In this document: one piece after another, positions 1 through 64,000 of the stretch
Position numbering within the stretch: position 1 is the first letter of the stretch
How the letters are laid out: each line of letters begins with the position of its first letter
Translations under genes and position numbers: made by a program
Assembly: GCA_022769125.1 (NCBI GenBank)
Contig: JALEKN010000012.1
Span: 1 to 64,000 of the forward strand
Origin: Agathobacter sp.
Lineage (GTDB): Bacteria > Bacillota > Clostridia > Lachnospirales > Lachnospiraceae
DNA: 64,000 nt
Direction of reading: 5' to 3'
Notes under the pieces: generated by a model
Database searches by the model: none
The model's input: the letters and a program-made list of their open reading frames with translations, nothing else
What the model was told of the DNA's origin: nothing

Positions 1-546
1 AAAACAGATACACCGGCAAGATTTCTTTTCCCGATGTTTCTTTGCACGGATATTCGAGAGGTCATGGTTGAGACAATGGGCAGATACCGTTGGGAGATCT
101 GCAGGCATATTCAGGGGGCATATTGGAATGATATCCGGGAGAAATCCCTGACTGCGGAGTATTGTGATTATCTGCAGTTCTATCGCAAGAATAATGAACT
201 GTCCGGGGAAGTTAAAGAAAAAATCAAGACTGCACTGAGTCAGTGCCGGAACAACTATCGGGAGGTATTTGTCAAGGATTATCAGAACTGGATGAAGTAT
301 GAGTCAAAGGGCAGTTTTCGTCTGAACAAGGTGGCAAGAAATATCCTGATTCAGTATTGTCCGTTTGCGGGCGAGGTACGCCAGGCACTTAAGGCAAATC
401 CGGTATATCAGAATGCATTCAATAAGCTGGATGCGGAGAATAAGAAAAAGACGGCAAGGCTTCAGGCTCTATACGACAAGTATGAGGCTGCGGGAGGCAC
501 ATTGACTCAGGATCTAAAAGAAAATCTGAGATTTTACCAGATGTAA
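1..546 (+). CDS. C-terminal part of an unrecognised protein, cut by the window edge
   Basis: The frame is open from base 1 to the TAA at 544-546, so about 181 residues of the C-terminus are visible. The ATG at 34 is in frame but has no ribosome-binding site, and there is no stop before it, so it is probably internal. The visible part is charged and rich in Lys, Glu and Tyr, looks mainly helical, and has no signal, membrane segment or motif I recognise. An intrinsic terminator follows directly, so this is the last gene of its transcript. Function unknown. Confidence 0.6.
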   Translation, partial: KTDTPARFLFPMFLCTDIREVMVETMGRYRWEICRHIQGAYWNDIREKSLTAEYCDYLQFYRKNNELSGEVKEKIKTALSQCRNNYREVFVKDYQNWMKYESKGSFRLNKVARNILIQYCPFAGEVRQALKANPVYQNAFNKLDAENKKKTARLQALYDKYEAAGGTLTQDLKENLRFYQM

Positions 547-561
547 ATAAACAAAAAGACG

Positions 562-598
562 ACACCAGACAACAGGGATTGTTGTTTGGTGTTTTTTT
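562..598 (+). terminator. Intrinsic terminator
   Basis: A 13-bp stem (562-574 with 580-592, one G-U pair) closes a 5-base loop and runs into a T tract. It ends the transcript of the truncated first gene. Confidence 0.85.
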
Positions 599-649
599 AC
601 AAAAAAAACGATGCAAAATAGTGCCATTTGCTGATTTGGCAGGCGCGCC

Positions 650-679
650 TTGTATTTGATGGAGCAGATGTGCTATGAT
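650..679 (+). promoter_or_regulatory. Sigma-A promoter of the pullulanase gene
   Basis: TTGTAT (650-655), 18 bp, then TATGAT (674-679) preceded by TG at 671-672, an extended -10. The predicted start is about 40 bases before the pullulanase ATG. Confidence 0.65.
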
Positions 680-725
680 AAACATATCGAATTTTCGATA
701 ATTTTCGTAAATGGAGGAAAAGAAA

Positions 726-3485
726 ATGAAAAGGAGAATACAGGCTTTTGCAATGGCATTTCTTATGATATTGCTTACTGTATTGACAGTGGTGGGGGAT
801 ATCACGCCGGTATACGCGGAAGGCGGCGCCGTGATCAGGCTTCACTATAACAGAGCCGACGGAGATTATGCACCATGGCGTGTATGGTTCTGGGAAGAAG
901 GAAAAGAAGGCGCAGATTATTACTTCGAAGATGAAGACGGCGACATGGTGGCAACGATGGAGGTAACACCGGGAACCACTTCTGTCGGATTTATTATCCG
1001 CACCGAAGACTGGGCGAAGGATTTTGACGGGGATCAGTTTATTGATATTTCGGAAGTTGTTTCCGGAACCGTTGAAGTCTATGTAGAATCCGGTGTGGAA
1101 GGCTTTACAAAGGAATATGGAGATGACATCGTGACAGGAACAAAGCTCAAATCAGCAAAGTACAATGGGGACGGGACGGTTTCGGTCACAATGACAGGAG
1201 AGATTTCAGGTGACTTAAACAGTGCGTTTAAAGTGTCTGGAAGAGAAGCGGAAGTTGCGATTTCTGAGGTAACCGCCGGGGACAATTTTGTCTATACCGT
1301 TACACTTGCAGAGGAATTAAACAGTGCAAAACACTATACCATCGAATACGATGGAACTTCCTATGAGATCAATATGCCGAATATCTATTCCACAGAGGAA
1401 TTTGAGGCTGCTTACACATATGAGGGAACTGACCTTGGGGCAACTTGGACACCGGAAAAGACGACATTCCGTGTGTGGGCACCAACTGCGGAGCAGGTTA
1501 GCTTAAATCTGTATGAAAGCGGTACAGCAACGGCATCTGACTTGATTGAGAGCATTGAGATGACTTCCGATGTGAATGGCACATGGGTTGCAGAAAAAGA
1601 GGGTGATCTCAACGGAACTTATTACACTTACAGCGCAACGATTGACGGAAAGACCCAGGAGGCCTGCGATCCGTATGCGCGGACAACCGGAGTAAATGGT
1701 AAGCGTGCCATGGTTATTGATCTGGATTCCACAGACCCGGAGGGGTGGGAGAATGATACCAATCCACATGCGGGTGAGAGCATCAACGATGCAGTTATTT
1801 ATGAGGCGCACATCCGCGATATCACAGTCGGAAGTGATGCTGGAATCGAAAACGCAGGAAAATACCTCGGAATGATCGAGACCGGAACAAAGACCGACAG
1901 CGGTGTTGCAACAGGTCTTGACCATATCAAGGAGCTGGGCGTGACACATCTGCACATCCTGCCAATGTATGACTTTGGCTCTGTAGATGAGATGTACACG
2001 TATGCAAAGCTGTATAATTGGGGATATGATCCGGTAAACTACAATGTTCCGGAGGGCTCTTACTCTACCGATCCATACAACGGAGAGGTTCGTGTGTCAG
2101 AAGTAAAGCAGATGGTAAAGGGTCTTCATGACAATGGAATCAGCGTAGTCATGGATGTTGTGTACAACCATGTGCAGAGTGCATCTGATTTCTGCATCAA
2201 CAAACTTGTGCCGGGATATTTTTCGAGAATCAATTCAGACGGCAGCTATTCCAATGGCTCCGGCTGTGGTAACGATACCGCTTCTGAGCGCTCCATGGTC
2301 AGAAAATATATTGTGGAGTCTGTAAATTATTGGGCAGACGAATACCATATTGATGGATTCCGTTTTGACCTTGTAGGACTTCTGGATGTAGACACCATCA
2401 ATGAGATTGTACAGACCGTTCATGAAACTCACCCGGATGTCATTTTCTATGGGGAAGGATGGACGCTTAATACCAATGTGACCAAAGCGGGAACTACACT
2501 TGCAACCCAGAAGAATTCTGATGAGACACCGGATTTTGCATATTTCAATGATACCATCCGTGATGGATTAAAGGGAAATGTCTTTGATGAGAAAGCTACC
2601 GGATTTGTTTCCGGCGCAGCAGGGAAAGAGGATACGATCGAGCGCTGCTTTATCGGAAATGACAGCTGGTGCAGCAGTCCGTCCCAGACAGTCAATTATG
2701 CATCCTGCCATGATAACAATACGTTGTTTGACCGTCTGCAGAATTCAAGAAGTGATGCAGGCATGGAAGATCTTGTTAAGATGAACAATCTTGCCGCCGC
2801 AATCTATATGACCGCAGAAGGAATTCCGTTTATGCAGGCTGGCGAGGAGATGTTAAGAAGCAAGGTTAATGACGATGGAACCTTTAATTCAAACAGCTAC
2901 AATGCCGGAGACAAGGTAAATGCCATTGTATGGAGCAGTTTGGACGATCCTGCATATGCATCTGTTTTTGAATATTACAAGGGACTGATTGCGTTCCGTA
3001 AGGCGCATCCGGCACTCCGCCTGTCCACTGCAGAGGATGTGGCAGCGTATGTTACGACACTGGATTCCCTGGATGAGAATATGGTCGGCTTTGACATTGC
3101 AGGCGGAATGGAAGGCGAGAATGCAAAGGAAATCTACCTTGTATTCAATGCAAATCCGCAGGCAAAGACGATCACACTTCCGGAGGGAGACTGGAATGTG
3201 TACATTACCGGAGAAAAGGCAGGAACACAGGCTCTTGCAACCGTATCCGGCGAGGTGACCGTAGAGGCAATTTCTTCTCTTGTTCTGGTGAAGGAGGATG
3301 GCGTGACCGTAGGCGAGGATAATACTGCGGATGAGACTGTTTCCGATAGTGAAGCAACTGATACAGAGGCAGCTCCGGCAGTAGCAAAGACCTCAAATGC
3401 CGGTCTGATCGTTGGAGTAGTAATTGCAATCGCAGCAGTTGCAGTAATCGCAGGAGTTGTTGCAGCGAAGAAGAAAAAGAAATAA
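726..3485 (+). CDS. pulA: Type I pullulanase, GH13, exported and membrane-anchored
   Basis: Hydrolyses alpha-1,6 branches of pullulan, amylopectin and glycogen outside the cell. I start at ATG 726, which has GGAGG at 713-717; the ATG at 711 overlaps that site. A signal peptide (about 1-32) is followed by an N-terminal module resembling CBM41, a CBM48-like module (about 235-330) and the catalytic barrel. The signature YNWGYDP is present, as are the four GH13 regions: DVVYNH near 475, FRFD near 546 (nucleophile), YGEGW near 575 (acid/base) and CHDN near 660. The C-terminus is an acidic linker, a hydrophobic segment and a KKKKK tail, which fits membrane anchoring rather than LPXTG sorting. About 919 residues. 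It stands alone between its own promoter and terminator. It complements the large alpha-amylase at 34 kb. Confidence 0.93.
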   Translation: MKRRIQAFAMAFLMILLTVLTVVGDITPVYAEGGAVIRLHYNRADGDYAPWRVWFWEEGKEGADYYFEDEDGDMVATMEVTPGTTSVGFIIRTEDWAKDFDGDQFIDISEVVSGTVEVYVESGVEGFTKEYGDDIVTGTKLKSAKYNGDGTVSVTMTGEISGDLNSAFKVSGREAEVAISEVTAGDNFVYTVTLAEELNSAKHYTIEYDGTSYEINMPNIYSTEEFEAAYTYEGTDLGATWTPEKTTFRVWAPTAEQVSLNLYESGTATASDLIESIEMTSDVNGTWVAEKEGDLNGTYYTYSATIDGKTQEACDPYARTTGVNGKRAMVIDLDSTDPEGWENDTNPHAGESINDAVIYEAHIRDITVGSDAGIENAGKYLGMIETGTKTDSGVATGLDHIKELGVTHLHILPMYDFGSVDEMYTYAKLYNWGYDPVNYNVPEGSYSTDPYNGEVRVSEVKQMVKGLHDNGISVVMDVVYNHVQSASDFCINKLVPGYFSRINSDGSYSNGSGCGNDTASERSMVRKYIVESVNYWADEYHIDGFRFDLVGLLDVDTINEIVQTVHETHPDVIFYGEGWTLNTNVTKAGTTLATQKNSDETPDFAYFNDTIRDGLKGNVFDEKATGFVSGAAGKEDTIERCFIGNDSWCSSPSQTVNYASCHDNNTLFDRLQNSRSDAGMEDLVKMNNLAAAIYMTAEGIPFMQAGEEMLRSKVNDDGTFNSNSYNAGDKVNAIVWSSLDDPAYASVFEYYKGLIAFRKAHPALRLSTAEDVAAYVTTLDSLDENMVGFDIAGGMEGENAKEIYLVFNANPQAKTITLPEGDWNVYITGEKAGTQALATVSGEVTVEAISSLVLVKEDGVTVGEDNTADETVSDSEATDTEAAPAVAKTSNAGLIVGVVIAIAAVAVIAGVVAAKKKKK

Positions 3486-3523
3486 CAGTTTCACAGAATA
3501 TATATAAGATACTTAGATACATC

Positions 3524-3564
3524 AACAGCCAGATGAATGTAAAACGCATCTGGCTGTTTTTTTA
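3524..3564 (+). terminator. Intrinsic terminator after pullulanase
   Basis: Perfect 12-bp stem (3524-3535 with 3547-3558), followed by a T run to 3563. Confidence 0.85.
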
Positions 3565-3591
3565 TAGGAAAATGCTCTTCCTATAAAAAAA
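3557..3591. repeat. 14-bp perfect inverted repeat overlapping the pullulanase terminator tail
   Basis: Bases 3557-3570 and 3578-3591 are exact reverse complements with a 7-base loop. The left arm is the T tract of the pullulanase terminator, so the two hairpins compete for those bases. It also gives a stem-plus-T-tract on the minus strand, although no minus-strand gene is nearby. Confidence 0.6.
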
Positions 3592-3592
3592 T

Positions 3593-3650
3593 CCGCAGGG
3601 ATGCACCCCAGGTGGACCTGAAGAGGCACCCGTGTGCCCATACTGCACGC
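3593..3650 (+). ncRNA. Candidate structured RNA segment of unknown class
   Basis: This GC-rich island in an AT-rich gap folds by eye into a junction. GCAG (3595-3598) can pair with CTGC (3643-3646) and encloses two hairpins: CAGG/CCTG near 3609-3620 and GGCAC/GTGCC near 3625-3638. An alternative GGG/CCC hairpin (3598-3608) would present a TGCA loop. It matches no riboswitch core I know. It lies upstream of the promoter for the next operon, so it is not that operon's leader. Low confidence. Confidence 0.25.
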
Positions 3651-3722
3651 AAAGAGACATAGATTCCGGACTGAAAGATGAAAACAGTTCAACTTTAGGA
3701 TGAAATATGTTCACATTTTCAC

Positions 3723-3750
3723 TTTACATCCGTATATGAACTGATATAAT
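3723..3750 (+). promoter_or_regulatory. Promoter of the oxidoreductase operon
   Basis: TTTACA (3723-3728), 16 bp, TATAAT (3745-3750), about 50 bases before the gamma-subunit ATG. GTTCA at 3687 and 3709 and TGAAC at 3737 flank it and could be regulator half-sites, for example for the LysR protein encoded at the operon's end. Confidence 0.6.
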
Positions 3751-3799
3751 TAAGAAAGTTGAGAAAAAATCAACTATAAGATGAAGGAGATTCATAAAG

Positions 3800-4411
3800 A
3801 TGAAGAACGGAATAGAAATCAGATGGCACGGAAGAGGCGGCCAGGGGGCAAAGACAGCAGCACTTCTTCTTGCAGATGTCGCATTTAAAACAGGAGCGAA
3901 CGTACAGGGATTTCCGGAGTATGGACCGGAGCGTATGGGGGCTCCGATTACCGCATACAACCGTATCAGCAGAGACGTCATCCGCGTGCATTCCAATATT
4001 TATACGCCGGATCTTGTAGTGGTCGTAGATGAGACCTTGTTAGAGTCCGTAGATGTGACGGCAGGACTTAAGGAAAACGGCGCACTCATTGTCAACACTG
4101 CAAAGACGGTCGAGGAGATCCGTCCGCATCTGAAAGGATATAAGGGAAATGTATATACGGTAGATGGAAGAAAGATCTCCGTGGAAGCACTCGGAAAGTA
4201 TTTTCCAAATTCCCCGATGCTTGCGGCGGCAGTTGCGGTCAGCGGGGTTATGGATTGGGATTCGTTTATCCATGAGATGCGGGCATCCTACATGCACAAG
4301 TTCGCTAAGAAGCCGGAGGTTATCGATGGTAACATGAAGGCACTCTCCATGACCTACGATGCACTGAAAGATGCACTCAAGGGGCAGAGAAAGCTCATGG
4401 AGACAGCGTAG
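3800..4411 (+). CDS. 2-oxoacid:ferredoxin oxidoreductase, gamma subunit
   Basis: Gamma subunit of a four-subunit pyruvate/2-oxoacid ferredoxin oxidoreductase, which oxidatively decarboxylates a 2-oxoacid to acyl-CoA, CO2 and reduced ferredoxin in the cytoplasm. The N-terminal WHGRGGQGAKTA motif and FPEYGPERMGAP are typical of the family, and about 203 residues is the usual length. It is the first gene of a gamma-delta-alpha-beta operon, preceded by a good GGAG site. The order and separate subunits match the archaeal-type POR/VOR layout. The substrate (pyruvate, 2-oxoisovalerate or other) cannot be read from the sequence. Confidence 0.9.
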   Translation: MKNGIEIRWHGRGGQGAKTAALLLADVAFKTGANVQGFPEYGPERMGAPITAYNRISRDVIRVHSNIYTPDLVVVVDETLLESVDVTAGLKENGALIVNTAKTVEEIRPHLKGYKGNVYTVDGRKISVEALGKYFPNSPMLAAAVAVSGVMDWDSFIHEMRASYMHKFAKKPEVIDGNMKALSMTYDALKDALKGQRKLMETA

Positions 4412-4451
4412 GCTGTATAAGAATATTGCAGACGAAGAAAGAGAGAATGTT

Positions 4452-4754
4452 ATGAGAACAGACATACATAAAATAAACGAAAAAACGCCTCATCAGGAGC
4501 TGACAGAAGGACTTATGACCTTCGCAGGGGGAACATCCAAGGAGTTTAATACAGGGGAATGGAGAACAAACACACCGGTTTTCTATCCGGATTTGTGTAA
4601 GCAATGCCTGCTCTGTGTACCGGTATGCCCGGATTCAAGTATTCCGGTAAAGGATTCCAAGAGACTTGATTTTGATTATGACCACTGCAAAGGCTGTGGA
4701 ATCTGCGTCAAGGCGTGCCCGTTTGATGCGATTGTGATGAAGGAGGGAAGATAA
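4452..4754 (+). CDS. 2-oxoacid:ferredoxin oxidoreductase, delta subunit (2x 4Fe-4S ferredoxin)
   Basis: Ferredoxin-like subunit of about 100 residues that carries electrons from the TPP site to external ferredoxin. Two cluster motifs are visible: CKQCLLCVPVCP near residue 52 and CKGCGICVKACP near 78. I start at ATG 4452, because an upstream ATG lies inside the gamma gene and would add an unrelated extension. It sits 40 bases after gamma, and the alpha gene starts 2 bases after its stop, so translation is probably coupled. Confidence 0.9.
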   Translation: MRTDIHKINEKTPHQELTEGLMTFAGGTSKEFNTGEWRTNTPVFYPDLCKQCLLCVPVCPDSSIPVKDSKRLDFDYDHCKGCGICVKACPFDAIVMKEGR

Positions 4755-4756
4755 TC

Positions 4757-5938
4757 ATGGCAAGAAGAGACCGTATGTCAGGAAACGAGGCTGTTTCCTA
4801 TGCTATCCGTCAGATTAACCCGGATGTTATGCCGGCTTTCCCGATTACGCCGTCCACAGAGATCCCACAGATGGTTTCCAACTACATCGCAAACGGGGAG
4901 ATGGACACAGAATTCATTCCGGTAGAGAGCGAGCATTCTTCCATGAGTGCAACGATCGGTGCGGAGGCGGCAGGCGCAAGAAGCCTGACTGCTACCTCGT
5001 CCGCAGGACTTGCCCTTATGTGGGAGGAGCTGCTGCTTGCAGCAAGTAACCGTATGCCATGTGCCCTTGCACTTGTCAATCGTACCCTTTCCGGTCCGAT
5101 CAACATCAACTGCGATCATTCCGACGGAATGGGAGCAAGAGATACCGGATGGATACAGATCTATGCCGAAAATAATCAGGAGGCATATGACAATTTCGTT
5201 CAGGCGTATCCAATCGCGGAGGATGCACGTGTGCATCTGCCGATTATGATCTGTCAGGACGGATTCATCACAAGCCATGCAGTAGAAAATATCGAACTGC
5301 TTGAAGATGATGAAGTCAAAGCGTTTGTCGGAGAATACCATCCGGAAGAATTCCTGCTTAATCCGGGCAAACCGATTGCAGTTGGCCCGTACTCTGTTTC
5401 CAACTATGCGATGGAAGCAAAGAAGAATCAGGAGCTTGCTTTGGAGCGTGCAAAGGAAGTAATTCTTGAAGTCGCACAGAAATACGGTGAATTATCCGGC
5501 AGAAAATATGGTTTGTTTGAGGAATACAGAACAGGTGATGCGGATTACATTATGCTGATCATGGGTTCTGCGGCAGGAACTGCAAAGCAGGCCGTTGATG
5601 ATCTGCGTGATCAGGGTAAGAAGGTCGGCGTGATTAAGCTTCGTGTATTCCGCCCGTTCCCGGCAGAAGAACTTGCAGAGGCATTAAGAAACTGCAAGGC
5701 AGTTGCAATCATGGACAGAACCGAGAGCTATAACGGTAACGGTGGTCCGCTCGGAAGCGAGGTAACAGCCGGTTTATACCGCAAGAAGGTGCTTATCACC
5801 GCAGTAAATTATATCTATGGACTGGCAGGCCGTGATTTTACCGTGCAGGATGTCTATGATATTTTTGCAGAATTAGAAAATGCGGTTACGAATCATACAG
5901 AGGTAGAACAGTATCAGTACATCGGACTGCGCAAGTAA
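4757..5938 (+). CDS. porA: 2-oxoacid:ferredoxin oxidoreductase, alpha subunit
   Basis: Alpha subunit of about 393 residues, holding the pyrimidine-binding and transketolase C-terminal domains of the POR family. Family landmarks are FPITPSTEIP near residue 30, the SEHSSMSATIGAEAAGAR stretch near 58 and TATSSAGLALMWEE near 80. A strong GGAGG lies 10 bases upstream. It is third in the gamma-delta-alpha-beta operon. The symbol assumes a pyruvate-type enzyme; a branched-chain 2-oxoacid substrate is equally possible. Confidence 0.9.
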   Translation: MARRDRMSGNEAVSYAIRQINPDVMPAFPITPSTEIPQMVSNYIANGEMDTEFIPVESEHSSMSATIGAEAAGARSLTATSSAGLALMWEELLLAASNRMPCALALVNRTLSGPININCDHSDGMGARDTGWIQIYAENNQEAYDNFVQAYPIAEDARVHLPIMICQDGFITSHAVENIELLEDDEVKAFVGEYHPEEFLLNPGKPIAVGPYSVSNYAMEAKKNQELALERAKEVILEVAQKYGELSGRKYGLFEEYRTGDADYIMLIMGSAAGTAKQAVDDLRDQGKKVGVIKLRVFRPFPAEELAEALRNCKAVAIMDRTESYNGNGGPLGSEVTAGLYRKKVLITAVNYIYGLAGRDFTVQDVYDIFAELENAVTNHTEVEQYQYIGLRK

Positions 5939-5955
5939 GCACAAGGAGAAAAACA

Positions 5956-6897
5956 ATGGGCAATTATAATTTAAAGGAAGTATTAAATAAACCGGAGCGA
6001 CTTGCTCCCGGACATAGAATGTGTGCCGGTTGTGGTGCAACGATCGGTGTAAGAGCGGTACTTCGCGCTCTTCATGAGGGAGATCATGCAGTGATCGGAA
6101 ATGCAACCGGATGTCTTGAGGTATCTAGTTACATGTATCCGTATACCGCTTGGGAGGACAGTTACATCCACAATGCATTTGAGAATGCAGGCGCAACGTT
6201 AAGCGGTGTGGAGACGGCATACAAGGCATTGAAAAAGCGCGGGAGAATCCCGGAAGATGCAACCTACAAGTTCATTACTTTTGGCGGAGACGGTGGAACA
6301 TACGATATCGGATTCCAATCTCTTTCCGGAGCGATGGAGCGTGGACATGATATGGTATATGTCTGCTATGACAATGGCGCATATATGAATACCGGTATCC
6401 AGCGATCCTCCGCAACTCCGATGTATGCAGATACCACGACTACCCCGGTCGGTTCTCAGTCCAACGGTAAGATGCAGAACCGTAAAGATCTTGCAAGCAT
6501 CATCGCAGATCACGACGTACCATATGTGGCACAGACTACATTTACCACGGATTTCAAGGATCTTCACCAGAAGGCAGAAAAAGCAATCTACACAGAGGGC
6601 GCATGTTTCTTAAATATTATGACACCATGTCCGAGAGGCTGGAGATATGAGATGTCGGATATCATGAAAATCTGTAAGCTGGCAGTTGACACCTGCTATT
6701 GGCCGATGTTTGAGGTTGATCATGGTAAGTGGAGACTGACCTATGAACCGAAGAAGAAGCTTCCGATTGAGGATTTCCTTCGTGAACAGGGTCGATTTAA
6801 ACATCTTTTCAAGCCGGGCAATGAGGATCTGATCGAGCAGTTCCAGGCAGAGGTTGACAGACGTTGGGAAGATTTGCAGTATAAGTGTGCGAGATAG
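5956..6897 (+). CDS. porB: 2-oxoacid:ferredoxin oxidoreductase, beta subunit (TPP-binding)
   Basis: TPP-binding beta subunit of about 313 residues. It has the cluster-ligand start MCAGCG, a thiamine diphosphate motif beginning GGDGGTYDIG near residue 112 and ending at YDNGAYMNTG, and the conserved Cys in TPCPRGW near 223. It is the fourth subunit gene. The LysR gene follows after 3 bases, so it is in the same transcript. Confidence 0.9.
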   Translation: MGNYNLKEVLNKPERLAPGHRMCAGCGATIGVRAVLRALHEGDHAVIGNATGCLEVSSYMYPYTAWEDSYIHNAFENAGATLSGVETAYKALKKRGRIPEDATYKFITFGGDGGTYDIGFQSLSGAMERGHDMVYVCYDNGAYMNTGIQRSSATPMYADTTTTPVGSQSNGKMQNRKDLASIIADHDVPYVAQTTFTTDFKDLHQKAEKAIYTEGACFLNIMTPCPRGWRYEMSDIMKICKLAVDTCYWPMFEVDHGKWRLTYEPKKKLPIEDFLREQGRFKHLFKPGNEDLIEQFQAEVDRRWEDLQYKCAR

Positions 6898-6900
6898 AAC

Positions 6901-7773
6901 ATGACATTATTAACCTATCAGGTATTTAAGACAGTGGCAGACATCGGAAGTTTTCACAAGGCAGCAGATATCCTTGGACTTACGCCGTCTGCCATAAGTC
7001 ATACAATTTCATCTATGGAGAGTGAACTTGGATTCTCCGTAGTCACAAGAAGCAAGACGGGGATTGCACTTACCAACTACGGAGAGCATCTGCTCCCGTA
7101 TGTAAATGCTGTACTAAACAGCGACGAAAGCCTAAAGCAGGTCATTGATGAGATGAACGGCCTAAAGACCGGTTGTGTGAAGATCGGCGTTTTCTCCAGC
7201 GTGTGCACGAATTGGCTGCCGGATATTCTGCATTCCTTCCGGGAGAAGTATGCGGATGTGAAGATTGAAGTATATCAGGGAACCTATGACGAGGTTGCCT
7301 ATTGGATCAAGACGGGTGTGGTTGACCTCGGTTTTTTGTCGGTGTCCAGTGCAAAGGATATTCCGATCGAGCCGCTCTACAGAGATCCGCTGGTATGTGT
7401 GCTTCCGAAAGGAACAAAGCAGCCGGATACCGATTACGTGGGCATTGAGGAGATGCGCAAGCATCAGTTTGTTACGCAGAGGGAAGGGACGGATGCCGAT
7501 ATCCAGAATTTCCTTAAGGAGAATCACCTGCGGATGGAATCCCGTTATCATGTGGTGGATGATCTTTCCACAGTCCGCCTTGTTGATAAAGGATTTGGAA
7601 TCTGTCTGATGCCGGAGCTTGTCATGCGGGATATTCCATATGATGTTGATACATTTCCGATACGGCCTGAGGCGTGCCGCATTATCGGGATTGCAGCGAT
7701 GAACCCGAACTTTATGGCACCGGCGGTACGGACGATGTACAATCATATTTTGGAGCATTACAAAACGATATAA
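6901..7773 (+). CDS. LysR-family transcriptional regulator
   Basis: About 290 residues: an N-terminal winged helix-turn-helix (1-60, with FHKAADILGLTPSAISHTIS as recognition region) and a type-2 periplasmic-binding-like effector domain (90-290). The start is 3 bases after the beta-subunit stop, so it is co-transcribed with the oxidoreductase genes. Most LysR genes are divergent from their targets, so this placement is unusual. It probably reports on a 2-oxoacid or related metabolite; that is inference from context. Confidence 0.85.
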   Translation: MTLLTYQVFKTVADIGSFHKAADILGLTPSAISHTISSMESELGFSVVTRSKTGIALTNYGEHLLPYVNAVLNSDESLKQVIDEMNGLKTGCVKIGVFSSVCTNWLPDILHSFREKYADVKIEVYQGTYDEVAYWIKTGVVDLGFLSVSSAKDIPIEPLYRDPLVCVLPKGTKQPDTDYVGIEEMRKHQFVTQREGTDADIQNFLKENHLRMESRYHVVDDLSTVRLVDKGFGICLMPELVMRDIPYDVDTFPIRPEACRIIGIAAMNPNFMAPAVRTMYNHILEHYKTI

Positions 7774-7836
7774 GTATGGTATTATATGCGTATGCATATT
7801 CTTATTATGTGATTCTATATCAGGAGGAGTTGTAAA

Positions 7837-8625
7837 ATGAAAAAAAGAATTGGCTTATTACTCACGGCAGTGGCAGTAACTGCCATGCTTACCGGTTGTG
7901 GAATTGAGTGCAGGCTCACGGTTGACAAGTCTGATAACATTTCTGTCAAGGAGGATATTTACTTAACGGAAGATGAATTTGATGCGCTGTATGCAGATGC
8001 TTCCAAGGATGAATTGAAGGAAAGCGGATACGCAGGTAAGAAGAAGGTGGATGGAACAGAATATTATCTGTTCAGCACAAGCGCAGATAACTATGACATC
8101 TCACAGATGGGCGAGAGCGCTGTACTTACAAGCAAAGAATTTTATTATTCGGTAGAAAATCAGCAGACAGATAATTCACTTGATATTTCCGATGAGGAAG
8201 CAGAGAATTTAGCGGATGAACTGCAGGAGTCATTTTCTTTCTGTGATTTCTCTGTAACCTTCCCATATGAGATAGTTTCCACAAACGGAACAATCTCTAA
8301 GGACAAGAAGACAGTTACCTTTGAGGGCATGGGCAAAAATGCAGACGATACCACAATCTATGCGTACACCACGAAGTCAAAGAAAAGTGCTGGAAAGGGT
8401 GCGGACGATACTACAAAGCCTACAGTAACCGGTGTCAAGGACGGCAAGAAGTACAGCAAAGCCGTAACGATTAAGTACAGTGACAAAGAATCCGGTATCA
8501 AGAAAGCAACCTTAAACGGCAAGAAGATCAAGAGTGGCACAAAGGTTTCCAAGAAAGGAAAATACACTCTTAAGGTTACAGACAAAGCTGGAAATACAAA
8601 GACTGTTAAATTTACGATCAAATAA
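7837..8625 (+). CDS. Lipoprotein with C-terminal Ig-like domain
   Basis: About 262 residues. A signal peptide ends in the lipobox LTGC (Cys near 21), so the protein is exported and lipid-anchored. Residues 22-180 are acidic and match no family I recognise. Residues about 190-262 form a Lys- and Gly-rich beta domain beginning TKPTVTGVKDGKKY and ending KVTDKAGNTKTVKF, typical of bacterial Ig-like modules on surface proteins. GGAGGAG precedes the start. Its stop overlaps the possible first start of the next gene. Function unknown; surface binding is a guess. Confidence 0.75.
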   Translation: MKKRIGLLLTAVAVTAMLTGCGIECRLTVDKSDNISVKEDIYLTEDEFDALYADASKDELKESGYAGKKKVDGTEYYLFSTSADNYDISQMGESAVLTSKEFYYSVENQQTDNSLDISDEEAENLADELQESFSFCDFSVTFPYEIVSTNGTISKDKKTVTFEGMGKNADDTTIYAYTTKSKKSAGKGADDTTKPTVTGVKDGKKYSKAVTIKYSDKESGIKKATLNGKKIKSGTKVSKKGKYTLKVTDKAGNTKTVKFTIK

Positions 8626-8636
8626 TGGAAGCATAT

Positions 8637-10061
8637 ATGAATTTGCCAGAAGAATTTAAGACAAAAATGCAGCAGATGCTTGGCGGTGAGTGGAAGTCCT
8701 TTTTGGACTGTTATGAGAAGGACCGCTATCAGGCGCTGCGGATGAATCCTTTGAAGAAGGGGTTGGATGATGCTACATACACGGCTGTCCTGCACAGATT
8801 TGAAGCAGAGCAGCCTGTGCCGTGGGCAGAAAACGGATATTATTATGGCGAAGAGGCAAGACCGGGGAAGCATGTATATCATGAAGCCGGTCTTTACTAC
8901 ATTCAGGAGCCAAGCGCGATGTCAGCAGCTGCACTGCTTGCACCGCAGCCCGGAATGCGTGTGCTGGATCTGTGCGCTGCGCCCGGAGGGAAGACGACAC
9001 AGCTTGCATCTTTCTTAAAGCAGGAAGGATTCCTGATCGCGAATGAAATCCATCCGGCACGATGTAAGATACTATCACAGAATATAGAGCGGATGGGAAT
9101 CGCAAATGCAATTGTCACAAACGAGGACAGTGCGCACCTCGCAGAAAAGTTCCAATCTTATTTTCATGCGGTCCTTGTGGATGCACCATGCTCCGGCGAG
9201 GGAATGTTCCGCAAGAATCCTGATGCAATGAATGAGTGGAGTCCGGCACAGGTTGAGATATGTGCGGCACGACAGCGGGAGATACTTGATAATGCGGCAG
9301 AGATGCTGCTTGCGGGAGGAACACTTGTGTATTCTACCTGCACCTTTTCCAGAGAGGAAAATGAGGAGACAATCGATTATTTCTTGGCACATCACCCGGA
9401 ATTCTCAGTGAAAGAGGTACAGGCTCCCTGGTTTGTGAGGGACGAGAATCAAAAAACGTTCCGGCTCTGGCCACATAAGCTGCACGGGGAAGGGCATTTT
9501 GCTGCGGTTCTCGTAAAAGAGGGAACCCTGCCCGGATATGGTGAAGCAGAGATGCGTTTTGCCGACAAAAAGAAGAAGTCTTGTCTGGATAAGGCGCACA
9601 CGCAGGCTCTTGAGGAGTTTTTAAAGGAGACGATCTGCGATAAGCAGAGAGAATGGATCAGCGCAGGAACATATACGCTGTTTGGAGACCAGCTTTACCG
9701 TCTGCCGGACGATGCGCCGGACTTGAAGGGAATCCATGTTCTTCGCGCCGGGCTCCATATTGGGGAGTTCAAGAAGAACCGGTTCGAGCCTTCCCACGCA
9801 CTTGCACTGTACTTAGGACGTGATGAGGTAAAATGTTCGCTTGACATTCCTTGTGAGGATGCAAGGGCAGCGGGCTTTGTCCGGGGCGAATCAGTTTTCT
9901 TACAGGAAGCGGATGCCATCCGTCCGTCAGATGCCACAAAGGGCTGGTGTCTGGTCTGTGTGGACGGCTGTTCCATCGGATGGGGAAAACTATCCGGAAA
10001 CCAGATAAAAAATCACTATCCGAAGGGCTTGCGCAAAGACCTTTCCACAGAAACTATATAG
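8637..10061 (+). CDS. rRNA cytosine-C5 methyltransferase, RsmF/Nop2 type
   Basis: S-adenosylmethionine-dependent methyltransferase of the NOL1/NOP2/Sun family, acting on rRNA (or tRNA) cytosines. An N-terminal region with ALRMNPLK precedes the Rossmann core: LDLCAAPGGKTTQLA (SAM motif I) near residue 108, the Cys of DAPCSGEGMFRKNP near 186 and the catalytic Cys of YSTCTFSREENEE near 235. The C-terminal 170 residues resemble the PUA-like tail of RsmF-type enzymes. I prefer ATG 8637 (GGAAG 6 bases upstream); ATG 8625 overlaps the previous stop. About 474 residues. Confidence 0.9.
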   Translation: MNLPEEFKTKMQQMLGGEWKSFLDCYEKDRYQALRMNPLKKGLDDATYTAVLHRFEAEQPVPWAENGYYYGEEARPGKHVYHEAGLYYIQEPSAMSAAALLAPQPGMRVLDLCAAPGGKTTQLASFLKQEGFLIANEIHPARCKILSQNIERMGIANAIVTNEDSAHLAEKFQSYFHAVLVDAPCSGEGMFRKNPDAMNEWSPAQVEICAARQREILDNAAEMLLAGGTLVYSTCTFSREENEETIDYFLAHHPEFSVKEVQAPWFVRDENQKTFRLWPHKLHGEGHFAAVLVKEGTLPGYGEAEMRFADKKKKSCLDKAHTQALEEFLKETICDKQREWISAGTYTLFGDQLYRLPDDAPDLKGIHVLRAGLHIGEFKKNRFEPSHALALYLGRDEVKCSLDIPCEDARAAGFVRGESVFLQEADAIRPSDATKGWCLVCVDGCSIGWGKLSGNQIKNHYPKGLRKDLSTETI

Positions 10062-10072
10062 GAAACTGAAAG

Positions 10073-10120
10073 AAATCAAGCCTTTTGGGACGCAAAATGT
10101 CGTTGAAAAGGCTTGATTTT
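10073..10120 (+). terminator. Intrinsic terminator, overlapping the next promoter
   Basis: A 13-bp perfect stem (10074-10086 with 10106-10118) ends the methyltransferase transcript. The -35 box of the following promoter lies inside its right arm. Confidence 0.75.
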
Positions 10121-10131
10121 GCTTATATAAT
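10103..10131 (+). promoter_or_regulatory. Promoter of trmO
   Basis: TTGAAA (10103-10108), 17 bp, TATAAT (10126-10131). It is compactly built into the preceding terminator. Confidence 0.7.
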
Positions 10132-10164
10132 AGAAGTATAGATTTCAGAAAGGAACGTTAGGCT

Positions 10165-10854
10165 GTGGAAGTAATAGCAAGGATTCATACCGATTTTCCG
10201 GATAAGTTCGGAATCCCAAGACAGAGCGGGCTAGTTCCGACCCTCAGGGCGCGGATCATTTTTGAACCGCAGTACCGCGGTGTGGATTGGATCAAGGGAA
10301 TCGAAGAGTATTCCCATCTGTGGCTGATCTGGGAATTTTCAAAAGCAAAGAAGGAACATTACAGCGCAACGGTGACACCGCCGAGACTGGGAGGAAAAGT
10401 ACGCAAGGGAGTGTTTGCCACGCGGTCACCGTTCCGTCCGAACTCGATGGGATTATCCTCGGTAAAGCTGGAGCAGATCGTACTTGAGGGCGACGAGGCA
10501 CCGTATCTTGTTGTATCGGGAGCGGATCTGTTAGACGGCACTCCGATCTTTGACATCAAGCCGTATCTGCCGTACACAGACGCACACCCGGAGGCGAGCG
10601 GCAGCTTTGGAGAGGCACACAAGGATGATGGGATCGCGGTGTCATTTCCGCGGGAGCTGGCGGCAGACATGCCGGAGGAGACTTACCGGACGATTCTTGC
10701 GGTATTGGCGCAGGACCCGAGGGCAGCATATAACAAGAAGCCAGATTATGTGTACGGGATGGCATTTGGGCAATATGACATCCGGTTCGTAATCGAGGAT
10801 AACGTCCTGTGCGTGAGGGAGGTCGTATCGGGGCGCGCTGCGAAGGTGAAATAG
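10165..10854 (+). CDS. trmO: tRNA (adenine-N6)-methyltransferase TrmO
   Basis: TrmO (TsaA/YaeB) family, which methylates N6 of the t6A base at position 37 of threonine tRNAs using SAM. Diagnostic stretches are the N-terminal FPDKFGIPRQSGLVP, WIKGIEEYSHLWLIWEF near 40 and TRSPFRPNSMGLSSVKL near 90, all part of the single-sheet beta-barrel SAM site. About 229 residues, the usual length. The start is a GTG at 10165 with AAAGGA 9 bases upstream; the next ATG is far into the conserved domain. Single-gene transcript. Confidence 0.88.
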   Translation: MEVIARIHTDFPDKFGIPRQSGLVPTLRARIIFEPQYRGVDWIKGIEEYSHLWLIWEFSKAKKEHYSATVTPPRLGGKVRKGVFATRSPFRPNSMGLSSVKLEQIVLEGDEAPYLVVSGADLLDGTPIFDIKPYLPYTDAHPEASGSFGEAHKDDGIAVSFPRELAADMPEETYRTILAVLAQDPRAAYNKKPDYVYGMAFGQYDIRFVIEDNVLCVREVVSGRAAKVK

Positions 10855-10927
10855 AGGGTTGCTTTATCTGCCCGAGGCATTCATATACGGCGAAGGGCAG
10901 TGGGAAAAGCAGGTATTGAGGGAGAAA

Positions 10928-11083
10928 ATGAAAATGCAAAAAGAGTTTCCTGGACAACTGGGTGGTAGGGCGTATGGCTGCGCATATAGCGGAGAGGCGG
11001 AGAGCGCCCACGCGGTGTACAGTCTTGCGGATGAGCGCATGTATGAACATAAACGTTTGTCAAAAATGGGACGGCAGGCTTGA
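10928..11083 (+). pseudogene. Possible remnant of a GGDEF (diguanylate cyclase) C-terminus
   Basis: A 51-codon frame starting at ATG 10928 with GAGGGA upstream. Residues about 27-47, containing YSLADERMYEHKRLSK, resemble the last helix of GGDEF domains, where a conserved AD..MY..K closes the fold. No GGDEF signature or upstream domain is present in any frame between trmO and this point. It could be decay of a cyclase gene or a coincidental short ORF. It lies just before the apt promoter. Confidence 0.35.
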
Positions 11084-11108
11084 TAAATGCAAGCAAAAGG
11101 CATATAAT
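11079..11108 (+). promoter_or_regulatory. Promoter of apt
   Basis: TTGATA (11079-11084), 18 bp, TATAAT (11103-11108), 45 bases before the apt start. Confidence 0.7.
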
Positions 11109-11152
11109 TTTGAGAGCGGAAAATCGATTCTTAAGAAGAGAGGTAAAATATA

Positions 11153-11677
11153 ATGAAAAAGGTGGAAGATTATATTAGAACAATACCGGATTTCCCGGAG
11201 CCGGGAATCATGTTCCGGGATGTGACAAGTGTTGTACAGGACGCAGACGGATTAAAGCTTGCAATCGATGAAATGGTAAAGCTGCTTGACGGGGTTGAAT
11301 GCGATGTTATTGCAGGTGCAGAATCCAGAGGGTTTATTTTTGGAATGCCGATCGCATATCTTTTACATAAACCGTTCGTTTTGATCCGTAAAGCTGGAAA
11401 GCTTCCATGCGAGACAGTTTCAGAGACATATGATCTGGAGTATGGTACTGCAACAATCGAGATGCATAAGGATGCAATCAAGCCGGGACAGAAGGTTGTT
11501 CTGGTAGATGATCTTATCGCAACAGGTGGAACGATGAAGGCAGCTGCACATCTGGTTGAACAGTTGGGCGGAGAAGTTGTAAAGATGTTGTTTTTGATTG
11601 AACTTGCAGGTCTTGAGGGAAGAAAAACATTGAGCAAATATGATATTGGCTCAGTTGTCTGCTATGATGGTAAATAA
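11153..11677 (+). CDS. apt: Adenine phosphoribosyltransferase
   Basis: Purine salvage enzyme that converts adenine plus PRPP to AMP and pyrophosphate in the cytoplasm. It has the N-terminal PDFPEPGIMFRDVT loop of APRTs, AGAESRGFIFG near 55 and the PRPP-binding motif VVLVDDLIATGGT near 119. At 174 residues it is full length. An AGAGAGG site lies 9 bases upstream. It directly precedes spoVAD without a terminator, but a candidate sigma-G promoter separates them. Confidence 0.95.
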   Translation: MKKVEDYIRTIPDFPEPGIMFRDVTSVVQDADGLKLAIDEMVKLLDGVECDVIAGAESRGFIFGMPIAYLLHKPFVLIRKAGKLPCETVSETYDLEYGTATIEMHKDAIKPGQKVVLVDDLIATGGTMKAAAHLVEQLGGEVVKMLFLIELAGLEGRKTLSKYDIGSVVCYDGK

Positions 11678-11701
11678 TTAATAATAAATTGATACATACT
11701 A
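11672..11701 (+). promoter_or_regulatory. Candidate sigma-G (forespore) promoter of spoVAD
   Basis: CATACTA at 11695-11701 matches the sigma-G -10 pattern. An AAATA 18 bases upstream (11672-11676) matches four of five -35 positions. The -35 overlaps the end of apt. Confidence 0.5.
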
Positions 11702-11731
11702 TCTTCTAATCGGATGGAAAGGAGAGATGGT

Positions 11732-12778
11732 ATGGATCAGATGGTCGGAACCGGGAGTCTCTGTTTTTCAGAGACTCCTTTTATTTTGGAAAGTGCTTCT
11801 GTTGTTGGAACCAAGGAGGGAGAAGGCCCGCTTGGGAGCTGCTTTGATGTCATCGGGGAGGATGACAAATTTGGTGCGGATAATTGGGAGGGCGCAGAGA
11901 GCAGCCTGCAGAAGGCAGCGCTGACGCTCGCGCTCGGGAAAGCGGATTACAAAGCCGAGGAGATGCGATATCTGTTTGCGGGGGATCTGCTCGGACAGAC
12001 GATTGCGACATCGTTTGGACTGAAATCCTTTGAGATACCGCTGTTTGGTGTATATGGTGCGTGTTCAACATGTGGAGAGTCACTTGCTCTTGCCTCCATG
12101 ACACTTGCGGGTGGATATGCGGATCGTGTTGCTGTTGTTACCTCAAGTCATTTTGCAAGTGCGGAGAAACAGTTCCGCTTTCCCTTGGAATACGCCAATC
12201 AAAGGCCCGTATGTGCTACCTGGACGGTTACCGGTTCAGGATCCTTTGTACTCGTAAGTGCAGAGGAACAGAAGCAGAAAAAGGCAGATGTATTGGCGCG
12301 GATTGCAGGTATTACCACTGGAAAGATTGTTGATTACGGAATCAAGGACTCCATGAATATGGGAGCTGCAATGGCACCTGCAGCATGTGAATTGATTGCA
12401 ACGCATCTTGCAGATTTTAACCGCAAGCCGGAGGACTATGACAAGATCGTTACCGGGGATCTTGGAACCGTTGGACAGGAGATTCTTTTTCAACTCATGA
12501 GAGAAAGAGGCTATGATATTACAAAGGTACATGAGGATTGTGGTATGAAAATCTTCGATGGAGATTCGCAGGGAACCGGGGCCGGTGGTTCCGGGTGCGG
12601 CTGTTCCGCGGTGACACTAAGCGCGCACTATCTCCCAATGCTAAAGAGCGGAGAATTAAAACGCATTTTGTTTGTTCCGACAGGGGCACTTCTTTCCCCG
12701 GTCAGCTTTAACGAAGGACAGACAATACCGGGAATTGCGCATGGAATTGTGCTCGAACATGTGGAAAATAAAAAATGA
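11732..12778 (+). CDS. spoVAD: Stage V sporulation protein AD
   Basis: Forespore protein of the SpoVA channel that binds and takes up dipicolinic acid during spore formation. It has a thiolase-like fold: VYGACSTCGESLALASM near 110 holds the active-site-like Cys, and KIFDGDSQGTGAGGSGCGCSAVTLSAHYLP near 275 is a family hallmark, here in two pieces: KIFDGDSQGTGAGG then SGCGCSAV. About 348 residues with ATG 11732 and AAGGAGAG upstream; the in-frame ATG at 11714 lacks a site. spoVAE follows after 64 bases. spoVAC, normally just upstream, is not here; apt occupies that place. Confidence 0.93.
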   Translation: MDQMVGTGSLCFSETPFILESASVVGTKEGEGPLGSCFDVIGEDDKFGADNWEGAESSLQKAALTLALGKADYKAEEMRYLFAGDLLGQTIATSFGLKSFEIPLFGVYGACSTCGESLALASMTLAGGYADRVAVVTSSHFASAEKQFRFPLEYANQRPVCATWTVTGSGSFVLVSAEEQKQKKADVLARIAGITTGKIVDYGIKDSMNMGAAMAPAACELIATHLADFNRKPEDYDKIVTGDLGTVGQEILFQLMRERGYDITKVHEDCGMKIFDGDSQGTGAGGSGCGCSAVTLSAHYLPMLKSGELKRILFVPTGALLSPVSFNEGQTIPGIAHGIVLEHVENKK

Positions 12779-12842
12779 ACTATGTTCAAATTGATATAAT
12801 TAACTTTTAATATAAGAAAGATGGAAAGGAGAAGATACAGAT

Positions 12843-13199
12843 ATGTCATATATAAACGCATTTTTGGTAGGTGGTCTGATCTGCGCTATTGTTCAGATTC
12901 TGATGGAGAAGACGAAGATGCTTCCGGGAAGGATCATGGTTCTTTTGGTCTGCACGGGCGCTGTGCTTGGGGCATTTCAGATCTATGAGCCGTTTGTGGA
13001 CTGGGCAGGTGCAGGGGCAAGCGTTCCGCTGCTTGGATTCGGAAATGTACTTTGGCAGGGCGTAAAGGAGGCTGTGGATGAGGAAGGCTTTATGGGACTT
13101 TTTATGGGCGGATTTAAGGCTTGTGCGGTCGGTGTGTCTGCGGCACTCATTTTTTCCTATATCGCATCCTTAATATGTGAGCCGAAAATGAAGAAGTAG
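12843..13199 (+). CDS. spoVAE: Stage V sporulation protein AE (SpoVAE/SpoVAEb membrane protein)
   Basis: Small integral membrane protein of 118 residues in the SpoVAC/SpoVAE family, part of the spore inner-membrane channel for dipicolinic acid. Three to four hydrophobic segments are visible, and the sequence FLVGGLICAIVQILMEKTK at the N-terminus is characteristic. It follows spoVAD in the usual order, probably in one forespore transcript. An AAAGGAG site lies about 12 bases upstream. Confidence 0.9.
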   Translation: MSYINAFLVGGLICAIVQILMEKTKMLPGRIMVLLVCTGAVLGAFQIYEPFVDWAGAGASVPLLGFGNVLWQGVKEAVDEEGFMGLFMGGFKACAVGVSAALIFSYIASLICEPKMKK

Positions 13200-13205
13200 A
13201 GATTA

Positions 13206-13247
13206 TTGATAATTTTGCGATGCCATGCTATGATGAACAATAGTTCA
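13206..13247 (+). promoter_or_regulatory. Promoter and candidate operator of the TetR gene
   Basis: TTGATA (13206-13211), 17 bp, TATGAT (13229-13234) with TG before the -10. The palindrome TGAAC-AATA-GTTCA (13234-13247) lies across the predicted start of transcription, where a TetR repressor could act on its own gene. Confidence 0.6.
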
Positions 13248-13283
13248 ATATGGATAGACGAGTTCAAAAGGCGGGCCAAGACA

Positions 13284-13811
13284 ATGAATCATCGCGTGAC
13301 TTCAAAAGAACAGATTTTAGACCGTGCAATGGAGATTGCAGTGGAGGAAGGAATTGACGCAGTTAATATACGGCGTCTTGCCGCGTCCTGCCAGATCGCC
13401 ATTGGTTCGGTCTATAATTATTTTGAAGACAAAAACGCAATCATATCAGAGGTTGCGGAGCGCTTCTGGGCAGGGATCCTTGCAGATCAGGAGAAGGTGT
13501 ACCGTAGTGGTATGGAATTTACAACGTTCCTAGAGCAGTATTATCGGTATCTGTATGGAAGGCTGGCGCGATATGATAAGAGCTGGCTTGCTGGAATGAG
13601 TGCAAGATCCCCGGAGAGAGCAGCAATCCGGCTGCTGCAGGAGGCAATCAGAAATGACCATCGCGTAGATCGTTCAATCTGGAATATGGAGCTGAATGAG
13701 GATTCTTTTTGCGAATATGTCATGACAAACATTATGGCGCTGCTTCGGGCAGGGGAAAATAATTGCCGCTTTTTCATTTTTTTACTGGAACATTTGCTGT
13801 ATCATGCATAG
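13284..13811 (+). CDS. TetR/AcrR-family transcriptional regulator
   Basis: About 175 residues. The N-terminal helix-turn-helix (5-50) contains DAVNIRRLAASCQIAIGSVY followed by NYFEDKNAII, the standard TetR pattern. The C-terminal ligand domain is helical and family-specific. I start at ATG 13284, just ahead of the DNA-binding domain. Upstream in-frame ATGs would overlap the promoter and operator. It has no obvious partner gene; spoVAE ends just before its promoter. Target unknown; autoregulation through the 13234-13247 palindrome is likely. Confidence 0.82.
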   Translation: MNHRVTSKEQILDRAMEIAVEEGIDAVNIRRLAASCQIAIGSVYNYFEDKNAIISEVAERFWAGILADQEKVYRSGMEFTTFLEQYYRYLYGRLARYDKSWLAGMSARSPERAAIRLLQEAIRNDHRVDRSIWNMELNEDSFCEYVMTNIMALLRAGENNCRFFIFLLEHLLYHA

Positions 13812-13834
13812 TTTTTGATATATGAATCATACTA
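13806..13834 (+). promoter_or_regulatory. Sigma-G promoter of the Asn-rich lipoprotein
   Basis: GCATA (13806-13810), 17 bp, CATACTA (13828-13834). Both boxes match the forespore sigma-G consensus (gHATr and cATnHTA) at every position, with correct spacing. Confidence 0.7.
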
Positions 13835-13861
13835 ATCCCGATAAACAAAAAGGAGAGATGT

Positions 13862-14263
13862 ATGATGAAAAAATTGCGTATTTTGTTTTTGAGCTGTCTT
13901 TTGGCAGCAAGCGCATGCGTTTTTACCGCATGTGGAAATGATAACACGACTAACCCGAATCCAAATACCAATAATGCGGGGAATACCAACACGGTGAACC
14001 CTACTGTGGATGACGGAATCGACGATACTGACACAAACGGAACAAACGGTGTGAATAACAATGGAAATTCCGTGGAGAATCAGCTGGATGATGCCGGACA
14101 GGATTTGGAGAATATGGGTAACGATGCTTTGGATGCAATCGAGAATGGTGCTGGTGCGGCCGGTGATGCGATTGAAGATGGCGTTGAGGGTGTAGGAGAT
14201 GTTATCGATGGCAATACAGGCAATGTCAACAACACAAACGGTACAGGTGCAGCAAATCAATAA
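13862..14263 (+). CDS. Asn/Asp-rich lipoprotein, predicted spore lipoprotein
   Basis: 133 residues. Signal peptide with lipobox FTAC (Cys near 21), then low-complexity sequence: Asn/Thr-rich (25-75), then acidic with Gly/Ala and Asp/Glu heptad-like spacing (76-120). No catalytic motif. The composition recalls the Asn-rich N-terminal half of YhcN/YlaJ spore lipoproteins, though the conserved YhcN C-terminal domain is absent. The sigma-G promoter upstream and the nearby spoVA genes support forespore expression. AGGAG lies 6 bases before the first of two ATGs (13862, 13865). Confidence 0.7.
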   Translation: MMKKLRILFLSCLLAASACVFTACGNDNTTNPNPNTNNAGNTNTVNPTVDDGIDDTDTNGTNGVNNNGNSVENQLDDAGQDLENMGNDALDAIENGAGAAGDAIEDGVEGVGDVIDGNTGNVNNTNGTGAANQ

Positions 14264-14269
14264 CAAAGA

Positions 14270-14302
14270 AAATTCCCGGCAGAATGATTCTGTCGGGAAT
14301 TT
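14270..14302 (+). terminator. Strong intergenic hairpin between lipoprotein and PAP2 genes
   Basis: Bases 14270-14285 and 14287-14302 form a near-perfect inverted repeat with one G-U pair. Only three T follow, so it may act as a weak terminator or an mRNA-stability element. Confidence 0.5.
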
Positions 14303-14318
14303 GATGGAGGACATCTTC

Positions 14319-14849
14319 ATGCAGACAAAAGAGAGCAGATACATGAGACAGAAGGAAGCTTACCAGAAGCGGATGACGTTTTTTTCGTCACGGCCCGGAC
14401 TTACGAAAGCGCTTCGTGTTACCAACCAGATCCTTACATATACAATGTTCTTTTTATACCCGCTTTTGCTTATATGGTTGCTGCTTTTTGAAAAGGAGTC
14501 GCTTTTTGCGGCGGTCGTTGTTCCGCTTGATGCATTTATCATACTTTCTGTGGTGCGCTATCTGGTAAACCGTAAGCGTCCATATGAATATTTTCAGACA
14601 CCGTCTGCGGTATCCAAGGCGACTAGTGGCAAATCATTCCCAAGCCGCCACGTTTTTTCAGCGTTTGTGATAGCAACCACTTTTCTTGCAGTTGGGCCGC
14701 AACCGGTGGCCGGGTATGTGCTTCTTTTTGCAGGAACAATCATCGGAGCCATCCGGGTGCTGCTTGGAGTGCACTATGTCAGTGATGTGATTGCTGGTGC
14801 ATTCTTTGGCATTTTGGCCGGTGTAGCAGGATATTTGCTATTGATTTAG
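14319..14849 (+). CDS. PAP2-family membrane phosphatase
   Basis: About 176 residues with five to six membrane segments. The three PAP2 motifs are RYLVNRKRP near 85, PSRH near 111 and RVLLGVHYVSD near 150, giving the catalytic His pair and Arg residues. The family dephosphorylates undecaprenyl diphosphate or phosphatidate at the outer face of the membrane; which is not clear here. I start at ATG 14319 with GGAGG 8 bases upstream. Its last 12 bases overlap the convergent leuA fusion gene. Confidence 0.85.
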   Translation: MQTKESRYMRQKEAYQKRMTFFSSRPGLTKALRVTNQILTYTMFFLYPLLLIWLLLFEKESLFAAVVVPLDAFIILSVVRYLVNRKRPYEYFQTPSAVSKATSGKSFPSRHVFSAFVIATTFLAVGPQPVAGYVLLFAGTIIGAIRVLLGVHYVSDVIAGAFFGILAGVAGYLLLI

Positions 14850-16829
14850 ACTGCGATACTGAACCGGGGTCATTTGGAATGCTTTTTTGAATACACGGCT
14901 GAAATGCTCGGCATTCGGATAGCCGATGGAATAGGAGATATTTTCAATTGTCATATTTCCATTCTTTAAAAGCGTTTTTGCTTTTTTAAGGCGGATCTGC
15001 GTCACATGTTCCCCGAAAGTCCTGCCGGATTTGTCCTTGATATACTTGGAAACATATGGTGTGGACAGGTGAAATTCCTCAGCCAGACTCTCGAGAGTAA
15101 CGGTTCGGTAGTTTGACTGGATATAGTTGATCATGGCAAGAAGGCGGTCATCACGATTGCCTTCTTCTTTTTGCAATTGTGGAAGTTTATTTACGGCGAC
15201 TACAAGCGCATTTATGGAGGCCTTGATGATGTCTTCATCAATTCCGGCACCGAAGTAGGAGACACCTTCACAGAGAATGCCAACGTACGCCATCGCTTTG
15301 GAGGAGGAACCGCGTGAGAGCGCATGTTCTTCATATACGGACAACTCGTAGCTGATGCCGAAGTATTCTTTGATCGTATTGCTTACGGCATCAAGACGGC
15401 CGTTACCGTTGGCATCGACAATCGCCTTTTTATCACCGCAGGAAATCGTGGCTTCAGCCATAATACCGTCACTCTGCTTAAAGTGGCATTCGGTTATGGA
15501 AAAGTGAGGCATATAGTGGACATAATTGTCACAGAAAATCTCGTAGACCCATTGTGGAGACAATTCCTTGTGCTCTTCATCGGACACCTGTTTGACAGCA
15601 TAACCGACTTCCTCGCGCATTTTGTCAGGAATGGAAATGGAGAAGTTCTGCTTTAATATATAGGCAACGCCCCCCTTGCCGGACTGGCTGTTGATCCGGA
15701 TGACATCGGAGTCGTAGGTGCGCCCGACGTCCACAGGATCGATCGGCAGATACGGCACCGTCCATGTGGTCTGCTTCTTTTCGGCACGGTAATTCATACC
15801 CTTTGCGATGGCATCCTGATGGGAGCCGGAAAAGGCAGTAAATACAAGATCTCCGGCATATGGCTGGCGTGGGGAGACCTGCATGCCGGCCAGGCGTTCA
15901 TAGGTTTCGCGGATCTTTGGCATGTTGGCAAAGTCAAGCCCCGGATCAATGCCGTAGGAGAACATGTTCATGGCAACTGTGATCAGATCGACATTGCCGG
16001 TGCGCTCTCCATTGCCGAATAGTGTCCCTTCAACCCGGTCGGCACCTGCAAGAACAGCAAGCTCGGCATCGCTGACACCACAGCCTCTGTCATTGTGTGG
16101 GTGAACACTTAATACGACATTATCGCGGTATTTTAAGTGTGTGCTCATATATTCAATCTGCGATGCAAAAATGTGTGGCATGGCTGTCTCTACGGTTGCA
16201 GGGATATTAATAATCGCTTTCTGAGCGTCAGTCGGCTGCCAGATGTCAAGCACGGCATTGCAGACCTCAGCTGCGTATTCAATCTCTGTGCCATGGAAGC
16301 TCTCCGGGCTGTATTCAAATGAAAAATTGCCCTCTGTCTCGGCAGCAAGCTGCTTTAGCAGAAGCGCACCGTCAATGGCAAGCTGCCTGATCTCATCCTT
16401 GCTCTTTCTAAAGACCTGTTCCCTCTGTGCGACCGATGTGGAATTGTATAGGTGTATCACTGCTTTTGGCGCTCCCTTAACGGCCTCAAAGGTTCTTTTT
16501 ATGATATGAGGTCTGGCCTGTGTGAGCACCTGGACTGTGACATCATCCGGAATCATATCCCGTTCGATAAGTGCTCGCATAAAATCAAATTCTGTTTCGG
16601 ATGCCGCAGGAAATCCAACTTCGATTTCCTTAAAACCAATATCAACAAGCATCTGAAAAAATTCGATTTTTTCTTCAAGTCCCATCGGCTCAATCAATGC
16701 CTGATTTCCGTCTCTTAAGTCTACAGAGCACCAGATTGGCGGCTTTTCTATATAATCTTTTTTCGTCCACTCCATGCAGGTGACAGGCGGTAAGAAGTAT
16801 TGTCTTTCATATTTTTCCACATTTTTCAT
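14838..16829 (-). CDS. leuA: 2-isopropylmalate synthase fused to a C-terminal AraC-type DNA-binding domain
   Basis: 663 residues. Residues 1 to about 550 are a LeuA2-type 2-isopropylmalate synthase, which condenses 2-oxoisovalerate with acetyl-CoA as the first step of leucine synthesis. DLRDGNQAL near 37 starts the HMGL-like barrel, HPHNDRG near 241 binds the metal, and GNGERTGNVDL near 270 is conserved. The usual allosteric domain follows to about 545. Residues about 558-663 are a complete AraC two-helix-turn-helix domain: SLAEEFHLSTPYVSKYIKDK and then IGYPNAEHFSRVFKKAFQMT. LeuA2 enzymes normally end near 550, so this is a fusion. No leuB/C/D or ilv gene is nearby. Its promoter has a palindrome just upstream of the -35. 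The pathway role could also be a homologous condensation. Confidence 0.92.
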   Translation of the reverse strand: MKNVEKYERQYFLPPVTCMEWTKKDYIEKPPIWCSVDLRDGNQALIEPMGLEEKIEFFQMLVDIGFKEIEVGFPAASETEFDFMRALIERDMIPDDVTVQVLTQARPHIIKRTFEAVKGAPKAVIHLYNSTSVAQREQVFRKSKDEIRQLAIDGALLLKQLAAETEGNFSFEYSPESFHGTEIEYAAEVCNAVLDIWQPTDAQKAIINIPATVETAMPHIFASQIEYMSTHLKYRDNVVLSVHPHNDRGCGVSDAELAVLAGADRVEGTLFGNGERTGNVDLITVAMNMFSYGIDPGLDFANMPKIRETYERLAGMQVSPRQPYAGDLVFTAFSGSHQDAIAKGMNYRAEKKQTTWTVPYLPIDPVDVGRTYDSDVIRINSQSGKGGVAYILKQNFSISIPDKMREEVGYAVKQVSDEEHKELSPQWVYEIFCDNYVHYMPHFSITECHFKQSDGIMAEATISCGDKKAIVDANGNGRLDAVSNTIKEYFGISYELSVYEEHALSRGSSSKAMAYVGILCEGVSYFGAGIDEDIIKASINALVVAVNKLPQLQKEEGNRDDRLLAMINYIQSNYRTVTLESLAEEFHLSTPYVSKYIKDKSGRTFGEHVTQIRLKKAKTLLKNGNMTIENISYSIGYPNAEHFSRVFKKAFQMTPVQYRSLNQ

Positions 16830-16883
16830 GGCGTTACATCCTCTCTCTTTTTGAACTTCCTAATTATCATTGCAAAGATATCT

Positions 16884-16913
16884 CCTGCCGGGGCACTTTT
16901 TGCAGGCTGCCCC
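16884..16913 (-). promoter_or_regulatory. Pseudoknot-like element in the leuA leader
   Basis: Two interleaved stems: CCTGC (16884-16888) with GCAGG (16902-16906), and GGGGCA (16890-16895) with TGCCCC (16908-16913), joined by a run of A in the minus-strand RNA. They either form an H-type pseudoknot or two exclusive hairpins. It lies about 55 bases upstream of the leuA start. Confidence 0.45.
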
Positions 16914-16934
16914 TTATCATGTTGTATGGCGGAG

Positions 16935-16963
16935 ATAATAATTGGGAATATAAAATATGTCAA
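16935..16963 (-). promoter_or_regulatory. Sigma-A promoter of the leuA fusion gene
   Basis: On the minus strand TTGACA (16963-16958), 17 bp, TATTAT (16940-16935). This implies a leader of roughly 100 nt. Confidence 0.75.
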
Positions 16964-16969
16964 TAACAA

Positions 16970-16994
16970 TGATACATCTTAATTGGATGTATCA
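16970..16994. promoter_or_regulatory. Perfect palindrome upstream of the leuA promoter
   Basis: TGATACATC (16970-16978) and GATGTATCA (16986-16994) are exact inverted copies around 7 bases. The nearer arm is 6 bp from the -35 box, an activator-like position. No T tract follows, so it is not an obvious terminator for the upstream araC gene. The AraC domain of the LeuA fusion or the neighbouring AraC protein are candidate ligands. Confidence 0.5.
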
Positions 16995-17057
16995 TAGCAT
17001 AGATATGTGAGAAAGAAAATGATTATATTTAATCAGTTTTTATGATAAATATTACTG

Positions 17058-17930
17058 TTAACCTTTGCGGAACTGTCCGGGAGTTACACCGTAGCGCTTT
17101 TTGAAGGCGCGGTTAAAATACGAGAGGTTTTCAAAACCAACCTCCTGCGAAATTTCAAGAATAGAGGCTTCGGAGGCCTGAAGCAGGCGGGCAGACATTG
17201 CAAGCCGGTAATCCTTTAAATACTCAATAAAGGAGGTGTTCATCGTCTCCTTAAAATATCGCATAAAATGTGATTCGGAAAATCCGACAACGTCTGCAAT
17301 CTCTCCGATGGTGATTTTCTCAGCGTAATGATTTTCTACATATTTAATAACGACTTTCATTTTGTCGAGGGCCTTGCGGTTTTTTGGCGGTTGTGTCAGA
17401 TTGCGGCATCGATTATTCAGTACAAAGAAGAACTGAAACAGCATACTCTTGATGTAGAGCTCGTACCCTTGCGGCTTCGTTTTTGAAATCTCATCGCAGG
17501 CATCAATCGGCGCAATAACATCGTTATAGTATGGATAGACCGGAGTGAAAATTGTAGGAACGGTAATCTGCCCGAGAAGCAGGGGCTGGATATATTCCAT
17601 ACTGCAGCTGTCGAGGCTCTTTGGAATGAGCATGCCGGGATTGAAGATAATATTTTCATATTCCATAGATTCGCGATCAAACTGACCGATAGAATGGAGC
17701 TGTCCGGGCAGAATCAGTGCCAAAGTCGGTCCAGTTACAGTGTAGGTGCGGAAATCGACCTGCACGACTCCTTTTCCCTTTTTGATATAGATAAGTTCCA
17801 TCTCATCATGCCAATGTGGTGGTACGGATGCAAAATCCAGAGGGATCGAGCAAAGATACGTATTGTAGGGGAAGATTACCTCGCCATGTGTTTTATTTTC
17901 ATGATAGTTTTCATACTCTATAATATTCAT
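17058..17930 (-). CDS. AraC-family transcriptional regulator with cupin sensor
   Basis: About 290 residues. The N-terminal cupin-like sugar-sensing domain contains PPHWHDEMELIYIKKGKG near 37. The C-terminal AraC domain (about 188-290) has two helix-turn-helices: IGEIADVVGFSESHFMRYFK and ISQEVGFENLSYFNRAFKKR. It is divergent from glycogen phosphorylase, which it may control; three copies of a TGCACAAA-like motif lie between them. The next gene in its own direction is the leuA fusion, 228 bases away behind its own promoter. Confidence 0.88.
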   Translation of the reverse strand: MNIIEYENYHENKTHGEVIFPYNTYLCSIPLDFASVPPHWHDEMELIYIKKGKGVVQVDFRTYTVTGPTLALILPGQLHSIGQFDRESMEYENIIFNPGMLIPKSLDSCSMEYIQPLLLGQITVPTIFTPVYPYYNDVIAPIDACDEISKTKPQGYELYIKSMLFQFFFVLNNRCRNLTQPPKNRKALDKMKVVIKYVENHYAEKITIGEIADVVGFSESHFMRYFKETMNTSFIEYLKDYRLAMSARLLQASEASILEISQEVGFENLSYFNRAFKKRYGVTPGQFRKG

Positions 17931-17971
17931 AGGATTATTCTACCAAAAACGAATGCAAAAATCTATGTATA

Positions 17972-18034
17972 TTGCACAAAAAACGTATTTTGGTCGAATA
18001 TGCACAAATAAAAAATGATAGGATTGTGCAAAAA
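17972..18034. repeat. TGCACAAA motif repeats in the araC-glgP gap
   Basis: TTGCACAAA at 17972-17980, TGCACAAAT at 18001-18009 and, inverted, TTGTGCAA at 18024-18031. The first two are 28 bp apart. AraC proteins usually bind direct repeats, so these are candidate sites. glgP has only a TATACT-like -10 (18074-18079) and no good -35, which suits an activator-dependent promoter. Confidence 0.4.
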
Positions 18035-18143
18035 GTCGCGCTTATATGACAAGAACATCAAAGACGAATGGGATATACTTACATCATAAGTTCGGCAGGA
18101 GCAGGCCGATAAACAACACGATTTTATTTGGGAGGAAGAAATC

Positions 18144-20396
18144 ATGGCATTTCAGCAGGAAATCGAGACAAAGTTACAAAAGGGTATCAATGTCAGCACA
18201 AATGAAGAGTTATATTTTGCTCTTCTTGATTTAGTAAAGGAAAAAGCAGAAGGAAAGGTGTCCAACGAGGGAAAGAAGAAGCTGTATTACATTTCCGCAG
18301 AGTTTTTGATCGGAAAGCTTTTATCCAATAACCTGATCAATCTTGGCATGTATGATGAAGTAAAAGAGACTCTTGCAAAATATGGTAAGTCTCTTGCGGA
18401 GATTGAGGAAATCGAGCTTGAGCCGTCTCTTGGAAATGGCGGACTTGGACGTCTGGCAGCATGCTTTATCGATTCCATCGCAACACTCGGATTAAACGGA
18501 GATGGAGTTGGTTTGAATTATCACTTCGGACTTTTCAAGCAGGTATTTGAGAATAACCTTCAGAAAGAGACTCCAAATCCTTGGATTACAGAGAAGAGCT
18601 GGCTGACCAAGACAGACATCACATATCCGGTACAGTTTGGAGGATTCTCCGTACAGTCCAGATTGTATGACATCGATGTTGTTGGATACAACAATCGTAC
18701 AACAAAGCTCCGCCTGTTCGATATTGAGTCTGTGGACGAGAGTATTGTAGGTGATACCATTGATTTTGATAAGGAAGCAATCACAAAGAATCTTACCTTA
18801 TTCTTATATCCGGATGATTCTGATGATAAGGGACGTTTGCTTCGTGTATACCAGCAGTATTTTATGGTAAGCAATGCCGCACGGCTTATTCTTGATGAGG
18901 CTGTTGCAAAGGGATCTAACCTGCATGATCTTGCAGATTATGCGACTATCCAGATTAACGATACCCACCCATCTATGGTTATCCCGGAACTTATCCGTCT
19001 GCTTCAGGAGCGCGGAATTTTGATGGATGAGGCAATCGAGATCGTTTCAAAAGTTTGCGCATACACCAACCATACCATCCTTGCTGAGGCTCTTGAGAAG
19101 TGGCCGATCTACTTCTTAGACAAGGCAGTTCCACAGTTGATGCCGATTATCCGCGAGCTTGATAACCGCATCCGTGGCAAGGTTTCTGATGAGAGTACCT
19201 ACATTATCAAGGACGGTCTGGTACACATGGCTCATATGGATATCCACTATGGCTATAGCGTAAATGGTGTTGCATATCTTCATACAGAGATTTTAAAGAA
19301 TACAGAGCTTCACAACTTCTACGTTTTATATCCGGAGAAGTTTAACAACAAGACAAACGGAATCACATTCCGCCGCTGGTTAATGTCCTGCAATCCGGAG
19401 CTTTCAGCTCTTATTACAGAGCTGATTGGAGACGGATGGAAGAAGGATGCAAACGAGCTTGAGAAGCTTGGGAATTTTGTAAATGACGATGCAGTCCTTG
19501 ATAAGCTTCTTGCTGTAAAACACCAGAAGAAGATTGAGCTTGAGGAGTATCTGAAAGAGAAACAGGGCATCGAGATTGATACACACTCCATCATTGATAT
19601 TCAGATCAAGCGTCTTCATGAGTACAAGAGACAGCAGATGAATGCACTTTATGTTATCCACAAATATTTTGAGATCAAGGCAGGCAAGAAGCCGGGCAGA
19701 CCGATTACCGTTCTTTTTGGAGCAAAGGCTGCACCTGCATACACGATCGCAAAAGATATCATTCACCTGATCCTCTGCTTGCAGCAGGTAATCAACAATG
19801 ATCCGGATGTTAATAAATATCTTAAGGTTGTCATGGTTGAGAACTACAATGTTACTCTTGCAGAGAAGCTGATTCCGGCCTGTGATATCTCTGAACAGAT
19901 TTCACTTGCATCTAAGGAGGCATCCGGTACTTCTAACATGAAGTTCATGTTAAATGGTGCTGTTACGCTTGGAACCAAGGATGGTGCAAACGTTGAAATC
20001 GCAGAACTTGTTGGTGAGGATAATATCTTTACTTTTGGCGAGGATTCCCAGACCGTCATCGACCGTTACGAGAGAGGCGATTACAATTCAAGAAGCTACT
20101 ATGAAGCTGATGCAGATTTGAAGAAAGCTGTTGACTTTATTGTCAGTGATGAGCTTATGGCCGTTGGCAGCAAGGAGAACCTTGAGCGTCTCTACAATGA
20201 ACTTCTGAACAAAGACTGGTTCATGACCTTCCCGGATTTCGAGGCATATGTAGAAGCGAAGGAAGCAATCTACAAAGCGTTCGAAGACCGCAAAGCTTGG
20301 GCAAAGATGATGCTTGTAAACATCAGCAAGGCAGGATTCTTCTCATCTGACCGTACCATCGACCAGTACAACAAAGAAATCTGGAAATTGAACTAA
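18144..20396 (+). CDS. glgP: Glycogen/maltodextrin phosphorylase
   Basis: Cytoplasmic GT35 enzyme that releases glucose-1-phosphate from alpha-1,4-glucans. [19 protein letters not shown] near 95 is the signature of the phosphate/glucan site. The PLP lysine is in [14 protein letters not shown] near residue 600, and [12 protein letters not shown] follows. At 750 residues it is shorter than the 800-830 of animal and E. coli enzymes, as is common in clostridia. GGGAGGAAG lies before the start. It is transcribed alone, divergent from an AraC regulator. Confidence 0.94.
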
Positions 20397-20433
20397 TATT
20401 ACAGTGAATATTAGAATCTGTGGATTCACATAG

Positions 20434-20475
20434 AAACACAGGCTTTTTGCGAAAGCAGGGAGCCTGTGTTTTTTC
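20434..20475 (+). terminator. Intrinsic terminator after glgP
   Basis: An 11-bp perfect stem (20434-20444 with 20461-20471) with a T run to 20474. Confidence 0.85.
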
Positions 20476-20775
20476 TATGGCATTTTACGTTTTATATGTG
20501 CTTTGTTTTTTTGTGATTTCGTTTGGCTCCGTTGTGCACACTTGCTTTGGCCTTTATGTGTTCTTGTTGTGCTTTTTTGTTCACATTTGCTTTGAATTTG
20601 AGATGCTTTTTTGGGGTTTACTTTTTAAATAAAGCATGTTACACTTTGAATGTATTCGAGAAAGCTCTTTTTATCTTATTGCCACATGTCGTGGCTGTTT
20701 CTCCGATAATTTTTGATATGGATTTAGAGGATTACGTGTTAGGAATAGGTAAGAAATATACCTGTTTAGCAACTG
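20476..20775. other. T-rich intergenic stretch with no supported feature
   Basis: About 300 bases, strongly T-rich on the plus strand, with loose repetition of GCTTTG/TGTG words. A 70-codon hydrophobic frame (20420-20632) overlaps the glgP terminator and has no ribosome-binding site. I see no gene here. Confidence 0.5.
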
Positions 20776-21132
20776 TGTGATGGCTGTGGAAGATTTTGTG
20801 CTGAAACCATCACATAGGAAAAATGCTGTGTGATGGCTGTGAGGAATTTTGCGCTGAAACCATCACAAAGAAAAGAAGCTGTGTGATGGCTGCGAGGAAT
20901 TTTGTGCTGAAACCATTACAAAGAAAAGAGATTGTGTGATGGTTATGAGGAATTTTGCACTGAAATCATCACAAGGAGCGGAAAACGTGTGATGGCTATG
21001 AGAAATTTGGCGCTGAAACCATCACATAGGAAAAAAGCTGTGTGATGGTTATGAGGAATTTTGTGCTGAAACCATCACAAGGAGCGGAAAGCGTGTGATG
21101 GCTATGAGAGATTTTGCGTAATAACCATCATA
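20776..21132. repeat. Array of seven 53-bp tandem repeats with palindromic ends
   Basis: Units start at 20776, 20829, 20882, 20935, 20988, 21041 and 21094, an exact 53-bp period. Each has a 39-bp core that begins TGTGATGG and ends CCATCACA (8-bp inverted ends), with a conserved middle around GAATTTTG and GCTGAAA, then a 14-bp purine-rich linker. Linkers come in two kinds, AAGAAAAG-like and AGGAGCGG-like, with the latter after units 4 and 6. Unit 3 has ATTACA, unit 4 TCATCACA and unit 7 is the most degenerate. Each core can form a hairpin in RNA or a protein site in DNA. 53 bp is about five helical turns. The array ends 30 bp before the nuclease-like gene. Confidence 0.95.
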
Positions 21133-21162
21133 GAACAACAAAAAATTAAAAGGAGAGGCCTA

Positions 21163-21969
21163 ATGGGAAAAAAAGAGATAATTCTACCGGAGTTGGTAGA
21201 GAGAAAAAGAGTACTTGAAAAGACAATAAAAAAGGCAGAACAAATATTATCAAAGAAGGTAGACGGGTATCTTCAGGTTAACAGACATGATGGACATTAT
21301 AGATATTATATGAAAGATGATCAGGAAGCCGGACAGGAAAATCGCAAAAGAAAATATATAAAGGATATTAATATTGCAAAAGCCATTGCAAACAGAGATT
21401 ATGCAAAGCAGATAATTAAAAGTGCTTCCCATGAATTGAAACAGGTTGATACATTGATAAAAACATATAGTCAGGCAACGGCAGATGAATGTTATAAAAG
21501 ACTTCATCCGGGCAGGCAAATTCTTGTGACACCACTTATTGCTGATGATGAGCAATATGCAAAGTCCTGGTTGGCAATCTCTGCACAGGAACGCAATTCA
21601 TATCCCGCGGCATCCTCAATTCTGACGGAAAACAACGAAATGGTACGATCGAAGTCAGAAAAAATAATCGCAGACAAATTGAAGCTGTCGGGAATTCCAT
21701 ATGTATACGAGAAACCGCTTAAACTTGGGCCTATTACCAAATACCCGGATTTCACAGTTTTGAACAAGAGGACGAGAAAAGAATACTATTGGGAGCATAT
21801 GGGAATGATGGACAGCCCGGATTATTTTAAGGAGGCAATGGAGAAAATCGAATTGTATCAAAGACACGGTATTATTCCGGGAAAAAACTTGATTATTACA
21901 TATGAGACAGACAGGAAGCCGTTATCGGTCAAGTCAGTTGAAATATTTATCAAAGAATACCTCCTATAA
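21163..21969 (+). CDS. Putative PD-(D/E)XK nuclease-fold protein downstream of the repeat array
   Basis: 268 residues, cytoplasmic. Residues 1-120 are Lys/Glu-rich helices around a YLQVNRHDGHYRYYM beta hairpin (about 37-51). Residues about 160-265 look like a PD-(D/E)XK core: RSKSEKIIADKL (Glu), KYPDFTVL (Asp), then YYWEHMGMMD (Glu then His), followed by a helix and LIITYET. This arrangement is that of restriction-endonuclease-like folds, but I cannot confirm it by alignment. AAGGAG lies 8 bases before ATG 21163. No methyltransferase, helicase or toxin/antitoxin partner is adjacent. The 53-bp array immediately upstream is the only associated feature. Confidence 0.65.
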   Translation: MGKKEIILPELVERKRVLEKTIKKAEQILSKKVDGYLQVNRHDGHYRYYMKDDQEAGQENRKRKYIKDINIAKAIANRDYAKQIIKSASHELKQVDTLIKTYSQATADECYKRLHPGRQILVTPLIADDEQYAKSWLAISAQERNSYPAASSILTENNEMVRSKSEKIIADKLKLSGIPYVYEKPLKLGPITKYPDFTVLNKRTRKEYYWEHMGMMDSPDYFKEAMEKIELYQRHGIIPGKNLIITYETDRKPLSVKSVEIFIKEYLL

Positions 21970-21994
21970 AAAGATATGAAAGGAAAGGGCAGGC

Positions 21995-22038
21995 CATAAG
22001 TATTTTGATAGAACCGGGCATAAGTATTTTAACAGAAC
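21995..22038. repeat. Two direct repeats, 24-bp period
   Basis: CATAAGTATTTTGATAGAAC at 21995-22014 and a near-identical copy (CATAAGTATTTTAACAGAAC) at 22019-22038. They end just before a candidate promoter at 22043, so they may be operator sites. Confidence 0.55.
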
Positions 22039-22042
22039 AACA

Positions 22043-22071
22043 TTGTATTCTGTATATAATTACGCTAAAAT
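22043..22071 (+). promoter_or_regulatory. Candidate promoter of the 22.2-kb exported protein
   Basis: TTGTAT (22043-22048), 17 bp, TAAAAT (22066-22071). Confidence 0.45.
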
Positions 22072-22155
22072 AATACAAGGAAAAGAGTGGAAAAGCATGA
22101 GGCGTTTGCAAATGTTCCAGTCAGGAGCTGATCGAGCGCAGGGGGGCTGACAATT

Positions 22156-22731
22156 GTGAAGAAAAGAGGATATGTGATTAATTATATATTGCTGCTGGTA
22201 TGTATCCTCACATCGCTCAGCCAGGTGCAAAGTTATAAGACAACACTTGGGCAGGCGTCTTATTTTGATGCCAAAAGCATTGTAGGACTGTCTTATGACG
22301 TTGCAGGACTGCCTTATGGCAGAGCATGCATTGCACAAGAACCGGACAGCGGTGAAAACGTTGCCTGGATGGCGGAAGACGATACTGTCGCAGCGTTTGA
22401 CAGTACAGCAGTGGAAGATAACAACCATGGTACAAACAGTTTAAAGAAAATAGACTGTATTGTGAGCACAGACGCATGTACGGTGGAGATGCTGGGGAGC
22501 GCCCGCTCGAATCTGCTGAATCGTACTTCTGCCATCAGACGTAATGAAATCCGTGAGAAATCAGGACCCCGGTCAGAACAGGCAGAAGGAATCCTTACGA
22601 GGCAAAGAACAAATCATTTCTATACATTTGCCAATCTGTGTGTAAAGATAACAGACACGGATACGGCAGGTGTCATACGTTTTATTCACAATAAGGATGG
22701 GAAAAAAGAAAATCTGATATCGGTTGATTGA
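22156..22731 (+). CDS. Hypothetical exported protein
   Basis: 191 residues from a GTG start at 22156, with AGGGGGG about 9 bases upstream. Residues 1-26 are a basic start plus hydrophobic core, a signal peptide or single anchor. The rest is polar and has no motif I recognise: Ser/Asp-rich to about 100, basic around 115-150, ending in a short beta-like tail. Possibly co-transcribed with the following 44-residue membrane protein. Function unknown. Confidence 0.55.
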   Translation: MKKRGYVINYILLLVCILTSLSQVQSYKTTLGQASYFDAKSIVGLSYDVAGLPYGRACIAQEPDSGENVAWMAEDDTVAAFDSTAVEDNNHGTNSLKKIDCIVSTDACTVEMLGSARSNLLNRTSAIRRNEIREKSGPRSEQAEGILTRQRTNHFYTFANLCVKITDTDTAGVIRFIHNKDGKKENLISVD

Positions 22732-22792
22732 GCAGCCCGTGGAAACATGGGTTTATTTGTGTACACAAAAACTGATATTGGAGGAATTAGAA

Positions 22793-22927
22793 ATGATACA
22801 AAATATAATTGTTGGAGCATTGTTTGCAGCGATGATCGGAGCAGGAGTATTTGGCTGGTGGCTCGAAAATGGAAAGGATAAGCCAAAGGAGAAGAAGCAA
22901 GGGGAGAGTGAATCGGATAAAGAATAA
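22793..22927 (+). CDS. Small single-span membrane protein, 44 residues
   Basis: Starts at ATG 22793 with GGAGGAATTAGAA immediately upstream. One hydrophobic segment (about 3-23, with a GAGVFGWW end) is followed by a charged Lys/Glu tail. An upstream ATG at 22724 would add an unrelated stretch without a ribosome-binding site. Follows the 191-residue exported protein by 61 bases. Function unknown. Confidence 0.6.
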   Translation: MIQNIIVGALFAAMIGAGVFGWWLENGKDKPKEKKQGESESDKE

Positions 22928-23035
22928 TCCCACGAAAATGAGAAAGTGTGCATAATAATATCACGTATCCTTTTTTGTGGTAAAGTATAGTCCATAAGAC
23001 AACAATTCTGCTGGAAACATTGGAAGGAGTATAGA

Positions 23036-24214
23036 ATGCAATACAGAGCTGACAGATTCGGTAATCAAATATCCGTGCTTGGATTTGGCTGTATGCGGTT
23101 TACGCAGACGGCCGGGAAAATTGATCTGGCAAAGGCCGAGAAAGAGATTATGGAGGCATATAATTCCGGGGTGAATTATTATGACACTGCGTACATATAC
23201 CCGGGAAGCGAAGCGGCAGTGGGGGAAATATTTGAACGGAACAAAATCAGGGAGAAGATAAAGATTGCAACAAAACTGCCGCATTATCTGCTGAAAAAAC
23301 CGGGAGACATGGACCGTTATTTTAATGAACAATTGAAGCGGCTGCGTACCGGCTATGTGGACTATTATCTTATGCATATGCTCACCGATGTTAAGACATG
23401 GCAGCGCCTGAAGGATATGGGGATTATAGAATGGCTGGAGGAGAAAAAGCGTACGGGGGCAATCCGGCAGATTGGATTTTCTTACCATGGCAATTCGGAT
23501 ATGTTCTGCCAGCTGCTCGATGCTTATGATTGGGATTTCTGCCAGATCCAGTATAATTATATGGACGAACACTCGCAGGCGGGGCGTAGCGGACTTATGT
23601 ATGCGGCACAGAAAGGGCTGCCGGTTATCATTATGGAACCGCTGCGCGGCGGGCGGCTGGTCAATGGACTCCCGCGTGAGGCAAAAGAAATTTTTGCAAA
23701 ATGCGATGCCGGGAGAAGCCCGGCTGAATGGGCGTTTCGATGGCTTTGGAACCAGCCGCAGGTAACGTGTGTCCTGTCTGGAATGAATTCGATTGATATG
23801 GTTCGCGAAAATGTAAAAACGGCTTCCGAGATGCTTCCGGGGGAATTCTCCGAGAAGGAGGAAAAAGTGTTTGCAGACGTGGTTGCAGCAATTCAATCCA
23901 AAATGAGGGTTGGCTGCACCGGCTGCAGATATTGTATGCCATGCCCGATGCACGTAGATATTCCGGGAACGTTTGCGGCATATAACAGGCAGGCATCCGA
24001 GGGCAGATTTTCCGCACTTAGAGAGTATTTTATGGGGACAGGGGTACGCAAGGATTACACAGGACCGGCAAACTGTATCGGCTGCGGAAAATGTGAGCAG
24101 CATTGCCCGCAGCATATTGAGATACGCAAAGAACTACAGAATGCAAAAGCAGCACTTGAAACACCGGTTTATAAGGTGGCGAGAAAGCTGCTGCCGCTTA
24201 TCATGAAGTATTGA
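23036..24214 (+). CDS. Aldo/keto reductase with C-terminal 4Fe-4S ferredoxin domain
   Basis: 392 residues. Residues 1 to about 275 are an aldo/keto reductase barrel: LGFGCMRF near 15, the catalytic YDTAYIYPGSE near 49, KIATKLP near 78 and YYLMHML near 112. The C-terminus has two cluster motifs, CTGCRYCMPCP near 301 and CIGCGKCEQHCP near 348, as in the common clostridial iron-sulfur AKRs. It probably couples ferredoxin and NAD(P)H chemistry on a carbonyl substrate; the substrate is unknown. GGAAGGAG precedes the start. Its stop codon lies inside the promoter of the next gene. Confidence 0.9.
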   Translation: MQYRADRFGNQISVLGFGCMRFTQTAGKIDLAKAEKEIMEAYNSGVNYYDTAYIYPGSEAAVGEIFERNKIREKIKIATKLPHYLLKKPGDMDRYFNEQLKRLRTGYVDYYLMHMLTDVKTWQRLKDMGIIEWLEEKKRTGAIRQIGFSYHGNSDMFCQLLDAYDWDFCQIQYNYMDEHSQAGRSGLMYAAQKGLPVIIMEPLRGGRLVNGLPREAKEIFAKCDAGRSPAEWAFRWLWNQPQVTCVLSGMNSIDMVRENVKTASEMLPGEFSEKEEKVFADVVAAIQSKMRVGCTGCRYCMPCPMHVDIPGTFAAYNRQASEGRFSALREYFMGTGVRKDYTGPANCIGCGKCEQHCPQHIEIRKELQNAKAALETPVYKVARKLLPLIMKY

Positions 24215-24239
24215 AACGAGTTTCAAGGTATGTTATAGT
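24211..24239 (+). promoter_or_regulatory. Promoter and palindrome ahead of the TPR lipoprotein
   Basis: TTGAAA (24211-24216), 17 bp, TATAGT (24234-24239). The -35 is one half of the palindrome TTGAAAC-GA-GTTTCAA (24211-24226), a possible operator or factor-independent stem. Confidence 0.65.
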
Positions 24240-24269
24240 CTAAGAAAGCAAACGCGGAGGAACGGTCAG

Positions 24270-25229
24270 ATGAGCAGGAGAACACGGCACATTGCGTTTT
24301 TGGCATGTGCGGCTGCCCTGATGCTTTCCGGCTGTGGACAAAAGACAAATACCACGGATCAGGAAGCATACAGACAGTATGGAATTAATTGCATAGAAAG
24401 TGGAGACTATCAGTCGGCAGTCGATGCGTTTCAGAAGGCGTTGGATCAGTCACATGGTAAGGTGACGGATGCAGAAATTGATATCTGCTATTACAAGGCA
24501 GAGGCACAGTTTCTGGTCGGAGATTACGAAGGCGCACAGACAACTTATCAGGCACTGATTGACTATAATGATGATGCGAATAGTTATTTCCTGCGAGGAT
24601 GCATGCGTTTTCAGCTTGGAATGCAGGAGGAGGCTCTGAATGATTTCGGGATGGCGGTGAGCCGCGAGAAGAATGACCGGAATCTGTACATTGGCATCTA
24701 TCAGGCGATGGCAGCGAACGGACTAGAGAGTGAGGGACAGTATTATCTGCATCAGGCACTTGAAGTCAGTGGTGATAAAGCGGAGGATCTGATGCAAAAA
24801 GGGCGTGTATACCTGATGCTTGGTGATACGCAGAATGCATCAGCGAGCCTTTTGAATGCAATTGAAAAGGGAAGCGTAGAAGCCAATTTTTACCTGGCAG
24901 AGACCTACGAGGAGCTTGGAGACACAAAGAGCGCTGATGAATATTTTCAGAAATATCTTGATGCGGGAATTGCCAGCTCTTACGAGCTATATGAGGTTGG
25001 AACACGCCTCATGAACAGGGGAGATTATGAACATGCGGTCAGCTACTTCCAGACAGCATTGGAGCAGGAGGAAGTGCCAAACAAGGTCTCCATTTTGAAG
25101 AATATGGTGATTGCCTATGAGGGACAGCGTGATTTCGCTTCGGCAAAGGACGCATTAGAGCGATATCTTGAGCTGAATCCGGATGATGAGACTGCAGTTA
25201 AAGAGATGACGTTTTTGTCGTCGAGATGA
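24270..25229 (+). CDS. TPR-repeat lipoprotein
   Basis: 319 residues. Signal peptide with lipobox LSGC (Cys near 22), then about eight tetratricopeptide repeats across the rest, seen as repeated G..A....A/Y patterns such as GDYQSAVDAFQKAL near 45 and GDYEHAVSYFQTALEQ near 250. It should be a membrane-attached, outward-facing scaffold. GGAGG lies 10 bases upstream of the start. No partner is evident; a strong hairpin and hflX follow. Confidence 0.82.
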   Translation: MSRRTRHIAFLACAAALMLSGCGQKTNTTDQEAYRQYGINCIESGDYQSAVDAFQKALDQSHGKVTDAEIDICYYKAEAQFLVGDYEGAQTTYQALIDYNDDANSYFLRGCMRFQLGMQEEALNDFGMAVSREKNDRNLYIGIYQAMAANGLESEGQYYLHQALEVSGDKAEDLMQKGRVYLMLGDTQNASASLLNAIEKGSVEANFYLAETYEELGDTKSADEYFQKYLDAGIASSYELYEVGTRLMNRGDYEHAVSYFQTALEQEEVPNKVSILKNMVIAYEGQRDFASAKDALERYLELNPDDETAVKEMTFLSSR

Positions 25230-25264
25230 TTAAGCGGCTTAGGAAAGAGATTGAGCCTGTGATT

Positions 25265-25305
25265 AAGAATCGCCAGTCCGGCAGACGCCGGATATGGCGA
25301 TTCTT
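25265..25305 (+). terminator. Long hairpin between the TPR gene and hflX
   Basis: An 11-bp outer stem (25265-25275 with 25295-25305) and a 6-bp inner stem (TCCGGC/GCCGGA). There is no good T tract after it, so it is either a weak terminator or a structural leader of hflX. Confidence 0.5.
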
Positions 25306-25334
25306 GGCTTTGTAGGAAATAAAAAGGAGAATAT

Positions 25335-26579
25335 ATGGCAGAACTGATTAAGATTGAAGAAATTGAAGAACGTGTAATCCTGGTAGGGGTAAGTGAACAA
25401 GACGGTGATGATGCGGAAGACTCCGTGACTGAACTTGCCGAACTTGTTGAGACGGCTGGAGCAACCCCGGTTGGCACATTGATCCAGAAGCGGGAAAACC
25501 GGCATCCGGGAACCTATATCGGATCGGGAAAAGTGGAAGAACTGCGTGAGATGATCGCGGAGAAAAATGCAACGGGAATTGTCTGTGATGACGAGCTTTC
25601 TCCGGCACAGATCAAGAATCTGGAAATGCTTTTAGACACGAAGATCATGGACCGGACATTGATCATTTTGGATATTTTTGCGGCTCATGCGACGACGAGC
25701 GAGGGAAAAATCCAGGTAGAACTGGCACAGCTTCGTTACCGTTTGAGCAGGCTTACCGGACTTGGCCGCTCCATGTCCAGACTAGGAGGTGGTATCGGTA
25801 CAAGAGGACCGGGAGAAAAAAAGCTGGAGATGGACAGGCGGTTGATCAATGACCGCATTGCACAGCTAAGAAGAGAGTTAAAGGAAGTTGAGTGTCATCG
25901 GGATATTACGAGGGCCCGAAGAAAGAAGAACCAGATACCGGTTGCGGCTATCGTAGGATATACCAATGCAGGAAAATCCACACTCTTAAATCATCTGACA
26001 GATGCGGATGTCCTGGAGGAGGATAAGCTTTTTGCAACGCTCGATCCGACAACGAGAATGCTGGAACTCGATGGGCGGCAGCAGATTCTTCTGACCGATA
26101 CCGTTGGATTTATCCGGAAACTTCCACACCATCTGATAGAGGCATTTAAAAGCACCCTGGAAGAGGCCCGCTATGCGGATTATATCATTCACGTGGTGGA
26201 TGCTTCCAACCCACAGAGAGACAAACAGATGCATATCACCTATGAGACATTGGATGATCTTGGAATCAAGGACAAGCCTATTGTGACCTTGTTCAACAAA
26301 CAGGATTTAAGAACAGACAATGAGCCGCTTCATGATTTCCGGGCAGACCATGTGCTTAGTATTTCAGCGGGAACTGGAGAGGGGCTTGATGCGGTCAAAT
26401 CTCTTTTAGAGGAACTGCTTCGCAATAATAAGATATATGTGGAACGAGTGATTCCTTATGACAAGGCCGGCATCCTCCAGCTTGTCCGCGCACAGGGCGA
26501 ACTGCTGGAAGAAGAATACGGGCAGGACGGAATTGCAATCAAGGCATATGTTCCGATGGATGTTTACGGGCGTTTATAA
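25335..26579 (+). CDS. hflX: GTPase HflX
   Basis: Ribosome-associated GTPase that splits or rescues 70S/50S ribosomes under stress. An N-terminal HflX domain (about 1-195, with GTYIGSGKVEEL near 55 and GGIGTRGPGEKKLE near 155) precedes the G domain: GYTNAGKST near 207, DTVGFIRKLPHHL near 255 and NKQD near 317. 414 residues is normal. AAGGAG lies before the start. It converges with the GntR gene and overlaps it by 6 bases. Confidence 0.93.
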   Translation: MAELIKIEEIEERVILVGVSEQDGDDAEDSVTELAELVETAGATPVGTLIQKRENRHPGTYIGSGKVEELREMIAEKNATGIVCDDELSPAQIKNLEMLLDTKIMDRTLIILDIFAAHATTSEGKIQVELAQLRYRLSRLTGLGRSMSRLGGGIGTRGPGEKKLEMDRRLINDRIAQLRRELKEVECHRDITRARRKKNQIPVAAIVGYTNAGKSTLLNHLTDADVLEEDKLFATLDPTTRMLELDGRQQILLTDTVGFIRKLPHHLIEAFKSTLEEARYADYIIHVVDASNPQRDKQMHITYETLDDLGIKDKPIVTLFNKQDLRTDNEPLHDFRADHVLSISAGTGEGLDAVKSLLEELLRNNKIYVERVIPYDKAGILQLVRAQGELLEEEYGQDGIAIKAYVPMDVYGRL

Positions 26580-27278
26580 ATAAATCTGCTTGGAACCGTC
26601 AATACTATCACTGGTGCTTTGGTCTATGTAGGCAATAATGGCATCGCGATCCCCTTGCCGGATCAGCGAATAGAGCTTCTCGGTGCTTGCAATGAGGGGC
26701 TCTCTGCCATAATTTATCACGTAACGCTGCCAGAGCATGCAGACTAGATCTTTAAAAGAAGTAAAAATGAGCGGCAGAAGGGAATTTCCGCTGACGAAGC
26801 CGAGCTCATGGTAGAAACGGAACGTGTTTTCAACCAGGCTTTCGTTGTTGGAAGAAACCCGGATATCATCGACAATCGCGTCCAGCGATGCGAAGGCCTC
26901 CTCCGGAGCTTCATCGGCGGTCAGTACGCCGGCAAGGCTTACAAGAACGATACGAAGCTGCAGGATAGATCGCACTTCGGCATTGGCGAGGGCGCCACCG
27001 TTGTATTTCATGATGGATACAAGAGTGTCCAGCGTGCCATATTTGCGGTAGTCTTCAATGAAGGTTCCAATCCTTGGTTTGATAACGAGAAAGCCTTTCT
27101 GTTCAAGCTCTGCAATCCCGGCATTTACAACAGCACGGCTGACCTGCATGGAGGTGGCAAGCTCACGCTCGCTTGGCAGTTTGGAACCAATCGGCAATTC
27201 GCCGGATAGAATTTTACCCTCCAATTGCTCAACGAAAAGCTCTTTGAGCGACGGAGCGGATATTTTTTGAAACTGCAT
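26574..27278 (-). CDS. FadR-like GntR-family regulator
   Basis: 234 residues. N-terminal GntR winged helix (about 10-75: GSKLPSERELATSMQVSRAV), then an all-helical ligand domain. Features such as GTLDTLVSIMKYNG near 88 and FYHELGFVSGNSLLPLIF near 160 recall E. coli FadR more than the usual FCD metal-binding group. I start at ATG 27278 with AAAGGAG upstream. It is divergent from an acyltransferase/esterase operon. Two TGGT-N3-ACCA sites, like FadR operators, lie between them. The likely effector is an acyl-CoA or other lipid, and autoregulation is likely. Both are inferences. Confidence 0.82.
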   Translation of the reverse strand: MQFQKISAPSLKELFVEQLEGKILSGELPIGSKLPSERELATSMQVSRAVVNAGIAELEQKGFLVIKPRIGTFIEDYRKYGTLDTLVSIMKYNGGALANAEVRSILQLRIVLVSLAGVLTADEAPEEAFASLDAIVDDIRVSSNNESLVENTFRFYHELGFVSGNSLLPLIFTSFKDLVCMLWQRYVINYGREPLIASTEKLYSLIRQGDRDAIIAYIDQSTSDSIDGSKQIYL

Positions 27279-27344
27279 AAAATACTCCTTTCCCAATGAT
27301 GTATATAAAATGTTGAAGCATATAGAAAACAATATATGTGGAAT

Positions 27345-27362
27345 TGGTATGACCACATACCA
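27345..27362. promoter_or_regulatory. FadR-like operator at the gntR transcription start
   Basis: TGGTATGACCA (27345-27355), nested in TGGTATG-ACCA-CATACCA (27345-27362), a perfect palindrome. It covers roughly +1 to +20 of the gntR transcript, a repressor position. Confidence 0.65.
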
Positions 27363-27370
27363 CAAAGAAA

Positions 27371-27399
27371 ATTATATGCAAAAAAGGTTGAAAAATCAA
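27371..27399 (-). promoter_or_regulatory. Promoter of the FadR-like regulator gene
   Basis: Minus strand: TTGATT (27399-27394), 17 bp, TATAAT (27376-27371). Confidence 0.65.
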
Positions 27400-27453
27400 T
27401 ATTATTGTTGACGTTTTCTCAAAAACATGGTAGTCTGAATTACAGAAAAGGCT

Positions 27454-27490
27454 TCTGGTCATACCAGAGCACCATACACGTATATATAAT
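27454..27490 (+). promoter_or_regulatory. Second FadR-like operator and -10 of the divergent operon
   Basis: TCTGGTCATACCAGA (27454-27468) is a perfect 6-3-6 palindrome with the core CTGGTC..ACCAG, very close to the E. coli FadR site. TATAAT at 27485-27490 is the likely -10; the operator would cover its -35. Confidence 0.6.
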
Positions 27491-27523
27491 CATAGGGGAG
27501 TATGATTCATATATATACCAATG

Positions 27524-27557
27524 ATTCCCGGCTGCGAGTGCGCATCCGGGAATTTTT
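27524..27557 (+). terminator. Terminator-like hairpin in the leader of the acyltransferase operon
   Basis: ATTCCCGG (27524-27531) pairs with CCGGGAAT (27546-27553), followed by TTTTT. It lies about 30 bases after the predicted transcription start and 110 before the first gene, so it would either attenuate the operon or end a ~60-nt RNA. Confidence 0.6.
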
Positions 27558-27664
27558 ACTTTTATAGCAGGATGCTCCGCAGAAATTTGGACTTTTGTTT
27601 TCAATTTGCAAATGAGAAGCACATATTTTATAATGGGAAAAGGACAAGCAAGAAGGGAACAACA

Positions 27665-28975
27665 ATGACGGAAAAGAAAAAAGAGAAAGCGAAGAAGACG
27701 GGTGAGCGGTCCAGACGGCAGATCCGCTGGGACAAGCTCGACAATACCGCGAATCTTTTCCCTGTAATTGCGGGGAATGATATGACGAATGTATACCGGA
27801 TTGCGGTAACGCTTAAGGAGGAGATACAGCCGGAAATCCTGCAGCAGGCACTTGACATTGTACTGCCGAAGTTCGATGGATTTAACGTGCGTCTGCGCAG
27901 AGGCGTTTTCTGGTTTTATTTTGAGGAGAATGGAAAACCTGCACCAAAGGTTGTGGAAGAAGCAAATTTTCCCTGCAGGTTTATCCGCGCAAACCGTAAT
28001 CACAGCTATATGTTCCGCGTAACCTATTATCATAAAAGGATCAACCTAGAAGTCTTTCATGTGCTGACGGATGGGATGGGTGGCCTGAATTTTATACGGG
28101 AGCTTACCTATCAGTATCTGAGATTGGTCCATCCGCAGATCAAGGCGGAAGACAATTTAAGCCACATGACTTCCCTAAATAGGGAGGACAGCTTTGTTAA
28201 GAACTTTAAGAGAGGGAGATCAAGCGGTTTTTCAAAAGAGAGAGCGTATCTGATACGCAAGGAGAAGCTTCCGCAAGGGGAGTTTGGAGTCATCCATGGG
28301 TACATGCCGGTATCCGGCTTAAAAGAGGTGGCGCATCGATATGGGACGTCGATCAATGAATATCTGGTAGCTGTTTTTGCATGGAGTACCTACCAGGACT
28401 GTCTGAAGGGAATGCCGTCGAAGCTTCCAATCCGCGTTGCAGTTCCGGTTAATCTGCGACCGTATTTTAACTCGGTAACGACAAAGAACTTTTTCTGCAT
28501 GGTTTCGGCGGAGTTTCACCCGACAAAAGACAGCTATACTTTCGAAGAAGTGGTTGAGATTATCAAGGAAAGCCTGCATAAGCAGATTACGAAGGAACAT
28601 TTGGAGGATCTTTTTTCTTATAGTGTTTCCAATCAGCAGAATATTTTCCTGAGAGCGGTTCCGCTGCCGCTTAAGAATATTGTGATGAAGCTGGTTTACA
28701 CAAAATCAGCGCTTGCAAATACAACCACGATAACGAATATCGGAAACATCAAGGTGGAGGAGGCTTATGAACCATATATAGACTCTTTCCACGCTTTTAT
28801 TGCAATGTCAAAGGGACAGTCGCTGAAAGGAACTATCTGTTCCTATGGGGACAACCTGGTGTTTACGTTCAGCTCCATCTTCGCGGACACCGGTGTACAG
28901 GGTACATTTTTCCGAAAAATAGCAGAGGATGGAGTGTCGGTCCGGGTCGAGACAAACGGGGTGTATTATGAGTAG
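27665..28975 (+). CDS. Condensation/acetyltransferase-fold acyltransferase
   Basis: 436 residues from ATG 27665 (AGAAGGG upstream). It resembles the CAT/condensation superfamily, as in alcohol acetyltransferases and wax-ester-type enzymes. The active-site motif HVLTDGMGG (HxxxDG) is near residue 130, and the C-terminal half shows the NLRPYF and YGDNLVFTFSS elements usual in these proteins. It likely transfers an acyl group from acyl-CoA to an alcohol or sugar. First gene of a three-gene operon; its stop overlaps the next start. Substrates unknown. Confidence 0.7.
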   Translation: MTEKKKEKAKKTGERSRRQIRWDKLDNTANLFPVIAGNDMTNVYRIAVTLKEEIQPEILQQALDIVLPKFDGFNVRLRRGVFWFYFEENGKPAPKVVEEANFPCRFIRANRNHSYMFRVTYYHKRINLEVFHVLTDGMGGLNFIRELTYQYLRLVHPQIKAEDNLSHMTSLNREDSFVKNFKRGRSSGFSKERAYLIRKEKLPQGEFGVIHGYMPVSGLKEVAHRYGTSINEYLVAVFAWSTYQDCLKGMPSKLPIRVAVPVNLRPYFNSVTTKNFFCMVSAEFHPTKDSYTFEEVVEIIKESLHKQITKEHLEDLFSYSVSNQQNIFLRAVPLPLKNIVMKLVYTKSALANTTTITNIGNIKVEEAYEPYIDSFHAFIAMSKGQSLKGTICSYGDNLVFTFSSIFADTGVQGTFFRKIAEDGVSVRVETNGVYYE

Positions 28976-29633
28976 ATGCAACAATTGTAAGATTCAGATA
29001 ACAGATGAGACGGATAAATGCCCATTCTGCCGATGCGTTCTGGAAAAGGACGAAGGGCAGACGCAGGACAAGTATCCAGAGGCGTGGGTGGTGGCGCGTA
29101 GATTCCACCTGCTGGAAAATATAGTTTTATTCCTGTCGATTCTTATCGAAGCAGTGCTGGTATACATTAATTACGTTGTGACGCCGTTTTTTGCATGGAG
29201 TCTGATCGTCGGACTGGTGCTGCTGTATGCAAATGTCGTGCTGAGGCTGGCAGTGATCGGAAAATCCGGATATATGTTTAAGACAATCTGCCTGGTTCTG
29301 ATGACAGTTATTATCCTGATCGCGATCGATTACCTGACCGGTTATAACCGCTGGTCTCTTAACTACGTAATGCCTGCGGGTATTCTATTTATGGACATTG
29401 GCATATTGGTACTTATGATCGTCAACCATAGAAACTGGCAGAGTTATATGATGGCACAGCTTTTCACGATCGTTTTGAGCATTATTCCAATCATACTGCT
29501 TGAGATTGGGGAGGTTACTTTCTCGTATTTGACGATAATCGCATTTGCGGTATCTGTTTTTATTTTCCTTGGAACCTTAATTATTGGCGATCAAAGAGCT
29601 AAGACAGAATTGAAACGGAGATTTCACATATGA
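28968..29633 (+). CDS. DUF6320-type zinc-ribbon membrane protein
   Basis: 221 residues. N-terminal zinc ribbon CNNCKIQI...CPFC (4-30) and then six hydrophobic segments (about 55-205). The start overlaps the acyltransferase stop by 8 bases and its own stop overlaps the esterase start by 4, so all three are translationally coupled. This layout matches proteins called DUF6320 that I recall beside similar acyltransferases. Function unknown; a membrane partner of the acyltransferase or esterase is plausible. Confidence 0.7.
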   Translation: MSRCNNCKIQITDETDKCPFCRCVLEKDEGQTQDKYPEAWVVARRFHLLENIVLFLSILIEAVLVYINYVVTPFFAWSLIVGLVLLYANVVLRLAVIGKSGYMFKTICLVLMTVIILIAIDYLTGYNRWSLNYVMPAGILFMDIGILVLMIVNHRNWQSYMMAQLFTIVLSIIPIILLEIGEVTFSYLTIIAFAVSVFIFLGTLIIGDQRAKTELKRRFHI

Positions 29634-30688
29634 TTGAACACCTGAAACAACATTGGAGCAGCCGGCTGACAGAGGAAGAAGCACAGGCAGAAAATGCTGC
29701 TGTGGATGCAAAGGATGCGCGCGAAGTGCAGGAGAAACCTGCCGGTGGGAAGAGCGGGCTGGCGGAAAGCAAAAAGGCGACAGTCAGCGTGCAGGGGCGC
29801 GTGATCAGTGAGCTTATCGCTACGCTCACCAACGACATGCTGATCGGCAAACAGATCAAGTCCGGAAAACTTAGAAAACGGATGGTGGAACCGCCATGGC
29901 GTGTGCCGTCCTGCTTTACCATGACTCACATTGACATGCCGGATTTTACGATGAAAATGCTTGCCTCAAAGGAAAATCCAAACATGGATAAAGTGATATT
30001 GCAGCTGCACGGCGGAGGATACATGGGAGCAGTGCGCAACGCATATTATGTGTTCGCGGGATTGTATAATGAAGTCAGCCATGGATTCAGTGTGCTGACA
30101 CCGGATTATCGTGTCGCACCGGAGCATCCGTTCCCGGCAGCACTTTTGGATGCGGTTGAAGCATATAAATGGCTGCTTGAACGGGGGTGGTTCGGAGATC
30201 AGATCATCCTTGCCGGAGATTCGGCCGGAGGCGGTCTTGCAATGGCACTTACGATGTATCTGCGGGATCATAATATGCCGATGCCGTGCGGAATTATTGC
30301 AATGTCTCCGTGGACGGACGTTACAGCCAGTGGAGAGTCGTACACGACAAATTATGAGAAAGACCCTTTGTTTGGAAATACAAGGGAGAGTCTGATATAT
30401 ATCAATGATTATGCGGGAGAACATGATCCGATGGATCCATATATCTCTCCGCTGTTCGGAGACTTCAGGCACTTCCCGCCAATGCTGATCCAGGTTGGAT
30501 CAATCGAGATGCTCTTAAGTGATTCTGTGGATGCGGCGGCGAAAGCCCGCTCACAGGGAGCAAAGGTCCGGCTGAGTATCTATGAGGGAATGTTCCATGT
30601 GTTCCAGATGGCATACCTGAATATACCGGAATCAAAAAAGGCCTGGATGGAGGTTGGAAAATTCATTGATATCCTGTGCAAAGAATGA
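29630..30688 (+). CDS. Alpha/beta hydrolase, hormone-sensitive-lipase type esterase
   Basis: 352 residues. After a charged 60-residue N-terminal extension comes an alpha/beta hydrolase: oxyanion-hole HGGGY near 126, nucleophile GDSAGGGL near 198, acid Asp near 290 and catalytic His in MFHVFQ near 323. This HSL family hydrolyses short acyl esters. Third gene of the FadR-like-controlled operon, overlapping the previous gene by ATGA. With the acyltransferase upstream it could form and remove the same ester; that is speculative. No signal peptide. Confidence 0.87.
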   Translation: MIEHLKQHWSSRLTEEEAQAENAAVDAKDAREVQEKPAGGKSGLAESKKATVSVQGRVISELIATLTNDMLIGKQIKSGKLRKRMVEPPWRVPSCFTMTHIDMPDFTMKMLASKENPNMDKVILQLHGGGYMGAVRNAYYVFAGLYNEVSHGFSVLTPDYRVAPEHPFPAALLDAVEAYKWLLERGWFGDQIILAGDSAGGGLAMALTMYLRDHNMPMPCGIIAMSPWTDVTASGESYTTNYEKDPLFGNTRESLIYINDYAGEHDPMDPYISPLFGDFRHFPPMLIQVGSIEMLLSDSVDAAAKARSQGAKVRLSIYEGMFHVFQMAYLNIPESKKAWMEVGKFIDILCKE

Positions 30689-30806
30689 TCGATATGCATG
30701 ACCGCAATATGGCACTTACCCGAGGCACAGATAATATTTATAAGAAAAACAAAATCATGAAACATTATATATTAGTATAACTAATAAAAAGTTTCAGAAT
30801 ATATTA

Positions 30807-30836
30807 TTGGAAAAAACCAGCGTGTAAAGGTATACT
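30807..30836 (+). promoter_or_regulatory. Promoter of the purM operon
   Basis: TTGGAA (30807-30812), 18 bp, TATACT (30831-30836); a second TATAAT sits at 30844-30849. Confidence 0.55.
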
Positions 30837-30866
30837 GTAGGTATATAATTTGCACGCTGATTTTTG
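30818..30866 (+). terminator. Terminator of the esterase operon, overlapping the purM promoter
   Basis: An 11-bp stem with one G-U pair (30818-30828 with 30849-30859), followed by ATTTTTG. Both candidate -10 boxes of purM lie in the loop or arms. Confidence 0.55.
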
Positions 30867-30925
30867 TTGGTGACGGTGCAAAACGGCACTGTTTTTAACA
30901 AAGCAAATACAAGGAGGAAAAAAAA

Positions 30926-31951
30926 ATGGATTACAAGCATTCCGGCGTAGATATTGAGGCAGGATACAAGTCAGTAGAGCTTATGAAGGAATATGTAAAG
31001 GGAACGATGAGACCGGAGGTACTTGGAGGTCTTGGCGGATTTTCCGGAGCATTTTCCCTGGCTGCAATCAAGAATATGGAGAACCCGGTTCTTTTGTCTG
31101 GAACAGATGGCTGTGGAACAAAGGTTAAGCTGGCATTTATCATGGACAAGCATGATACCATCGGTATCGATTGTGTTGCCATGTGTGTAAACGACGTTGC
31201 GTGTGCTGGCGGCGAACCACTTTTCTTCCTGGATTATATCGCATGCGGAAAGAATTACCCGGAGAAAATCGCTACGATCGTCAGTGGTGTTGCAGAGGGG
31301 TGCAAGCAGGCTGGATGTGCTCTCATCGGCGGTGAGACAGCGGAGCACCCGGGCCTTATGCCGGAGGATGATTATGATCTTGCCGGATTCGCGGTAGGCG
31401 TTGTAGATGAGAAGGATATTATTACCGGAGCTGATCTAAAGGATGGTGATGTCCTGATCGGTATGGCATCGTCCGGAGTACATTCCAATGGATTCTCCCT
31501 TGTAAGAAAAATCTTCCCTATGACAAAGGAAGCACTTGGTACTTATTATGATGAACTTGGAACTACGCTTGGTGAAGCGCTTCTTGCTCCGACAAGAATC
31601 TATGTAAAGGCACTCAAGTCTGTAAAAGAGGCGGGTGTCCGTGTAAAGGCGTGCAGCCATATCACTGGGGGTGGATTCTATGAGAATATCCCGCGTATGC
31701 TTCCGGATGGAAAGCGTGCCATTGTAGAGAAGAATAGTTATCCGGTTCCTCCTATTTTTACCATGATGGCAAGAGAAGGCCAGGTAGAAGAACAGATGAT
31801 GTACAATACTTACAACATGGGACTTGGAATGATCGTTGCGGTTGATCCGGCAGATGTGGACAAAGCGATGGAGGCAATCAAGGAAGCAGGAGATACTCCG
31901 TATGTTGTCGGCAGGATTGCAGATGGCGAGAAGGGAATTGATCTCGTTTAA
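30926..31951 (+). CDS. purM: Phosphoribosylformylglycinamidine cyclo-ligase (AIR synthase)
   Basis: Fifth step of de novo purine synthesis: ATP-dependent closure of FGAM to AIR. 341 residues. Family landmarks are the N-terminal YKHSGVDIEAGYKSVELMK, LLSGTDGCGTKVKLAF near 55, VNDVACAGGEPLFFLDY near 88, GGETAEHPG near 137 and ITGGGFYENIPRML near 245. A long AAGGAGGAA ribosome-binding site precedes it. First gene of purM-purN-purD. Confidence 0.95.
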   Translation: MDYKHSGVDIEAGYKSVELMKEYVKGTMRPEVLGGLGGFSGAFSLAAIKNMENPVLLSGTDGCGTKVKLAFIMDKHDTIGIDCVAMCVNDVACAGGEPLFFLDYIACGKNYPEKIATIVSGVAEGCKQAGCALIGGETAEHPGLMPEDDYDLAGFAVGVVDEKDIITGADLKDGDVLIGMASSGVHSNGFSLVRKIFPMTKEALGTYYDELGTTLGEALLAPTRIYVKALKSVKEAGVRVKACSHITGGGFYENIPRMLPDGKRAIVEKNSYPVPPIFTMMAREGQVEEQMMYNTYNMGLGMIVAVDPADVDKAMEAIKEAGDTPYVVGRIADGEKGIDLV

Positions 31952-31990
31952 TACAAGAAGCGGATGCTGCAGCGGCATCGGGAGGGCTGT

Positions 31991-32617
31991 ATGTTAAAAT
32001 TAGCAGTTTGTGTATCTGGAGGCGGAACAAATCTTCAGGCTATCATGGATGCAATTGATAATGGAGCGATCACCAATGCAAAGATCGAGGTAGTAATCAG
32101 CAATAATGCAAATGCATACGCACTCGAGCGTGCAAAATCACGTGGAATTGAGGCAGTATGTGTCTCTCCAAAGCAGTTTGCAGAACGTGCAGAATTTAAT
32201 AAGGCATTACTCGAGAAGATTGACTCTTATGGAGTGGATCTTGTTGTACTTGCGGGCTTTCTGGTAGTGATTCCACCGGAGATGATACGTGCATACCAGA
32301 ATCGTATCATTAACATTCATCCATCATTGATCCCATCATTTTGTGGAACCGGTTATTATGGACTTAAGGTGCATGAGGGTGTGCTTGCACGCGGAGTCAG
32401 GGTGACAGGAGCAACGGTTCATTTTGTGGATGAGGGAACGGATACCGGGCCGATCATTCTGCAGAAGGCTGTGGAAGTATTACAGGATGATACACCGGAG
32501 GTATTGCAACGGAGAGTCATGGAACAGGCAGAGTGGATCATTATGCCAAAGGCAATTGATCTGATTGCAAACGGCAAGGTATCCGTAGAGGACGGACACG
32601 TCCGGATCGCGGAATAG
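31991..32617 (+). CDS. purN: Phosphoribosylglycinamide formyltransferase
   Basis: Third step of purine synthesis: transfers a formyl group from 10-formyl-THF to GAR. 208 residues from ATG 31991 (GGGAGGG upstream); the ATG at 31964 has no site. Motifs: VSGGGTNLQAIMDAI near 8, the folate and catalytic stretch INIHPSLIPSFCG near 107 with Asn and His, and GATVHFVDEGTDTGPII near 138 with the catalytic Asp. Here the loop has FCGTGYYG, a clostridial variant. Second gene of the pur operon. Confidence 0.94.
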   Translation: MLKLAVCVSGGGTNLQAIMDAIDNGAITNAKIEVVISNNANAYALERAKSRGIEAVCVSPKQFAERAEFNKALLEKIDSYGVDLVVLAGFLVVIPPEMIRAYQNRIINIHPSLIPSFCGTGYYGLKVHEGVLARGVRVTGATVHFVDEGTDTGPIILQKAVEVLQDDTPEVLQRRVMEQAEWIIMPKAIDLIANGKVSVEDGHVRIAE

Positions 32618-32681
32618 CAATAACACGAAGAAGCCGGATACAGATCATGTGACACAGAACAACAGGCAGGAGGACGTATAG

Positions 32682-33956
32682 ATGAATATTTTGGTAGTCG
32701 GAAGTGGCGGAAGAGAGCATGCAATCGTTACAAGCGTTGCGAAGAGCAGACGTGTAGACAAAATATATTGCGCACCGGGCAACGCAGGAATCGCTGCACT
32801 TGCAGAGTGCGTTCCAATCGGTGCAATGGAGTTTGACAAGCTGGTTGCCTTCGCAAAAGAAAAAAATATCGATTTTACCATCGTTGGAATGGATGATCCG
32901 CTTGTAGGTGGCATTGTCGATGTGTTTGAGGCAGAAGGCCTAAAAGTGTTCGGACCACGTAAAAACGCGGCAATTCTGGAGGGATCAAAGGCTTTTTCCA
33001 AGGATCTTATGAAAAAGTACCATATTCCGACTGCAGCATATGAGAATTTTACGGATCCGGAGGCTGCACTTAAATATCTTGAGACTGCGAAGATGCCGAT
33101 TGTTTTGAAGGCTGACGGACTTGCGCTTGGCAAGGGCGTTCTTATCTGTGAGACGCTTGAGGAAGCAAAAGAGGGCGTAAAGACAATCATGGAGGACAAG
33201 AAGTTCGGAACGGCTGGAAATACCATGGTTATCGAAGAATTTATGACTGGCCGTGAGGTATCTGTTCTCTCCTTCGTGGATGGCAAGACGATCAAGATCA
33301 TGTCTTCCGCACAGGATCACAAGAGAGCCGGGGACGGGGATACGGGACTTAACACAGGCGGTATGGGTAATTTTTCACCAAGCCCATTCTATACAAAGGA
33401 AGTGGATGATTTCTGCCAGAAGTATATCTATCAGGCAACCGTTGACGCTATGGCTGCAGAGGGACGTCCGTTTAAGGGCGTTATCTTCTTCGGACTGATG
33501 CTTACGGAAGATGGACCGAAGGTACTTGAATACAACACACGTTTTGGTGATCCGGAGGCGCAGGTAGTACTTCCAAGATTGCAGAATGATATTATTGATG
33601 TGATGGAAGCATGCGTGGATGGAACTCTTGGGGACCTGGATCTGAAATTTTCCGATGAGGCAGCAGTATGTGTTGTCCTTGCATCCGAAGGATATCCGGT
33701 TGCTTATGAAAAGGGACTTCCCATCACAGGTTTCGAAAATTTTGAAGGGAAGGATGACTACTTCTGCTTCCATGCGGGAACGAAATTCGATGAGAATGGT
33801 AATATTGTGACAAACGGTGGACGTGTACTTGGAATCACAGCACTCGGAAAGACCTTGAAGGAGGCGCGCGCAAAGGCGTATGAGGCAACGGAGTGGATTC
33901 ATTTTGCAAACAAATATATGCGCCACGACATCGGAAAGGCAATTGACGAGGCTTAG
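32682..33956 (+). CDS. purD: Phosphoribosylamine-glycine ligase (GAR synthetase)
   Basis: Second step of purine synthesis, an ATP-grasp ligase joining phosphoribosylamine and glycine. 424 residues. It starts with MNILVVGSGGREHAI, has the ATP-grasp stretch PIVLKADGLALGKGV near 143, and the hallmark LEYNTRFGDPEAQVVLPRL near 283. Last gene of the operon, followed by a clear terminator. purH, purF and others are not in this window. Confidence 0.95.
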   Translation: MNILVVGSGGREHAIVTSVAKSRRVDKIYCAPGNAGIAALAECVPIGAMEFDKLVAFAKEKNIDFTIVGMDDPLVGGIVDVFEAEGLKVFGPRKNAAILEGSKAFSKDLMKKYHIPTAAYENFTDPEAALKYLETAKMPIVLKADGLALGKGVLICETLEEAKEGVKTIMEDKKFGTAGNTMVIEEFMTGREVSVLSFVDGKTIKIMSSAQDHKRAGDGDTGLNTGGMGNFSPSPFYTKEVDDFCQKYIYQATVDAMAAEGRPFKGVIFFGLMLTEDGPKVLEYNTRFGDPEAQVVLPRLQNDIIDVMEACVDGTLGDLDLKFSDEAAVCVVLASEGYPVAYEKGLPITGFENFEGKDDYFCFHAGTKFDENGNIVTNGGRVLGITALGKTLKEARAKAYEATEWIHFANKYMRHDIGKAIDEA

Positions 33957-33998
33957 CATTGTTTTTTTCGAAAATAATTGAATGGCATGAGATCTTAT

Positions 33999-34046
33999 GG
34001 CTCTGCATGGGAAGGAAACTCTTCTTATGCAGAGCCTTTTGCTTTT
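33999..34046 (+). terminator. Intrinsic terminator after purD
   Basis: A 10-bp perfect stem (33999-34008 with 34027-34036) followed by TTTTGCTTTTTT. Confidence 0.85.
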
Positions 34047-34088
34047 TTGCACAAAAATTTGCTCTTCTTTTTGTAGTTTATTACGTTA

Positions 34089-34117
34089 TTGCTTTAGAAA
34101 AGTTTATAAACTATAAT
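34089..34117 (+). promoter_or_regulatory. Promoter of the large alpha-amylase
   Basis: TTGCTT (34089-34094), 17 bp, TATAAT (34112-34117). The palindrome GTTTATAAAC (34102-34111) fills the spacer. A second possible -10, TATGAT, is at 34144-34149. Confidence 0.55.
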
Positions 34118-34174
34118 AATTACGAAAACATACGAAAATATAGTATGATTAATATCGAAAAGAGGAGAGGTATC

Positions 34175-37100
34175 ATGAAAAAGAGAGAAACTTTTTCGAA
34201 ACATGGCATATGTGCGCGGGTGTTAAGCTTCTTGCTGGCATTTGCCATGGTGGTAACAATGGGGACGTTTTCCAAGATCGGGCAGATTGTCACCAAGGCG
34301 GATGATGGCGGCATAAATGTGCGCGTGCATGTAAAGATTCCATCTGATTGGGGATGGGAAACACCGTCACTTTGGTTTCAGGGAAAACCTGTTACATTGG
34401 AAGATGTGGGCGAACAAACCCATATTACAGGATGGGGAGAATCTGACTATGGCTATCCGCTTACAAGGGAGCCGGACGACTTCTATACAGGTGTGATAAA
34501 AGGAAATGTAACGAATTTACAGTTCCTTGATGTGAGTGCGCCGAGTGGTCGAGTTATATCAAATGCATACGATTCCAAGATGACACAGTATGTGAGTGAG
34601 AATATTACGGATCTGTATTATATCTTAAAAGATAACGCTTGGACATGGTACACAGATAAGGAAGGTACGTCTGTACTTCCAGAGCTGGACGGCGTAGAAG
34701 ATTGTACCGTAACCGTTCATTACGAAAACACCAGCAAGTGGTCTAAAGTATGTGTGCAGGCGAGCGAGGGCGGAAGCTGGAATGCAATCGCTGGATATGA
34801 GAATTACAAAGAAGATGTTGGGGTGGAGGTCAGCGCTGACCCGGAAAAGGCTAACTGGTATACACTTAAGATCACAAAGAAAAATGACACCCAGCTTAAT
34901 CTGATTTTTAATGCAGGAAAGTGGGAAGATACAAACCAGACAGACAATATCAATGTCGCATTGACTGGAAAGACTAGTCTTGAGCTGTGGTGCAGTGGAA
35001 ATAAGAGCACAGGAACAAAAGTTCTGGTAGAAGCACCGGAAAGCTGGTTGAATCCGACAACACCGGAGGAACCGGAAGAACCGCAGATTACGACTTGTGA
35101 GCTGACTCTTCATTATAAGAATGCATATGGAGAGAACCCGGCGGTATATATGTATAATGGATCGGACAATCCGGCAGGCTCATGGCCGGGGGAATACCTT
35201 ACAGCAGACCCGGATCACGAGGGATGGTATTATGTACATCTGTCTGTCTCTGCAGAGAAGGACTACACCGTTATCTTTAACGGCAAGAGCGGGAAGACAA
35301 AAGATCTGACCGGAATGGTAACAAAGGGAAAAACTACTGCGGAGTATTGGTATGATGCATCTGAAGGAGAGGTTTTCTCTGAGACACTTCCGGAAGGCTG
35401 GAAGTACAAAACAACAGTTTACTACCATGCTCCGACATGGGCAGAGGCTTATGTTTATATGTGGGGTGGCGATTCATCCATCAGTGGGCCGGGAACCGGA
35501 GGAATAAAATGGCCGGGAGAGAAGGCTGTTCCGGTTGAGGGTAAGACCGGATGGTATGAAGCTTCATTTACACAGGACGCAAAGACTGATTTCAGCTGTA
35601 TATTCAATAACAATAATGGTATTCAGACTGCAAATATCAATGTTGCGGTAACAGCTGCGAACACAGAACTCTGGGTAACCGGAACAAAGGATGATGGGGA
35701 TACCACAGTAAGCAAGACAGCGACGAAAGAGTGGCTCGGAGAAGCTGCAAAGCCATATACCTTCAAGCTCTACTATTGCAACCCGGATTTGTTGGATACA
35801 GATGCATCTGCCACCACAAAGGATCTGTGGATGTGGAATGCAGGGCTGAATGAGGATTACAAATTTACCGGAACCTGGTACGATGAAGAAAATGATGTAA
35901 CCTGGCTTACACAGGAAATCACTGTGGACGGCAAATTCATCGGAAAGGATGTCGGACTAAAAGCCCGCTATGATTATACGAAAGGATGGGACGGCGGTGC
36001 TGACTCTGACCGCAGCTTCACTCTGGATAGGGATACGGATATCTATTACTACGTAGACGGAAAAAATCCTACAAGTGAGAAACCAGTACTTACCGCTATT
36101 GAGGCAAGATACATTAATTTTGAATATACCAATCCATCCTTGGACGACACAGCAGCGCCGGAATTCTATTCATGGACCGTCGGCGGAGTAAATAATTCCA
36201 AGCTTGTAGCACTGACCAGACAGGCGGATGGAACATGGACAGCAAGGATAAAGGTCTCTTCTACCTGCGACAAGGTAAGTTTTGTTGTTGCCCTCAACAG
36301 TTCGTTAGATCCGTGGGTAAAGGATGGCGGTGATCATTCCATCGAATTCCCGCTTGCACAGAAGAATCTGTTTGTAAAGATGGAAGCCGGAAAGGAGCCT
36401 GTGCTTAGCGCACCGCTTAATACCGGATATGAAATCAATACAACAGAGAATAAGGCATACATATACTATCGAAATGACAAGGCTCTGGCTGCCGGAACAC
36501 TTGCAGACATGACAGTAAAAGCTGAGGTAAACGGTGGGCTTGTCGACATGGCATACGTGCCGGAGAATAAGCGCTTTGAGGCGGCTGTAGCACTCACCAA
36601 CGGAAGGACGCACTATCGTTATCAGGTAGACGGTGAATATGAAACAGATGCATTCAATACAGACAGAGAAAATGTTGATGGAACAGACTACTCATACTTT
36701 GAGTATTACAAGCTTGATGCAACTGTCACCGCAACCGTTATGAATGACAAATTCAACTATAATGAGAACAATGTTGTGAAGTTGAATGTTGTTCAGAATA
36801 GGGACGGAGCAAATGAAAATGACCCGGAACTGCAGATAACAGAGGCATCCTTAGATGCATCTGCACTTGGCGGAAGCAACGTTTTGAAGATTGAGCCGGA
36901 ACTTAAGGCAGTCACGATTTCCGCGGCTGTTGATACGGCGCTTGGCATGAAGACATTGCCAATCAAAGTAAAGGATCAGTTCGGAAATATTTATAAGACA
37001 TCTGCTCAGGTTGAAGTCGTTGCACGTGAAAAGAGCGATGCGGCAGACGATTTTGACTGGGATGAATCCATTATCTATTTTATGGTTACGGACCGTTTCT

Positions 37101-39139
37101 TTGACGGAAACAGCACAAACAACGCAGCAAACGGAGCCAATACCTATGGCAACAATGATGGGCTTTATCATGGTGGAGATTTTGCAGGTGTAACCGAAAA
37201 GTTAGATTACTTAAAGGACCTTGGAATCAACACCATTTGGATTACTCCGATCGTAGAGAACATTCCGGGTGTGACAGTTACTGGAACAGGAAGCGAAGAT
37301 GTTCCATATAACTCTGCTTATCATGGTTATTGGGCAAGTGATTTTACAAAATTAAATCCGTCACTTGGAACAGAAGCAGAATTTACCAAAATGATTGAAG
37401 AAGCGCACAAACGCGGAATTAAGATCATGGTAGATATCGTTGTCAATCATGCCGGCTACGGCACCGAGGATTCATTCAATGCACTTTTGAACGGAAAGAA
37501 CATGATCCGCGATACAGATGATACCATTTCCGGAAGCGACCAGAAGGATTCCCTTTCCGGATTGCCGGATTTCAAGACGGAAGACGCTGATGTAAGGGCA
37601 CTTCTGGTAAAATGGCAGACCGATTGGGTCAAGAATTTTGGTATCGACTATTTCCGTGTGGATACTGTTAAGCATGTTGAAGGAACCACATGGGCAGCAC
37701 TTAAGAATTCTCTTACCGAAGTTGACCCGGAATTTAAGATGATCGGTGAGTATGCAGGTGGCGGCTATGCATTTAACGGAGATACACTTGGCTCAGGGGA
37801 GATGGATTCCGTTCTGGACTTCGACTTCAATGATTGGGCAACGAATTTTGTGTCAGGAAAGATCGCTGATGTGGAGACTTCTATGTCTGCCCGCAATGAC
37901 AAACTGAACAATACATATATGACGGGACAGTTCCTGGGAAGCCATGATGAAGATGGATTCAAGTATAACCTGATCCACAACAAGAATATGAGCGAGGATG
38001 ACGCAAATGCAGCAGCGCTTGTTGCAGCATCCCTGCAGATTACCGCAAAGGGACAGCCGGTTATCTATTATGGAGAAGAAATCGGCCTGACCGGAGCAAA
38101 TAATTATCCGTATCAGACCAACCGTTATGATTTTGACTGGAGCCTGACAACGGATTCCAACAAGACCTATCAGCATTATAAGAAGATGCTTGCTATCCGG
38201 AACGCTTATACAGATGTATTCGCAAGAGGAACAAGAACCACGCTGAATGCATCGGATGCAGATGGCATTGACGTATTCGAAAGAACATATAACGGACAGA
38301 AGTTGGTTGTTGCATTAAATATCAAAGCCGAGACAAAGGACGTTTCTGTAAGTAATCTGGCAGCAGGGGCAACCTACCGCGACGTATATGCAAATAAGGA
38401 TTATGTGGCTGATGAAAGCGGAGTGCTTACGGTTTTGGTACCGGCGGCAAAGGACGGTGGCACGGTTGTGCTTGTTAAGACACAGGATAAGCCATCTGAT
38501 AAGCCATCTGATAAGCCATCCGATGAACCATCCGATAAGCCATCTGATAAGCCATCCGATAAGCCATCTGATGAACCGTCCGATACACCGGCAGAACAGC
38601 CGACAGCTGCTCCGGCGCAGGATGGCAATGTTACCGCAGCGGATAAGGCGGAAACAGTGGCAGAAACGAAGGAGCCTGTGGCAAAGAAGAATGTTAAGGC
38701 AGATGTTTCCGACCTGGCGCCAAAGGCGAGAGTTACCACCAACAAAAAGGGTGAGGCTAAGCTAATTACATTAGGAAAGACCAAAGATCCGGTTGTGCTT
38801 GTACGTTCTAAGACAACGATCGACGGTGTTACCTATGAGATAACCGCAGTCAGCAAGAATGCTTTTGCAAAGTGTGGAAAAGATACCTGGAAGGTTACGC
38901 TGTCAAAGAGCATTACAAAGCTTGAGGCAAATGCATTTACGGGAAGCCGGTTAAAGCAGTTTAACGTATATGCAAGAACCGCACCGGAAGTGTCAAAGAA
39001 AGCTTTTGATGGTGTGGATACAAAAGAGATGACCGTGAAGGTCACCATGAAGATGAGCAAAAAAGAATTCAAGAAATTTGAAAAAGCTCTTCGCAAGGCC
39101 GGATTTGAAGGCAAAATTATTCAGATGAAATATCACTAA
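34175..39139 (+). CDS. Giant secreted modular alpha-amylase (GH13) with several starch-binding modules
   Basis: 1654 residues from ATG 34175 (AGGAGAGG upstream). Signal peptide about 1-42. Then an N-terminal beta module, three repeats resembling CBM26 (about 175-280, 310-410 and 412-520), two CBM41-like modules (about 525-745) and a connecting domain. The GH13 barrel runs from about 960 to 1400: DIVVNH near 1087, FRVDTVKH with nucleophile Asp near 1162, IGEY with Glu near 1190 and GSHD near 1257. A Pro-Ser-Asp-Lys repeat linker (about 1438-1470) leads to a C-terminal BspA-like leucine-rich module (AFAKCGKDTWKVTLSKSITK). It should endo-hydrolyse starch while bound to granules and the cell wall. 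Far longer than ordinary amylases; similar giant amylases occur in gut Lachnospiraceae. Confidence 0.92.
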   Translation: MKKRETFSKHGICARVLSFLLAFAMVVTMGTFSKIGQIVTKADDGGINVRVHVKIPSDWGWETPSLWFQGKPVTLEDVGEQTHITGWGESDYGYPLTREPDDFYTGVIKGNVTNLQFLDVSAPSGRVISNAYDSKMTQYVSENITDLYYILKDNAWTWYTDKEGTSVLPELDGVEDCTVTVHYENTSKWSKVCVQASEGGSWNAIAGYENYKEDVGVEVSADPEKANWYTLKITKKNDTQLNLIFNAGKWEDTNQTDNINVALTGKTSLELWCSGNKSTGTKVLVEAPESWLNPTTPEEPEEPQITTCELTLHYKNAYGENPAVYMYNGSDNPAGSWPGEYLTADPDHEGWYYVHLSVSAEKDYTVIFNGKSGKTKDLTGMVTKGKTTAEYWYDASEGEVFSETLPEGWKYKTTVYYHAPTWAEAYVYMWGGDSSISGPGTGGIKWPGEKAVPVEGKTGWYEASFTQDAKTDFSCIFNNNNGIQTANINVAVTAANTELWVTGTKDDGDTTVSKTATKEWLGEAAKPYTFKLYYCNPDLLDTDASATTKDLWMWNAGLNEDYKFTGTWYDEENDVTWLTQEITVDGKFIGKDVGLKARYDYTKGWDGGADSDRSFTLDRDTDIYYYVDGKNPTSEKPVLTAIEARYINFEYTNPSLDDTAAPEFYSWTVGGVNNSKLVALTRQADGTWTARIKVSSTCDKVSFVVALNSSLDPWVKDGGDHSIEFPLAQKNLFVKMEAGKEPVLSAPLNTGYEINTTENKAYIYYRNDKALAAGTLADMTVKAEVNGGLVDMAYVPENKRFEAAVALTNGRTHYRYQVDGEYETDAFNTDRENVDGTDYSYFEYYKLDATVTATVMNDKFNYNENNVVKLNVVQNRDGANENDPELQITEASLDASALGGSNVLKIEPELKAVTISAAVDTALGMKTLPIKVKDQFGNIYKTSAQVEVVAREKSDAADDFDWDESIIYFMVTDRFFDGNSTNNAANGANTYGNNDGLYHGGDFAGVTEKLDYLKDLGINTIWITPIVENIPGVTVTGTGSEDVPYNSAYHGYWASDFTKLNPSLGTEAEFTKMIEEAHKRGIKIMVDIVVNHAGYGTEDSFNALLNGKNMIRDTDDTISGSDQKDSLSGLPDFKTEDADVRALLVKWQTDWVKNFGIDYFRVDTVKHVEGTTWAALKNSLTEVDPEFKMIGEYAGGGYAFNGDTLGSGEMDSVLDFDFNDWATNFVSGKIADVETSMSARNDKLNNTYMTGQFLGSHDEDGFKYNLIHNKNMSEDDANAAALVAASLQITAKGQPVIYYGEEIGLTGANNYPYQTNRYDFDWSLTTDSNKTYQHYKKMLAIRNAYTDVFARGTRTTLNASDADGIDVFERTYNGQKLVVALNIKAETKDVSVSNLAAGATYRDVYANKDYVADESGVLTVLVPAAKDGGTVVLVKTQDKPSDKPSDKPSDEPSDKPSDKPSDKPSDEPSDTPAEQPTAAPAQDGNVTAADKAETVAETKEPVAKKNVKADVSDLAPKARVTTNKKGEAKLITLGKTKDPVVLVRSKTTIDGVTYEITAVSKNAFAKCGKDTWKVTLSKSITKLEANAFTGSRLKQFNVYARTAPEVSKKAFDGVDTKEMTVKVTMKMSKKEFKKFEKALRKAGFEGKIIQMKYH
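38487..38584. repeat. 12-bp minisatellite encoding the Pro-Ser-Asp-Lys linker
   Basis: About eight tandem copies of GATAAGCCATCT-like units, with GAA or ACA variants, inside the amylase gene. The linker length is likely to vary between strains by slippage. Confidence 0.85.
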
Positions 39140-39158
39140 AATTCGAAACAATTGATTC

Positions 39159-39193
39159 GGAAAGGCCGGGGCAGATAATGCTCCGGCTTTTCC
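39159..39193 (+). terminator. Hairpin after the amylase gene
   Basis: GGAAAGGCCGGGGCA pairs imperfectly with TGCTCCGGCTTTTCC (39159-39173 with 39179-39193). No long T tract; a moderate terminator. Confidence 0.55.
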
Positions 39194-39202
39194 AATGTTA
39201 TC

Positions 39203-39232
39203 TTCTGCTGGCATATTTGTAAGGGATATGAT
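39203..39232 (+). promoter_or_regulatory. Weak promoter of the PlsC/GT8 cassette
   Basis: TTCTGC (39203-39208), 18 bp, TATGAT (39227-39232). The first gene's ATG is only 11 bases after the -10 and has no close ribosome-binding site, so the transcript may be nearly leaderless. Confidence 0.4.
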
Positions 39233-39243
39233 AGTATATAGCA

Positions 39244-40032
39244 ATGAAGACGATCTATTATAAGGACGAACTGAATGATGAATTTTCTACGGCGCAGATC
39301 ACACCTCGCAGGATCGATGGAACATATGATTACAGCCACAGCTCTGTAAGCCGGCGCCTTGCCAGATTCTTCTGGTACAAGGTGATCGCAAGACCGGTGG
39401 CGTGGCTGTACTTAAAGGTCCGGTATCACCACAGGATTATCAATAAAGAGGTACTGAGATGCGCACAGGAGAGCGGATACTACTTGTATGCAAATCATAC
39501 CTGCGCAGATGCAGACCCGTTGATCCCGACGATGGTGGCCTACCCGGAGGAGGTGTATGTCATTGTGCATCCGAACAATGTGTCAATGCCGGTTCTCGGG
39601 CATATCACACCGCATCTTGGAGCGCTGCCGCTTCCGGATGACAGAGCGGCGCTGAAGAACTTCCTGGATATCCTCAGGCAGATTTCTGTGGAGGAGAGGC
39701 ATGTTGTCATGATCTATCCGGAGGCACATATCTGGCCTTACTATACGAAGATCCGGCCGTTTGGGGATAGTTCGTTTCGGTATCCGGTACAGTTTGACAA
39801 GCCGGTATTTTGCTTTACAAATACATACCAGAAGCGCCGCTTTGGCAAAAAGCCGCGCATTGTGACATATGTGGATGGCCCGTTCTATGCGGATAAGGGG
39901 CTAAGCGGCAAGGAACAGAAGGAAAAGCTGCGCAATCAGGTGTACGAGGCGATGTGTAGGCGCAGTAAGGAAAATACCGTTGAGATGATCCATTATGTCA
40001 GGGCTGATGAGGCTGGAAATGAGGAGTTATGA
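39244..40032 (+). CDS. PlsC-like acyltransferase
   Basis: 262 residues of the 1-acyl-glycerol-3-phosphate acyltransferase superfamily, acylating a lipid or glycolipid at the membrane. The block I motif reads NHTCADADP near 80, one residue longer than the usual HX4D. The EGT-equivalent block reads YPEAHIWPY near 158. A hydrophobic helix near 42-58 would associate with the membrane. The only possible start is ATG 39244, because a stop codon lies two codons upstream. It overlaps the next gene by ATGA. First of a cassette with two GT8 glycosyltransferase genes. Confidence 0.75.
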   Translation: MKTIYYKDELNDEFSTAQITPRRIDGTYDYSHSSVSRRLARFFWYKVIARPVAWLYLKVRYHHRIINKEVLRCAQESGYYLYANHTCADADPLIPTMVAYPEEVYVIVHPNNVSMPVLGHITPHLGALPLPDDRAALKNFLDILRQISVEERHVVMIYPEAHIWPYYTKIRPFGDSSFRYPVQFDKPVFCFTNTYQKRRFGKKPRIVTYVDGPFYADKGLSGKEQKEKLRNQVYEAMCRRSKENTVEMIHYVRADEAGNEEL

Positions 40033-40862
40033 AAAATATATTGTTTTGTGGGAATATCAAAGTGTTTGACGGAATGTTGACATGTATGCTTTCTATATTT
40101 ATGCGGACGAAGTCAGAGGAACCGTATCACTTTTATATATTTACAATGGATGTATCCCATCTGAGGGAGGACTATGTTCCGGTATCGGATGAACAGATAC
40201 GATTTTTACAGGAGATAGCAGAAAGCTATAACAAGGAGAACATCGTAGAGAAAATCGATGTGACAAAGATTTACGAGGAGGAGTTTGCAAGCTGCCCGAA
40301 TGAGGGAGCATATTGTTCACCATATACGCTGTTGCGCCTGTTTGCGGACAAGATTCCGGATATCTCGGATAAGCTGCTGTATCTGGATGCAGATATCTTA
40401 TTCAACCGGGAACCGGAGCTGTTGTATGATATTGATGTGAATGGTTATGAGTACGCGGCAGCGCGGGATCACTACGGTAAATACCTGATCAATCCGAATT
40501 ATATCAATGCGGGAGTGCTGCTTTTTAATATGGCAGAGATTAAGAAGACCGGATTGTTTGAAAAGGCGCGGACTCTGATCAAGACAAAGAAGCTTATGTT
40601 TGCGGATCAGGATGCGGTGTACCACAGCACGACAAAGAAGAAAATGCTTCCGCAGAAGTACAATGATCAGAAATTCCTGCACAGGAGCACGATCATACGC
40701 CATTTTTCCAAGAGATTGTTCTATCTGCCGTATCCGCATACGGATAATATCAAACAGTGGGATGTGAGCAGGATTCACCGGGTATTCCGGTATGATCAGT
40801 TTGATGATATCCTGTTTGAATATATCTATTTAAAGAAAAAATTTTTAAAGGGAGGATATTAA
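40029..40862 (+). CDS. GT8-family glycosyltransferase
   Basis: 277 residues. The GT8 metal-binding DxD is in KLLYLDADILFN near 118, and YINAGVLLFN near 160 is the second conserved block, as in LPS or wall glucosyl/galactosyltransferases. The C-terminus is basic (KKKFLKGGY), suited to a membrane surface. Translationally coupled to the upstream acyltransferase (ATGA overlap) and 1 base from the next gene. It likely glycosylates a lipid or surface polymer. Confidence 0.85.
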   Translation: MKNILFCGNIKVFDGMLTCMLSIFMRTKSEEPYHFYIFTMDVSHLREDYVPVSDEQIRFLQEIAESYNKENIVEKIDVTKIYEEEFASCPNEGAYCSPYTLLRLFADKIPDISDKLLYLDADILFNREPELLYDIDVNGYEYAAARDHYGKYLINPNYINAGVLLFNMAEIKKTGLFEKARTLIKTKKLMFADQDAVYHSTTKKKMLPQKYNDQKFLHRSTIIRHFSKRLFYLPYPHTDNIKQWDVSRIHRVFRYDQFDDILFEYIYLKKKFLKGGY

Positions 40863-40863
40863 A

Positions 40864-42678
40864 GTGGAAATCCGAGATTTAACAAGAAGGAATGTTGTGC
40901 CTGTTTTCTATGCGTGTGACAACCGGTTTGCCCGGTATACACTTGTTTCTATTACTTCTTTGATTGCAAATGCCTCAAAAGAATACCGGTACCATATTTA
41001 CATTTTAAGTACCGGAATTGAGGAGAAGTATAAGGAATACGCAAAAAGTCTGCGCACAAAGAATGTTATTGTAGAATTTGTCGACATGAAGGATACCATG
41101 GACCAGATTGCCGACAAGCTCCCGGTGCGAGACTATTATTCAAAGACAACCTATTACCGTCTGTTTATTCCGCTTATGTATCCGCAGTACCGCCGTGCAA
41201 TCTATATCGACAGCGACACCATTGTGACCGGCGATATTTCCGAGATGTTCAGCGTCAATATCGGACGGAATTATGCAGCTGCCTGCATTGACCAGCCGGT
41301 ACATCAGATGGCGATTTTCACCGAATATGTTGAACAGGTGCTTGGCATTAAGGGAAGAAACTACTTTAATGCGGGAGTTATGCTTATTAACTGCAAGCAG
41401 TTCCGCGACAATAAGCTTCTGGACGCGTTTATCGAGAAATTGAATCTCTACACCTTCGTAGTTGCGCAGGATCAGGATTATCTGAATCTGATCTGCAAGG
41501 ACCATGTCTACTATCTTGATGACAGATGGAATGCGCAGGTAATCGGAGAAATGGCATGCAAAGAGAAGGATTTTGGAATCATTCACTTTAACATGGCAGC
41601 AAAGCCTTGGAACTATCCGGATTGCCGTTTTGCATCCTACTTCTGGAAATATGCGCAGATGACTCCGTTTTACGATTCCATCCGCGAGGACATGAGCAAA
41701 TATACGGATGAACAGCGAAAACGCGATGATCTGTCAGGGGAGAACCTTGTCAATATGGCAATTTCAGAGATCCACAACGAGCACAATTATCTTCGGATGA
41801 TGAGCGGGCGTGACGGCAGATCTGAGGAACGCAGGGAAATCCTTAAGAAGATAGAGCAGTATGAGCGTGAGGGACGGTTTGATGAGGATGTGGAGGATGA
41901 TCCGCCGGCACCGGTACTGATGCCGGAAGATATTGATTATCTGCCCCGCAATTTTACAAGCAGGATTCAGACAAAGTATGCGTTTAAGCTTGCCAGATGG
42001 TTTGTCAATCTTTTGATCCGCAAGAAGCAGCTTATCATTAAGGAAATCACGGGTGAGGAGTATCTGCACGAGCTGAAAAAGAACAAGGTCGGCGCGGTGC
42101 TTACCTGTAACCATTTTAACGCGAATGACAGCTTCGCAGCGCAGCTTGCATTTGAGGCTGCCGGTGTGAAAAAGCGCAGGATGTACCGTGTGATCCGTGA
42201 AGGCAATTATACAGGATTCCCGGGATTCTACGGGTATCTGATGCGGCACTGTGATACACTTCCGCTCAGCGAGAACAAGGATACGATGAAGAAATTCATA
42301 AAGGCTGTAGATACGGTTTTGCAAAAAGGAAATTATGTTCTTGTTTATCCGGAACAGAGTATGTGGTGGAATTACCGTAAGCCGAAGCCGCTGCAGAAAG
42401 GTGCATTCACTTTTGCGGCCCGCAACAAGAAGCCGGTAGTGCCGATGTTCATCACAATGAATGACAGCCCGATCCTGGATAAAGAGGGCTTTTATGTACA
42501 GGAATATTCTATCCATATCTGCCCGCCAATTTATCCGGATCCGGCAAAGAGGCTGGCGGATAATGTGCAGATGATGAAGAAGAAGAACTACGAAGCATGG
42601 AAGAATATCTATGAAGAGACTTATGGAGTGCCGCTTACCTACACATGTGACCCGGAACTCTTAAAAGAAAAGCTATAG
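40864..42678 (+). CDS. Fusion protein: GT8 glycosyltransferase plus PlsC-like acyltransferase
   Basis: 604 residues from GTG 40864 with GGGAGG 8 bases upstream. Residues 1 to about 285 are GT8: YACDNRFARYTLVSITSL near 15, DxD in AIYIDSDTIVTGD near 112, NYFNAGVMLINCKQF near 168 and a final HFNMAAKPW near 238. A charged linker (about 300-365) follows. Residues about 375-604 are a PlsC-type acyltransferase with a correct HX4D (NHFNAND near 416) and YPEQSMWW near 497. One chain could thus glycosylate and acylate the same lipid. It parallels the separate PlsC and GT8 genes just upstream, so the cassette holds two copies of each activity. Confidence 0.85.
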   Translation: MEIRDLTRRNVVPVFYACDNRFARYTLVSITSLIANASKEYRYHIYILSTGIEEKYKEYAKSLRTKNVIVEFVDMKDTMDQIADKLPVRDYYSKTTYYRLFIPLMYPQYRRAIYIDSDTIVTGDISEMFSVNIGRNYAAACIDQPVHQMAIFTEYVEQVLGIKGRNYFNAGVMLINCKQFRDNKLLDAFIEKLNLYTFVVAQDQDYLNLICKDHVYYLDDRWNAQVIGEMACKEKDFGIIHFNMAAKPWNYPDCRFASYFWKYAQMTPFYDSIREDMSKYTDEQRKRDDLSGENLVNMAISEIHNEHNYLRMMSGRDGRSEERREILKKIEQYEREGRFDEDVEDDPPAPVLMPEDIDYLPRNFTSRIQTKYAFKLARWFVNLLIRKKQLIIKEITGEEYLHELKKNKVGAVLTCNHFNANDSFAAQLAFEAAGVKKRRMYRVIREGNYTGFPGFYGYLMRHCDTLPLSENKDTMKKFIKAVDTVLQKGNYVLVYPEQSMWWNYRKPKPLQKGAFTFAARNKKPVVPMFITMNDSPILDKEGFYVQEYSIHICPPIYPDPAKRLADNVQMMKKKNYEAWKNIYEETYGVPLTYTCDPELLKEKL

Positions 42679-42699
42679 AAAAAGCAAAAGGAGAATATC

Positions 42700-42957
42700 A
42701 TGGAACCACTTGAATTTCGCTATGACACACAGCTTTTGATCGAGGGGGAGAACCTCGATGAGGATGAAATCTCGGATTACATCACCGAGCATTTTAAGGG
42801 CGATTGCCTGCTGGCAGTCGGAGATGAGGAACTTATCAAGATTCACTTCCATACCAATGAACCGTGGAAAATTTTAGAGTACGGAGCAACACTTGGAGAG
42901 ATCTATGACATCGTTGTCGAGGATATGGACAGACAACAGAGAGGTCTGAAGGGCTGA
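42700..42957 (+). CDS. Stand-alone FakA C-terminal-like (Dak1_2) domain protein
   Basis: 85 residues. The sequence around GDCLLAVGDEELIKIHFHTNEPWKILEYG, read in short pieces (GDCLLAVGDEELIKIHFHTN near 35), resembles the middle/C-terminal region of YloV/FakA, the kinase subunit of the fatty-acid kinase that works with DegV/FakB lipid carriers. The nucleotide-binding DAK2 domain is missing, so it cannot be a kinase alone. AAAGGAG lies 9 bases upstream. It is 21 bases after the GT8-PlsC fusion, so it is probably in the same lipid-related operon. Role unknown. Confidence 0.65.
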   Translation: MEPLEFRYDTQLLIEGENLDEDEISDYITEHFKGDCLLAVGDEELIKIHFHTNEPWKILEYGATLGEIYDIVVEDMDRQQRGLKG

Positions 42958-43006
42958 TAGTTACAAATTTAACAAAATACCACACTAAAGGACTAGAGAC
43001 TCTCTA

Positions 43007-43036
43007 TTGACGAAATGCAGGGTAATTGCTTACAAT
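43007..43036 (+). promoter_or_regulatory. Promoter of the secreted Ig-like protein
   Basis: TTGACG (43007-43012), 18 bp, TACAAT (43031-43036). Confidence 0.65.
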
Positions 43037-43066
43037 GTATGTAACATATTTTCAAAGGAGGATATT

Positions 43067-43951
43067 ATGAAAGTTTCAAAGAAAATTTTGTCACTTGTTC
43101 TGGCATTTGTATGTGCTGTATCTGTTGTTGCCGTAGCGGCTCCGACACAGGTATACGCAGCAAAGACCAAAGAGATCACGCTTATCAAGGGGGAGAAGAT
43201 TTCTTATAATGCGGATAATTATAATGTCAAGTCCGTATCATCCGACAAGAAATCTGTAGTATCTGTAAAGAAGAATGAGGATGAATCAACAGAGATCGTT
43301 CTTACCGCAAAGGAAAAGGGAACTGCAAATGTTACCGTTAAGACCGAGCGCGGAACCAAGAAGTATAAGGTAACTGTTGTTGGAAATGCTGTTTCTTTTA
43401 AAGCAGTTGCACAGGTTGGCTCCTATGTTATCTTTAAGGTAACAAACAAGACCAAGGTTACAATTCCAACCCTCTATTTTGATTATAAGGTCAAAGATTC
43501 TGACGGAGATGTTATAAAGGCTGACACTGACAGCGTATATAAGATTGCTGCAAAGTCTACCGCATATACCTCTGTATATGTCGGATACGGAGAGAAGGTA
43601 AGCCTTAAGAAGAGCTCCGCAAAGATCAATCTCGAGGAGAGCAGAAGATACTTAGATTACAAGTATACCGATCAGACCAAGAAGGTAAAGGTTACTGTAA
43701 CGAAGGAGGAAGAAGGAGACAGAACTGTTGACTTCAAGCTCAAATTCAAGAGCAGCGTGAACGAGTACACAAATGTTGCTGCAGATCTGGTTCTGTATGA
43801 CAGTGATGACAATATCATCGACATCATCCAGTTCAGCAAGTATCTTGGCAAGAAGGAGACCACTTCACAAGAGGGATATTCCAATGCAGTAGATTACTAT
43901 GATCACTATAAGCTTTTTGTAAGAGCATATACGGAAGATTATCAGTACTAA
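43067..43951 (+). CDS. Secreted protein with Ig-like (Big_2-type) domain
   Basis: 294 residues from ATG 43067 (AAAGGAGG upstream). Signal peptide 1-28 ending VYAA, with no lipobox. Residues about 30-105 form a Big_2-like Ig domain ending KGTANVTVKTERGTKKYKVTV. The remainder (110-294) is Lys-, Asp- and Tyr-rich beta sequence with alternating hydrophobic residues, without a motif I recognise. It has its own promoter and terminator. Probably a surface or secreted binding protein. Confidence 0.75.
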   Translation: MKVSKKILSLVLAFVCAVSVVAVAAPTQVYAAKTKEITLIKGEKISYNADNYNVKSVSSDKKSVVSVKKNEDESTEIVLTAKEKGTANVTVKTERGTKKYKVTVVGNAVSFKAVAQVGSYVIFKVTNKTKVTIPTLYFDYKVKDSDGDVIKADTDSVYKIAAKSTAYTSVYVGYGEKVSLKKSSAKINLEESRRYLDYKYTDQTKKVKVTVTKEEEGDRTVDFKLKFKSSVNEYTNVAADLVLYDSDDNIIDIIQFSKYLGKKETTSQEGYSNAVDYYDHYKLFVRAYTEDYQY

Positions 43952-43991
43952 TCCTTGCAGGATAACAGAATTAAATAAATTGTAACAATGG

Positions 43992-44019
43992 ACCGGGCAC
44001 GAAAGTGCCCGGTTTTTTC
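43992..44019 (+). terminator. Intrinsic terminator, GAAA loop
   Basis: ACCGGGCAC (43992-44000), GAAA, GTGCCCGGT (44005-44013), then TTTTT. Confidence 0.92.
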
Positions 44020-44095
44020 GTTTAAATGATTTTATGACATGCTGCAGGATTTTGTCAGATTAGGGGAACTGTAAAAAGAACCTTGTAGACGAAGA

Positions 44096-44138
44096 AAAAG
44101 GCGCTATTTCTACTTGGATCGTAGAGATAGCGCTTTTT
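44096..44138. terminator. Bidirectional terminator after typA
   Basis: A 13-bp stem with one mismatch (44101-44113 with 44121-44133) flanked by A5 upstream and T5 downstream, so it can act on the minus-strand typA transcript and on plus-strand read-through. Confidence 0.8.
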
Positions 44139-44160
44139 ATATGGTAATAGAACCGGTAAA

Positions 44161-46008
44161 TTATGAGTTCATTGCCTGCTTCTTTGCATATCCTGCACGG
44201 CGGCGGAGTGTCGGATCAAGGATACGCTTGCGGATACGAAGGCTCTCCGGTGTTACCTCAAGAAGCTCATCGGTATCGATGAAGTCAAGTGCCTGCTCCA
44301 AACTTAAGATGCGAGGCGGAACAAGGGTAAGTGCCTCGTCAGCGGAAGAAGAACGGGTGTTGGTCAGGTGCTTCTTCTTGCAGACGTTCAGCTCGATATC
44401 CTCAGCCTTTGAACTCTGTCCGATGACCATTCCGGAGTATACCTTCTCGCCAGGTCCGATAAAGAGTGTGCCACGCTCCTGCGCTGAGAAAAGACCGTAG
44501 GTTACAGACTCGCCGGACTCAAATGCGATCAGGGAACCGGTTGCACGGTAAGCGATCTCACCGCGAAATTCGTCATAGCCGTCGAAAATTGTATTGATGA
44601 TACCATTTCCCTTGGTATCGGTCATGAATTCGCCACGGTATCCGATCAGTCCGCGGGAAGGAATGCGGAACTCAAGACGGGTGTAGCCGCCTGCGATGGA
44701 GCCCATGTTGCGAAGCTCGCCCTTGCGCTGCTGAAGCTTGGAGATAACAGCTCCGGTAAATTCGTCCGGCACATCCACATAAGCGATCTCCATAGGCTCA
44801 AGCTTCTTGCCTCTCTCGTCGGTCTTGTAGAGAACCTCTGCCTTGCTGACTGCAAACTCATATCCCTCACGTCTCATGTTCTCGATCAATACGGAAAGAT
44901 GAAGCTCACCACGGCCGGAAACCTTAAGGGAATCCGGGCTGTCGGTCTCTTCGACACGAAGCGATACATCTGTGTTTAATTCGCGGAACAGTCTGTCGCG
45001 GATGTGGCGGGAAGTAACATACTTTCCTTCCTGTCCTGCAAGCGGGCTGTCGTTTACGATGAAGTTCATGGAGATGGTCGGCTCTGAGATCTTCTGGAAC
45101 GGGATAGCAACCGGATTCTCAGGGGAGCAGATCGTATCTCCGATGTGGATATCTGCGATACCGGAGATCGCAACGATAGAACCAATGCGTGCCTCTGCAA
45201 CATCCACCTTGTTTAAGCCGTCAAATTCGTACAGCTTGCTGATGCGGACCTTCTGCATCTTGTCCGGATCATGGTGGTTGACAACAACGGCATCCTGATT
45301 GACACGGAGCACGCCGTTATCAACCTTTCCGATACCGATACGTCCGACATACTCATTGTAGTCGATTGTACTGATGAGCACCTGTGTGCTGGCATCCGGA
45401 TCGCCCTCCGGAGCAGGAATGTAATTGATGATCGTCTCAAAAAGAGGAGTCATATCCTTGCGCTCGTCATCTAAGTTAAGCATTGCATAGCCGTCACGGG
45501 CAGAAGCGAAGACGAACGGGCAGTCAAGCTGCTCGTCGGAAGCATCAAGATCCATGAAAAGCTCTAATACTTCGTCAATAACCTCGGTCGGTCTTGCCTC
45601 CGGCCGGTCAATCTTGTTGATGCAGACGATAACCGGAAGGTTGAGGGCAAGTGCCTTCATCAGAACGAATTTGGTCTGTGGCATGGTTCCTTCAAATGCA
45701 TCTACCACAAGAACTACGCCATTTACCATCTTGAGAACTCGCTCAACCTCACCGCCGAAGTCTGCATGTCCCGGGGTATCGATAATGTTAATCTTTATAT
45801 CTTTGTATTGAACGGCAGTATTTTTGGAAAGAATCGTAATTCCACGCTCACGCTCAATATCATTTGAATCCATGACACGTTCCTGAACTTCCTGATTCTC
45901 ACGAAAAACACCACTCTGCTTTAAAAGCTCATCGACCAATGTGGTCTTACCATGGTCTACATGGGCGATAATCGCGATGTTTCGAATATCATCTCTTGTC
46001 GTTTTCAT
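44161..46008 (-). CDS. typA: Translational GTPase TypA/BipA
   Basis: 615 residues, full length. Ribosome-binding GTPase of the EF-G/LepA group, with roles in 50S assembly and stress. G domain: AHVDHGKTTLVDELL near 15, the switch RERGITI near 53, DTPGHADFGGE near 76 and NKIDRPEARP near 130. EF-G-like domains and the TypA-specific C-terminal domain follow (IPSRGLIGYRGEFMTDTKG near 465). Its terminator lies 22 bases downstream. Confidence 0.95.
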   Translation of the reverse strand: MKTTRDDIRNIAIIAHVDHGKTTLVDELLKQSGVFRENQEVQERVMDSNDIERERGITILSKNTAVQYKDIKINIIDTPGHADFGGEVERVLKMVNGVVLVVDAFEGTMPQTKFVLMKALALNLPVIVCINKIDRPEARPTEVIDEVLELFMDLDASDEQLDCPFVFASARDGYAMLNLDDERKDMTPLFETIINYIPAPEGDPDASTQVLISTIDYNEYVGRIGIGKVDNGVLRVNQDAVVVNHHDPDKMQKVRISKLYEFDGLNKVDVAEARIGSIVAISGIADIHIGDTICSPENPVAIPFQKISEPTISMNFIVNDSPLAGQEGKYVTSRHIRDRLFRELNTDVSLRVEETDSPDSLKVSGRGELHLSVLIENMRREGYEFAVSKAEVLYKTDERGKKLEPMEIAYVDVPDEFTGAVISKLQQRKGELRNMGSIAGGYTRLEFRIPSRGLIGYRGEFMTDTKGNGIINTIFDGYDEFRGEIAYRATGSLIAFESGESVTYGLFSAQERGTLFIGPGEKVYSGMVIGQSSKAEDIELNVCKKKHLTNTRSSSADEALTLVPPRILSLEQALDFIDTDELLEVTPESLRIRKRILDPTLRRRAGYAKKQAMNS

Positions 46009-46058
46009 AAATAATCCTTTCTTATATAAATGCGTCTAAGCTCCAAATCAACTCACAT

Positions 46059-46086
46059 ATTTTATCACAAATCCTTAATTTGACAA
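46059..46086 (-). promoter_or_regulatory. Promoter of typA
   Basis: Minus strand: TTGTCA (46086-46081), 16 bp, TAAAAT (46064-46059), about 50 bases upstream of the start. Confidence 0.6.
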
Positions 46087-46177
46087 GCTTTTTGCCATAT
46101 AAATTATTTTTTACAGTTTTTCGGGAAAAATTTATTACAAAAAAAGCAACTTTATTTCTCCGGCTTATCGACAAAAA

Positions 46178-46206
46178 TTGAGAATTTATATCCTTGTCCG
46201 GATGAT
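46178..46206 (+). promoter_or_regulatory. Candidate promoter of the SSB-like gene
   Basis: TTGAGA (46178-46183), 17 bp, GATGAT (46201-46206). The -10 is poor. Confidence 0.35.
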
Positions 46207-46254
46207 ACAACAAAAGCCTAAAAAAATTTTCCACAAAAGGAAGGGAGAAAATTC

Positions 46255-46881
46255 ATGGCAGATAAAATTTTTGAAAACAACCAGGTATCCATTGTCGGAG
46301 AGATCGTATCAGATTTCGAGTACAGCCACGAAGTGTATGGGGAAGGCTTTTACATGGTCGAGGTGTCGGTAAGCCGGCTATCGAACTTTGTGGACTATAT
46401 TCCGGTTATGGTGTCCGAGCGATTGATTGATGTAAGCGGTGACTATATGGGCAAATATGTCTATATCGGCGGGCAGTTCCGGTCATTCAATCGGCACGAG
46501 GAGAAGAAGAACCGGCTGGTTCTGTCCGTTTTTGCGAGGGAACTTGAGGTGCTGCCCGATGCAGGGGAGGAGAGTGCAAGCAACCAGATCTTTCTGGACG
46601 GCTATATCTGCAAGGACTCCATTTATCGTAAAACACCGCTGGGAAGAGAAATTGCAGACCTGCTTGTTGCAGTGAACCGATCATACGGAAAATCGGATTA
46701 CATACCTTGCATCTGCTGGGGAAGGAATGCAAGATTTGCCGCCGGATTCGAGGTCGGAACACATGTACAGATCTGGGGCAGAATCCAAAGCCGAGATTAT
46801 GTAAAGAAAATCAATGAGACAGATGTGGAGCAGAGAACGGCCTACGAAGTATCTGTAAGTAAAATCGAATTCATGGAATAA
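46255..46881 (+). CDS. Single-stranded DNA-binding-like protein with two OB folds
   Basis: 208 residues with a duplicated SSB-type OB pattern. The first half (about 5-100: NQVSIVGEIVSDFEYSHEVY, then FYMVEVSVSRLS) and the second (about 110-206: NQIFLDGYICKDSIYRKTPL, then IADLLVAVNRSYGKSDYIPC and WGRIQSRDY) each look like one OB fold. A canonical SSB is ~150 residues with one OB fold and an acidic D-D-I/L-P-F tip; that tip is absent. It may bind single-stranded DNA without the usual partner docking. AAGGAGAG precedes the start. Monocistronic. Confidence 0.78.
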   Translation: MADKIFENNQVSIVGEIVSDFEYSHEVYGEGFYMVEVSVSRLSNFVDYIPVMVSERLIDVSGDYMGKYVYIGGQFRSFNRHEEKKNRLVLSVFARELEVLPDAGEESASNQIFLDGYICKDSIYRKTPLGREIADLLVAVNRSYGKSDYIPCICWGRNARFAAGFEVGTHVQIWGRIQSRDYVKKINETDVEQRTAYEVSVSKIEFME

Positions 46882-46946
46882 TAAGGGGAAGATAGTGAAA
46901 AATAAATGCTGTACCGGGGGCGCTGCGGTGGTTTATTCTCATAAAG

Positions 46947-46975
46947 TTGCAAAAAAAGTAAGAGTGTGATATTTT
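46947..46975 (+). promoter_or_regulatory. Promoter of the adenosyltransferase gene
   Basis: TTGCAA (46947-46952), 17 bp, TATTTT (46970-46975). Confidence 0.45.
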
Positions 46976-47012
46976 AGGAGAGATTTCTTTTTTCGTACAT
47001 ATGGAGGATGTT

Positions 47013-47498
47013 ATGGGTAAAGGCGTAGTACAGATTTATTATGGCGAAGGACATGGAAAATCCACAGCCGCATTGGGAAATGCAATTCAGATGGCCGGAG
47101 ATGGCAAGAGTGTAATTGCAATACAGTTCATGAAGGGGAAAATGGAAAAAGAGGCAGACTTTTTACAGAGACTAGAGCCGGAGATCCGTTTTTTCCGTTT
47201 CGCAAAGTCAGATGTAGCGTTTGAGGAATTGAGCGAAGAGGAAAAACAGGAGGAGAGCATTAATCTGAAAAACGGATTTAATTACGGCAAAAAAGTGGTC
47301 TGTACCGGAGCCTGCGATCTTCTTATTATGGATGAAATATTAGGATTATTGGATGAAGGTGTTATTACGGTGGAGGATATGAAGGAACTCGTCAGTGCAA
47401 AGCCGGAAGAAATGAATATCATATTCACAGGACGGGTACTTCCGGACGCGCTTCGTGCATGCGCAGATGAGATATATAATATTGCACCGGAGAAATAA
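47013..47498 (+). CDS. Cob(I)alamin adenosyltransferase, CobA/BtuR type
   Basis: 161 residues from ATG 47013 (GGAGG 6 bases upstream). Transfers adenosyl from ATP to cob(I)alamin/corrinoid, making coenzyme B12. P-loop GEGHGKSTAALGNA near 10, IAIQFMKG near 38 and the Walker-B-like DLLIMDEILGLLD near 106. Slightly shorter than E. coli BtuR (~196). No other cobalamin-synthesis gene is beside it, so it probably serves salvaged B12; a candidate B12-type uptake pair lies at 58 kb. Confidence 0.85.
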   Translation: MGKGVVQIYYGEGHGKSTAALGNAIQMAGDGKSVIAIQFMKGKMEKEADFLQRLEPEIRFFRFAKSDVAFEELSEEEKQEESINLKNGFNYGKKVVCTGACDLLIMDEILGLLDEGVITVEDMKELVSAKPEEMNIIFTGRVLPDALRACADEIYNIAPEK

Positions 47499-47509
47499 TA
47501 ATTGGTGCG

Positions 47510-47538
47510 TTGACATTGCAGGTGTCAGGTGCTAAGAT
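47510..47538 (+). promoter_or_regulatory. Promoter of the riboswitch-controlled dap operon
   Basis: TTGACA (47510-47515), 17 bp, TAAGAT (47533-47538). Confidence 0.7.
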
Positions 47539-47587
47539 AAAGAAGATAAAGTTGTAGCAGCAGCTACGACCGATTATATAAGAAAAG

Positions 47588-47752
47588 CAGGATAGAGGTT
47601 GCGCGAATTATCAGTACCTTATAGGATGCAGCAGGAGCAGGAGAATATAAGGGAAAGGAAGAGCGCCGAAAGTATGCGGCGTCTGCAGTTGTATGCTTGG
47701 GCATGGAGCGAACAGTTTCATGACTGTCATCGTAAGATGGAGGGCTATCAGA
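47588..47752 (+). promoter_or_regulatory. Lysine riboswitch (L-box)
   Basis: P1 is closed by GATAG (47591-47595) and CTATC (47745-47749). Conserved L-box stretches are present in order: AGAGGTTGCGCGAA, ATTATCAGTA, GGAAAGGAAGAGCGCCGAAA, TTGGGCATGG and the final AAGATGGAGGGCTATC. A terminator follows. Known members bind lysine and then favour termination, lowering lysine-pathway expression. dapA directly downstream agrees. Confidence 0.93.
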
Positions 47753-47776
47753 AGTTTCGGTAATCCGGAGATTTTT

Positions 47777-47806
47777 TGACCAGCTCATTTGGGCTGGTCA
47801 TTTTTT
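47777..47806 (+). terminator. Riboswitch expression-platform terminator
   Basis: TGACCAGC (47777-47784) and GCTGGTCA (47793-47800) with a T6 tail, between the L-box and dapA. Confidence 0.9.
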
Positions 47807-47827
47807 AATAACAAAGGAGAGAGAAAG

Positions 47828-48718
47828 ATGGCAATTTTTAAGGGTGCAGGTGTTGCAATCGTCACACCGATGAAGGACAACGAGGAAGTAAATTACGATA
47901 AACTGGAAGAGATGATCAACTGGCAGATCGATGAGGGAACCGATGCAATCATTATTGCAGGAACAACAGGTGAGAGCTCAACCCTTACGATGGAGGAGCA
48001 TAAGAAAGTAATCGAGGCAGCTGTGGAGTTTACCGGGCACCGCGTGCCGGTAGTTGCCGGAACAGGCTCGAACTGTACACGTACCGCGATCCAGCTGTCA
48101 CAGGAAGCAGAGGAAGCCGGCGTAGACGGTCTGCTTATCGTGACACCTTATTATAATAAAGCGACACAGGCAGGGCTTGTCCAGCATTATTCAAGAATTG
48201 CACAGAATGTTAAGACCCCGATCATCATGTATAACGTACCGGGCAGAACAGGATGCAATCTTCTGCCGGAGACAGCGGCAACCCTCTTTAAGGAGCAGAA
48301 AAACATTGTCGGATTAAAAGAGGCAACCGGCAATATGGCACAGGCTTCCCAGACGATGTATCTTACCGATGGAAAGCTTGATATGTATTCCGGAGAGGAT
48401 GGACTTGTGGTACCGCTTATGTCAATCGGAGCGATCGGTGTGATCTCCGTATGGAGCAATGTGGCACCGAAGAAGGTGCATCAGATGTGCCAGAGCTTTT
48501 TTGATGGCAATATCGAAGAGGCACGCCTGCTTCAGAGAGAGGGGCTTCCGCTTGTGGATGCGCTGTTTTCTGAGGTTAATCCGATTCCGGTCAAGACCGC
48601 ACTTAATCTTATGGGAAAGAATGTCGGCCCGCTTCGTTCCCCAATGAGCGAGATGGGAGAAGCAGCAAAGGCAAAGCTTGTGCAGGCAATGCGTGAGTAT
48701 GGGATTGCACTTGCATAA
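47828..48718 (+). CDS. dapA: 4-hydroxy-tetrahydrodipicolinate synthase
   Basis: First committed step of the diaminopimelate/lysine pathway: condenses pyruvate with aspartate semialdehyde. 296 residues from ATG 47828 (AAAGGAGAG upstream). GTTGESSTLT near 45, VVAGTGSNCT near 75, the catalytic Tyr in MYNVPGRTG near 138 and the Schiff-base Lys in VGLKEATG near 166. The first gene under the lysine riboswitch. The pathway also feeds peptidoglycan and, in sporulation, dipicolinate. Confidence 0.96.
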   Translation: MAIFKGAGVAIVTPMKDNEEVNYDKLEEMINWQIDEGTDAIIIAGTTGESSTLTMEEHKKVIEAAVEFTGHRVPVVAGTGSNCTRTAIQLSQEAEEAGVDGLLIVTPYYNKATQAGLVQHYSRIAQNVKTPIIMYNVPGRTGCNLLPETAATLFKEQKNIVGLKEATGNMAQASQTMYLTDGKLDMYSGEDGLVVPLMSIGAIGVISVWSNVAPKKVHQMCQSFFDGNIEEARLLQREGLPLVDALFSEVNPIPVKTALNLMGKNVGPLRSPMSEMGEAAKAKLVQAMREYGIALA

Positions 48719-48769
48719 TAATAGATGCAGAAGTGAAAGATACTTACAGAAGAAAAGGAGCATGGATAC

Positions 48770-49531
48770 ATGACGAGAGCAATTATGAATGGCTGCAACG
48801 GAAAGATGGGACAGTGCATCACTAATATTTGCAAGGCGGATCCGGATATTGAGATTGTTGCGGGAATTGATGTATATGATGGGATAAAGAACGATTATCC
48901 GGTTTTCCCAAGCATCAGTGCGTGCACGGTAAAGGCAGACGTTGTTATTGATTTTTCCAACGCATCCGCAGTAGATGAATTGTTAGAATATTGTGTTGCA
49001 ACACAGACCCCGGTGGTTCTTTGTACAACAGGATTATCCGATGAGCAGCTTGCAAAGATGGAAGCGGCAAGTGGAAAGGTTGCAGTCTTAAAGTCTGCAA
49101 ACATGTCGTTGGGAATCAATACACTTATGGAGCTTCTCAAAAAGGCAGCACTTGTTTTCGCTCCGGCAGGCTTTGATATGGAGATTGTCGAAAAACATCA
49201 TAACCAGAAGCTTGATGCACCGAGTGGAACAGCACTAGCATTGGCGGATTCCATGAATGAGGCATTAGATGAAAAATACGAGTACGTATATGACAGAAGC
49301 AAAGAGCGCAAGAAGCGTGACAAGTATGAGATTGGTATCTCAGCAGTACGTGGAGGTAATATCGTTGGTGAACATGAGGTGATTTTTGCAGGGCAGGATG
49401 AGGTGATCGAATTTAAGCATACCGCATATTCTAAGGCTGTTTTTGCAAAGGGAGCCGTGGAAGCTGCAAAGTTCTTGACCGGAAAGCCGGCTGGCAGATA
49501 TGATATGGCGGATGTGATTGCTGCAAAATAA
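48770..49531 (+). CDS. dapB: 4-hydroxy-tetrahydrodipicolinate reductase
   Basis: Second dedicated step of the lysine/DAP pathway, NAD(P)H-dependent. 253 residues. N-terminal nucleotide motif NGCNGKMGQ near 6, DFSNASAVDELL near 63, VVLCTTGLS near 81, the catalytic EKHHNQKLDAPSGTALALAD near 145, and the substrate-loop GGNIVGEHEVIF near 195. AAAGGAG upstream; 51 bases after dapA. pyrC follows with no terminator between. Confidence 0.95.
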   Translation: MTRAIMNGCNGKMGQCITNICKADPDIEIVAGIDVYDGIKNDYPVFPSISACTVKADVVIDFSNASAVDELLEYCVATQTPVVLCTTGLSDEQLAKMEAASGKVAVLKSANMSLGINTLMELLKKAALVFAPAGFDMEIVEKHHNQKLDAPSGTALALADSMNEALDEKYEYVYDRSKERKKRDKYEIGISAVRGGNIVGEHEVIFAGQDEVIEFKHTAYSKAVFAKGAVEAAKFLTGKPAGRYDMADVIAAK

Positions 49532-49549
49532 GAACAGGTGAGGGTTACG

Positions 49550-50869
49550 ATGACAATACTGATAAAAGATGGACATATCTTAAACCCGGCGACGGGTATG
49601 GACGAGATGGCGGACTTGTACATCGAGGATGGAAAGGTCTCAGAAATAGGGAAGAATTGTAAGAAAAAGGCAGATGAGACAATAAATGCCAAGGGATGTT
49701 ATGTCATGCCGGGATTTATTGATATGCATGTACATTTCCGCGATCCGGGGCTCGAGCAGAAGGAAGACATCTATACCGGAATGCAGGCTGCTGCACACGG
49801 TGGATATACAACCGTCATGACAATGCCGAATACGAAACCGGTTGTAGACAATCCGGATGTCGTGCGCTATGTGCATGATAAGGCTGCTTCCGGCAAGTGC
49901 GTCAACGTATTGCAGATCGGAGCCGTTACCAGAGGACAAAAGGGAGAAGAACTTGCCGATATTGAAGGAATGGTTAAAGCAGGAAGCCCTGCAATCAGCG
50001 AGGACGGCAAATCGGTCATGGACAGCGGACTGTACCGCGAGGCAATGAAGATTGCGGCAAGTCTGGATATTCCGGTATTTGCGCACTGCGAGGATATCAA
50101 TCTTGTAAGGGGCGGAGTTGTCAATATGGATGAAAAGGCAAAGGCTCTCGGAATGCCGGGGATCTCCAATGCAGTTGAGGATGTGATTGTCGCAAGAGAC
50201 ATTCTGCTTGCGAAGGAGACCGGTGCGAGACTGCATCTTTGCCATTGCTCAACTGCGGATTCTGTTGAGATGGTTAAGCAGGCAAAGGAAGAAGGCATAA
50301 AGGTTTCCGCAGAGGTATGCCCGCACCACTTTACGCTTACCTCGGATGATATCCCACAGGTTCCGGTTCCGGGACAGACAGAAGGTGCCATGGATGCGGA
50401 TACCAACTACAAGATGAATCCTCCGCTTCGGACGGCAGCGGATGTTGCAGCACTTAAGAAGGGACTGAAGGATGGCATCATGGACGTGATCTCCACGGAT
50501 CACGCACCACATACTTATGAGGATAAGAACACTTCCATGAAGAAGGCACCGTTTGGTATTGTCGGACTGGAGACAGCTGCGTGCCTGACCTATTCCGAAC
50601 TTGTACTTGGCGGGTATCTGACTCCGATGCAGATGGCAGAGAAGATGAGCTACAATCCGGCAAGACTCATCCCAATCGACAAGGGAGACATCCAGCCGGG
50701 CAAGATTGCAGATATTGTGGTCTTTGATCCGAATGAGACGTATGAGATCGATAAGAATACATTTGCCTCCAAGGGACGAAACACACCGTTTGACGGAAGA
50801 AGAGTGACCGGTCGTGTCAGATACACGATCTGTAACGGAACTGTTGTTTACAACTATGAAAATAATTAA
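49550..50869 (+). CDS. pyrC: Dihydroorotase
   Basis: Third step of de novo pyrimidine synthesis: cyclises carbamoyl aspartate to dihydroorotate. 439 residues; I start at ATG 49550 with GGTGAGG 7 bases upstream rather than GTG 49538. Zinc-binding HVHFRDPG near 58, AHCED near 176, LHLCHCST near 228 and catalytic STDHAPH near 303. First of pyrC-pyrF-pyrK-pyrD; only 18 bases after dapB, so probably read from the lysine-controlled promoter unless an internal one exists. Confidence 0.95.
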   Translation: MTILIKDGHILNPATGMDEMADLYIEDGKVSEIGKNCKKKADETINAKGCYVMPGFIDMHVHFRDPGLEQKEDIYTGMQAAAHGGYTTVMTMPNTKPVVDNPDVVRYVHDKAASGKCVNVLQIGAVTRGQKGEELADIEGMVKAGSPAISEDGKSVMDSGLYREAMKIAASLDIPVFAHCEDINLVRGGVVNMDEKAKALGMPGISNAVEDVIVARDILLAKETGARLHLCHCSTADSVEMVKQAKEEGIKVSAEVCPHHFTLTSDDIPQVPVPGQTEGAMDADTNYKMNPPLRTAADVAALKKGLKDGIMDVISTDHAPHTYEDKNTSMKKAPFGIVGLETAACLTYSELVLGGYLTPMQMAEKMSYNPARLIPIDKGDIQPGKIADIVVFDPNETYEIDKNTFASKGRNTPFDGRRVTGRVRYTICNGTVVYNYENN

Positions 50870-50882
50870 GGGAGAATAAACC

Positions 50883-51815
50883 ATGATCAACAAACTGATT
50901 ACCAAAATCCAAAAAACAAACGCACCGATCGTTGTAGGACTTGACCCGATGCTTTCCTATATCCCGGAGCACATTCAGAAAGCAGCTTTTGAGGAGTTCG
51001 GGGAGACACCTGCCGGCGCAGCAGAAGCAATCTGGCAGTATAATAAAGCAATCGTTGATGCAACCTACGACCTGATCCCGGCAGTAAAGCCACAGATCGC
51101 AATGTATGAGCAGTTTGGCGTGGAAGGTGTCAAAGCATTCCAGAAGACTGTAGATTACTGTCATGAGAAGGATCTTGTTGTGATCGGAGATGTAAAGCGT
51201 GGCGATATCGGCTCTACCTCTGCGGCATATGCAACCGGACATCTCGGAAAGGTAGCAATCGGAAGTAAAAGCTATTCCACATTCAGTGAGGACTTTGCAA
51301 CGGTAAATCCTTATCTGGGTTCCGACGGAATCAAGCCGTTTGTTGATGTATGCAAGGAAGAAAAGAAGGGTATCTTCATCCTTGTCAAGACTTCAAATCC
51401 ATCCAGCGGAGAGTTTCAGGATCAGTTGATCGATGGCAGACCGCTTTATGAGCATATCGCAGAGAAGGTGGCAGAGTGGGGAAGTGACTGCATGGGAGAC
51501 TCCTACAGCTACGTGGGAGCTGTTGTCGGAGCTACCTATCCGAAGCAGGGAGAGGTTTTGAGAAAGCTGATGCCAAAGTCCTTTATCTTAGTTCCGGGCT
51601 ATGGCGCACAGGGCGGAAAGGGAGCTGATCTTGTGCATTTCTTCAATGAGGATGGACTTGGTGCGATCGTTAATTCTTCCCGTGGTATTATTGCAGCTTA
51701 TAAGCAGGATAAGTACAAGGAGATGGGAATTACAGAGATGAATTTCGCAGATGCCTCACGTGCAGCAGTGGAAGATATGATCGCCGATATTAAGGGGGCA
51801 CTTGAATCCCGCTGA
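50883..51815 (+). CDS. pyrF: Orotidine 5'-phosphate decarboxylase
   Basis: Last step of UMP synthesis. 310 residues, matching the longer PyrF type (type 2) rather than the ~240-residue type 1. VVGLDPML near 18 and the catalytic DVKRGDIGSTSAAYA near 101 (Lys and Asp), then PGYGAQGG near 240 and NSSRGII near 261. 13 bases after pyrC. Confidence 0.94.
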   Translation: MINKLITKIQKTNAPIVVGLDPMLSYIPEHIQKAAFEEFGETPAGAAEAIWQYNKAIVDATYDLIPAVKPQIAMYEQFGVEGVKAFQKTVDYCHEKDLVVIGDVKRGDIGSTSAAYATGHLGKVAIGSKSYSTFSEDFATVNPYLGSDGIKPFVDVCKEEKKGIFILVKTSNPSSGEFQDQLIDGRPLYEHIAEKVAEWGSDCMGDSYSYVGAVVGATYPKQGEVLRKLMPKSFILVPGYGAQGGKGADLVHFFNEDGLGAIVNSSRGIIAAYKQDKYKEMGITEMNFADASRAAVEDMIADIKGALESR

Positions 51816-51867
51816 TAGAGGCGTGATTAGAGCGGAAGAACAGTAAGTGGATTTGGAAGGACAGATT

Positions 51868-52647
51868 ATGAGTAAATTTGAAGAGAGTGCACAGGTTATT
51901 TTCCAGAGACAGCTTGCACCGGGAATTTTTGATTTGACAATTCAGACTGTAGATATAGCAAAACACGCAAGGGCCGGTCAGTTCATTTCTGTGTATTGCG
52001 CGGATAGAACAAAACTTCTACCACGCCCGATCAGTCTGTGCGGGATTGACAGGGAGAAGGGCACACTGCGTCTTGTATACCGTGTGACCGGAGAAAACAC
52101 GGGAACCGAAGAGTTTTCGAGACTGGCAGCCGGGGATACCATCCGCGTGCTCGGACCTCTCGGCAATGGTTTTACGGTGGAACCGGGAAAGAAAGCTTTT
52201 TTGATCGGAGGAGGAATTGGCGTGCCTCCGATGCTACAGCTTGCAAAGGAGATGGGGGATACCCCGTTTGACATTGTGATGGGCTATCGCAATGCAGATA
52301 CATTCCTGCTGGATGAGTTCAAGGAGCAGGGGAACGTTCTTGTTGCAACGGAGGATGGAAGCGTTGGAACGAAGGGAAATGTCCTTGACGCTATCCGGGA
52401 GAATGCAGTGGATGCCGATGTGATCTATGCATGTGGACCAACACCGATGCTTCGGGCTTTGAAAGCGTATGCCTTAGAACAGAAAATGGAGTGCTATATC
52501 TCCATGGAAGAACGTATGGCTTGCGGAATCGGTGCATGTCTGGCATGTGTATGCAAGACAAAAGAAAGGGATGCACATTCCAATGTCAACAATAAGAGAA
52601 TCTGCAAAGAAGGTCCGGTGTTTGATGCAAAGGAGGTAGAACTGTAA
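51868..52647 (+). CDS. pyrK: Dihydroorotate dehydrogenase electron-transfer subunit
   Basis: FAD- and 2Fe-2S-containing subunit that passes electrons from dihydroorotate oxidation (PyrD) to NAD+. 259 residues from ATG 51868 (GGAAGGA upstream). FAD site RPISLCGID near 53, NAD site LIGGGIGVPPMLQLA near 112 and the cluster cysteines in ERMACGIGACLACVCKT plus a later CKEG near 222-252. Its stop overlaps the pyrD start by one base. Confidence 0.94.
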   Translation: MSKFEESAQVIFQRQLAPGIFDLTIQTVDIAKHARAGQFISVYCADRTKLLPRPISLCGIDREKGTLRLVYRVTGENTGTEEFSRLAAGDTIRVLGPLGNGFTVEPGKKAFLIGGGIGVPPMLQLAKEMGDTPFDIVMGYRNADTFLLDEFKEQGNVLVATEDGSVGTKGNVLDAIRENAVDADVIYACGPTPMLRALKAYALEQKMECYISMEERMACGIGACLACVCKTKERDAHSNVNNKRICKEGPVFDAKEVEL

Positions 52648-53555
52648 TGAATACAAGTGTGAATTTGTGTGGTGTTACATTGAAAAATCCTGTGATGACG
52701 GCATCGGGAACTTTTGGTTCAGGCGAGGAATTCAGCGAGTTTGTGGATCTGAACAAGCTGGGAGCGGTTGTTACCAAGGGAGTAGCGAATGTCCCGTGGC
52801 CGGGCAATCCCACTCCGCGTGTCGCAGAGGTATATGGCGGTATGTTAAATGCAGTTGGGCTTCAGAATCCGGGCATTGATCTGTTCTGCAAGAGAGATAT
52901 CCCTTTTTTGAAGAACTATGATACAAGAATTATTGTAAATGTCTGTGGACGGTCGGCGCAGGACTACTGTGAGGTCGTGGAACGGCTGGCCGATGAACCG
53001 GTGGATATGCTGGAGATTAATATTTCCTGTCCGAATGTCAAAGAGGGCGGCATCGCTTTCGGACAAGATCCCAAGGCGGTTGAAGCAATCACAAAAGAGG
53101 TAAAGAGATATGCAAAGCAGCCGGTTATCATGAAACTTTCCCCGAATGTCACGGACATTACGGAGATGGCACTTGCAGCAGAAGCAGGCGGTGCGGATGC
53201 CCTTTCTTTGATCAATACCATCACCGGAATGAAGATAGATATCAACCGTCGCTGCTTTGTATTGGCAAATAAGACAGGCGGAATGTCAGGTCCGGCAATC
53301 CATCCGGTCGCGGTGCGCATGGTTTATCAGACCGCTCAGAAAGTATTGGTTCCGATCATCGGAATGGGAGGAATTGCAAGCGCAGAGGATGCAATCGAGA
53401 TGATCCTTGCGGGGGCAACCGCAGTTTCCATCGGAACAGCCAACTTTACAGATCCGAAGATCAGCGAGAAGGTTGTTGCCGGCATCGAGGACTATATGAA
53501 GAAGTATCAGGTAGAAGATATCGTGGAACTTGTTGGAGCGGTCCACGAAAGATAA
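52647..53555 (+). CDS. pyrD: Dihydroorotate dehydrogenase, catalytic subunit (class 1B)
   Basis: FMN enzyme oxidising dihydroorotate to orotate, 302 residues. GTFGSGEEF near 23, KGVANVPWPGNPTPR near 48, EINISCPNVKEGG near 123 with the class-1 catalytic Cys, SLINTITGMKID near 190 and IIGMGGIASAEDA near 238. Pairs with PyrK in the class 1B heterotetramer. pyrE, pyrB and pyrI are not in this window. Confidence 0.95.
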   Translation: MNTSVNLCGVTLKNPVMTASGTFGSGEEFSEFVDLNKLGAVVTKGVANVPWPGNPTPRVAEVYGGMLNAVGLQNPGIDLFCKRDIPFLKNYDTRIIVNVCGRSAQDYCEVVERLADEPVDMLEINISCPNVKEGGIAFGQDPKAVEAITKEVKRYAKQPVIMKLSPNVTDITEMALAAEAGGADALSLINTITGMKIDINRRCFVLANKTGGMSGPAIHPVAVRMVYQTAQKVLVPIIGMGGIASAEDAIEMILAGATAVSIGTANFTDPKISEKVVAGIEDYMKKYQVEDIVELVGAVHER

Positions 53556-53592
53556 AGCAAGGGATGAATCCCGGTAAAAGGAGAACCGGACT

Positions 53593-55506
53593 ATGGGTAA
53601 AATGAGAAAAAGGGGATTGGCGTTTCTTTTATGCTGTGTATTCCTGCTGGAATCCTGTGCCGGGGTGTTTGCACAGGATCTGGGAAGTAGTGCAAGACAA
53701 TCCGGACACCCGGTGACCGGCTCACAGAGTGAGTGCACAACAGGCAGGATGAAGGCTGAACCAATAGAGATGGATCTGGCATTGTTTTCAGGCAACCGGT
53801 ATTCGGCAGAAGAACTTTCCGGAGGTCAGATTGATGATGGAAACCCAGGTCTGCCGGGACAGAATCTGCTGAAGGAATCTTTTGCTTATTCAGATGATTG
53901 GGACAAGTATTCATCGAACTATTATTATAACCAGATGAATGAGGACGAACGGGAGTATTGGGATGCACTTGATGCGGTGTGTCTGAAATATCTAAAGAAG
54001 AAAACAGACCTCACAACATATCTGGGGTATTATGTGACTGACTATGTATACAGCAAGAGTCTTACGCTGGATGAAGTGATGGAGGTTGCGCAGATCTTCC
54101 GGTATTCAAATCCACAATACTATTTCTTAGAGCCGCTTATGTTCTATGCAAATACAGGATATCGTGCAGGAGTAGCATTTCTTGTCTACGATGCTTTTGG
54201 AAAAGGAAGCAGGCGTGCAAAGGCCACAAAGAACCTTCAGGACAGGGTGGAATCTTTTGTTACTGCTGTGAATGAATATACAACGGATTATGAAAAAGTT
54301 AAGGCTGCCCATGACATCATCTGCGCCAATACAACATACAACTATGATGTCCTGTATACAACAGGAGAGGTCGATGCTTATGCGGAACAGGAGGCACTGA
54401 CACAAAGTGCATACAGCGCACTTTGCATGGGAAGCACGGTGTGTGCGGGATATGCGCAGGCTTTTGAGATGGTCTGCAATGGAGCAGGAATAGATGCTGC
54501 TGTTGTCACAAGCGTAAATCATGAGTGGAACAAAGTACGGATGAATGATTCCTGGTATAATGTGGATTGTACGTGGGATGACCAGACGAACATTGTCTAT
54601 GATTTTTTTGCAAGAAGTGATTATGCGTATGATTATCTTCTGACCAATGCAGCAAGCCATGTGGAAGAGAGCCAGTGGGATAGATATCTTCCGTCATGTA
54701 CATTGGATTCCGGAAGCGGTGGCAGTTATGCAGGAATGCTTCCGGCTGTAAGTGGTACAACGGAACCGGTGCAGATTACGGTTGAAAATACGTACAGACA
54801 TGATAAGACGGCTGATGAGGATTACGTGAGCGGATATAAGGTCACGCTTACGACAAAGACTCCGGGGGCCGACATTTATTACACAACAGATGGAACGTTT
54901 CCATCACCGGCGTCATCAAGGGCATATCGCTACAGAGGACCATTTACGATTACATATGCAGCTCCGCTTATGGCAATCGCGGTATGCAACCAGCAGTATG
55001 ACAGTGCGGTGACAACGGATGAGTCGTGTGAGGCTCCGACTTATGCAATCCATTATGAGTTAAACGGCGGAGAGAATAATAACGGGAATCCTTCTGGGTA
55101 CAAGATTACGGACAAGACGATCAAGCTGAAAAAACCATCCCGCACAGGCTATAAATTTGGTGGCTGGTATAAAACGAAGAAGTTTAATTCTTCTAAAATA
55201 AAGCAGATTAAATCAGGCTCCGCCGGAGCAATCTGTCTATATGCAAAATGGACACCAATTAAGTATAAGGTCAGGTTTGATGGCAACGGCGCAACAAGTG
55301 GTTCTGTGAGTACGAAGAAGTGTAAGTATGGAACGAATTATACAATGCCTTCTAATAAATACAAAAAAGATGGCTATGAGTTTGTGGGCTGGAGCACGAA
55401 AAAGTCCGGAAAAGGAACCATCTACGGCAACAAGGAGAAATTTACAAATCTTTCCGCAAAATCCGGGGAGACAGTGATTCTCTATGCAGTGTGGAAAAAG
55501 AAATAG
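53593..55506 (+). CDS. Secreted transglutaminase-like protein with InlB/Flg_new repeats
   Basis: 637 residues. Signal peptide about 1-27. A helical region (85-220) leads to a transglutaminase/protease-like core: Cys in MGSTVCAGYAQAFEM near 282, His in VNHEWNKVRM near 315 and Asp in YNVDCTWDD near 331, a complete triad. Then a chitobiase-type beta module (GADIYYTTDGTFPSP near 428) and two InlB B-type repeats (YKFGGWY near 523 and YEFVGWS near 595). Such proteins act at the cell surface on peptides or wall. It follows pyrD by 37 bases with no terminator. Confidence 0.82.
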   Translation: MGKMRKRGLAFLLCCVFLLESCAGVFAQDLGSSARQSGHPVTGSQSECTTGRMKAEPIEMDLALFSGNRYSAEELSGGQIDDGNPGLPGQNLLKESFAYSDDWDKYSSNYYYNQMNEDEREYWDALDAVCLKYLKKKTDLTTYLGYYVTDYVYSKSLTLDEVMEVAQIFRYSNPQYYFLEPLMFYANTGYRAGVAFLVYDAFGKGSRRAKATKNLQDRVESFVTAVNEYTTDYEKVKAAHDIICANTTYNYDVLYTTGEVDAYAEQEALTQSAYSALCMGSTVCAGYAQAFEMVCNGAGIDAAVVTSVNHEWNKVRMNDSWYNVDCTWDDQTNIVYDFFARSDYAYDYLLTNAASHVEESQWDRYLPSCTLDSGSGGSYAGMLPAVSGTTEPVQITVENTYRHDKTADEDYVSGYKVTLTTKTPGADIYYTTDGTFPSPASSRAYRYRGPFTITYAAPLMAIAVCNQQYDSAVTTDESCEAPTYAIHYELNGGENNNGNPSGYKITDKTIKLKKPSRTGYKFGGWYKTKKFNSSKIKQIKSGSAGAICLYAKWTPIKYKVRFDGNGATSGSVSTKKCKYGTNYTMPSNKYKKDGYEFVGWSTKKSGKGTIYGNKEKFTNLSAKSGETVILYAVWKKK

Positions 55507-55539
55507 CTGTCAGGCAGACAGATACAGATGTGGTTTGTC

Positions 55540-55568
55540 TTGCATTTTAGTTTTTGCTATGCTACAAT
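55540..55568 (+). promoter_or_regulatory. Promoter of the EAL-GGDEF gene
   Basis: TTGCAT (55540-55545), 17 bp, TACAAT (55563-55568). Confidence 0.65.
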
Positions 55569-55583
55569 AGTACCGATTTTTAC

Positions 55584-55627
55584 GGGGGGATAGACGGGTC
55601 AAAGCGGACACCGCTATCTCCCTTTTT
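55584..55627 (+). terminator. Leader terminator hairpin ahead of the EAL-GGDEF gene
   Basis: A 10-bp stem with G-U pairs (55584-55593 with 55614-55623) plus an inner CGG/CCG extension, followed by TTTTT. It starts about 10 bases after the predicted transcription start and ends 26 before the ATG, so it is within the leader, not after a gene. Confidence 0.65.
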
Positions 55628-55652
55628 GAGCTTTTATAGAGACGATAAACGT

Positions 55653-57920
55653 ATGGGATGTGTAGATGAGATAACAGAGGAACAATTACATACATATATC
55701 AGACAGGGCGAATTTGAGATGTATCTGCAGCCGCAGTACTCTGTAGCCGGAAACGCACTTGTTGGCGCGGAAGCACTGACCAGATGGAAACATCAGGGCG
55801 AGTTTGTCTCCCCGGCGAAGTTTATTCCGGCGCTGGAACAATGTGGACTGATCGCACAGCTTGACAGTTATATCTGGGAGTGTGCCTTTTCCCTTCAATC
55901 AGAGAAGCAGAGAGAGGGTATTTTTCTGATTCCGATATCGGTCAATGTGTCGAGGGAAGATTTTAATGAGATTGATGTATACAAGACTCTGACAGAGCTG
56001 AGTGAAAAATATGATGTCTCACCTGCATATATGCATATAGAGATTACAGAGTCTGCATTTGTCAATGACAAGGAAATTATCTATGAGGCGGTAAGTAAGC
56101 TCAAAGATTTTGGCTTCATGATACTCATTGATGATTTCGGAAGTGGGTATTCCGCGCTTAATATATTGAAAGATATCGAGGCAGATATCGTAAAGCTGGA
56201 TATGAAATTTTTTGATCTGACGGATCAGAACAATGTCAAGGCACGTAACATTATCTGTTCTGTTATACAGATGGCACAGCTTATCGGGCTTGGAATCATT
56301 GCGGAAGGTGTTGAGACGGTAGAACAGCTTGATATTCTAAAAGAGGCGGGTTGCGATATCATACAGGGATATTATTTCTATCACCCGATGAATGTGGCAG
56401 ATTTTGATGCATTGATGAGAAGTCTGAACAAGGGACGGATAAGAAAAAAGGCAGATGAGAGCTCCTTTGGAAAGGAATGTATCGCTGAGAGCCGCAAACT
56501 TTTGGAAAAGGCTGAGTATGGAGATGCGCTGACACTTGTCCAAAGGGCGGCAGAGCAGATCAATCCGGCGACAGACCCAAGAACATATTGTGACATGCAG
56601 AATCTTACCGGGGTCATCTATGGTGCGATGGGAAATGAACTGCTTGCGGTAGAGCACTACCTTGCCGGACTTAGTGTGGCGTTAAAGAATGATTTTTCGG
56701 TTGTAAGCGGCAAGCTGTACAATAATATCGGCTCCGAATACCAGAGCCTGAAGGATCATGAGCATGCAATCAAGTATTTTGAGCTGTCTGCCAAAGAGCT
56801 TCTAAGAGAAAATAATTCCGGTCAGGAAAATTATGTGCAGAGAGCATTCGTCACAAATATGAACCTATGCGTGGAGTATTACGCTTTGGGAGAATATAGG
56901 CGGGCAGAGGAGTATCTGAATCAGGCAGAGATTTTTGTGAAGACACCGGGGATGGAATCCGACATGTTCCATTTCCTTGCGGTACAGAGCAATCTGTATA
57001 TGAAAACAGACCGCAGGGAATTGGCACAAGAAGGATTTCCACATCTGATGGAACTAGCATTTAATGCTGAGGATCGGTCTGATTTTTGGGATGACATGGA
57101 AATGCTTGGAAATCTTGCACTAGAGCTGCATGAGTTTGCTGCGATGAAACGGGTTCTTGACAATATGGAGAACCAGCTGCATATGTTCTCAGAGGAACAG
57201 ATCGGCCTTGACATTCAGGTAAAGATCCAGGAGATGCGGCTGGCTTATTGTAAGGGAATCAAGGATGAGAAGAGCCTTCGCGAAGCAGAACTTGCGTATA
57301 TTGAGCTGTGCAAGAAACAGTATCTGGAAGGAAAACGAACCAGGGCAGCAGCCATTGATTATAAGATACAGCTGAATATGCAATACGAGGAGAATGTCCA
57401 ATATAAGAAACAGATTGATATCGATCAGCTTACCGGTGTGGGTAACCGTTATAAGCTGGAAAAGGATTATAAGACACTCAAGAAGATAAGTGGTGAAAAT
57501 GGCGGACAGATCGGCGTCGGAATTATCGACCTTGATTATTTCAAAGAGGTGAATGATACCTACGGACATTTGCAGGGAGATTATTATCTGAAGGTAGTCA
57601 GCCAGGTAATCAAGAAGATTATATCTAGTACCGGAGGCATATACCGATACGGAGGCGATGAATTTGTAGTGCTGCTGGTTGATGTAGATGCCGATGAGGT
57701 GACAAAGATCGCGCAGCAGATCAGGGATGAGACGGAGAGCAGGCAGCTCTGTAATCAGGCTTCTGATAGAAATGTCCTTACAGTATCACAGGGATATGTA
57801 GTGCTGGATCAGATCAAAAATATAGATATCTGGCAGATATTGCCATATGCAGACCGCCAGCTGTATAACGTTAAGAAAAACGGCAAGCATGGATACAGGA
57901 TCATTGATAAACTGATCTGA
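55653..57920 (+). CDS. EAL-TPR-GGDEF cyclic-di-GMP protein
   Basis: About 755 residues from ATG 55653. An in-frame ATG at 55554 lies upstream of the predicted transcription start and inside the promoter, so I reject it. The EAL phosphodiesterase (1-250) looks complete: EALTRW, SVNVS, IEITES, DDFGSGYSALN, KLDM, AEGVET and QGYYF. The middle (about 265-590) is TPR-like helices, probably a sensory scaffold. The GGDEF domain (about 605-755) has an intact RYGGDEF and LTGVGNRYKLE. It may make and degrade c-di-GMP. No signal peptide or membrane span. Order EAL first and GGDEF last is the reverse of the common arrangement. Confidence 0.88.
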   Translation: MGCVDEITEEQLHTYIRQGEFEMYLQPQYSVAGNALVGAEALTRWKHQGEFVSPAKFIPALEQCGLIAQLDSYIWECAFSLQSEKQREGIFLIPISVNVSREDFNEIDVYKTLTELSEKYDVSPAYMHIEITESAFVNDKEIIYEAVSKLKDFGFMILIDDFGSGYSALNILKDIEADIVKLDMKFFDLTDQNNVKARNIICSVIQMAQLIGLGIIAEGVETVEQLDILKEAGCDIIQGYYFYHPMNVADFDALMRSLNKGRIRKKADESSFGKECIAESRKLLEKAEYGDALTLVQRAAEQINPATDPRTYCDMQNLTGVIYGAMGNELLAVEHYLAGLSVALKNDFSVVSGKLYNNIGSEYQSLKDHEHAIKYFELSAKELLRENNSGQENYVQRAFVTNMNLCVEYYALGEYRRAEEYLNQAEIFVKTPGMESDMFHFLAVQSNLYMKTDRRELAQEGFPHLMELAFNAEDRSDFWDDMEMLGNLALELHEFAAMKRVLDNMENQLHMFSEEQIGLDIQVKIQEMRLAYCKGIKDEKSLREAELAYIELCKKQYLEGKRTRAAAIDYKIQLNMQYEENVQYKKQIDIDQLTGVGNRYKLEKDYKTLKKISGENGGQIGVGIIDLDYFKEVNDTYGHLQGDYYLKVVSQVIKKIISSTGGIYRYGGDEFVVLLVDVDADEVTKIAQQIRDETESRQLCNQASDRNVLTVSQGYVVLDQIKNIDIWQILPYADRQLYNVKKNGKHGYRIIDKLI

Positions 57921-57959
57921 TGCTGCCGGAATTAAAAATAAAATTTAAGGAGATTAAAA

Positions 57960-58514
57960 ATGCAAAAGAAATTCAGAAACACCAGATTTACTTCATTGCT
58001 CCTTTGTATGATGCTTACTGTGGCAGTAGCATTAACTACAATCGGATGCGCGGACAACAAGGCAGACAGCACGACCTCTACGGAATCACAGAGCGTAAGT
58101 GAAACGGCTGACACACAGGCAGCAGATGATGCCGTGGATACAGAGAGCACTGACGACTCCGCGGATGCACAGGATACAGAGGCGGCAGCGGATACACCGG
58201 CAGATGCAGAAAGCCTTGGAGAGGGTGCGGTACAGTTTACATTTACTGTAGTGGATGCTGACGGAAACGAGACAAATTTTGATATCCATACGGATGCGGA
58301 GACGGTAGGAGCAGCTTTGCTTGAGCAGAATCTGATCGCGGGTGATGACAGCGAGTATGGTCTTTATGTAAAGACTGTCAATGGAATTACCGCAGACTAT
58401 GATACTGACGGAACCTATTGGGCCTTCTATGTGAATGGTGAGTACGCAATGACCGGTGTGGATTCTACTCCGGTTGAAGATGGTGCAGCCTACGCATTTA
58501 AAGTAGAAAAATAA
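57960..58514 (+). CDS. DUF4430 lipoprotein (transcobalamin-like C-terminal domain)
   Basis: 184 residues. Signal peptide with lipobox ending IGC (Cys near 30), a Thr/Asp/Ala/Glu-rich linker (31-88) and a C-terminal domain (about 92-184) with FTFTVVDADG, VGAALLEQNLIAGDDSEYG and YWAFYVNGEYAMTG. This matches DUF4430, related to the C-terminal domain of eukaryotic transcobalamin and intrinsic factor. Its stop overlaps the ATG of an ECF S component by one base. A surface capture protein for a vitamin, perhaps cobalamin, is a reasonable inference. Confidence 0.8.
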   Translation: MQKKFRNTRFTSLLLCMMLTVAVALTTIGCADNKADSTTSTESQSVSETADTQAADDAVDTESTDDSADAQDTEAAADTPADAESLGEGAVQFTFTVVDADGNETNFDIHTDAETVGAALLEQNLIAGDDSEYGLYVKTVNGITADYDTDGTYWAFYVNGEYAMTGVDSTPVEDGAAYAFKVEK

Positions 58515-59029
58515 TGAAACTTACTGTAAGGGAGACAGCAGTATTTGGAATGCTTGGAGCACTCATGTATGTCTCAAAAGTAATCATGGAGATTGCTCCA
58601 AACGTCCATTTCTTAGGCGTATTTACAGTGGCTTTTACGGTCGTATACCGCAAAAAGGCACTGTACCCAATCTATACTTATGTGATCCTGAATGGAATCT
58701 TCTGTGGTTTTGCAACATGGTGGATTCCATATCTGTATTTATGGACATTGCTGTGGGGAGCAACCATGCTCCTGCCGCAGAAGATCCCGAAGAAGGCGCA
58801 GCCAATTGTCTACATGACCGTCAATGCCTGTCACGGATTTTTGTTCGGGACACTTTACGCGCCGGCACAGGCGCTGCTATTCGGGATGGGATTCCGCGCA
58901 ACGATCGCGTGGATCATCGCGGGACTGCCGTGGGACTTTGTGCACGGAGTCAGCAATTTTTTCTGTGGGCTGCTCATTGTCCCGATCATTTCACTGCTTC
59001 GGATGCTCGAACGAAACACAACGCGATAG
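58514..59029 (+). CDS. ECF transporter substrate-binding S component
   Basis: 171 residues with five to six membrane segments and a short basic C-terminus. The start (TVRETAVFGMLGALMYVSKV) is the usual ECF S-component opening, with the conserved small-residue helix that docks onto EcfT. Substrate unknown. Coupling to the DUF4430 lipoprotein and the presence of a cobalamin adenosyltransferase in the window point to a corrinoid, but folate or thiamine are possible. The EcfA/T genes are not here, so it must share a common energising module. Confidence 0.78.
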   Translation: MKLTVRETAVFGMLGALMYVSKVIMEIAPNVHFLGVFTVAFTVVYRKKALYPIYTYVILNGIFCGFATWWIPYLYLWTLLWGATMLLPQKIPKKAQPIVYMTVNACHGFLFGTLYAPAQALLFGMGFRATIAWIIAGLPWDFVHGVSNFFCGLLIVPIISLLRMLERNTTR

Positions 59030-59063
59030 TGCGTTTTTTGTTTATACTTTTTTAATAAAATAA

Positions 59064-59106
59064 TTAGCACTCACCTCTTGACAATGCTAATAAATGGGTG
59101 TATAAC
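59064..59106 (+). promoter_or_regulatory. CIRCE operator over the hsp20 promoter
   Basis: TTAGCACTC (59064-59072), 9 bp, CAATGCTAA (59082-59090): the left arm is perfect, the right differs at two positions from GAGTGCTAA. The operator overlaps TTGACA (59078-59083), with TATAAC (59101-59106) 17 bp on. HrcA repression in the absence of heat stress is expected. Confidence 0.85.
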
Positions 59107-59245
59107 GTAGGCAAGAACAAAGGAAGGGAACAAAAAGAGATAAAGAAACATCGAATGGAGTTCCTAAACATCCCGGTTCCAAGATCATATATGACCAAAG
59201 AAACAAGGTAACAATTAACAGATTTAGAAAAAGGAGAGATGACTT

Positions 59246-59686
59246 ATGTTAATGCCTAGTATTTTTGGAGAGAACTTATTTAATGATGATTGGATGGATT
59301 TCGGATTTCCTGAGGTCGACAAGGCTCTGTATGGTAAACATGCACAGAACATGATGAAGACAGATGTCAAGGAAACAGACGACAGCTATGAGGTAGATAT
59401 TGATCTTCCTGGATTTAAGAAGGATGAGATCAATGCAAAGCTTGAAAATGGTTACTTGACCATCAGCGCTGCAAAGGGTCTTGATAAGGACGAAACTGAT
59501 AAGAAGGGTAAATACATCCGTAAGGAGCGTTACGCAGGTTCTATGAGCCGTAGCTTTTATGTAGGCGAGAACATCACCCAGGACGATATCAAGGCAAAGT
59601 ACGAATCCGGTATTTTAAGACTTGTAGTTCCGAAGGTTGAGAAGAAAGAAATCGAGAACAACCGCTACATTGCAATCGAGGGCTAA
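59246..59686 (+). CDS. Small heat-shock protein Hsp20
   Basis: 146 residues of the alpha-crystallin family, an ATP-independent holdase that binds unfolding proteins. The alpha-crystallin domain spans about 38-140: DVKETDDSYEVDIDLPGFKK at its start, then LENGYLTISA, RKERYAGSMSRSF and the closing GILRLVVPK. GGAGAG upstream. It has a long leader (~135 nt) and CIRCE control, unusual for Hsp20 since CIRCE is best known from groESL and dnaK. A 40-codon basic gene follows. Confidence 0.92.
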   Translation: MLMPSIFGENLFNDDWMDFGFPEVDKALYGKHAQNMMKTDVKETDDSYEVDIDLPGFKKDEINAKLENGYLTISAAKGLDKDETDKKGKYIRKERYAGSMSRSFYVGENITQDDIKAKYESGILRLVVPKVEKKEIENNRYIAIEG

Positions 59687-59755
59687 TCCCTCTGAGCAGC
59701 AATTTGTTGGCGGAACTTGATTATGGATCTTAGTATATAGAAAGAAGTGAGTATC

Positions 59756-59878
59756 ATGGATAAGAATCCAAAACATCCATTAAAAAAGAGAAAAGTACAA
59801 CAGAAGGTAAACCTTGCAGCCAGAAATGGTGAGGAAGAGCATGAGACTTCCGGCAAGCATAAAAAGCATTACGAATAA
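59756..59878 (+). CDS. Small basic protein, 40 residues
   Basis: ATG 59756 to TAA 59878, with AAGAAGTGAG upstream. Sequence begins MDKNPKHPLKKRKVQQK and ends with HKKHYE; Lys, His and Glu dominate and there is no hydrophobic core. 69 bases after hsp20 and before a terminator, so probably on the heat-inducible transcript. Possibly a nucleic-acid-binding or disordered peptide; unknown. Confidence 0.5.
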   Translation: MDKNPKHPLKKRKVQQKVNLAARNGEEEHETSGKHKKHYE

Positions 59879-59903
59879 AATTGAATGATGAGTTTGATTT
59901 TGA

Positions 59904-59938
59904 GACACCGCGGCAGTGATTGCTGCGGTGTCTTTTTT
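59904..59938 (+). terminator. Intrinsic terminator of the hsp20 transcript
   Basis: A 12-bp stem with one G-U pair (59904-59915 with 59921-59932), then TTTTTT. Confidence 0.88.
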
Positions 59939-59991
59939 CGCTTTATAGGAAATTCCCGATCATTTGTACTATCAAATTTTGCTGCAATGTC

Positions 59992-60066
59992 ATACCACTG
60001 GTATAAAAAACTCTCTCATAATTGTATGACTGGTGTGTTTAGGTTTGGCGGGCGGTCTGCTATAAT
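59992..60066 (+). promoter_or_regulatory. Promoter region of the XRE gene with upstream palindrome
   Basis: Extended -10 TGC-TATAAT (60058-60066) with a poor TTTAGG -35 (60038-60043). ATACCA-C-TGGTAT (59992-60004) is a perfect palindrome 33 bp upstream of that -35 and may be an operator. Confidence 0.45.
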
Positions 60067-60152
60067 CAGAGTCAGACGGGCAATTTGTGATTGAGCGAAA
60101 ACAAATTGTCTTGAGGCATTTGCCTATATCTTACACGATCAATCGCTTGGAA

Positions 60153-61265
60153 ATGAGGATCAGCATAACTAACAAATTGGCGGAAAATATCAGAACCTTA
60201 CGGAAACAGCGCTCCCTGACGCAGGAGCAGCTGGCGGAGGTGCTGGGGGTTACAGCAGGGGCTGTATATAAGTGGGAGGCAAAGCTCTCACAGCCGGAGC
60301 TTAATATGGTGATGGAGCTAGCAGACTTTTTTGACACGTCGGTCGATGTGCTTTTAGGCTATGAGATGAAGGACAATCACATCGCAAAAAGTGTGCAGCG
60401 CTTGAAGGATTGCCGGCATGAGAAGAACAGGGAGGGGCTTGCCGAGGCGGAAAAGTCCCTGAAAAAATATCCGAACAACTTTGAGGTTGTGTATAATAGC
60501 GCAGTTTTGTATATGGTATTTGGAGTTGAACTGGGAGATAAGCGTCTTTTAATCCGGGCGCTGGAGCTATACGAAAATAGCAGAATATTGATCTCACAGA
60601 ACACTGATCCGAAGATAAATGAAAGTGTTCTATGTGGCGATATTGCAGGTATTCTGTTAAGCCTTGGCGAAACGGACAGGGCGATCGATATTTTGCAGGA
60701 AAATAATGCAGGTGGTCTGTATGACGATTTAATCGGACTTAATATGGCGTCAGAAAAGCGCTATGCAGAAATTGCAAACGAGTATCTTTCCGATGCGCTT
60801 TTGGAACATGTGATTTCATTGATTAGAACTACGCTAGGTTACTTCAATCTATTTTATTATAAAAAAGATTATGGTTCCGCCGGGGCAATTCTTAAATGGG
60901 GGATACAGCTTGTTTCTGGATTAAAAAAAGAAAATAAAATCAGTTTCCTTGACAAAATGGAATGTGTATTTCTTGTGTGTATTTCGTGGGCGCAGAAGTG
61001 CTCCGGGGAGCTTGAGGAATCTGAAAACTCCCTTATAAAGGCAAAAAATATGGCGGATAGATTTGATGCGTGCCCGAATTATGATCTGAGCGGTGTGAAA
61101 TTTGTAACCATGAAGGACAAGCAAAATGCCTATGATGATCTTGGAACATCGATAATGACAGGGATTGAAAGTATATTGAAATCATTTGAAGATGAGGAAT
61201 TACTCAAATTATGGAGGGAGATAGTGGCAAAAGATGATTCTAAAAGATATTTCGGTAAAAATTAA
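60153..61265 (+). CDS. XRE-family regulator with TPR-like C-terminal domain
   Basis: About 370 residues. N-terminal Cro/CI helix-turn-helix (about 8-62: LRKQRSLTQEQLAEVLGVTA) and a long helical C-terminal region (75-360) with TPR-like pairs, the plan of peptide-responsive RRNPP-type or similar sensors. I start at ATG 60153; the ribosome-binding site is poor (GGAA directly before it), and the ATG at 60087 has none. The last ten codons lie in an 18-bp sequence repeated twice downstream in inverted/direct form, so the C-terminus may have been rewritten. It precedes the AAA ATPase gene. Confidence 0.75.
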   Translation: MRISITNKLAENIRTLRKQRSLTQEQLAEVLGVTAGAVYKWEAKLSQPELNMVMELADFFDTSVDVLLGYEMKDNHIAKSVQRLKDCRHEKNREGLAEAEKSLKKYPNNFEVVYNSAVLYMVFGVELGDKRLLIRALELYENSRILISQNTDPKINESVLCGDIAGILLSLGETDRAIDILQENNAGGLYDDLIGLNMASEKRYAEIANEYLSDALLEHVISLIRTTLGYFNLFYYKKDYGSAGAILKWGIQLVSGLKKENKISFLDKMECVFLVCISWAQKCSGELEESENSLIKAKNMADRFDACPNYDLSGVKFVTMKDKQNAYDDLGTSIMTGIESILKSFEDEELLKLWREIVAKDDSKRYFGKN

Positions 61266-61355
61266 CCGAAATATCTTTTAGAAACCTTGAAAAAAACATT
61301 ATAAAAGGTATAATAAAAGAAATTTAGGGATAAACTAACCGAAATATCTTTTAGA
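61239..61355. repeat. Three copies of an 18-bp repeat around the AAA-ATPase promoter
   Basis: ACCGAAATATCTTTTAGA occurs at 61265-61282 and 61338-61355 (direct, 73 bp apart) and as its exact complement at 61239-61256. The first two form an 18-bp perfect hairpin at the end of the XRE gene. The third contains the AGAGG ribosome-binding site of the ATPase gene. Confidence 0.85.
61287..61314 (+). promoter_or_regulatory. Promoter of the AAA-ATPase gene
   Basis: TTGAAA (61287-61292), 16 bp, TATAAT (61309-61314), lying between two direct copies of the 18-bp repeat. Confidence 0.7.
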
Positions 61356-61365
61356 GGTGCTTTAA

Positions 61366-62625
61366 ATGGAAAAGGAAATTAAGAGAGATTATTATCTGGA
61401 TCAGCTTATAAGACGCAAAGATAATGGTTTGATTAAAATAATAACCGGTATAAGACGTTGCGGAAAATCATATCTGTTGCGGACATTGTTTAAAAATCAT
61501 TTGCTTGAAAGTGGTGTAGATGAAGAACACATTATAGAGATGGCGTTTGATTTATTTGACAATATAGAATATCGGGATCCCAAGGTATTTTATCCGTGGG
61601 CGAAAGAACAGCTTAAAGATGAGGGCAAGTATTATTTCCTATTGGATGAAGTGCAGATGTTGGAGGAATTTGTAAGCGTTCTTAATGGTTTGGCGGATAA
61701 AAAGAATTGCGATGTTTTTGTAACAGGAAGCAATGCAAAGTTTTTATCAAGGGATATAGCAACTGAATTTGGAGGCAGAGGAGACGAGGTTCACATGTAC
61801 CCTTTGAGTTTTTCTGAATTTATGGCTGCTTATGATGGAAACAGATATGATGGATGGAATGAATATATTACTTACGGTGGCATTCCGCTCGTAGTATTAG
61901 CTGAAACAGAAGAACAAAAAATGGCGCTTCTTGATAATTTGTTTAAGGAAACCTATATCAATGATATTGTAAGACGCAACAAGGTTAGGAATGTTGGCGA
62001 GATGGAGGCACTGTTGGATATATTATCTTCTGCGATAGGGGCTTTGACGAATCCAAATAAACTACAAAAAACATTTAAAAGCGTAAGCAAATCAAAGATT
62101 ACGGCAACTACTATTACGAAATATATTGAATACTTGGAAGATGCTTTTTTAATCGAAGAAGCAAATAGATATGATATTAAGGGAAAATCCTACATCGGGA
62201 CGCCACTAAAGTATTATTTTATGGATATGGGACTTAGAAATTCACGCATCAATTATAGGCAAATGGAAGTGTCTCATTCTATGGAAAATGTGATTTACAA
62301 TGAACTTAGGATGAGAGGATTTAGTGTTGATGTTGGTAATCTGACTGTTGTTGAAAACGAGAAAACAGGAAAAACAGTAAAAAAGCAGTTAGAGGTTGAT
62401 TTTATCTGCAACAAGGGATCCAAGAAATACTACATTCAGTCTGCGTATATGCTTGGAACAGCAGAAAAGATGGAGCAGGAGATTCGCCCATTTTTGAAGA
62501 TAAATGATTCCTTTAAGAAAATTGTTATCACTTCAGATACACCTAAACCGTTTTATAACGATGATGGAATTTTGATGATGAATGTGTATGACTTTTTGTT
62601 AAATGCTAATTCGCTGGAACTATAA
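61366..62625 (+). CDS. AAA-family ATPase with DUF4143-type C-terminus
   Basis: 419 residues. N-terminal P-loop GIRRCGKSYLLRTLF near 28, Walker B YFLLDEVQMLEEF near 88 and sensor VTGSNAKFLSRDIATEF near 118, the AAA_14 pattern. The C-terminal half (about 200-419) is DUF4143-like, with a possible PD-(D/E)XK-like EVDFICNKGSKKYYIQS near 343 (Asp then Gln). Common in gut bacteria and of unknown function; many copies per genome are typical. Ribosome-binding site AGAGG within the 18-bp repeat. Next gene 30 bases on. Confidence 0.85.
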   Translation: MEKEIKRDYYLDQLIRRKDNGLIKIITGIRRCGKSYLLRTLFKNHLLESGVDEEHIIEMAFDLFDNIEYRDPKVFYPWAKEQLKDEGKYYFLLDEVQMLEEFVSVLNGLADKKNCDVFVTGSNAKFLSRDIATEFGGRGDEVHMYPLSFSEFMAAYDGNRYDGWNEYITYGGIPLVVLAETEEQKMALLDNLFKETYINDIVRRNKVRNVGEMEALLDILSSAIGALTNPNKLQKTFKSVSKSKITATTITKYIEYLEDAFLIEEANRYDIKGKSYIGTPLKYYFMDMGLRNSRINYRQMEVSHSMENVIYNELRMRGFSVDVGNLTVVENEKTGKTVKKQLEVDFICNKGSKKYYIQSAYMLGTAEKMEQEIRPFLKINDSFKKIVITSDTPKPFYNDDGILMMNVYDFLLNANSLEL

Positions 62626-62655
62626 ATATAGCCTATGTAGAGAGGGATTTTTGTT

Positions 62656-63600
62656 GTGGGAACAGGACTGATTGAATTTAAGAACGTACGAAAAAGATAT
62701 GGTAAAAAGAGTAAAGATGTATTGAAGCAAATTTCGTTTTGTGCATCAGAGGGTGAAATCATAGGCGTACTGGGAAAGAACGGCGAAGGAAAAACAACCT
62801 TGATTAAATGCATGCTCCGGCTTTTGTCAATCGATGACGGAGAGATAATATTTGACGGTGAAAATGTAAATACGATCAAGACCGAGTATTATTATAAGAA
62901 AATCGCGGCTGTTTTAGAAGGAGATAGAAATCTTTACTGGTTTTTAAGCGGTTATGAAAACATATTGTATTATGGGCGCTTAAAGAATATCCCAGATTCC
63001 ATAATTAGAGAACAGGCAGATTTATATTTAAAGCGTTTTAACTTGTTCGAGGATAAGGATAAAAAAGTAAGCCACTATTCCCGTTGAATGCAACAAAAAC
63101 TTTCCATTATCATTTCCCTGTTAGGAGAACCCAAGGTATTGCTTTTAGATGAGCCTACGCTGGGATTAGATGTGCAGACGAAGGCGGAGCTTATTACATG
63201 CTTAAAAGAACTTGTAAAAGAGCGCAATATCACGATCTTTATAACATCCCATCAATTAGATGTTATAGAAAAAATGGCAAGCCGTCTGATCCTACTACAA
63301 GAGGGGAAAATTGCATACGATGGCAATGTCATGGACTTTAAATGCAAATATAGCAAAGAAAAATACCAGATCACGATCCGGGGCAAGTCAGATCTGTATC
63401 TTAAGGAAAATTATGCGATTGAAGATACATACGACAGCACTATTATAACAATAATGGGTGAAAATTCGCGTGATGTCATGCAAACGGTAGCAACGCTGAT
63501 AGATCGGGGGTATGACGTTATTTCTTTTAATAAGGATACATCCGATTTAGAAGATATTTTGCTTAGCTTTTATAAGGATGGTGCAGAGGAGTTATGTTAA
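62656..63600 (+). pseudogene. ABC transporter ATPase interrupted by an in-frame TGA
   Basis: A 314-codon ABC ATPase, of the drug/peptide-export type, from GTG 62656. Walker A GKNGEGKTTLIK near 40, Walker B VLLLDEPTLGLD near 157 and the H-loop TSHQLD near 198 are intact. At 63085-63087, codon TGA replaces a glycine codon (GGA by one base change) in the signature region HYSR-x-MQQKL. The rest continues in frame to TAA 63600; the next base pair ATG 63088 could restart translation at once. A single point mutation, a sequencing error or readthrough are all possible. Fused or coupled to the permease that follows. Confidence 0.85.
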
Positions 63601-64000
63601 GAATTTTACGGGCTGAATTTCGGAAAAATATAATAGAAATGAAAACATATTATCCAGATCAGATCGCAGATTTTATAATCAAGTTTATAATATTTGTTGC
63701 ATTTTTTGTGGGATTTGGAAAATCAAGGATTAACGAAACCAATTTTTGCATAGGCTATTTGTTCTGGATGATCTCCTCACAGATCATTTCAGAAGCTTCT
63801 GTAAATATTTCGTTTGAAAAACAAGTGGGGACAATAGAGCAGCTGTTAATAAAACCATATAAGATGGACATTATTTTAGCGGTGAGGACATTTATATCCT
63901 TTATGGTGTCATTTGCTAAGTATTTACTGCTTTACATTATTATCTATTTCCTGTTTGGAATATACATAAATATTAGCGTTGAATTAGTGATTATATGCGT
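63594..64000 (+). CDS. ABC-2 type permease, N-terminal part (cut by window end)
   Basis: ATG 63594 overlaps the end of the ATPase frame by 7 bases and stays open to base 64000, about 135 residues. It begins MLRILRAEFRKN, then three or four hydrophobic segments separated by short loops, with IEQLLIKPYKMDIILAVR near 82, a pattern of ABC-2 permeases. It forms an export system with the interrupted ATPase. Substrate unknown. Confidence 0.75.
   Translation, partial: MLRILRAEFRKNIIEMKTYYPDQIADFIIKFIIFVAFFVGFGKSRINETNFCIGYLFWMISSQIISEASVNISFEKQVGTIEQLLIKPYKMDIILAVRTFISFMVSFAKYLLLYIIIYFLFGIYINISVELVIIC

Follow-up and report, generated by a model that had tools for sequence, protein, structure and literature searches.

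Among the systems described so far, the REPINs and their associated enzymes, the RAYTs, stand closest to the locus analysed here. According to one account, P. fluorescens SBW25 harbors three RAYTs, each accompanied by its own adjacent REPIN cluster, and the ordered clusters are tandem repeats (PMC3116915); another describes REP palindromes as tagged with GTAG or CGTC at one end (PMC3733652). The present locus lies in a window of 64,000 nucleotides (positions 1 to 64,000 of the forward strand of contig JALEKN010000012.1, assembly GCA_022769125.1) from an Agathobacter sp. of the Lachnospiraceae, in which a tandem array of palindromes precedes a solitary gene for a predicted endonuclease. The likeness consists in a distinctive enzyme that has its own palindrome family beside it and copies elsewhere, and in the occurrence of several unrelated enzyme-repeat pairs per genome, three of which are found in the host.

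The two systems differ in the enzyme, which is predicted to be a Vsr/EDxHD-like endonuclease here and is an HUH Y1 transposase in the RAYTs, and in the arrangement of the repeats, since the arrays are tandem, phased and about 3-19 units long, whereas REPINs are mainly single doublets. The repeats of the present system also have short arms and long interiors. Neither the GTAG nor the CGTC end tag is present in the 71-unit consensus TGTGATGGCT...AGCCATCACA, which represents the window palindrome family only, and no HUH Y1 match was obtained in Pfam for the window protein or among the 25 of 47 families listed for 60 members of the nuclease family. The REP/RAYT-type pattern of adjacent cognate repeats with dispersed copies is found, with no dispersed copies seen in three further genomes (G016, G030 and G040), and the locus is placed outside the REP/RAYT group because its enzyme is not a Y1 transposase and the window repeats are untagged.

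The palindromic array in the window

Seven imperfect palindromes of 39 bp follow one another at constant 53-bp steps between positions 20776 and 21132, and the array stops 30 bp before the ATG at 21163; the number of units, the constant step and the 30-bp distance are as the initial annotation had reported. The pattern TGTGATGG-N23-CCATCACA occurs four times in the window, compared with an expectation of 0 from 100 shuffles. The features of the locus are as follows.

20776 to 20814, plus strand: array unit 1 (39-bp imperfect palindrome)
20829 to 20867, plus strand: array unit 2
20882 to 20920, plus strand: array unit 3, right arm CCATTACA
20935 to 20973, plus strand: array unit 4, right arm TCATCACA
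20988 to 21026, plus strand: array unit 5
21041 to 21079, plus strand: array unit 6
21094 to 21132, plus strand: array unit 7, the most diverged, right arm CCATCATA
20776 to 21132, no strand assigned: entire palindromic array with 53-bp period, its palindrome also present at 13 other sites of the genome
21151 to 21158, plus strand: RBS-like AGGAGAGG, 4 bp 5' of the start codon
21163 to 21969, plus strand: solitary endonuclease gene, 268 aa, intact
21163 to 21498, plus strand: N-terminal part, residues 1-112, comprising a beta hairpin and two long helices
21529 to 21966, plus strand: C-terminal nuclease domain, residues 123-268, with E166, D196, E211 and H212

The repeats had been called exact, which overstates their uniformity: both 8-bp arms are perfect in four of the seven units, the other three deviate in the right arm, and the overall match is about 80%. 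When 71 units of this palindrome are considered together, the arms reach about 10 bp (TGTGATGGCT/AGCCATCACA). Instead of two alternating kinds of linker, three kinds were distinguished by eye, which follow one another as A B B C A C.

No sigma-70-like promoter was found between the window array and the nuclease gene. The gene is flanked by a glycogen phosphorylase gene upstream and by an unassigned 191-aa ORF and an aldo-keto reductase gene downstream; these three nearest neighbours belong to ordinary Pfam families or to none, and no methyltransferase, transposase, helicase or repair partner is found among them. A restriction-modification system was rejected on the missing methyltransferase among these same neighbours. 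Elsewhere in the window, the sole Rfam match at gathering level is a lysine riboswitch (47585-47755, plus strand, 101 bits), and a tandem repeat of 12/24/48 bp (GATAAGCCATCY) at 38486-38585 possibly lies within a coding region.

Fold and active site of the nuclease

The window protein has no family in Pfam or NCBIfam, and a sequence search of the PDB gave no convincing match. Its confident structural model displays an alpha-beta nuclease core that matches solved restriction-endonuclease-like members, with sequence identities of 12-24% in the structural alignments. Foldseek scores were weak for the full-length model (best 7.8e-3, to an R2 retrotransposon) and better for the domain model, the comparison of which supports the PD-(D/E)XK-like fold suggested at the outset. 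The proposed core of Glu, Asp and Glu-x-His is corrected to Glu166, Asp196 and an adjacent Glu211-His212, all of which are invariant in 60 of 60 relatives. Position 213 is occupied by F, L, M, E or another residue and never by K in these relatives; the canonical lysine of PD-(D/E)XK enzymes, two residues after the second acidic one, is therefore absent, and a Vsr/EDxHD-like variant fits better. Of the putative counterparts of the EDxHD motif, E166, D196 and H212 occur in all 60 relatives and D217 in 53. On the modelled structure, the window protein is a Vsr/EDxHD-like member of the PD-(D/E)XK superfamily. No known family was found for its N-terminal part, which we infer to be a candidate dimerisation or DNA-binding part.

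The restriction-endonuclease-like fold is common to the window nuclease and to TnsA of Tn7, Bax1, Vsr and the archaeal Hjc resolvases, from which it differs in lacking a transposase, helicase or repair partner among its three window neighbours. It differs from the EDxHD homing endonucleases such as I-Bth0305I in that its gene is not in an intron and its putative targets are its own adjacent array and the copies thereof.

L158 (1518-5255) encodes a protein of 1245 aa in which a RecD-like SF1 helicase is joined to the nuclease domain; a 499-aa ORF precedes it. Large ORFs with the nuclease domain also occur in L159 and L160, and Pfam showed a helicase only in L158. Plasmid matches are confined to the nuclease domain, and most of the genes in which they lie carry annotations as AAA ATPases or RecD/RecQ-like helicases. 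The remark that the locus is free of methylase and helicase holds for the three neighbours tested, and has to be qualified by the recurrence of the domain in fusion with RecD-like helicases.

These associations lead to the question of anti-phage defence, in which the nuclease would attack foreign DNA and the arrays would serve as self-marks, decoys or a titration device. The nuclease domain is homologous to the C-terminus of the PADLOC candidate PDC-S68 (E 5e-30) and weakly matches HEAT_CxxC_PDDEXK, and the RecD-like helicase fusion and the plasmid matches in AAA ATPase or RecD/RecQ-like genes point in the same direction. The PADLOC match is confined to the domain: the PDC-S68 models span about 1200-1270 aa, and the window protein of 268 aa matches only residues 1101-1218 of 1221. 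In addition, PDC-S68 is itself a candidate, the three window neighbours tested are of ordinary or no Pfam families, and the true flanks of the three large fusions contain no palindromic array within 1.2 kb. To our knowledge, genome-wide orphan arrays such as those described below are not expected of known defence systems, and a defensive role is considered improbable.

Distribution of the family and its association with arrays

The host genome contains three genes of the family, each with a different repeat array directly upstream, namely TGTGATGG at 53 bp, GCATCG at 62 bp and ATGCCCC at about 52 bp. The third gene (L157, G000:C35:2399-2971) is broken by stops and keeps its ATGCCCC array, which is too imperfect for a detector of identical 6-mer pairs. 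Within the host's genus, 29 of 60 genomes contain family nucleases, the host being one of them, as do 52 of 150 Lachnospiraceae genera sampled. In a sample of the phylum, 12 of 398 genomes were positive at 1e-20, and near-full-length matches were restricted to the host's family, the domain alone being matched elsewhere; near-full-length relatives are also found in a Tissierellia MAG and in Mobilibacterium timonense.

The loci taken in, which are part of the places listed, comprise 138 genes, including 1 duplicate, 130 near full length and 7 partial or fused. An array was scored when three or more identical 6-mer/reverse-complement pairs shared the same arm distance; on this definition, arrays lie upstream of 44 of the 120 near-full-length genes assessed, downstream of 14 of 126 and on either side of 54 of 116; shuffled upstream DNA (base composition kept, ten shuffles each) gave 0/120. 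A laxer threshold of two pairs yielded 61/120 genes against 8/120 in the shuffles. The possibility foreseen earlier, that homologues never carry nearby repeats, is at odds with these counts, and the number of units differs between arrays. The association between array and nuclease is real, with high confidence.

At the three-pair threshold, 62 of the 116 genes with both flanks available have no array; many of these arrays may be decayed, beyond 1.2 kb or cut off, and some genes may be truly arrayless. None of the seven partial or fused genes scored for arrays. Of 45 cases, a contig end lies close to the gene on the upstream side only in 12 and on the downstream side only in 4, an upstream excess that fits what repeats would cause. 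The arrays are not always upstream, because long downstream arrays occur in two loci, with eight CACCCA palindromes at 75 bp downstream of the gene in L179 and thirteen CCCCAA pairs at about 52 bp on both sides of the gene region in L197.

Coupling between palindrome and nuclease

The palindromes of the family vary widely and include GTCAAC, CGGGGTA, GGGACAT, GCGAACAAAA, AATTGGGTGTAG, CCGCGCGG and others. For the 54 nucleases whose protein is intact and whose half-site is defined, similarity between half-sites tracks protein identity (Mantel r 0.25, reached in 0 of 5000 permutations), and alike half-sites are found in 6 of 11 pairs at protein identities of at least 60% and in 0-2% of pairs in the bins below 50%. 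This coupling could partly be plain co-inheritance, because the arrays adjoin their gene. The presence of three paralogues with three repeats in one genome fits cognate pairs.

An independent repeat family could also have accumulated beside a dispensable accessory gene by mere hitch-hiking, as would be in line with the family genes that have no arrays and the arrays that have no genes. Such a repeat would not be expected to behave as these palindromes do, since they track the protein, adjoin the gene in 54/116 cases and precede all three host family genes with different sequences. They are, furthermore, narrowly distributed: the window array gave no BLASTN match in the 59 other genomes of the genus, leaving its palindrome in the host only of the 60, and the CGGGGTA palindrome is nearly confined to the two genomes G012 and G016, with a single stray match in each of five others. 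Hitch-hiking is thus regarded as very unlikely.

Helical phasing of the arrays

Across 46 arrays, the dominant periods group at 50-54, 61-64, 71-75 and 85-86 bp, corresponding to approximately 5-8 helical turns; one of the arrays has a period of 92 bp, with a true unit of 46. The vector strength at 10.5 bp is 0.784 for the 46 arrays (Rayleigh 5e-13), 10.50 scoring highest of the values scanned between 8 and 14, and jittered periods reached at most 0.46 in 20,000 trials. Several of the 46 arrays have a gene or palindrome in common, and thinning to one per gene and half-site type left 30 arrays with a vector strength of 0.803 (Rayleigh 4e-9, best repeat 10.25), while 79 distinct steps gave 0.677. 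Irregular arrays shift by whole turns (62/83, 73/52, 64/85, 72/61, 72/62 and 51/82), with 89/73 as the sole exception. Tandem repeats detected by TRF near family genes, palindromic or not, are less sharply phased (100 arrays, 0.54), and their control of 4 arrays away from family genes is too small.

The helical phasing proposed for the window array therefore holds at the DNA level across many arrays, whose periods cluster at whole turns. Owing to this near-whole-turn spacing, neighbouring dimers would all face the same side of the DNA and would bind cooperatively. Proteins lined up along one side of B-DNA are expected to quantise the period in this way, whereas RNA hairpins are not.

Orphan arrays elsewhere in the genomes

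Arrays distant from any family gene were sought with patterns for three palindromes and with BLASTN, and a constant step was not a criterion in picking units. The pattern GTRATGG-N19-27-CCATYAC has 64 copies in the host genome, all of which fall in the array loci retrieved, and the reversed control pattern has 0. Beyond the window, the host carries 13 arrays of this palindrome with 3-7 units each at 53-bp steps, apart from two 52-bp exceptions. Scattering of the same repeat over unrelated loci, which the initial annotation had named as counting against its proposal, is literally what these 13 orphan arrays represent, and the reading accordingly shifts: what had looked like a single local operator is now taken as a member of a dispersed repeat family that has a cognate nuclease.

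In the second genome with orphan arrays, G012, exact CGGGGTA palindromes number 27 and form seven arrays with steps of 51-53 bp. One array adjoins the G012 nuclease gene and six lie elsewhere, one of the latter with three recognised units. G016, which encodes a close relative of the G012 nuclease, has the palindrome only beside that gene. No orphan arrays of the G030 and G040 palindromes were detected by BLASTN, which recovers just 6 of the 13 host orphans. The palindrome of the host's second nuclease is present in 19 copies, at its own gene and in three other places. The copy at one of these places, C56, spans 475 bp, including the array and the first ~90 bp of the gene, and is 92% identical and colinear by BLASTN. 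The arrays of C42, C54 and C7 have 83% identity over 300-350 bp, and HMM searches found no nuclease remnants at orphan arrays.

A conserved flank of about 100 bp with a CTTCTTGCCCGAAGGGCAAGAAG-like hairpin was noticed beside several of the TGTGATGG orphans and may be a mark of the unit that is copied; the L216 copy is about 0.7 kb from an array. Its positions are as follows.

L217:6856: CTTCTTGCCCGAAGGGCAAGAAG-like hairpin flank
L211:16750, minus strand: CTTCTTGCCCGAAGGGCAAGAAG-like hairpin flank
L212:2843, minus strand: CTTCTTGCCCGAAGGGCAAGAAG-like hairpin flank
L216:9132: CTTCTTGCCCGAAGGGCAAGAAG-like hairpin flank

The flanks of one orphan array, compared with 20 relatives, matched only G012 and a distant genome. 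Genus loci of aldo-keto reductase orthologues contained no window neighbour genes within reach, apart from one unrelated AraC-like match. No empty site could be shown, because flanking synteny is not conserved in the genus.

Conservation of the units and the RNA alternative

Among the 71 units of the window palindrome, the arms are 0.91 alike within arrays and 0.88 between them, and the interiors 0.72 within and 0.52 between; the corresponding values of six measured G012 arrays are 0.94/0.88 for arms and 0.78/0.42 for interiors, the arm conservation being inflated in both genomes because the arms themselves, with up to 3-4 mismatches allowed, served to pick the units. Four of the ten arm pairs never vary in the 71 units.

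These values bear on the suggestion that a transcript of the array is processed into hairpin RNAs, which would guide the nuclease or regulate it in the manner of TIGR-Tas or CRISPR. Single array units can fold as RNA, as can any palindrome. The interiors are much alike within arrays, which does not resemble variable guides, some arrays are at least 0.9 alike from unit to unit, and the periods follow B-DNA turns. In the arms, A.C mismatches exceed G.U on the strand of the downstream gene (40 vs 21 of 710 cells, or 20 vs 16 by distinct array-positions), which gives no support to selection for an RNA stem on this strand, and no Rfam match was found at the window array. The hairpin-RNA alternative, which predicts a G.U excess not seen in the arms, is not favoured and ranks as the least probable of the readings considered.

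A coiled-coil match had offered TIGR-Tas as a lead, and in both a single protein with N-terminal helices adjoins structured units in tandem. The comparison was rejected on the spacers and the phasing, since two variable spacers of 8-12 nt per unit are not found here and the units follow B-DNA. Pfam gave no Nop domain for the window protein (E 1) or among the 25 of 47 families listed for 60 members (E 0.1). CRISPR was likewise rejected, in agreement with the earlier judgement, as linkers and interiors recur and the spacers are not unique.

Genes downstream of orphan arrays and the operator alternative

Judged by eye and with short overlapping ORFs discounted, a codirectional gene follows 16 of the 19 orphan arrays (12/13 in the host and 4/6 in G012), and some arrays lie between convergent genes. 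Apparently the same cation-antiporter gene follows arrays in two species, at L217:7497-9391 in the host and at L276:1651-3189 in G012; the arrays differ, being TGTGATGG with a CarD gene between in the host and CGGGGTA in G012. The genes behind the orphan arrays of L211, L212 and L219 include GNAT acetyltransferases, a lysine-decarboxylase/LOG-like protein, a NUDIX-like ORF and an oxidoreductase, which are typical accessory cargo, several of them named by eye.

The main rival to a self-spreading repeat system is regulatory: the arrays would be operators of a DNA-binding protein that represses its own gene and regulates others through the orphans, its nuclease activity being secondary and dispersal being ordinary duplication kept by selection. 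The codirectional placement of the orphans agrees with it, as do the array's filling of the nuclease gene's leader, where no promoter-like site separates the two, the phasing, which suits cooperative operators, and the lesser variation of arms than of interiors, itself biased by picking units by their arms. The invariance of the catalytic residues in 60/60 relatives argues that cleavage matters, some arrays are located between convergent genes or downstream of the nuclease, and the genes examined downstream of the orphans have no common theme. Taken as a whole, operator arrays are rated unlikely.

Proposed mechanism

The reading given somewhat better than even chances is a two-part repeat system that resembles REPIN-RAYT and consists of an unrelated, homing-endonuclease-like enzyme and phased arrays of double-stranded DNA palindromes. 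It builds on the observed association, coupling, phasing, orphan arrays in two genomes, duplicated segment, catalytic residues and fold class; from these we infer binding by the nuclease, cleavage, autoregulation and cut-and-repair dispersal, and confidence in the mechanism is moderate.

In the proposed scheme, a solitary Vsr/EDxHD-like endonuclease would recognise tandem palindromes as double-stranded DNA, each nuclease being paired with its own palindrome, and dimers on one DNA face would bind the array units cooperatively. Nuclease bound to its own array would probably also regulate its own gene, since that array occupies the leader or promoter region. From time to time the enzyme would cut or nick array DNA, and the ensuing repair would copy array segments to new sites and also lengthen or homogenise arrays in place. 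Copies, sometimes with adjoining sequence, would thus be seeded elsewhere with their arms and phase kept. An enzyme that cuts and has its own sites next to it, with no methylase, would be expected to be harmful to the cell unless it nicks or requires a special DNA form. The function could be mobility, regulation or both, and the orientation bias toward downstream genes (16/19 orphans) would also suit a regulatory role.

A more specific version is put forward tentatively and is possible rather than probable: the nuclease would be a self-spreading endonuclease that builds phased arrays of its own target palindrome, disperses them by cut-and-repair to places upstream of other genes, and changes its target so rapidly that different palindromes are recognised by nucleases with less than about 50% identity. 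If true, a repeat-propagating system would have evolved independently of RAYTs and would be autoregulated through its own array.

Significance

No description of such a nuclease with palindromic arrays was found in the open-licence literature. The system is considered new in that no component homologous to a known repeat-spreading system was found, and its behaviour has a known analogue. REPINs with RAYTs are the only well-described enzyme-linked dispersed bacterial palindromes that were met, and the present system would, if true, be a second and unrelated solution. The family is frequent in Lachnospiraceae and is absent from the protein family databases. From the helical quantisation of the arrays follows a sharp physical prediction, that of cooperative binding on one face, and dozens of natural nuclease-palindrome pairs form a ready set for studying specificity change in a small endonuclease. 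The origin of some intergenic repeat arrays in gut Firmicutes also becomes testable.
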